Shown here one piece after another: positions 1 to 18,654 of a stretch of 18,654 bases of DNA. The DNA lies in assembly GCA_005879255.1 (NCBI GenBank), contig VBKY01000173.1:1-18654 (forward strand). The letters are read 5' to 3'. The notes beneath the pieces were generated by a model. The model made no database searches. It was not told where the DNA came from and saw only the letters and a list, made by a program, of their open reading frames with translations. The stretch's first letter is position 1. Each line of letters starts with the position of its first letter. The translations under genes and the position numbers were made by a program. The stretch is from Deltaproteobacteria bacterium (GTDB lineage Bacteria; Desulfobacterota_B; Binatia; UBA9968).

Positions 1-86
1 AAGGAACCGATCGGAACGATCATCCAGGCGAGAAACAAAAACAACGTGTTTAATAAGCAATTCAAATTCGCTGAGTGCTGGCGCAT
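1..86 (-). CDS. Secreted or membrane-anchored protein, N-terminal fragment (cut by window edge)
   Basis: This is the beginning of a minus-strand gene that runs off the left edge; only 28 codons are visible. The reading starts at the ATG at 84-86 with MRQHSANLN, followed by a hydrophobic stretch (LLNTLFLFLAWMIVPIG). That is the form of a signal peptide or N-terminal membrane anchor. A GAGG Shine-Dalgarno core lies about 7 nt upstream of the ATG, which supports this start. It lies 42 nt downstream of the amidohydrolase at 129-1172 on the same strand, so co-transcription is likely. Many genes in this window are secreted substrate-binding proteins, and that would be a reasonable guess here, but no mature sequence is visible, so the function is unknown. 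Confidence 0.55.
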   Translation of the reverse strand, partial: MRQHSANLNCLLNTLFLFLAWMIVPIGS

Positions 87-128
87 GTCAAATCCTCAAT
101 CTCAGGAGCGCTTACTAATCAAAACATA

Positions 129-1172
129 CTATAAGCCAAACAACTCCTTGGCGTTCCGGTACAAGATCTTTTCCTTGTCATTATCGGAAATACGCGGATG
201 ATTCTTCAGTGCATGCAGATTTTGAGGAAACTCGTTGTCCCAATGCGGAATATCGGAGGCATAAAGAAAGTGTTCCGCGCCAAGATAATTAATCGATTCA
301 GGCAAAAGCGACTCACCCGATTCCAGGCTGAAGTACATCTTGGACTTGCGGACTAAATCACTGGGTTTTTCCTTTAACAGCGGCATCTCGTGCTTGGCGC
401 GCTTTTCCCAGTGTTCATCCAACCGATCCAGGTAATAGGGCAGCCAAGTGGCGCCGATCTCCAAGAAGGCCAATTTCAATTTTGGAAAGCGCACCGGCAG
501 ACCCTGGCAAACGACGTGGGTAAACTGGAGCAGCAAACCAACGGTGAAGGCGTACGAGTGCACTTCTGCGAAAGTCGACAAGTTAGCTGCGCCGATCTCG
601 TGGGAATTGCTGCGTGACCCGTGGATTCCTATCACGGCGCCCAGCCTTTCCGCTTCGGCGTATACGGGATCGTAAAAGGTGCTGCCTAAAGCCATCGGCA
701 AGCCCATCGGTAAAATCTCAAACCCTTTCAAGCCCAATTCCACCACGCTGCGGCGAAGTTCCTCGGCCGCAGCTTTGGGATCGCGCAGCGGTAAAACACC
801 GACGCAACTGACGCGGTTAGAGAGCGCATTGAACTCTTTGGCGAAGTGGGTGTTACACGCGCGCGCAACGGCGATCTGAAAGGGCAGCTCTTGGATCTTC
901 GAGACGTTTCCGGAACCCGTGGGAAAACAGATGGCCTTCTCCATTCCTTCGCGGTCCATAACCTGATGCCACTCGTCGATCTGTTGTTTCGGGCTAAGAT
1001 CTTCCCAGCGCACTGCCATTTCAAAACTATCGAAGAGATTGGCATCCCATGGCTGATCGCGCGTGCGCAGCGGAGTGGAGCGCTTGTCCCAAGGCGCTTC
1101 GAGATATTTGCGGATATAACGCTCTTTTTCCAATACGTGTCCATCAGCATCGATTACCGGGCAATTCACCAT
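129..1172 (-). CDS. ACMSD-like amidohydrolase (amidohydrolase_2 family)
   Basis: This 347-aa protein is a probable metal-dependent hydrolase or decarboxylase of the amidohydrolase_2 family, which includes ACMSD and gamma-resorcylate decarboxylase. It has a TIM barrel and is presumably cytoplasmic, as no signal peptide is seen. Visible family marks are the N-terminal D8-A-D-G-H12-V-L-E15 metal-site region, H184 in IGIHGS, a HSYAF segment near 205, LEIGATWLPYYLDRLDEHW near 237-255 and the C-terminal YASDIPHWD with Asp307. Length is normal for the family. The start is well supported: AAGGAGG lies 7 nt before the ATG. It sits downstream of the bicupin gene on the same strand with a 148-nt gap, and upstream of a truncated secreted-protein gene. 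Such enzymes often act on ring-cleavage products or aromatic acids; the actual substrate cannot be read from the sequence. Confidence 0.88.
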   Translation of the reverse strand: MVNCPVIDADGHVLEKERYIRKYLEAPWDKRSTPLRTRDQPWDANLFDSFEMAVRWEDLSPKQQIDEWHQVMDREGMEKAICFPTGSGNVSKIQELPFQIAVARACNTHFAKEFNALSNRVSCVGVLPLRDPKAAAEELRRSVVELGLKGFEILPMGLPMALGSTFYDPVYAEAERLGAVIGIHGSRSNSHEIGAANLSTFAEVHSYAFTVGLLLQFTHVVCQGLPVRFPKLKLAFLEIGATWLPYYLDRLDEHWEKRAKHEMPLLKEKPSDLVRKSKMYFSLESGESLLPESINYLGAEHFLYASDIPHWDNEFPQNLHALKNHPRISDNDKEKILYRNAKELFGL

Positions 1173-1320
1173 AAAGACCTCCTTGGATACTCAGTAAAGA
1201 TTGACGCCATCTGAAAAAAGACGAAGACGGAATTCATAAATCATCTATTCGACATTTTCCTTCCGTGGAATCGACAATAGCGGCGAATTGCGCCAGCGGC
1301 AAAAAAACCTTACTTGTTAT

Positions 1321-2361
1321 CTAGTCTTCAACGACTGAAACCGCGGCTTTTACCCCGTTCTGGCCGAGGATCTGCACATACTCGCGATGAATCTCCGGCG
1401 GTTCATCTTCCATGGGAATCATCGTCCATAGCGGATTGCGAAAGCGGTCGTGGCTGTACTTCGGACTGTCGCCGCGAATGGCGAAGTGGCGCATGGTTCC
1501 TTTGCCGGTGTTGAAATGGCCGTGCCACATCAGATCGTCGGGAGAATAAACGGTGCCGACTTTGAACGGGTGGCGCTGGCGCTCTCCGCCGTCTTTCCAA
1601 AGGACGACGTAACCTTCGCCCTGCGTAATAATGATTACGGCTCCGGGTCCGTGCCGATGAAACGTGCTGCGGCAACCCGGCGGAAACTCCGACACATGAC
1701 AGCCGTAAGTCGTGTCCGCCAATGTGAAGCGCATGTGTTTCACGCCTTTCCCTTTCATCGGAAACTCATCGAGCGGAAATTGATTGGCGTCCGGCACCAA
1801 ATTGGTTTCCCAATAGCGCTCGGCCATGTGTTTGTTGTATCGCAAAAACTCATCCCCTTCGTGAAACCGGTCGCGAAAGGTGAACGGGTTGCGAAAGATG
1901 AAATCCTCGTTGTGAAAAATATTGATCATACGTGGGCAAGTCGTCCCGGCGAACAAACGAACCGCTTCGTCTCGGGAGCCGTTGAAGTGAATGTAGGAAG
2001 CATTCAGTGGAATTGCGAAGATCGCTCCTTGTCCCCACTCGAACGTCACCTTGCCGGTGCCTTCCTGCCATACCGAGGTCGCGCCGCGTCCTTTGGCGAC
2101 ATAAACAATCTCCTCGAAAAGATGGCGCTGGGGCAGCGTCTGGCTGCTCGGCGCGATCTCGCAAACATAGGCATCCGTCTGCTGCTGATTCGAAAGATTG
2201 AGGTAACAGCCCAACGCGCCCATTCGTTGCCATTTGCCGAGCTCCAGCGTCGTCACATCGTTTACAACATTGCCCTTGACGATCGGGATTCCCTCCTTCG
2301 CTTGCAGCTGATCGTACGGCGTCGGGCCGAAATCGAGATGTTCGCGAAATGGCAAAAGCAT
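1321..2361 (-). CDS. Bicupin protein, possible gentisate-dioxygenase-like oxygenase
   Basis: This 346-aa protein has two cupin barrels. The N-terminal barrel (about 60-145) carries QRH80LFEEIVYVAKGRG, a recognisable cupin motif 1, and an IPLNASYIHFNG motif 2. The C-terminal barrel (about 210-300) carries FH235RH237GPGAVIIITQGEGYVVLW and a WH280GH282 motif. The duplicated architecture and length resemble gentisate 1,2-dioxygenase-type bicupins, in which a His-coordinated ferrous iron cleaves a hydroxylated aromatic ring; assigning that reaction here is inference. No signal peptide is seen. The ATG at 2359-2361 follows AAAGGAG at a good distance. The neighbouring amidohydrolase on the same strand fits an aromatic or organic-acid degradation context. 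It is transcribed divergently from the thioesterase at 2492. Confidence 0.82.
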   Translation of the reverse strand: MLLPFREHLDFGPTPYDQLQAKEGIPIVKGNVVNDVTTLELGKWQRMGALGCYLNLSNQQQTDAYVCEIAPSSQTLPQRHLFEEIVYVAKGRGATSVWQEGTGKVTFEWGQGAIFAIPLNASYIHFNGSRDEAVRLFAGTTCPRMINIFHNEDFIFRNPFTFRDRFHEGDEFLRYNKHMAERYWETNLVPDANQFPLDEFPMKGKGVKHMRFTLADTTYGCHVSEFPPGCRSTFHRHGPGAVIIITQGEGYVVLWKDGGERQRHPFKVGTVYSPDDLMWHGHFNTGKGTMRHFAIRGDSPKYSHDRFRNPLWTMIPMEDEPPEIHREYVQILGQNGVKAAVSVVED

Positions 2362-2491
2362 ATTCTGGCTCCTTTGGTTTTGTCATCTCATAACACGAAA
2401 CTTGCATTCGATCACAACCTTTTACGTGATCATGCAGGGTCTGATGGCGATGCTATTGCGCATCGCCTGCCACCTCCCGTATATTCCTGAT

Positions 2492-2866
2492 ATGAACAAT
2501 GAGCTGGCACCGGGAATTATGCGAACCCGAAGCTATGTGACTACGTTGGAGATGCGGGCGCGGCAGTTAAAGGCAGACGTTTTCTCGACACCAGCCATGA
2601 TCGGCTTAATGGAAAGAACCTGCGTAGATTTGACCGAACCGTATCTCGACTATGATGAGCAGACCGTCGGAATTCATGTCGACGTGCGTCATATCGCGCC
2701 CACCAAGATCGGCCAGAGCGTCACGGTGACCGCCAAGCTTTTAGAAGTGAAGGACAATAAGCTTCGCTACGCCGTGTCGGCGACCAACGATCAGGGTGTT
2801 AAGATCGGCGACGGAACACATCGTCGCGCAGTGATCGACACGAAACGTTTTAATGGAGGCTCCTAA
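2492..2866 (+). CDS. FlK-type (fluoroacetyl-CoA thioesterase-like) hot-dog thioesterase
   Basis: This 124-aa single hot-dog domain protein resembles fluoroacetyl-CoA thioesterase FlK and probably hydrolyses an acyl-CoA thioester. From the chosen start, the residues matching the FlK catalytic set are T33 (FSTPAMIGLME), E41 and H67 (VDVRHIAPTKIG). The spacings (8 and 26) equal those recalled for FlK Thr42, Glu50 and His76. The C-terminal IGDGTHRRAVID segment is also characteristic. The frame is open back to 2402, but that adds 30 residues not seen in the family. The ATG at 2492 gives the usual FlK length but has no clear Shine-Dalgarno, so the exact start is uncertain. It is followed after 22 nt by the GST-like gene. 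The two probably form an operon linked to handling reactive acyl or electrophilic compounds. Specificity for fluoroacetate is not implied. Confidence 0.85.
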   Translation: MNNELAPGIMRTRSYVTTLEMRARQLKADVFSTPAMIGLMERTCVDLTEPYLDYDEQTVGIHVDVRHIAPTKIGQSVTVTAKLLEVKDNKLRYAVSATNDQGVKIGDGTHRRAVIDTKRFNGGS

Positions 2867-2888
2867 TTCATTAGAAAGGGGAATCGCT

Positions 2889-3449
2889 ATGAAATTATAT
2901 TCCTACCAACCTTGACCCTACGCCCACAGGACAAGGCTTGTCCTGGCAGAGAAAAAACTTTCCCATCAGCTCATCGAGTGCGATCTCTCGAACAAACCAA
3001 AGGATCTATTGGAGCTCAATCCCTACGGTAAAGTTCCGGTGCTGGTGGATGGCGAGGGGGTCATCTACGAGTCGGCGATCATCAACGAATATCTGGAAGA
3101 AAAATATCCCCAGATCCAGCTCATGCCGTCCGACCCCATCCAACGCTCGCGCGCGCGCATCTGGATCGATTATTGTAATACGCGCCTACAGGCGGCCGCC
3201 GGTAACATCGCTCACGACCACGAGGTTGAGAAATCAAAAGAAAGAGTGCGCGGATATCTCGAAACTTTGAATCAAGAGATGCGTGACCGGCAATACATCG
3301 CGGGTGAGTATTCGCTTGCTGATATCACTTACATCCCGTTCTTTTGTCGTCTGCAGCGCTACCAGACGACCATTGGTGACGATCTGCCGCATTTAAAAGC
3401 ATGGATGGAGCGTCTGCTCGATCGACCGGTGGTGCGGGCGACGCCGTAA
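2889..3449 (+). CDS. Probable selenocysteine-containing glutathione S-transferase (in-frame TGA read as Sec9)
   Basis: Read through one in-frame TGA (2913-2915), this gene encodes a 186-aa GST/SspA-like protein. The start ATG at 2889 has GAAAGGGG about 8 nt upstream, so translation clearly begins before the TGA. The N-terminal thioredoxin-like domain reads MKLYSYQP-U-PYAHRTRLVLAEK. In omega-class and Cys-type GSTs the position before PYAHR or PFAER is the catalytic Cys, and here it is TGA. Further marks are the cis-Pro region GKVP50VLV, E61-S62 of the glutathione site, and the helical C-domain with the S142-L-A-D145 N-capping box. The remaining 177 codons contain no other stop or frame break, unlike a decaying gene. 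A hairpin of bacterial SECIS form follows the TGA. It would act in the cytoplasm as a thiol/selenol transferase or reductase. The alternative is a Cys-to-stop mutation giving a pseudogene, but the hairpin makes this less likely. Confidence 0.8.
2916..2945 (+). promoter_or_regulatory. Candidate bacterial SECIS element of the GST selenoprotein
   Basis: Immediately after the TGA there are 11 unpaired nt (2916-2926), then a perfect inverted repeat: CAGGACAA at 2927-2934, loop GGC at 2935-2937, and TTGTCCTG at 2938-2945. An 8-bp stem with a short apical loop beginning with GG, 19 nt from the UGA, falls within the described geometry of bacterial SECIS elements. The 11-nt spacing equals that of the E. 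coli fdhF upper hairpin as I recall it. Both Arg codons in the stem are AGG, whereas the other 13 Arg codons of the gene include no AGG, which suggests selection on the RNA structure. SelB binding is inferred; no bulged U as in fdhF is seen. Confidence 0.75.
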
Positions 3450-3531
3450 GGACTGCGAAGCTGGTATTGAGAATTTGAGAGAAACCGAAACGGTAAACTC
3501 CAAGTGACCCTATGGGGGTACAACGACCGGA

Positions 3532-3693
3532 CTAGCGTTGCATCGTAATACGGAGGCCAACCTCGGAAATCCGCAAAGGATTATCGGCTAGCTGTGACGA
3601 AGAGGTATCCCAAGTCGGATTCACCGAAAGCAACGAGATCAGGGACAAGAAAACGAAAACCAGCGCCAGCAGTGTGCTTGATATATTCGTCAT
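3532..3693 (-). CDS. Small single-pass membrane or exported peptide, 53 aa
   Basis: This short minus-strand ORF runs from the ATG at 3691-3693 to a TAG at 3532. A strong AGGAGA Shine-Dalgarno lies about 7 nt before the ATG. The peptide begins MTNISSTLLALVFVFLSLISLLSV, giving one hydrophobic segment at residues 8-24. A polar tail follows (NPTWDTSSSQLADNPLRISEVGLRITMQR). It could be a single-pass membrane peptide or a secreted peptide with an N-terminal signal. It is alone on its strand between the GST and SBP genes, converging on the GST gene with 82 nt between their stops. I do not recognise the family. The ribosome binding site plus the clean hydrophobic segment make it a credible small gene despite its size. 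Confidence 0.55.
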   Translation of the reverse strand: MTNISSTLLALVFVFLSLISLLSVNPTWDTSSSQLADNPLRISEVGLRITMQR

Positions 3694-4057
3694 AAATTCT
3701 CTCCTATACGCTTCCTGGCCATTAACCCACTGAACTCATAGACGATCGGGTCACAGATTCGTTTACGGCCGGCACCCCGGCAAAACCTGATGCGTTTGCG
3801 CTTTCCGCCTCCGAATTGATGGAAACAGCAATCGACATGCCGCTCGGAGTTGGAATGGTAAACCATTGCCATCGAGCGCGCTCACTGCCCTCAGGATGGC
3901 ATTTTGGCCAACCATATTGAACAGTTTTGTGCGGCAAGCGCGCTTTACGGACCCCTGAGCATTTTAAACCGTGACGCCTTGACCGGCGATCGCCGCTTGC
4001 CTTATTTTACCGGCAGCGAGGCATTATTAGCGCGTGCCTTTGCTTAGAGGTGCTCTG
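3694..4057. other. 364-bp gene-free interval
   Basis: I see no convincing protein-coding gene here. Two short minus-strand ORFs overlap each other, lack family character and have no good ribosome binding site. One of them translates with CHPEGSERA, a phrase I associate with spurious translations of repeated intergenic DNA (recollection, not searched). An imperfect inverted repeat at 3868-3900 has GCCATC and GATGGC ends and contains the palindrome GAGCGCGCTC (3873-3882). A possible promoter for the SBP gene lies at 3979-4008. Confidence 0.5.
3979..4008 (+). promoter_or_regulatory. Possible sigma-70 promoter of the SBP gene at 4058
   Basis: TTGACC (3979-3984) and TATTTT (4003-4008) are separated by 18 nt, about 50 nt before the SBP start. 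The spacer contains the 12-nt palindrome CGGCGATCGCCG (3984-3995), which could be an operator or chance. The -10 element is weak, so the call is tentative. Confidence 0.3.
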
Positions 4058-5053
4058 ATGCAAACACGGCAAAGCCAACGGTCGGCCTGTCTCTGGCTCA
4101 TTTCATTATTGGTGACCGTTCATCTGACGAATCCTCGATCAATCGGGGCGCAACCCTCTCCTCGTCCAAGCCGCCCGTTGCGCGTCGCTTATTTGAGCAC
4201 CTCGGCGACTATGGCCTCGCTTTGGATGGCCAAAGAGATCGGCGGATTTGCCAAGGAAGGCTTGGATGTCGAGGTGATCTCCATGTCGTCGAGCAACGCG
4301 ATTCCCGCGCTGATTGCCAACGAGCTTGACGCCGTGCAGGTTTCCGCCGCGCCGGTGATCACGGCCTCTCTGCGCGGCATTGATGTCGTTTTCATCGCCG
4401 GTTTATTAAACACGATGATCTGGGACTTTTACGTTCGTCCCGAAATCAAAAGCGTCGAACAACTCAAAGGCAAGATCGTCGGTACCGACCGACCAGCCAC
4501 CCCGGTAAGATATGGCACGATGGTCGCCTTGAAAAAATTGGGGTTAACGCCAAAAGACGTTCAGCTCTTTCCCTTGGGCAGTAGCCCGCAAATCGTCGCA
4601 GCTTTTTACGCCGGGCAAATCGCCGGCGGCGTCGGCTCGCCGCCCGCGAGCTTTCAAATGGAGCGCGCCGGTTTTCGCTCGATGGTCAGCCTGCTCGACG
4701 TCCCCTATCAAAACGTCGGTATCGTCGTCAGGCGCAGCCGCATGGATGAGTTGGGGCCGCGTTTAGTTCCGTTGTTGCGCTCCATTCGCGCCGGCATCGA
4801 GCGCTTTTATGCCGATAAACCATTCGCCATGAAAGTGATCGGCAAATACACCAAGGAGAGCGATCAAGACGTTCTCGACCGCACCTATGAGTTTTACAAA
4901 AAGGCGGGATTCCGACGCGAAATGGTCACTTCGGAACCAGGCCTGCAGGGCATGCTGGATTTCTTATCGGAGACGATCCCCGAGGCAAAAACTGCCAAGC
5001 CGGCGCAATTTTTCGACGACCGTTTCTTGCGTCAGGTGAACAGCGGAAAGTAG
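4058..5053 (+). CDS. ABC-type nitrate/sulfonate/taurine-like substrate-binding protein (NMT1/SsuA family)
   Basis: This 331-aa exported protein is a periplasmic SBP. The N-terminus (MQTRQSQRSACLWLISLLVTVHLT) is a signal peptide with a positively charged start. The mature part opens with LRVAYLSTSATMASLWMAKEIGGF, the first strand and helix of the NMT1/SsuA fold. Next come the ligand-pocket segment VSAAPVITASLRGIDVVFIAGL and the hinge/lobe-2 segment SVEQLKGKIVGTDRP. The frame is open back to a GTG at 4034, but the ATG at 4058 has AGAGGTG at proper distance and gives the better signal peptide. No permease or ATPase gene is nearby. A lipoprotein gene begins 3 nt after its stop. The ligand is unknown; family members bind sulfonates, nitrate, pyrimidine precursors or aromatic acids. 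Confidence 0.88.
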   Translation: MQTRQSQRSACLWLISLLVTVHLTNPRSIGAQPSPRPSRPLRVAYLSTSATMASLWMAKEIGGFAKEGLDVEVISMSSSNAIPALIANELDAVQVSAAPVITASLRGIDVVFIAGLLNTMIWDFYVRPEIKSVEQLKGKIVGTDRPATPVRYGTMVALKKLGLTPKDVQLFPLGSSPQIVAAFYAGQIAGGVGSPPASFQMERAGFRSMVSLLDVPYQNVGIVVRRSRMDELGPRLVPLLRSIRAGIERFYADKPFAMKVIGKYTKESDQDVLDRTYEFYKKAGFRREMVTSEPGLQGMLDFLSETIPEAKTAKPAQFFDDRFLRQVNSGK

Positions 5054-5056
5054 TAA

Positions 5057-5497
5057 TTGTTAAATCGACCGGTGCAGTCTCGTTACGTTCTGATTGCCGC
5101 TTGTGTTTTCTTCTGCCTCGGATGTGGTCCCGTTTCAAAGCCCAAGCCGAACGACCTTGTCGGCATCTACAAGATTACCGCGAAAACGCGACAGTTCTTG
5201 CACGAGAAGGGTTACAAAAACGTCCCGAGCTCCGTTTATATTGCCATTGAAACTCAGGGCTCAATGCGCCTGGAAAGTATCCCTGACTGCGTGTTCGACG
5301 ACTTCGGCGAATCTCCTGGAAAGTTTGTCAGCCGGAGCGCGCGATGGAGATGTTGCGAAGAGCCAACTAGCTGGTCGCGCTTAGAGGGCCTTACGTTATG
5401 GATTGAGCTGGATGGCAGTGCGGCGGCGTTCGGCTTACTCAAGATCAAGGGAATTAGACCGCCCTATTCGCTTCATTTAATAGTCGGCGGACCCTGA
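5057..5497 (+). CDS. Small putative lipoprotein of unknown function
   Basis: This 146-aa protein starts at a TTG only 3 nt after the SBP stop, with GGAAAG just upstream inside the SBP end, so translation is probably coupled. The N-terminus (LNRPVQSRYVLIAACVFFCLGC, first residue read as Met) is a signal with an atypical lipobox CLGC. The modified residue would be Cys23, anchoring it to the inner or outer membrane. The mature part has NDLVGIYKITAKTRQFL and several tryptophans, which suggests a small beta-rich domain resembling those that begin 'GxY', but I do not recognise the family. The position directly behind an SBP is repeated at 14156, where another lipoprotein abuts another SBP. No in-frame ATG is better placed. 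Confidence 0.7.
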   Translation: MLNRPVQSRYVLIAACVFFCLGCGPVSKPKPNDLVGIYKITAKTRQFLHEKGYKNVPSSVYIAIETQGSMRLESIPDCVFDDFGESPGKFVSRSARWRCCEEPTSWSRLEGLTLWIELDGSAAAFGLLKIKGIRPPYSLHLIVGGP

Positions 5498-5561
5498 CAG
5501 AGGGGAAACAGTTGTGTTGGAAGGAGAACCGGATCGCGTGTGATAGGCTGTTAGACGATCA

Positions 5562-6385
5562 ATGACCATCATCGACGCCCAAGTTCACGTCTGGCCACCG
5601 GAAACGGCGGAGAGACCCTATATCAAAGAAGATGCATCCAAACCCCATCGACCTGTCGCGTTTGAATATCCGGATCTGCTGGGCGAAATGACAGCGGCCG
5701 GCGTCGATCGCGCGATCTTAGTCCCGCCTTCCTGGGAAGGATATCGGAACGATTACGCGCTCGAGGCAGCGCAAAAATATCCAAATCGTTTTGCCGTGAT
5801 GGGCAAAGTGCCGCTCAATGATTGCGCGAGCGAGGCAAAGATGGCGTCCTGGTTGAATCAGCCCGGCATGATGGGATTTCGCATCAGCTTCCGCCACGCG
5901 GGCACGCACTCATGGCTTGACGGCGGCACGGCGGATTGGTTTTGGGCGGCAGCGGAAAAATAGGACATCCCCGTCATGGTCTTCGCGCCTTTCGCGGTGG
6001 AGAAGATCGGTGAGATCGCCGAGCGACATCCCGGACTCCGCGTTATCGTCGACCACATGGGAAGGATCTGCCGCCGGGCGTCGATGTGTTGCTTAAGTTC
6101 GCCCGCCTTGAGAACGTCGCCGTTAAAGCTTCCTGTCTTCCATGCTATGTTGACGAGCCATACCCTTTCCCAACGCTCCATCCGCAGATTCGGCGGGTCG
6201 TCGAAGCCTTCGGTCCGGAGCGCGTTTTCTGGGGCACTGATCTTTCTCAGCTTCCCTGCCCCTACCGTCAAGCGGTGACGCTGTTTACCGAGGAGCTGGA
6301 TTTTCTCTCTACTTCGGACAAAGAATGGATCATGGGGCGTGCAATCGCCCGATGGTTGAATTGGCCGGTGCCGGCGCGGAAATAA
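5562..6385 (+). pseudogene. Amidohydrolase_2 pseudogene (nonsense codon plus 1-nt frameshift)
   Basis: The ancestral gene would encode about 275 aa of the amidohydrolase_2 family. The 5' part (133 codons) starts MTIIDAQVHVW, the typical D-x-Q-x-H-x-W metal-site start, and ends in an in-frame TAG at 5961-5963. The homology resumes in the same frame (DIPVMVFAPFAVEKIGEIAERHPGLRVIVDHMG). Near 6061-6064 it shifts by one base into DLPPGVDVLLKFARL. The end, with FWGTDLSQLP and GRAIARWLNW, is intact to 6385. Inserting one A in the GGAAGG at 6060-6064 would restore M-G-K-D-L-P-P. The gene is therefore broken twice, unless these are assembly errors. No good Shine-Dalgarno precedes the ATG. It lies between the 5057 lipoprotein and the alpha/beta hydrolase. 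Confidence 0.8.
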
Positions 6386-6414
6386 CGCGACGATAAAAGA
6401 AATCATCTTGACTC

Positions 6415-7908
6415 ATGTTTCGTGTTCGAAACGTTTTACTTCAGCTGTTGAGCCTCACGATCTTTGCCAATCTCTCCTGCGTTTCTCTCGATGCCCCGAC
6501 GACCCCGACATCCCGACCAAGTCGAGTAGATCTCCGCCCCTGCCGCTTTCCGAATCACAAGAGTGAATTGCTTTGTGGTAAGTATCCGGTTTTTGAAGAT
6601 CGCGCAGCAAAAGCGGGACGCACGATCCCGCTCAACATCGTCGTGGTTCCCTCGACCACGGCAGCACCCAAAGCGGATCCAGTATTCTTTCTCACCGGTG
6701 GCCCGGGCCAGGGCGCCGCGCGTGTCGCCCGCGCCCGGGAGGATCAGTTAATGCACGATTTGCGCCGCGAACGGGATCTTGTATTCGTCGACTTACGCGG
6801 CACCGGCGACTCCAATACTCTCCAATGTAATGTCGCCAGGGATCATTTGCTGCAGAGTTATTTCCCAGAAATGTTTCAGTCCGAGACCATCCGCGCTTGT
6901 AGGCAAGCTCTCGAAGCGAAGGCTGAACTTAAACATTACACCACCGCCATTGCTGTCGATGACTTTGACGAAATTCGCGCAGCCTTGGGTTACGAAAAGA
7001 TCAATCTCTATGGCGTGTCCTACGGCACACAAGTGGCGCTTCAGTATCTCCGCCGGTATTCACAATATGTGCGAGTGGCGGCGCTCGCCGGAGTCGCCAC
7101 ACCGCAAGCCAAGATCCCGCTTCATTTTGCCAAAGGCGCACAGCAGGCGATGGATAACTTGCTCGACGATTGCGCTGCGGACGAAGGCTGCCGTACTGCG
7201 TTTCCCACGCTAAAGGATGAATTTGCCGCCGTGCTTGCTGTTTTTGATAAGAAACCTGTAACTTTTGAGTTTCCTCACCCGGCAACGAAGATCGTGCAAC
7301 CGGTAAGCCTTTCGCGCGCTGTTTTCGTCGAACGGCTTCGATTATTGTTATACGATCACAGCACCGCCAGATTGATTCCTCTCCTGATTCACCAAGCGGC
7401 TACCGGAGACTGGACTGCATTTGCAAAAATCGCGTTAGTTCCCAGACCGTTGGATTCCGGCATCGCCCTTGGGATGTATTTGAGTGTTACCTGCTCCGAA
7501 TCGGTACCGCTGATTGCCGACGACGAGGTCGTCCGCGAAACTCAAGGCACGTTTCCGGGCGACTATCGGACGAGACGACATCAACAAGCGTGCAGTGTCT
7601 GGCCACGCGGCGAAGTCTCACCCGAATATTATCGGCCGGTCAAATCCGAGGTTCCAGTGTTAATGTTGTCCGGCGAACTCGACCCGGCAACTCCACCTGA
7701 GTATGGCAAATCAGCATCTCAGTTTTTGTCGACGAGTCGGCAAATTTTGCTTCGTAACACGCCGCACAATTATCAGTCGGATTGCGCGACTCGCCTAACC
7801 GTGGAATTCATTACCAAAGGATCGGCGAAAGATCTGGACACGACCTGCGCTGACTACATTCGTCGGCCACGTTTTCTCACGGAACTACCCGAACGCTACA
7901 ATCGTTAG
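6415..7908 (+). CDS. Exported alpha/beta hydrolase with TAP-like C-terminal domain (peptidase S33-like)
   Basis: This 497-aa protein resembles tripeptidyl-aminopeptidase/prolyl-peptidase-like hydrolases, which release N-terminal residues or act as carboxylesterases. An N-terminal signal (MFRVRNVLLQLLSLTIFANLSC) may be a lipoprotein signal, but the lipobox is weak. The oxyanion segment is FFLTGGPGQG (91-100). DLRGTGDSN lies at 126-134. The nucleophile elbow is G200-V-S202-Y-G204. The C-terminal TAP-like domain carries the catalytic Asp423 in LSGELDPATPP and His451 in RNTPHNYQSD. Length is usual for the family, and all triad residues are present. The Cys-rich mature part (C254 and C259, C360, C393, C457, C478) fits an oxidising periplasmic location. 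The Shine-Dalgarno is weak. The substrate is unknown; the next gene downstream encodes a small lipoprotein. Confidence 0.85.
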   Translation: MFRVRNVLLQLLSLTIFANLSCVSLDAPTTPTSRPSRVDLRPCRFPNHKSELLCGKYPVFEDRAAKAGRTIPLNIVVVPSTTAAPKADPVFFLTGGPGQGAARVARAREDQLMHDLRRERDLVFVDLRGTGDSNTLQCNVARDHLLQSYFPEMFQSETIRACRQALEAKAELKHYTTAIAVDDFDEIRAALGYEKINLYGVSYGTQVALQYLRRYSQYVRVAALAGVATPQAKIPLHFAKGAQQAMDNLLDDCAADEGCRTAFPTLKDEFAAVLAVFDKKPVTFEFPHPATKIVQPVSLSRAVFVERLRLLLYDHSTARLIPLLIHQAATGDWTAFAKIALVPRPLDSGIALGMYLSVTCSESVPLIADDEVVRETQGTFPGDYRTRRHQQACSVWPRGEVSPEYYRPVKSEVPVLMLSGELDPATPPEYGKSASQFLSTSRQILLRNTPHNYQSDCATRLTVEFITKGSAKDLDTTCADYIRRPRFLTELPERYNR

Positions 7909-7996
7909 AAACCGGCGAGCAAGGCCTGAAATGGCTAACGCATCGAGCACCGTAAATTTTCACGACGCTACTTCATTCGACCGAGGTGGGAGCACA

Positions 7997-8416
7997 ATGC
8001 GAAGAATCGGTGCCGCGATTTTCTTCCTAACAGGCATGTTTGGCTGCGCGGAAAAAATCGAACATGACCTCGAATTAGCGGCCAAGCGGGCCGTTGAGTT
8101 CGCAGAAGTCACGTTCGTGCGCCGCAATCTGGACAAAGGTTACGCACTGCTCGCCACTAAGGCACGGAGCTATGTGCCAATAGAGAAATTCAATGAAACC
8201 GTAAGCGAGATGCATCGCAGCGGCTATCCAATCAGAGTCACTGTTGTGGGCGCAGCCTCACCGATTCCAGGTGAAAAGGTTGTTAACGTAGTCTTACGCG
8301 GCGAAGACAGCGGAAAACAGTTTCATTATCGAGTGACCGTCGCAGGAACGGCTACCACGGATTACCGCGTGACCACATTTGGCGGCGGCGCGACGCCGTT
8401 GTTACCGTCGGGCTAA
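7997..8416 (+). CDS. Small lipoprotein, paralogue of the one at 14156-14674
   Basis: The chosen start gives 139 aa beginning MRRIGAAIFFLTGMFGC, a short lipoprotein signal with Cys17 as the likely anchor. The open frame extends 22 codons upstream to 7931, but that part is not signal-like, and AGGTGGG lies just before the ATG at 7997. The mature domain reads HDLELAAKRAVEFAEVTF..NLDKGYALL..KFNETVSEMH..PGEK. It aligns almost without gaps with the lipoprotein at 14156-14674. The size and pattern (helix, then KF-ETV, then strands) suggest an NTF2-like or DUF-type small domain; this is inference. The two copies are about 6 kb apart. This copy follows the alpha/beta hydrolase and converges on the SBP gene at 8469. 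Its role is unknown. Confidence 0.75.
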   Translation: MRRIGAAIFFLTGMFGCAEKIEHDLELAAKRAVEFAEVTFVRRNLDKGYALLATKARSYVPIEKFNETVSEMHRSGYPIRVTVVGAASPIPGEKVVNVVLRGEDSGKQFHYRVTVAGTATTDYRVTTFGGGATPLLPSG

Positions 8417-8468
8417 AAACGGGGTGCTCACGGCGGCGGCGGCGCGACGGCAAGATCCATTTCGGTTG

Positions 8469-9524
8469 TCATCGTCCAAATGCTAGGGCTTGCTTGCGCT
8501 GCTGTTCATCGCGTATCGACGGCCCAAAAACAGTTTCGAAATATTTTTCTTTTACCAACTGGTCGACCAAGCTGTTGTCGATAGCCTTCGATAGATCGAG
8601 TCCTTTCAATTCCTGGCTTTGCCGCTCCACCACCGCTTCCACCGAGCCCTTCAGCGCGTAAGGGATCGGCTCCAACACCCGTGCTTTCTTGAAGAGATCG
8701 TACACCCGGTTGGCGTCCTCAGTGTTCCTGGTACCGCCGTATTTGATCATGATTTCCGTCGCAAAAGCTTTATCGTCATAGAATCGTTTGATCGCTTCGG
8801 CGTGAGCCTTGATGAAGGCTAGCGCCGTCGCCCGTTCCTTGCTCAAGGCTTCGCGACGGAAAAGATAATAGGTCGAAACATAGATATCCTCGTGGTCGAG
8901 CAACACAGCCAACACGGGCAATCCGGCTGCCTGCAGACGAAAGTAAGCCGGCGCCGTAATCAAGGCGGCATCCACCTGCCCGCTCTGCAATGCCGCCGCC
9001 CTGGCCGCCGCATCGACGCCGATGGATACCCACTGAATATCGCGCGGTGTCATGCCGTATTTTTTCAACAGGCTCACCGCCATATGATAGGGCGGATCGC
9101 CGACACGACCGACGCCGATTTTTTTGCCGCCGAGCTGCTTCATGTCCGTAGCCGTCTTCGAGCCGATCATCGCGAAGGAGCCCTTGTTCATGAAACCTCC
9201 GAGCACGACCAATGATGGATCCTTCGCCGCGGCCAACAGAGCTGGATCGCTTCCCGAAGAAGTCATCGCGGCGTGGCCGCTGATGATCGCCGCGATCGGA
9301 CCCGGATGAACCGCATAAACCAACTCGACATCGAGACCGTATTTGGCGTAGAGGCGCGCGTCTTTAGCGATCCACAGTGGCCAGGAGGCGCCGCTTCTTG
9401 CTCCGATCATTGCTACGGCTTTCTGCAATGGCTGGGCAAACAGCAGAGGCGCACCGAGAATAAACAGCGCCAGAAACACCGCCATGACGGCTGCGCCTTG
9501 AAGCTCAATTTTTTCTTGTTTCAC
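8469..9524 (-). CDS. ABC-type substrate-binding protein (NMT1/SsuA family), partner of Rieske gene
   Basis: This 351-aa exported SBP starts at a GTG (9522-9524), giving a signal peptide with lysines before the hydrophobic core (MKQEKIELQGAAVMAVFLALFILG, ending near LLFAQP). An internal ATG at 9485 is the alternative start, but it would lose the charged n-region. The mature start, KAVAMIGARSGASWPLWIAKDARLYAKYGLDVELVYAV, is the typical lobe-1 opening. MTSSGSDPALLAAAKDPSLVVLGGF, then DMKQLGGKKIGVGRVGDPPYHMAVSLLKKYGM, mark the ligand cleft and lobe 2. It follows the Rieske oxygenase gene on the same strand after 83 nt, so the SBP may deliver or sense that enzyme's substrate. No permease or ATPase gene is present nearby. 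The ligand is unknown. Confidence 0.88.
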   Translation of the reverse strand: MKQEKIELQGAAVMAVFLALFILGAPLLFAQPLQKAVAMIGARSGASWPLWIAKDARLYAKYGLDVELVYAVHPGPIAAIISGHAAMTSSGSDPALLAAAKDPSLVVLGGFMNKGSFAMIGSKTATDMKQLGGKKIGVGRVGDPPYHMAVSLLKKYGMTPRDIQWVSIGVDAAARAAALQSGQVDAALITAPAYFRLQAAGLPVLAVLLDHEDIYVSTYYLFRREALSKERATALAFIKAHAEAIKRFYDDKAFATEIMIKYGGTRNTEDANRVYDLFKKARVLEPIPYALKGSVEAVVERQSQELKGLDLSKAIDNSLVDQLVKEKYFETVFGPSIRDEQQRKQALAFGR

Positions 9525-9607
9525 GTTTTCAACGAACTCTTTCTTCGCATGGCTTGGTATTAATTCCGCAGAACGTTTTGAACGGTTCGAACTCTGCTGG
9601 ACTGCCG

Positions 9608-10852
9608 TCAGCCATCATTGGGCCCCATCCCATCCATGATCTGTCGCCAGTCCGTACCCACGGGCAAAACGCCTTTGATGGAACGCAATTTCGAGAAATC
9701 GTTGCACTGGGGATCTCGAATGATGTGCGGCGGCTCTTTTCCTTCGGCGACGTCGCTCACCGTTCGGAGCAGCATTTTGCGCAAAGCAATAATGGTCTTG
9801 TCGCTATAGCCTAACTGCTCTTTGCTGCGGTTCCAGATCGCGCCCATGCTCTCGGTGGCGCACCCATCCTGTTCCGCCGGATTGAACGCTTCGATGCCGG
9901 TGTAGCTGGCCGTTCTTTGGAGCTCGCGGTTTTGCAGGTAATTGTTGCCCAGGTTACGAATTCTTCTGTAATCGGCGCCGATCCAACTTCGCAAGCTTTT
10001 TCGCTCTTCATCGGTGAACGGCCTTTTGCGCATGTTCAAGATGTAAAGCCACGTTGTTTGATCATCGATCGGCACCCAAAAGCGAAACGCGCGAATATCA
10101 TCCTCTTCGAATTTTGCAGTCGGTGGGCCCGGCACGATGCTGAACGACGGCATCATGTAAGGGCTCGTGCGGACGTAAATCTGCCCTGTTCCCACTGTTC
10201 TGATTGAGATCGCCCGCATACCATAACTGGTGTCCTCAGCGTCTAGGGTCGGCGCCCCGTCGCGCTTCAACCGTTCGGCGTTTTTGATATTGTTGTGCAG
10301 AAATGATGTGTGCGAGGAATCGAAGTCCCCCTCGATCCCCTGCAGATAATTACACTCGAGATAAGACTTGACCGGGCATACTTGTTCTTCCGCCAGGGTG
10401 AACCATTCGTAACCGGGAATGAGCGGCTGTTTCTCGGCCGGGCCCATGTAAGTGAAAATCATGCGCGCAACTTCTTTGCACGGGTACGCCACGTGGCGAA
10501 GTTTCTTTTTGAAGTCGCTAGCCGCCGGCTCAGCCGGAGTGTCCAACACATTGCCGTCTACGTCATACTTCCAGCCGTGATACACACAGCGCAGGCCGCA
10601 CTCTTCGTTGCGACCGAAGAATAACGACGTGCCGCGGTGAGCGCAGTGCTCGCCCAACAAACCGATCCTCCCATGCGAATCTCTAAAAGCGACCAGGTCC
10701 TCGCCAAGTAGGCGCACCCGAACTGGCGGGCAGTCAGGCGCCGGGATTTCTTCCGACAACAGCGCAGGAATCCAATAGCGCCGCATCAGCTCGCCCATCG
10801 GGGTGCTGGCCCCGACCCGCGTCAAAATTTCATTTTCTTCACGGGAAAGCAT
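9608..10852 (-). CDS. Rieske non-heme iron oxygenase, phthalate-dioxygenase-like alpha subunit
   Basis: This 414-aa protein is the oxygenase component of a ring-hydroxylating or O-demethylating system. The N-terminal Rieske domain has C70-x-H72 ... C89-x2-H92, the full [2Fe-2S] ligand set. The catalytic domain has EGDFDSSHTSFLH, in which Asp178 is the bridging residue and His181 and His186 are iron ligands. The order and length fit phthalate 4,5-dioxygenase-type enzymes. The start ATG is preceded by AAAGGAA at about 9 nt. No reductase or ferredoxin gene is visible beside it, so electrons must come from elsewhere. An SBP gene follows on the same strand, and a YciI-like gene is divergent upstream. 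The substrate, probably an aromatic acid or ether, is inferred only from the family. Confidence 0.92.
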   Translation of the reverse strand: MLSREENEILTRVGASTPMGELMRRYWIPALLSEEIPAPDCPPVRVRLLGEDLVAFRDSHGRIGLLGEHCAHRGTSLFFGRNEECGLRCVYHGWKYDVDGNVLDTPAEPAASDFKKKLRHVAYPCKEVARMIFTYMGPAEKQPLIPGYEWFTLAEEQVCPVKSYLECNYLQGIEGDFDSSHTSFLHNNIKNAERLKRDGAPTLDAEDTSYGMRAISIRTVGTGQIYVRTSPYMMPSFSIVPGPPTAKFEEDDIRAFRFWVPIDDQTTWLYILNMRKRPFTDEERKSLRSWIGADYRRIRNLGNNYLQNRELQRTASYTGIEAFNPAEQDGCATESMGAIWNRSKEQLGYSDKTIIALRKMLLRTVSDVAEGKEPPHIIRDPQCNDFSKLRSIKGVLPVGTDWRQIMDGMGPNDG

Positions 10853-11019
10853 TTCCGTGGTTCCTTTCTTCGCTCAGACTGGGTCTCTATTGATCCACGG
10901 TCTATTTGCTCACGCTTCTATCTCCAGCCAATACGCTAAGCAAGTGGTAATCTTGTGCCTCAACGATTAGGATGGCATTGGGGAATTAGTGCTTGCACTC
11001 CCGGGAGAAAAACCAACCC

Positions 11020-11340
11020 ATGTGGTATATAGTACTTTCGCGATCATTACCGGAAAAAGACCAAGACAAGGAACGCAACTACGAAGCGCACCGCCAGTGG
11101 CTTGACGATCAGCACCGGGCCGGACGCTTGCTGTTTTCCGGCCCGACTACCGACGGCAAGTACGGCGTCTATATCGTGTTAGCGTCGAGCCTCGACGAAG
11201 CAAGATCGCTTGCGGCCCAAGATCCGCATCACGTAAATGACATTCGTACGATGGAGGTTTTAGAATGGCGCGCGCACCGCGCGTTTCGCTTGGACGGTCC
11301 TACTATCGCCGAGGTGGAAAGGCTGGCCAAAGGCAGGTAA
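11020..11340 (+). CDS. YciI-like (YCII domain) small protein
   Basis: This 106-aa protein has the ferredoxin-like fold of the YCII family: MWYIVLSRSL, then YEAHRQWLDDQHRAGRLLFSGPTTDG, VYIVLASSLDEARSLAAQDPHHVND and EVLEWRAHRAF. The His in the first helix and the Asp in DPHH match the conserved positions of the family. Members include dehydrochlorinase-like and muconolactone-isomerase-like proteins acting on small ring products. The ORF is open to a TTG at 10993, but the ATG at 11020 has GGGAGAAA at about 10 nt and agrees with the family N-terminus. It is transcribed divergently from the Rieske oxygenase with a 167-nt gap, so it may share regulation with it; this is inference. Confidence 0.8.
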   Translation: MWYIVLSRSLPEKDQDKERNYEAHRQWLDDQHRAGRLLFSGPTTDGKYGVYIVLASSLDEARSLAAQDPHHVNDIRTMEVLEWRAHRAFRLDGPTIAEVERLAKGR

Positions 11341-11464
11341 TGACCGCACAATCCCGTCAATCGCCGAGGAATTTTTTCGCTGGTCCAACCCGGATTTCCA
11401 GCCTTTTCATTCCATTTCTACCCGAGTCGTGGCAAAATCAACCAATTAACGGGATAACGGTGCT

Positions 11465-11480
11465 TGGCACAGGCATTGCT
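11465..11480 (+). promoter_or_regulatory. Sigma-54 (RpoN) promoter of the glycine-zipper lipoprotein
   Basis: TGGCAC at 11465-11470, five bases, TTGC at 11476-11479, then T: this matches the sigma-54 -24/-12 consensus (TGGCACG-N4-TTGCW) except for one base. The GG and GC are in the required register. The predicted transcription start is near 11491, about 44 nt before the start codon. No enhancer-binding regulator is encoded in the window. Confidence 0.7.
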
Positions 11481-11534
11481 CATCCCTGGTCTCATCACTT
11501 AGAGCAATAAAGAATCCCTCAAGGAGGCAGTAAG

Positions 11535-11879
11535 ATGACCAAGAGTATTTCACTAGCATTAGTCGCAATCGCTCTCGCGGGAGCGGTGTTCACCGGCTGT
11601 TCCGGTGGCTCATTGACCACCCGCGAAAAAGGCGCTGGGATTGGCGCAGTCGGTGGTGCGGCAGCCGGCGGCATCATCGGCGCAACCGTCGGCCATCCTG
11701 GAGCTGGAGCTGCCATCGGTGGCGCCCTGGGATTAGGAGCCGGCGCGTTGGTGGGCGACTATATGCAGGGCCAGGAACAGCAGCAGAATCAGGCCAATCA
11801 GCAACAGATCCAACAGAACCAGCGCACCATCGATCGCAACAATCAACAAATCCAACGCTCACGCCAGACGGAATACTGA
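11535..11879 (+). CDS. Glycine-zipper lipoprotein with Gln/Asn-rich tail
   Basis: This 114-aa lipoprotein has a signal ending VFTGC with anchor Cys22. A glycine-zipper segment follows (about 33-77, with repeats such as GAGIGAVGG, AAGGIIGATVG, AIGGALGLGAGALVGDYM). The C-terminal tail (78-114) is rich in Gln and Asn and looks like a short coiled coil. Glycine zippers of this kind occur in outer-membrane lipoproteins linked to envelope stress or Pal-like anchoring; the role here is inferred. AAGGAGG lies 8 nt before the ATG. A near-perfect sigma-54 promoter lies upstream and a strong hairpin terminator downstream, so it looks like a single-gene unit. It is convergent with the peptidoglycan-binding lipoprotein. 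Confidence 0.9.
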   Translation: MTKSISLALVAIALAGAVFTGCSGGSLTTREKGAGIGAVGGAAAGGIIGATVGHPGAGAAIGGALGLGAGALVGDYMQGQEQQQNQANQQQIQQNQRTIDRNNQQIQRSRQTEY

Positions 11880-12004
11880 CGAACGCTCAATTGAATTTTG
11901 CCGAGACTGGCTGCCAGCAGACTACGAACTGACTTTGCCGACCACGACTCCTACCATCAGCGGCTAACCCTGAGCGCGAACGGTCTTGAGCCGTAAAAGA
12001 ATAA

Positions 12005-12040
12005 AAAAGGGGATTCAGGCTTGTTCCTGAATCCCCTTTT
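12005..12040. terminator. Bidirectional rho-independent terminator
   Basis: AAAAGGGGATTCAGG (12005-12019) pairs perfectly with CCTGAATCCCCTTTT (12026-12040) across a 6-nt loop, giving a 15-bp stem flanked by A and T runs. It lies between two convergent genes (stops at 11879 and 12061) and can end both transcripts. Confidence 0.95.
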
Positions 12041-12060
12041 GTCTAAAAAAGTTGCTGGCT

Positions 12061-12906
12061 TTAATACTGGCTGCTGATCCCACTAATCACTGGTAGCTTC
12101 GCATTGTTTCCTCGCTGCGCGACTTGATACTGCTGCAACGCCGCTTTCGTTTTGGGCCCCATCACCCCGTCGAATGGCCCTGGATCAAAGCCGGCATCTC
12201 GTAACCGCAGTTGAAGAATGCGAATATCTTCCTGAGACCGTGCGGAAGGAGCGTCGCCGCGTCCGGTCGCGCTCAACGATTGAAGTCTGGCTGAATTGGT
12301 CTCGAGCGTCTGCGAAGCGACAACTTGCTTCTTCGATGCAGCGAGCGGGTAATCGAACACGCCCGCGAGCTCATTCACCGTTGGACAATCGGCTTTTAAC
12401 CGAGCCATCACGGATCTCGTTTTGTTACCGAAGATGCCATCCACAGGCCCGGGGTTGAAACCGGCGTCGCGAAGTTGAGTCTGAATCGTTTCAGTCTCCT
12501 GCCGGCTTGGGACTTTATTCGCTGCCTGACTCACCGCCAAATTTTGCGCGGTTGCTTCGGACGCATTTTCCATCAGCGGTTTGACCTTGGAGCATGCGCT
12601 TTGAAGGCGCGCGAATGCCGCTTTGGTTTTTGCGCCGGCGACGCCGTCAACCGGACCAGGGTCGAAACCGACTTCGCGCAGACGCAATTGGATCGTGCGG
12701 ATCTCATCGCGAGTCAGACTTCGCGCTGGGGCGACCTTAGCTTCTACAGGAAGCGCTTGGACTGGGGTTGCGAGTTTTGTGGTTTCATTCTCGACGACAG
12801 GAGCTGGCACGGCTGGTTGCTCAGATGTCATTTCCGGACTGTCAAAGAGCGCGCATCCGCAAGCCAAAAAGAAGCACAGTGGGACAATTAAGCCGGATTT
12901 GGTCAT
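12061..12906 (-). CDS. Lipoprotein with three peptidoglycan-binding (PG_binding_1) repeats
   Basis: From the ATG at 12904-12906 this is a 281-aa lipoprotein (MTKSGLIVPLCFFLACGC; anchor Cys16 or Cys18). GGGAGGAGGAAT lies just before that ATG, so the longer 329-codon frame reaching 13050 is rejected. Three peptidoglycan-binding repeats occupy about 63-105, 133-174 and 222-264. Each carries the motif I-Q-x-x-L-R-[ED]-x-G-F-[DN]-P-G-P-x-D-G followed by K-T-[KR]. Proline/alanine- and serine-rich linkers separate them. It likely tethers a membrane to the cell wall. No catalytic domain is present. It is convergent with the glycine-zipper lipoprotein and shares its terminator, and it is divergent from the SBP at 13148. 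Confidence 0.9.
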   Translation of the reverse strand: MTKSGLIVPLCFFLACGCALFDSPEMTSEQPAVPAPVVENETTKLATPVQALPVEAKVAPARSLTRDEIRTIQLRLREVGFDPGPVDGVAGAKTKAAFARLQSACSKVKPLMENASEATAQNLAVSQAANKVPSRQETETIQTQLRDAGFNPGPVDGIFGNKTRSVMARLKADCPTVNELAGVFDYPLAASKKQVVASQTLETNSARLQSLSATGRGDAPSARSQEDIRILQLRLRDAGFDPGPFDGVMGPKTKAALQQYQVAQRGNNAKLPVISGISSQY

Positions 12907-12944
12907 GGCATTCCTCCTCCCTTGTTTGGGAACAGAGGAATAAA

Positions 12945-12977
12945 GCAAGCGATATGCCGAATGCTGAATTAATGCCA
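12945..12977 (-). promoter_or_regulatory. Possible sigma-54 promoters of the PG-binding lipoprotein (weak)
   Basis: On the minus strand two overlapping sites show the GG-N10-GC register: TGGCATTAATTCAGC (12977-12963) and CGGCATATCGCTTGC (12959-12945). Each misses consensus bases (the first in the -12, the second in the -24). Either would start transcription about 25-45 nt before the ATG. Chance cannot be excluded. Confidence 0.3.
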
Positions 12978-13147
12978 AGCCACGACAAACGACAAATTCG
13001 TTCACGACCTTGACTGCGAAGCACATCGCAATCGTAAGCTTCTTACGCACCCGTGGTAAAAATTTGGTTCTTCGTGTAAAGCTTGCGGTGTTGTGTGGAC
13101 AGTGACAGCAAACTCTGCAGACTGGTGGCTCAAAAAGGGTTGAATGA

Positions 13148-14155
13148 ATGATCTATAGAGTATTGCTCGTTGTGTTGCTCACCCTTGCGCTGGCAATCTT
13201 CCCCTGCTACCGCGGTGATACGGCCGCGCCATTAACAAAATTGATTCTTACTACCGGCTCTCTTAGCGAACGCGAAGGCGTGCTTTACGTCGCCCAGGAC
13301 CAAGGATTATTTCGCAAATACGGCATGGACGTTACCTTGGTCCAAGTGCGCAACGGGCCCGTGGGCATGGCGGCGCTCAGCTCCGGCGAGTCGCAGCTTC
13401 ACTGGGGTTCGGTGTCAGCGGCAAATCTTGGCGCAATCGCCGAGGGCGCGGATCTGGTTTTTGTCGCGGGATTCATAAATCGGCTAACCGGAGTTTTTCT
13501 CGCCAATCCAAAAATTAAAAGCCCGCTAGAACTCAAAGGCAAAACTATCGGCGTCAATAGCTTGAGCGGCGGTGCATGGATTTTTTCGATGCTCACCCTG
13601 GATTACTGGGGACTCGTTCCGGAACGTGACAAAATACAATTCAGATCCCTCGGTGATCAATCCGTTATCGCCCAAGCGCTCACGGTGGGCACTGTCGACG
13701 CTGCCTACATGGGCTATACCTACGGAAAGATTGTCCAAAGCAAGGGGTTTCGCTTGCTGGCCGAGCTGGAAAAGTTACCGATCCCCTATCAAGGTTCGGG
13801 TCTCATGGCGCGGCGCAGCTTCATCGCCGCGTCATCATCCAGCGCCGAAAACATTTTTAAGGCGTTACTCGATGGCGTGGATTTTATTCGGAATCCTGCC
13901 AACAAGGCGCAGGTTCTCAAGAGCCTCGTCAAAGGCATGCGGTTGGCGCGAGCCGACGACGCAGAAGAAGGTTACCAAAGCCTGGCGAATCTTTATGAAC
14001 GGAAAATCTATCCGAGCGTCGATGGGGTGCGCAATGTCATTCGTTTGCTGGGAACAAACAATGAAAAAATCCGACGTCTCAAAGCGGAGGATTTGGTAGT
14101 CGACAGCATCGTCAAAAAATTGGAGAAGGAAGGCCGGTTTGCGGAAAGGCAATAG
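13148..14155 (+). CDS. ABC-type substrate-binding protein (NMT1/SsuA family)
   Basis: This 335-aa exported SBP begins MIYRVLLVVLLTLALAIFPC, a standard signal peptide with its end near YRGDTAAP. The mature start LTKLILTTGSLSEREGVLYVAQDQGLFRKYGMDVTLVQVRNGPVG is the family opening. SSGESQLHWGSVSAANLGAIAEGADLVFVAGFINRL and SPLELKGKTIGVNSLSGGAWIFSML follow as cleft segments. The ATG at 13148 has AAGGG about 10 nt upstream. The stop TAG directly abuts the ATG of the next lipoprotein gene with no gap, so the two are translationally coupled. No ABC permease or ATPase is present. The upstream gap to the divergent PG-binding gene is 241 nt and shows no clear promoter for this gene. Confidence 0.88.
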   Translation: MIYRVLLVVLLTLALAIFPCYRGDTAAPLTKLILTTGSLSEREGVLYVAQDQGLFRKYGMDVTLVQVRNGPVGMAALSSGESQLHWGSVSAANLGAIAEGADLVFVAGFINRLTGVFLANPKIKSPLELKGKTIGVNSLSGGAWIFSMLTLDYWGLVPERDKIQFRSLGDQSVIAQALTVGTVDAAYMGYTYGKIVQSKGFRLLAELEKLPIPYQGSGLMARRSFIAASSSSAENIFKALLDGVDFIRNPANKAQVLKSLVKGMRLARADDAEEGYQSLANLYERKIYPSVDGVRNVIRLLGTNNEKIRRLKAEDLVVDSIVKKLEKEGRFAERQ

Positions 14156-14674
14156 ATGAGGCAACAGGCAACAGTTGTACTGGCAAAACGTGCCTGGCCT
14201 CGAGCTCGAAAATGGCTTTTTACCAATTTTTGCATCCCGGCCGTGCTGTTTGCGCTGGCGAGCTGCGCCGGGTCTGTCAAGCACGATGAAACCCTCGCGG
14301 CTAGGCGCGCCATCGAATTCGCGCAGTTTGCATTCATCGACAAGAATTTTGAAAAGGCTTACGAGCTGCTCTCCGACGGCGGCAAACGGCATCTCTCGCT
14401 CGACAAATTCAAGGAAACCGTCACCCGGATGCATCCAAGATCTTTTCCGACAAAAGTCACGGCAACGGAATTTCAACCGATGCCCGGCGAAAAGGCAATT
14501 TGGATCTATCTCGTGGGACAAAATTCTGAAGCGCAGTTCCAATATCGACTGACGATGGAAATGACGGAAAACAGTGACTACAAGGTCCTGACGTTCGACA
14601 GCGGTGTCGTGGGCAGGATGTTTTCGCCCTTGAGCGAGAAACAGCCGTTCAAGACCACGATCAGCACCCACTAG
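14156..14674 (+). CDS. Small lipoprotein, paralogue of the one at 7997-8416
   Basis: This 172-aa protein starts at the ATG that abuts the SBP stop. The N-terminus is long and basic (RQQATVVLAKRAWPRARKW), then hydrophobic, ending in the perfect lipobox L34-A-S-C37. The mature domain reads KHDETLAARRAIEFAQFAF..NFEKAYELL..KFKETVTRMH..PGEK. It matches the 7997-8416 lipoprotein position by position across about 110 residues except for one gap. Compared with that copy it has an extra C-terminal tail (GVVGRMFSPLSEKQ...). Function unknown. The tight coupling to an SBP suggests the lipoprotein works with it or is at least co-regulated with it; this is inference. It ends 142 nt before the MBL gene, which has its own promoter. 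Confidence 0.82.
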   Translation: MRQQATVVLAKRAWPRARKWLFTNFCIPAVLFALASCAGSVKHDETLAARRAIEFAQFAFIDKNFEKAYELLSDGGKRHLSLDKFKETVTRMHPRSFPTKVTATEFQPMPGEKAIWIYLVGQNSEAQFQYRLTMEMTENSDYKVLTFDSGVVGRMFSPLSEKQPFKTTISTH

Positions 14675-14734
14675 TGACAAGTGCCGGCGCCGACGCGCGT
14701 CGCGGCCGCCGGACCGCGAATGCTGGATTTAGCC

Positions 14735-14750
14735 TGGGACGCCGCTTGCA
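14735..14750 (+). promoter_or_regulatory. Sigma-54 (RpoN) promoter of the MBL-HbpS-cupin-SBP operon
   Basis: TGGGACG at 14735-14741, CCGC, then TTGCA at 14746-14750 fits the -24/-12 consensus TGGCACG-N4-TTGCA with a single mismatch, in correct register. The predicted transcription start is near 14761, about 56 nt before the MBL start codon. It is the second strong RpoN site in the window. Confidence 0.65.
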
Positions 14751-14816
14751 CAAGCCTAGCCTTTTGGATATCTCCCGTTTGACCAAGTCGCGATCGGGGT
14801 TTAATCGGAGGGGTCG

Positions 14817-16364
14817 ATGATTCAACGAATCGTCCAGGCTTCAGCTTTAGTTCTTCTGTTGGCGTTTAGCGCAATCGACTTTGCGCGCGCTCAATCCGCT
14901 CAAGAGCTGATCGGTGAAACCGCCACTGCCATGGGCGGGATGGCGACGTTGCGCGCGGTCAAGAGCCAGGTGATTGAGAGCGAAGGCAAGCAATTCGATT
15001 CATCTTCCACGCCAAAGCCGGTCGGTCCAACTCGGCAAATCACCACGTTTCGCTACACCCTAACCCGTGATCTCACCCGACCTCGGCTCCGGCTCGAATG
15101 GGACGGACGCAATTCGGCGCGCAATGAGAACATCCGCTTTGTCGAAGTCATAGACGGCTCCGTGGGTTTGCTGCAAGAAGGGGACGCGAAAACCGGCAAG
15201 CAAAGCCGCTTGCATTCCGGGCGGCTGGCGACTCGCTTACGAGAGGAAAAGCGCTCTCCGGTTAGTTTGATCGTCTTGGCCAACGCTAACAAATCTCTCA
15301 AGCGTCTTTCAGACGCCAATATCGACGGCAACCCCTGTCGCGTCGTTTCTTTCAAGGATAGCGGCGATGAGTTTCAGCTGTATTTAGATGCCAAAACCAA
15401 GTTGCCCGCGCAGGTAGACATCCTGGAAGACGATCCTCTCGAAGGCGATAGCAGCTACCTCCTGCGTTACGCCGACTGGCGCAAAACTGAAAATATCATG
15501 ACGCCTTTCAGCTTGCGCTATGAGCTCAACGGCAGAGAGTTGCAGGAGGAACAAGTCAAATCCGTTCGCTACAACGCACCGCTTGGCGTCGATATTTTTT
15601 CGATACCCGAGTCCATCCGCAGTCAGAAGACCGACGCCAAGCCGATCGCATCGCAGTGGATACTTCGCCGAGTGGCGGGCAATGTGAGCTACCAGGACTT
15701 CGGGCGGGCGCCCGTGGTTGAATGGAACCAACTCGCCAGCGGCGTGTACAAAATCCAGGGCAGCTCCCACGCGACCGTAGTCATCGAGATGGGCGATCAC
15801 CTGGTCGCCGTCGAGGGGCCACTGTACGAGGCGCGCACCGCGCCGGTGGTGAAATCGATCAAAGAGCGCTTTCCGACGAAACCGATTCGCTACGTCATTC
15901 CGACCCATCATCACCTCGACCACGCCGGCGGCATCCGCGCTTTTATGGCCGAGGGCGCGGCCGTAGTCGTGCCGTTTTCCGCCAAAGTATTTTATAGCCA
16001 AGTCGCTAAGGCGCCTCATACTCGACAACCGGACAGCCTGGAGAAAAACAAGCGCGCCGTAATCATCGAGTCGTTCGGCGGTGGGCCCCGCGTGCTGGCC
16101 AACGGCAGCCGGCGCGTCGAAGTTTATCCATTGCCGACATCCCATGCCGAAGATCTGGTCGTTGTCTATTTGCCCTCCGAGAAGATGCTGATCGAAGCGG
16201 ACCATGTCAGCCCGCGCGACGGGCAGGTTAGACCAGCGCCGGTAGTTAAAGAATTTATCGCCGCACTGGACAAACTCAATCTCGATGTCGTCACTATCGT
16301 CGGTATTCACGGCGACAGCGCCACGTTACAGGCGGCAAGAAGCGCTGCAAGCGCGCAGCGTTAA
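14817..16364 (+). CDS. Exported metallo-beta-lactamase-fold hydrolase with N-terminal LolA-like domain
   Basis: This 515-aa protein has a signal peptide (MIQRIVQASALVLLLAFSAIDFARAQS). The N-terminal half (about 27-270) is beta-rich, with YADWRKTENIMTPFSLRYELNGRELQEEQVKSV, reminiscent of outer-membrane lipoprotein-sorting (LolA/LolB-like) domains. The C-terminal half (about 300-515) is an MBL fold. Its THHHLDHAG segment supplies H364, H366, D368 and H369; further ligands are H443 (SHAEDLVVVYLP), D462 (EADHV) and H498 (GIHGDS). The full two-metal ligand set is present, so it is probably an active hydrolase in the periplasm. The ATG follows GGAGGGG. It begins a plus-strand run with the HbpS-like, cupin and SBP genes. 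The substrate is not inferable; the two-domain arrangement is uncommon for classical beta-lactamases. Confidence 0.88.
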   Translation: MIQRIVQASALVLLLAFSAIDFARAQSAQELIGETATAMGGMATLRAVKSQVIESEGKQFDSSSTPKPVGPTRQITTFRYTLTRDLTRPRLRLEWDGRNSARNENIRFVEVIDGSVGLLQEGDAKTGKQSRLHSGRLATRLREEKRSPVSLIVLANANKSLKRLSDANIDGNPCRVVSFKDSGDEFQLYLDAKTKLPAQVDILEDDPLEGDSSYLLRYADWRKTENIMTPFSLRYELNGRELQEEQVKSVRYNAPLGVDIFSIPESIRSQKTDAKPIASQWILRRVAGNVSYQDFGRAPVVEWNQLASGVYKIQGSSHATVVIEMGDHLVAVEGPLYEARTAPVVKSIKERFPTKPIRYVIPTHHHLDHAGGIRAFMAEGAAVVVPFSAKVFYSQVAKAPHTRQPDSLEKNKRAVIIESFGGGPRVLANGSRRVEVYPLPTSHAEDLVVVYLPSEKMLIEADHVSPRDGQVRPAPVVKEFIAALDKLNLDVVTIVGIHGDSATLQAARSAASAQR

Positions 16365-16406
16365 CGCACACAAGAATGGTACTAGTTCGCTGCCAAAGGA
16401 GCAAAT

Positions 16407-17009
16407 ATGAAATCGCAAAGACTTGCGACAACGATTATGAAAATTATCCTAACGATGGGAATTTCGCTTCTTGTCAGTGACAATTTAACTTGCCGCGGCT
16501 GGGGCCAGGAAAAACCCGCGCCCGCCGCCTCTGATCGTGCTTCGCGTCCGTTGATCCGGGTGCCAACGGCGCTGCCATTGGACGAGGCGCGTATCCTCAT
16601 CGAGGCGGCCAAAGCGGTGGTGAAGGCGGATAACGGCCGCGCAGCGATCGCCGTGGTCGATTTCAATGGCAATCTGGTTTCACTCGACTCGATGGACGGC
16701 ACTTCCGGCTTCTGGGTGAAGTTCGCAATAGGCAAGGCGATGGGCGCGGTGACGCTGCAACAGACGACCGCTGAATCCGCCGATCAACTACAAACCAACC
16801 CGCAGCGTTTTCACAGCGCGCTCAGCTTGATGGAAGGACAGATCATTCTGATACCCGGCGGTTTTCCGCTGATCGTCGACAACGTCATCGTCGGCGCTAT
16901 CGGCAGCGCCGGCCACCGCGGCGACGGCGACGTGCGCGCCGTCAAAGCCGGAATCGCCGCCTGGGAAAAATACCGCCAGAGCAAGCGTCAGGAAGCCGCC
17001 AGCAAATAA
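16407..17009 (+). CDS. GlcG/HbpS-like (DUF336) exported protein
   Basis: This 200-aa protein has a signal peptide (MKSQRLATTIMKIILTMGISLLVSDN, end near WGQEKPAP) and then a single GlcG/HbpS domain. Visible family marks are the PLDEARILIEAAKAVVKADNGRAAIAVVDFNGNLVSLDSMDG opening, KFAIGKAMGAVTLQQTT and a closing GGFPLIVDNVIVGAIGSAGHRGDGDVRAVKAGIAAWEK. Members bind haem or cobalamin-like ligands (HbpS) or occur in glycolate loci (GlcG). Which applies here is unknown. AAAGGAG precedes the ATG at a good distance. It lies 42 nt behind the MBL gene and 36 nt before the cupin, in a probable operon. Confidence 0.85.
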   Translation: MKSQRLATTIMKIILTMGISLLVSDNLTCRGWGQEKPAPAASDRASRPLIRVPTALPLDEARILIEAAKAVVKADNGRAAIAVVDFNGNLVSLDSMDGTSGFWVKFAIGKAMGAVTLQQTTAESADQLQTNPQRFHSALSLMEGQIILIPGGFPLIVDNVIVGAIGSAGHRGDGDVRAVKAGIAAWEKYRQSKRQEAASK

Positions 17010-17045
17010 TCGAAACCAATTTGAATCATATACGGAGGACAAAAT

Positions 17046-17483
17046 ATGGCCGCTGAATTTATCGATATCTTAAACTTGCCTGAGCTGGACATCGGTCACA
17101 GCAAGAAAGTGCTTTTTACTTCCGATCAATTTCATACCTGGGTACATGGCGATTACCCGGGAACGAAAGGTCCCATGCACAAGCACACCGCCGATCAGCA
17201 ATTTTATTGCGTCAAGGGCGAATGCACGTTTCACTTTCCCGATGCCGCCTCACGCAAGCTAGCTCCTGGCATGCTGGTGACGATTCCCGCCGGCCAGCTC
17301 TATCAACTGGATAACACCGGCGACGAATACATGATTCTCTTGGGCGCACGGGCGGAACCGGCTGGAAATCCGAGATTCAGCGCCAAGGGCACCGAGCTCG
17401 GCCACGGCGACTTCGCAATGAGAAATTTGGACAAGATCAAAGCCCCGGAAGAAAAAAAGGAAAAAGCGCGGCTGGAATCCTGA
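17046..17483 (+). CDS. Small single-domain cupin with degenerate metal site
   Basis: This 145-aa protein is a single cupin barrel without a signal peptide. Cupin motif 1 is GTKGPMH45KH47TADQ51: both His ligands are present, but the usual Glu is Gln51. Motif 2 is G75-x5-P81-A-G83-Q-L-Y86, where the usual His is Tyr86. Metal binding may therefore be altered or lost. Candidate roles are ligand sensing or binding rather than dioxygenation, but this is inference. ACGGAGGAC lies about 6 nt before the ATG, a strong ribosome binding site. Its C-terminus is charged (KIKAPEEKKEKARLES). The SBP gene starts 16 nt after its stop, so the four genes 14817-18453 very probably form one operon. Confidence 0.85.
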   Translation: MAAEFIDILNLPELDIGHSKKVLFTSDQFHTWVHGDYPGTKGPMHKHTADQQFYCVKGECTFHFPDAASRKLAPGMLVTIPAGQLYQLDNTGDEYMILLGARAEPAGNPRFSAKGTELGHGDFAMRNLDKIKAPEEKKEKARLES

Positions 17484-17499
17484 AAGCCGGTCTCAGCCA

Positions 17500-18453
17500 A
17501 TGTTCGGGATCGTCTTTCTCTTTTTGCTTGGCATCGTATCCGCCAAACCGCCAGCCGCTCTTGGCGCGGACCGCGTCAGGCTCGCATTGCCGGCCAAGTC
17601 GATGGGCTATCTTCCCCTATTTGTCGGCGTCCATCGCGGGTTTTTCAAAGATGAAGGCATCGACATCGAGATTTCGATGCTGCTACCGCAGCTCGCGCAC
17701 AATGCGCTGCTCTCCGGCGACGTTGATTATCACGGCGTCGCCGACTCCGCGTTGCGCCTGGCCGCCAAGGGCGCGCCCATGAAGTCGATCTTCTTCGGCG
17801 CCGCCCGTCCGAATTACTTCTTAATGGCCAAACCGCAATACAAATCCATCGCCGAGCTGCGCGGAAAATATATCGGCATGGTTCGCTTCGGTGACACCGT
17901 CGAGCTGGCCACGCGAATCGCGTTCAATCGGGAAGGCCTCGATCCGCAGCGCGACGCGATACCGATTATGATCGGTTTTCCGGCGACCCGCGTCGCCGCG
18001 CTCGCCGCCGGTTCCGTCGATGCCACGATCGCCGTTCCGCCGGATAACGTCCTGCTCAAACAGAAGGGTTTTCGCGAGTTGCTTTTTTTGGGCGATGCCG
18101 TCGAATTTCCCAGCAACGGCTACGCGACCTCCGAGCGTCAACTAACCGAAAAACGAAGTTTGACCAAGCGGGTTTTACGAGCGCTTTATCGTGGTCTCAT
18201 TTTCGCCAAAGAACGCCCCGACGACGCGATCCAGATCATCGAACGGGAGTGGAAGGTCGATAACGCGGTCGCGCGCGAATCCTATGCGTCACTGGCAAAA
18301 TCGTTTAGCCGCGACGGCACCGCCAGCGAAGCCGGTCTCATGTTTCACACGCAGCATATTCAGAGAATGGAAAAGGGAATCGGTGATATCCCGCTCAGTA
18401 AGATCGTCGATTTCCGCTTACTTGAGGAAATACGGCGGGAGATGGTTAAATAA
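17500..18453 (+). CDS. ABC-type substrate-binding protein (NMT1/SsuA family)
   Basis: This 317-aa exported SBP has the short signal MFGIVFLFLLGIVSAKPPAALGAD, with few charges before the core. The mature start is RVRLALPAKSMGYLPLFVGVHRGFFKDEGIDIEISMLL, then LSGDVDYHGVADSALRLAAKGAPMKSIFF and SIAELRGKYIGMVRFGDTVE, the usual cleft signature. There is no good Shine-Dalgarno before the ATG at 17500, and no better in-frame start was found upstream. Translational coupling to the cupin, which ends 17 nt earlier, may replace it. It is the fourth complete SBP in the window and again has no permease or ATPase. Ligand unknown. Confidence 0.86.
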   Translation: MFGIVFLFLLGIVSAKPPAALGADRVRLALPAKSMGYLPLFVGVHRGFFKDEGIDIEISMLLPQLAHNALLSGDVDYHGVADSALRLAAKGAPMKSIFFGAARPNYFLMAKPQYKSIAELRGKYIGMVRFGDTVELATRIAFNREGLDPQRDAIPIMIGFPATRVAALAAGSVDATIAVPPDNVLLKQKGFRELLFLGDAVEFPSNGYATSERQLTEKRSLTKRVLRALYRGLIFAKERPDDAIQIIEREWKVDNAVARESYASLAKSFSRDGTASEAGLMFHTQHIQRMEKGIGDIPLSKIVDFRLLEEIRREMVK

Positions 18454-18476
18454 ACAAATGGGATACGGAGGGAACG

Positions 18477-18654
18477 ATGTCTGCCGCTAATCGACTTCCT
18501 GTTTTCGAGAAATTCATTCAAGACCTGCGGGCCGCTTGGGCCGAGCTTCCCGATACTGAAGCGCGCATGAAGAAAGGCCAGAAGCTGCTAGAAGAGCTGG
18601 TGCAGGACCCGATTTTGCGCGCAGCGTCGAAGACCTGGCCGTCTACCGAAGGTC
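18477..18654 (+). CDS. Truncated gene at right edge, probably a cupin-fold or related enzyme
   Basis: Only the first 59 codons are visible. ACGGAGGGAACG lies just before the ATG at 18477, so the start is secure. The peptide begins MSAANRLPVFEKFIQDLRAAWAELPDTEARMKKGQKLLEELVQDP and continues ILRAASKTWPSTEG. This is an amphipathic helical start without a signal peptide. I recall similar N-terminal helices in soil-genome proteins annotated as cupin-like, but this is a weak recollection. The gene is 23 nt from the SBP stop and belongs to the same plus-strand run. Confidence 0.6.
   Translation, partial: MSAANRLPVFEKFIQDLRAAWAELPDTEARMKKGQKLLEELVQDPILRAASKTWPSTEG

Follow-up and report, generated by a model that had tools for sequence, protein, structure and literature searches.

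The window, an 18,654-nucleotide stretch of DNA, carries on its forward strand a predicted gene for a selenocysteine (Sec)-containing glutathione transferase (GST) at positions 2889-3449, consisting of 186 codons and a terminal TAA and delimited by its reading frame, Pfam matches and a structure model. The translation of this frame, MKLYSYQP*PYAHRTRLVLAEK...ATP*, contains two stops, TAA at 3447-3449 and TGA at codon 9 (2913-2915), which is the predicted Sec codon according to frame, alignment and model. The Shine-Dalgarno-like sequence GAAAGGGG at 2874-2881 precedes the ATG at 2889 with a spacing of 7 bases, and purine-rich runs were noticed by eye upstream of the starts of many relatives. Codons 10-186 contain no stop, and the TGA is the sole lesion-like site in the frame. 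In these respects the locus is as stated in a preliminary description, which had reported a single in-frame TGA at codon 9, a Shine-Dalgarno sequence before the ATG and 177 remaining codons free of lesions. Elsewhere in the contig TGA is an ordinary stop codon, because 5 of the 19 window genes listed end with it; in these genes the next in-frame stop lies 4 to 56 codons further on.

The surroundings of the gene are poorly conserved. A tblastn search for the FlK-type thioesterase encoded upstream placed it at 4 of 83 loci, many of which are short or duplicates; these four are the nearest relative L001, its copy L073, L003, where it lies about 3.3 kb upstream, and L080. The neighbours therefore do not tell the substrate of the GST. 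Downstream, a forward-strand amidohydrolase gene (5562-6385) is interrupted by a TAG at 5961 and, at a later point, by a frame change. The corresponding gene of L001 (8193 onwards) has an open frame; the broken gene is either a pseudogene or an assembly error. The products of four genes of the window resemble NMT1/SsuA-type substrate-binding proteins, one by Pfam (4034-5053) and three by eye (8469-9524, 13148-14155, and 17500-18453).

The encoded protein scores over the cut-offs of the Pfam GST_N and GST_C families, and its predicted structure has a mean pLDDT of 94.8, in agreement with the complete GST fold that had been proposed. A thioredoxin-like N-terminal domain with VP and ES motifs (2895-3113, forward strand; Pfam GST_N_3, residues 3-75) is followed by a helical C-terminal domain (3222-3428, forward strand; Pfam GST_C, residues 112-180). 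In the structure model, helix 10-21 begins directly after residue 9, so that the protein has the arrangement of Cys-type GSTs, with the position of the reactive residue immediately before helix 1. V49 and P50 as well as E61 and S62 are invariant among 20 aligned proteins; we take these to be the glutathione-site motifs with a role in glutathione binding. Likewise, the Cys residue found in some homologues opposite the TGA is presumably the catalytic one. The gene product is best explained as a Cys-type (omega/SspA-like) GST in which the reactive residue is very likely selenocysteine. It differs from known Cys-type GSTs, namely the omega class and SspA homologues (6v91, 4qq7, and 4hoj), in that UGA replaces the Cys codon and in its short length of 186 amino acids.

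The nearest relative of the gene, L001, comes from a metagenome-assembled genome (MAG) labeled Deltaproteobacteria, encodes a GST with 91% identity and has TGA at the same codon. Seven stretches of L001 align with the window at 74-81% nucleotide identity, including two upstream genes, the FlK-like gene and the GST gene. Conservation of the TGA was followed in 148 genomes of the class of L001, which we infer to be Binatia and to which several related loci titled Candidatus Binatia point. Among the class matches listed, all 39 that reach 52% identity contain a single internal stop, which is TGA; of the two matches listed at 48% identity, one has the TGA and one does not. Gene decay in relatives, which the preliminary description had named as evidence against Sec, was thus not encountered, as none of these 39 closest listed matches has a second stop. 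Group A, the subfamily of the window gene, is matched in 32 of the 148 genomes, and a further 15 have other TGA-bearing matches among those listed. Accordingly, TGA-bearing relatives of the GST are present in at least 47 of the 148 genomes, some of which have two or three copies. One of these genomes, G134, carries TGA-containing GST genes and includes the contig of L016, which is titled Syntrophobacter sp. SbD2; this label may be wrong.

Reading of the loci at the DNA level, with duplicates removed, yielded 40 group-A genes (HRTR, the window included), 7 group-B genes (MRTR) and 8 group-C genes (RKTR), all of them with the TGA. Group B (UPFAMRTR-type: L019, L023, L111, L114, L117, L118, and L119) is a further subfamily that bears the TGA, and its hairpin looks canonical. 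Another codon occupies the aligned position in 29 relatives, encoding Ser in 19, Cys in 8 and Thr in 2, and these counts are no frequencies, the sequences having been fetched partly for having or lacking the TGA. More distant relatives mostly have Ser or Cys at codon 9. Cys, the residue expected in homologues by the preliminary description, is present in these eight. Cys stands opposite the TGA in L010, L012, L014, L021, L022, L125, L127, and L128 as well as in the database protein P0098, which provides the alignment of TGA with homologous Cys that is characteristic of bacterial selenoprotein genes. Of 33 genome_contigs loci, 10 have TGA at codon 9, namely the eight nearest loci and two that belong to another subfamily, and the others have Cys, Ser, or, in two cases, Thr. 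A sample of 395 genomes of the wider phylum gave ten matching genomes at E <= 1e-33, all of them already contained in the class set. In the class of the L012 genome, which is titled Gammaproteobacteria, none of the 46 matches listed at E <= 1e-30 (44 of 369 genomes) has an internal stop.

Downstream of the TGA, at a distance of 11 bases, a SECIS-like hairpin at 2927-2945 on the forward strand is formed by 7 pairs, with the loop AGGCT at 2934-2938 containing GG, as indicated by folding and covariation. Each of the 47 aligned group-A and group-B rows has the loop AGG[C/A]T. For the covariation test, these 47 rows, 40 of them distinct, were evaluated at the 7 pairs (280 cells) and compared with 500 shuffles. 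Pairing is maintained in 96.8% of the 280 cells, 16 cells are changed on both sides and the covariation score is 0.201, compared with at most 0.080 when the partner strand is slid; none of these three values was reached by any of the 500 shuffles, which overstate significance for related sequences, as kin rows can beat shuffles without any structure. When the partner is shifted by 1-3 bases, no more than 45.4% of the cells pair. Three of the seven pairs are changed on both sides, a count that was reached by 70 of 500 shuffles, and all other measures were reached by 0 or 1. Double-sided changes include A-U to G-C in L107 and in group B, A-U to U-A in L086, and G-C to A-U in L117 and L119. Non-pairing was found in four of the 40 distinct rows at columns 21-27 and in four at columns 15-33; the pair adjoining the loop is broken in L083, L096, L102, and L108.

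The hairpin is also stable beyond what the protein sequence would require. After synonymous resampling, none of 2000 trials reached the energy of the window hairpin, and 0 to 14 of 2000 did so for six other printed genes of groups A and B; among the 29 relatives without TGA, L028 (28/1000) and L131 (31/1000) stand out most. The codons of Arg14 and Arg16 are each AGG in 40 of 40 genes, compared with 39 of the 525 Arg codons at other places in these genes. Within codons 2-90, pS amounts to 0.275 in codons 10-18 and to 0.67-0.72 elsewhere, while pN/pS is 0.09 in codons 10-18, compared with 0.42 upstream of the TGA and 0.24-0.27 downstream of the hairpin codons. Therefore, the gene is coding sequence both before and after the TGA and is subject to an additional constraint at the RNA level just 3' of it. 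The hairpin is SECIS-like and covarying, having a G-containing apical loop 3' of the TGA that is kept by compensatory changes as in bacterial selenoprotein genes. An Rfam scan of the window returned no family and thus no curated SECIS model in support. Model R1 of the hairpin gave 52 to 74 bits for the group-A and group-B genes searched. The searched genes of group C and five Cys forms scored 17 to 27 bits, these five Cys forms being without the hairpin. Beyond the site itself, the only match of R1 in the window is a partial one on the strand opposite to this hairpin.

Group C (UPYARKTR-type: L112, L113, L115, L116, L120, L121, L122, and L130) shares the TGA. Its hairpin lies nearer to the TGA and has a loop without GG. 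The hairpin energies in this group were reached by 0 to 66 of 1000 resampled sequences with the codon usage of groups A and C, and by 2 to 142 of 1000 with that of group C. Evidence for a structure in group C is thus mixed.

The machinery for Sec incorporation was searched in nine genomes of TGA-bearing relatives. Only matches over the cut-off were counted, because below it the searches for tRNA-Sec and SelB match all 14 of 14 controls. By this measure, SelA was found in seven genomes, SelB in six, SelD in six and tRNA-Sec in five, and all four are present in G002, G004, G008, and G009. ARAGORN assigned the anticodon TCA to all five tRNA-Sec loci tested. In G001, the genome of the nearest relative, contig C387 carries selA and selB together with a selD that contains a TGA; no tRNA-Sec over the cut-off was found in this genome, the best candidate, at 44.3 bits, being a tRNA-Ser according to ARAGORN. 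In G006, which carries a TGA-containing GST gene, SelA, SelB, SelD and tRNA-Sec are all below the cut-off or absent. Such absences are weak evidence because most of the records are titled MAGs; moreover, the tRNA-Sec search scored a part of the first-look candidates, 150 per genome in one search and 10 in another. All six SelD sequences over the cut-off (L064-L069) have one in-frame TGA, located in the motif KA(A/S)GUA(A/G)KLGPADL, and a hairpin is predicted 3' of it in a folding run without control. The TGA inside SelD therefore suggests that the cells behind L064-L069 decode UGA. SelB over the cut-off is encoded in 119 of the 148 class genomes and in none of five genomes from outside the class in which the related GST has Cys. 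Inside the class, SelB does not separate group-A carriers (26/32) from other genomes (93/116), and three class genomes in which Cys forms were read, G033, G077, and G087, also have SelB over the cut-off.

Database entries of the closest homologues mostly lack the region around codon 9. Of 120 homologues listed, 118 start after this codon, at scattered points between codons 10 and 51; as would be expected, and as the simplest reading, the scattered late starts arise because gene callers took the TGA as a stop. The other two have Trp (P0006) and Cys (P0098) at position 9. P0098 is a Cys form with 64% identity that falls within the TGA clade. P0006, a homologue with 74% identity, stems from a metagenome contig and has Trp at the Sec position. 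In a tree, both are placed inside a 42-row group-A clade with a support of 94/95. Over the 83 rows of this tree, from which L030, L032 and L033, three of the 29 relatives without TGA, were left out, the Sec label requires five changes. Judged from its protein sequence, P0098 suggests that Sec and Cys have been exchanged at least once. A search with residues 1-40 of P0098, using a tool that requires shared exact words and is not exhaustive, matched P0098 and P0002 only.

The TGA could be a true stop, produced by a nonsense mutation or a sequencing error, in a gene that is decaying or mis-assembled. Lesions or errors of this kind do occur in the contig, as the amidohydrolase gene with its TAG and frame change, open in L001, illustrates. 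However, the same TGA is present in 40 distinct genes from many genomes, pN/pS is well below 1 on either side of it and the frame has no other lesion, which leaves a true stop with next to no probability. A second possibility, that the TGA closes an 8-residue leader and the working protein begins at an internal codon as annotated in databases, would agree with the commonest database starts at codons 28, 41, 49, or 51. It is nevertheless very improbable, since the majority-residue codons 10-45 offer no start codon common to most group-A genes, codons 10-40 are under purifying selection and the shortened protein would, according to the structure model, be deprived of the first strand and helix. 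The supposed leader, codons 2-8, aligns as coding sequence, with the weaker constraint noted above.

It is about equally improbable that a code change or suppression causes the TGA to be translated as a different amino acid (Trp or Cys). The Trp of P0006 would fit such a reading, but this gene may have been called under a genetic code in which TGA is Trp. Five of the 19 listed window genes terminate in TGA, the hairpin 3' of the codon covaries, relatives possess tRNA-Sec and SelB, and some distant relatives carry Cys at the position, all of which argues against this reading. The preliminary description had proposed decoding as Sec, and this proposal is supported by the conservation of the TGA, the covarying hairpin and the Sec genes in related genomes. 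Judged from sequence, UGA codon 9 is very likely decoded as selenocysteine, which for the window's own organism we infer.

With Sec at codon 9, the hairpin just 3' of the UGA would recruit SelB with Sec-tRNA as the ribosome arrives, and Sec would be placed at the start of helix 1, beside the glutathione site. The protein would bind glutathione and its selenol would attack a disulfide or peroxide. Subsequently, a selenenyl or seleno-glutathione intermediate would form, from which a second glutathione would regenerate the selenol. Conjugation is less typical of Cys-type GSTs than thioltransferase and dehydroascorbate reductase activity. Glutathione synthesis appears to be available in the TGA-bearing relatives, since GCS2 was found in 9 of 9 genomes, and glutathione synthetase in 6 of 9 over the cut-off and in 8 of 9 at any level.

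High glutathione peroxidase activity has been obtained with engineered GSTs that carry Sec at their glutathione site, which in one report is at residue 9 (PMC9944854). Like these enzymes, the candidate protein would be a GST with Sec at this site. The engineered seleno-GSTs are, however, artificial and were derived from Ser-type GSTs either chemically or with the help of an auxotrophic host, whereas the Sec of the window protein would be natural and located in a Cys-type GST. A glutathione-dependent thiol or peroxide reductase is to be expected because of the habits of Cys-type GSTs and the peroxidase activity of the engineered Sec enzymes. From the fold and this analogy, the protein may tentatively be regarded as a glutaredoxin- or peroxidase-like glutathione reductase rather than a conjugating transferase, at a likelihood somewhat short of even.

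GST-like selenoproteins have been reported before, with 4 sequences from the Sargasso Sea in 2005 (PMC1088965) and 12 sequences from the GOS data set in 2008 (PMC2398784). Reviews from 2022 and 2026 list GST selenoproteins with one example accession each, PPR62222.1 and MEK9676863.1 (PMC9312934, PMC13188914), and the 2026 review describes the functions of such families as largely uncharacterized (PMC13188914). The earlier remark that these families had been hinted at only in metagenome surveys matches the record in the accessible parts of these sources, to which the later reviews are to be added. The ocean-metagenome proteins (COG0625/PF13409) are likewise bacterial, belong to the GST family and were predicted from an in-frame UGA. 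In contrast to them, the window gene is a member of a conserved group of one bacterial class and comes with a genome context and a tested RNA element; the likeness to the ocean proteins is one of description in the accessible text.

A literature search for a Binatia or Binatota lineage of GST selenoproteins found none, with most subscription journals outside its reach. A search combining Binatota with selenocysteine turned up one paper, on methane cycling in sponges. GST or glutathione are not mentioned in the main text of the deep-Sep paper. The genes described here make up a large lineage, with good support, of the GST-like selenoproteins; this kind is known but uncharacterized and is not a new one, because such proteins have already been listed from ocean metagenomes and in reviews. 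New are the extent of the lineage, the RNA element and the truncation of close database entries, in which the catalytic N-terminus is missing from 118 of the 120 closest proteins listed, most simply through the TGA having been taken as a stop. The earlier record, as far as its accessible text goes, comprises table entries drawn from a handful of ocean reads, with function not described there. It is conceivable, though with a little less than an even chance, that Binatia possess a widespread natural seleno-GST, corresponding in nature to the engineered Sec9 GSTs, that carries Sec in several subfamilies (groups A, B and C) and acts as a glutathione-dependent peroxidase or thiol reductase, the hairpin of group C being perhaps unlike the canonical SECIS. 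Dozens of examples from genomes, together with a clean RNA element and relatives that have Cys or Ser at the same position, make the role of selenium in a GST testable.
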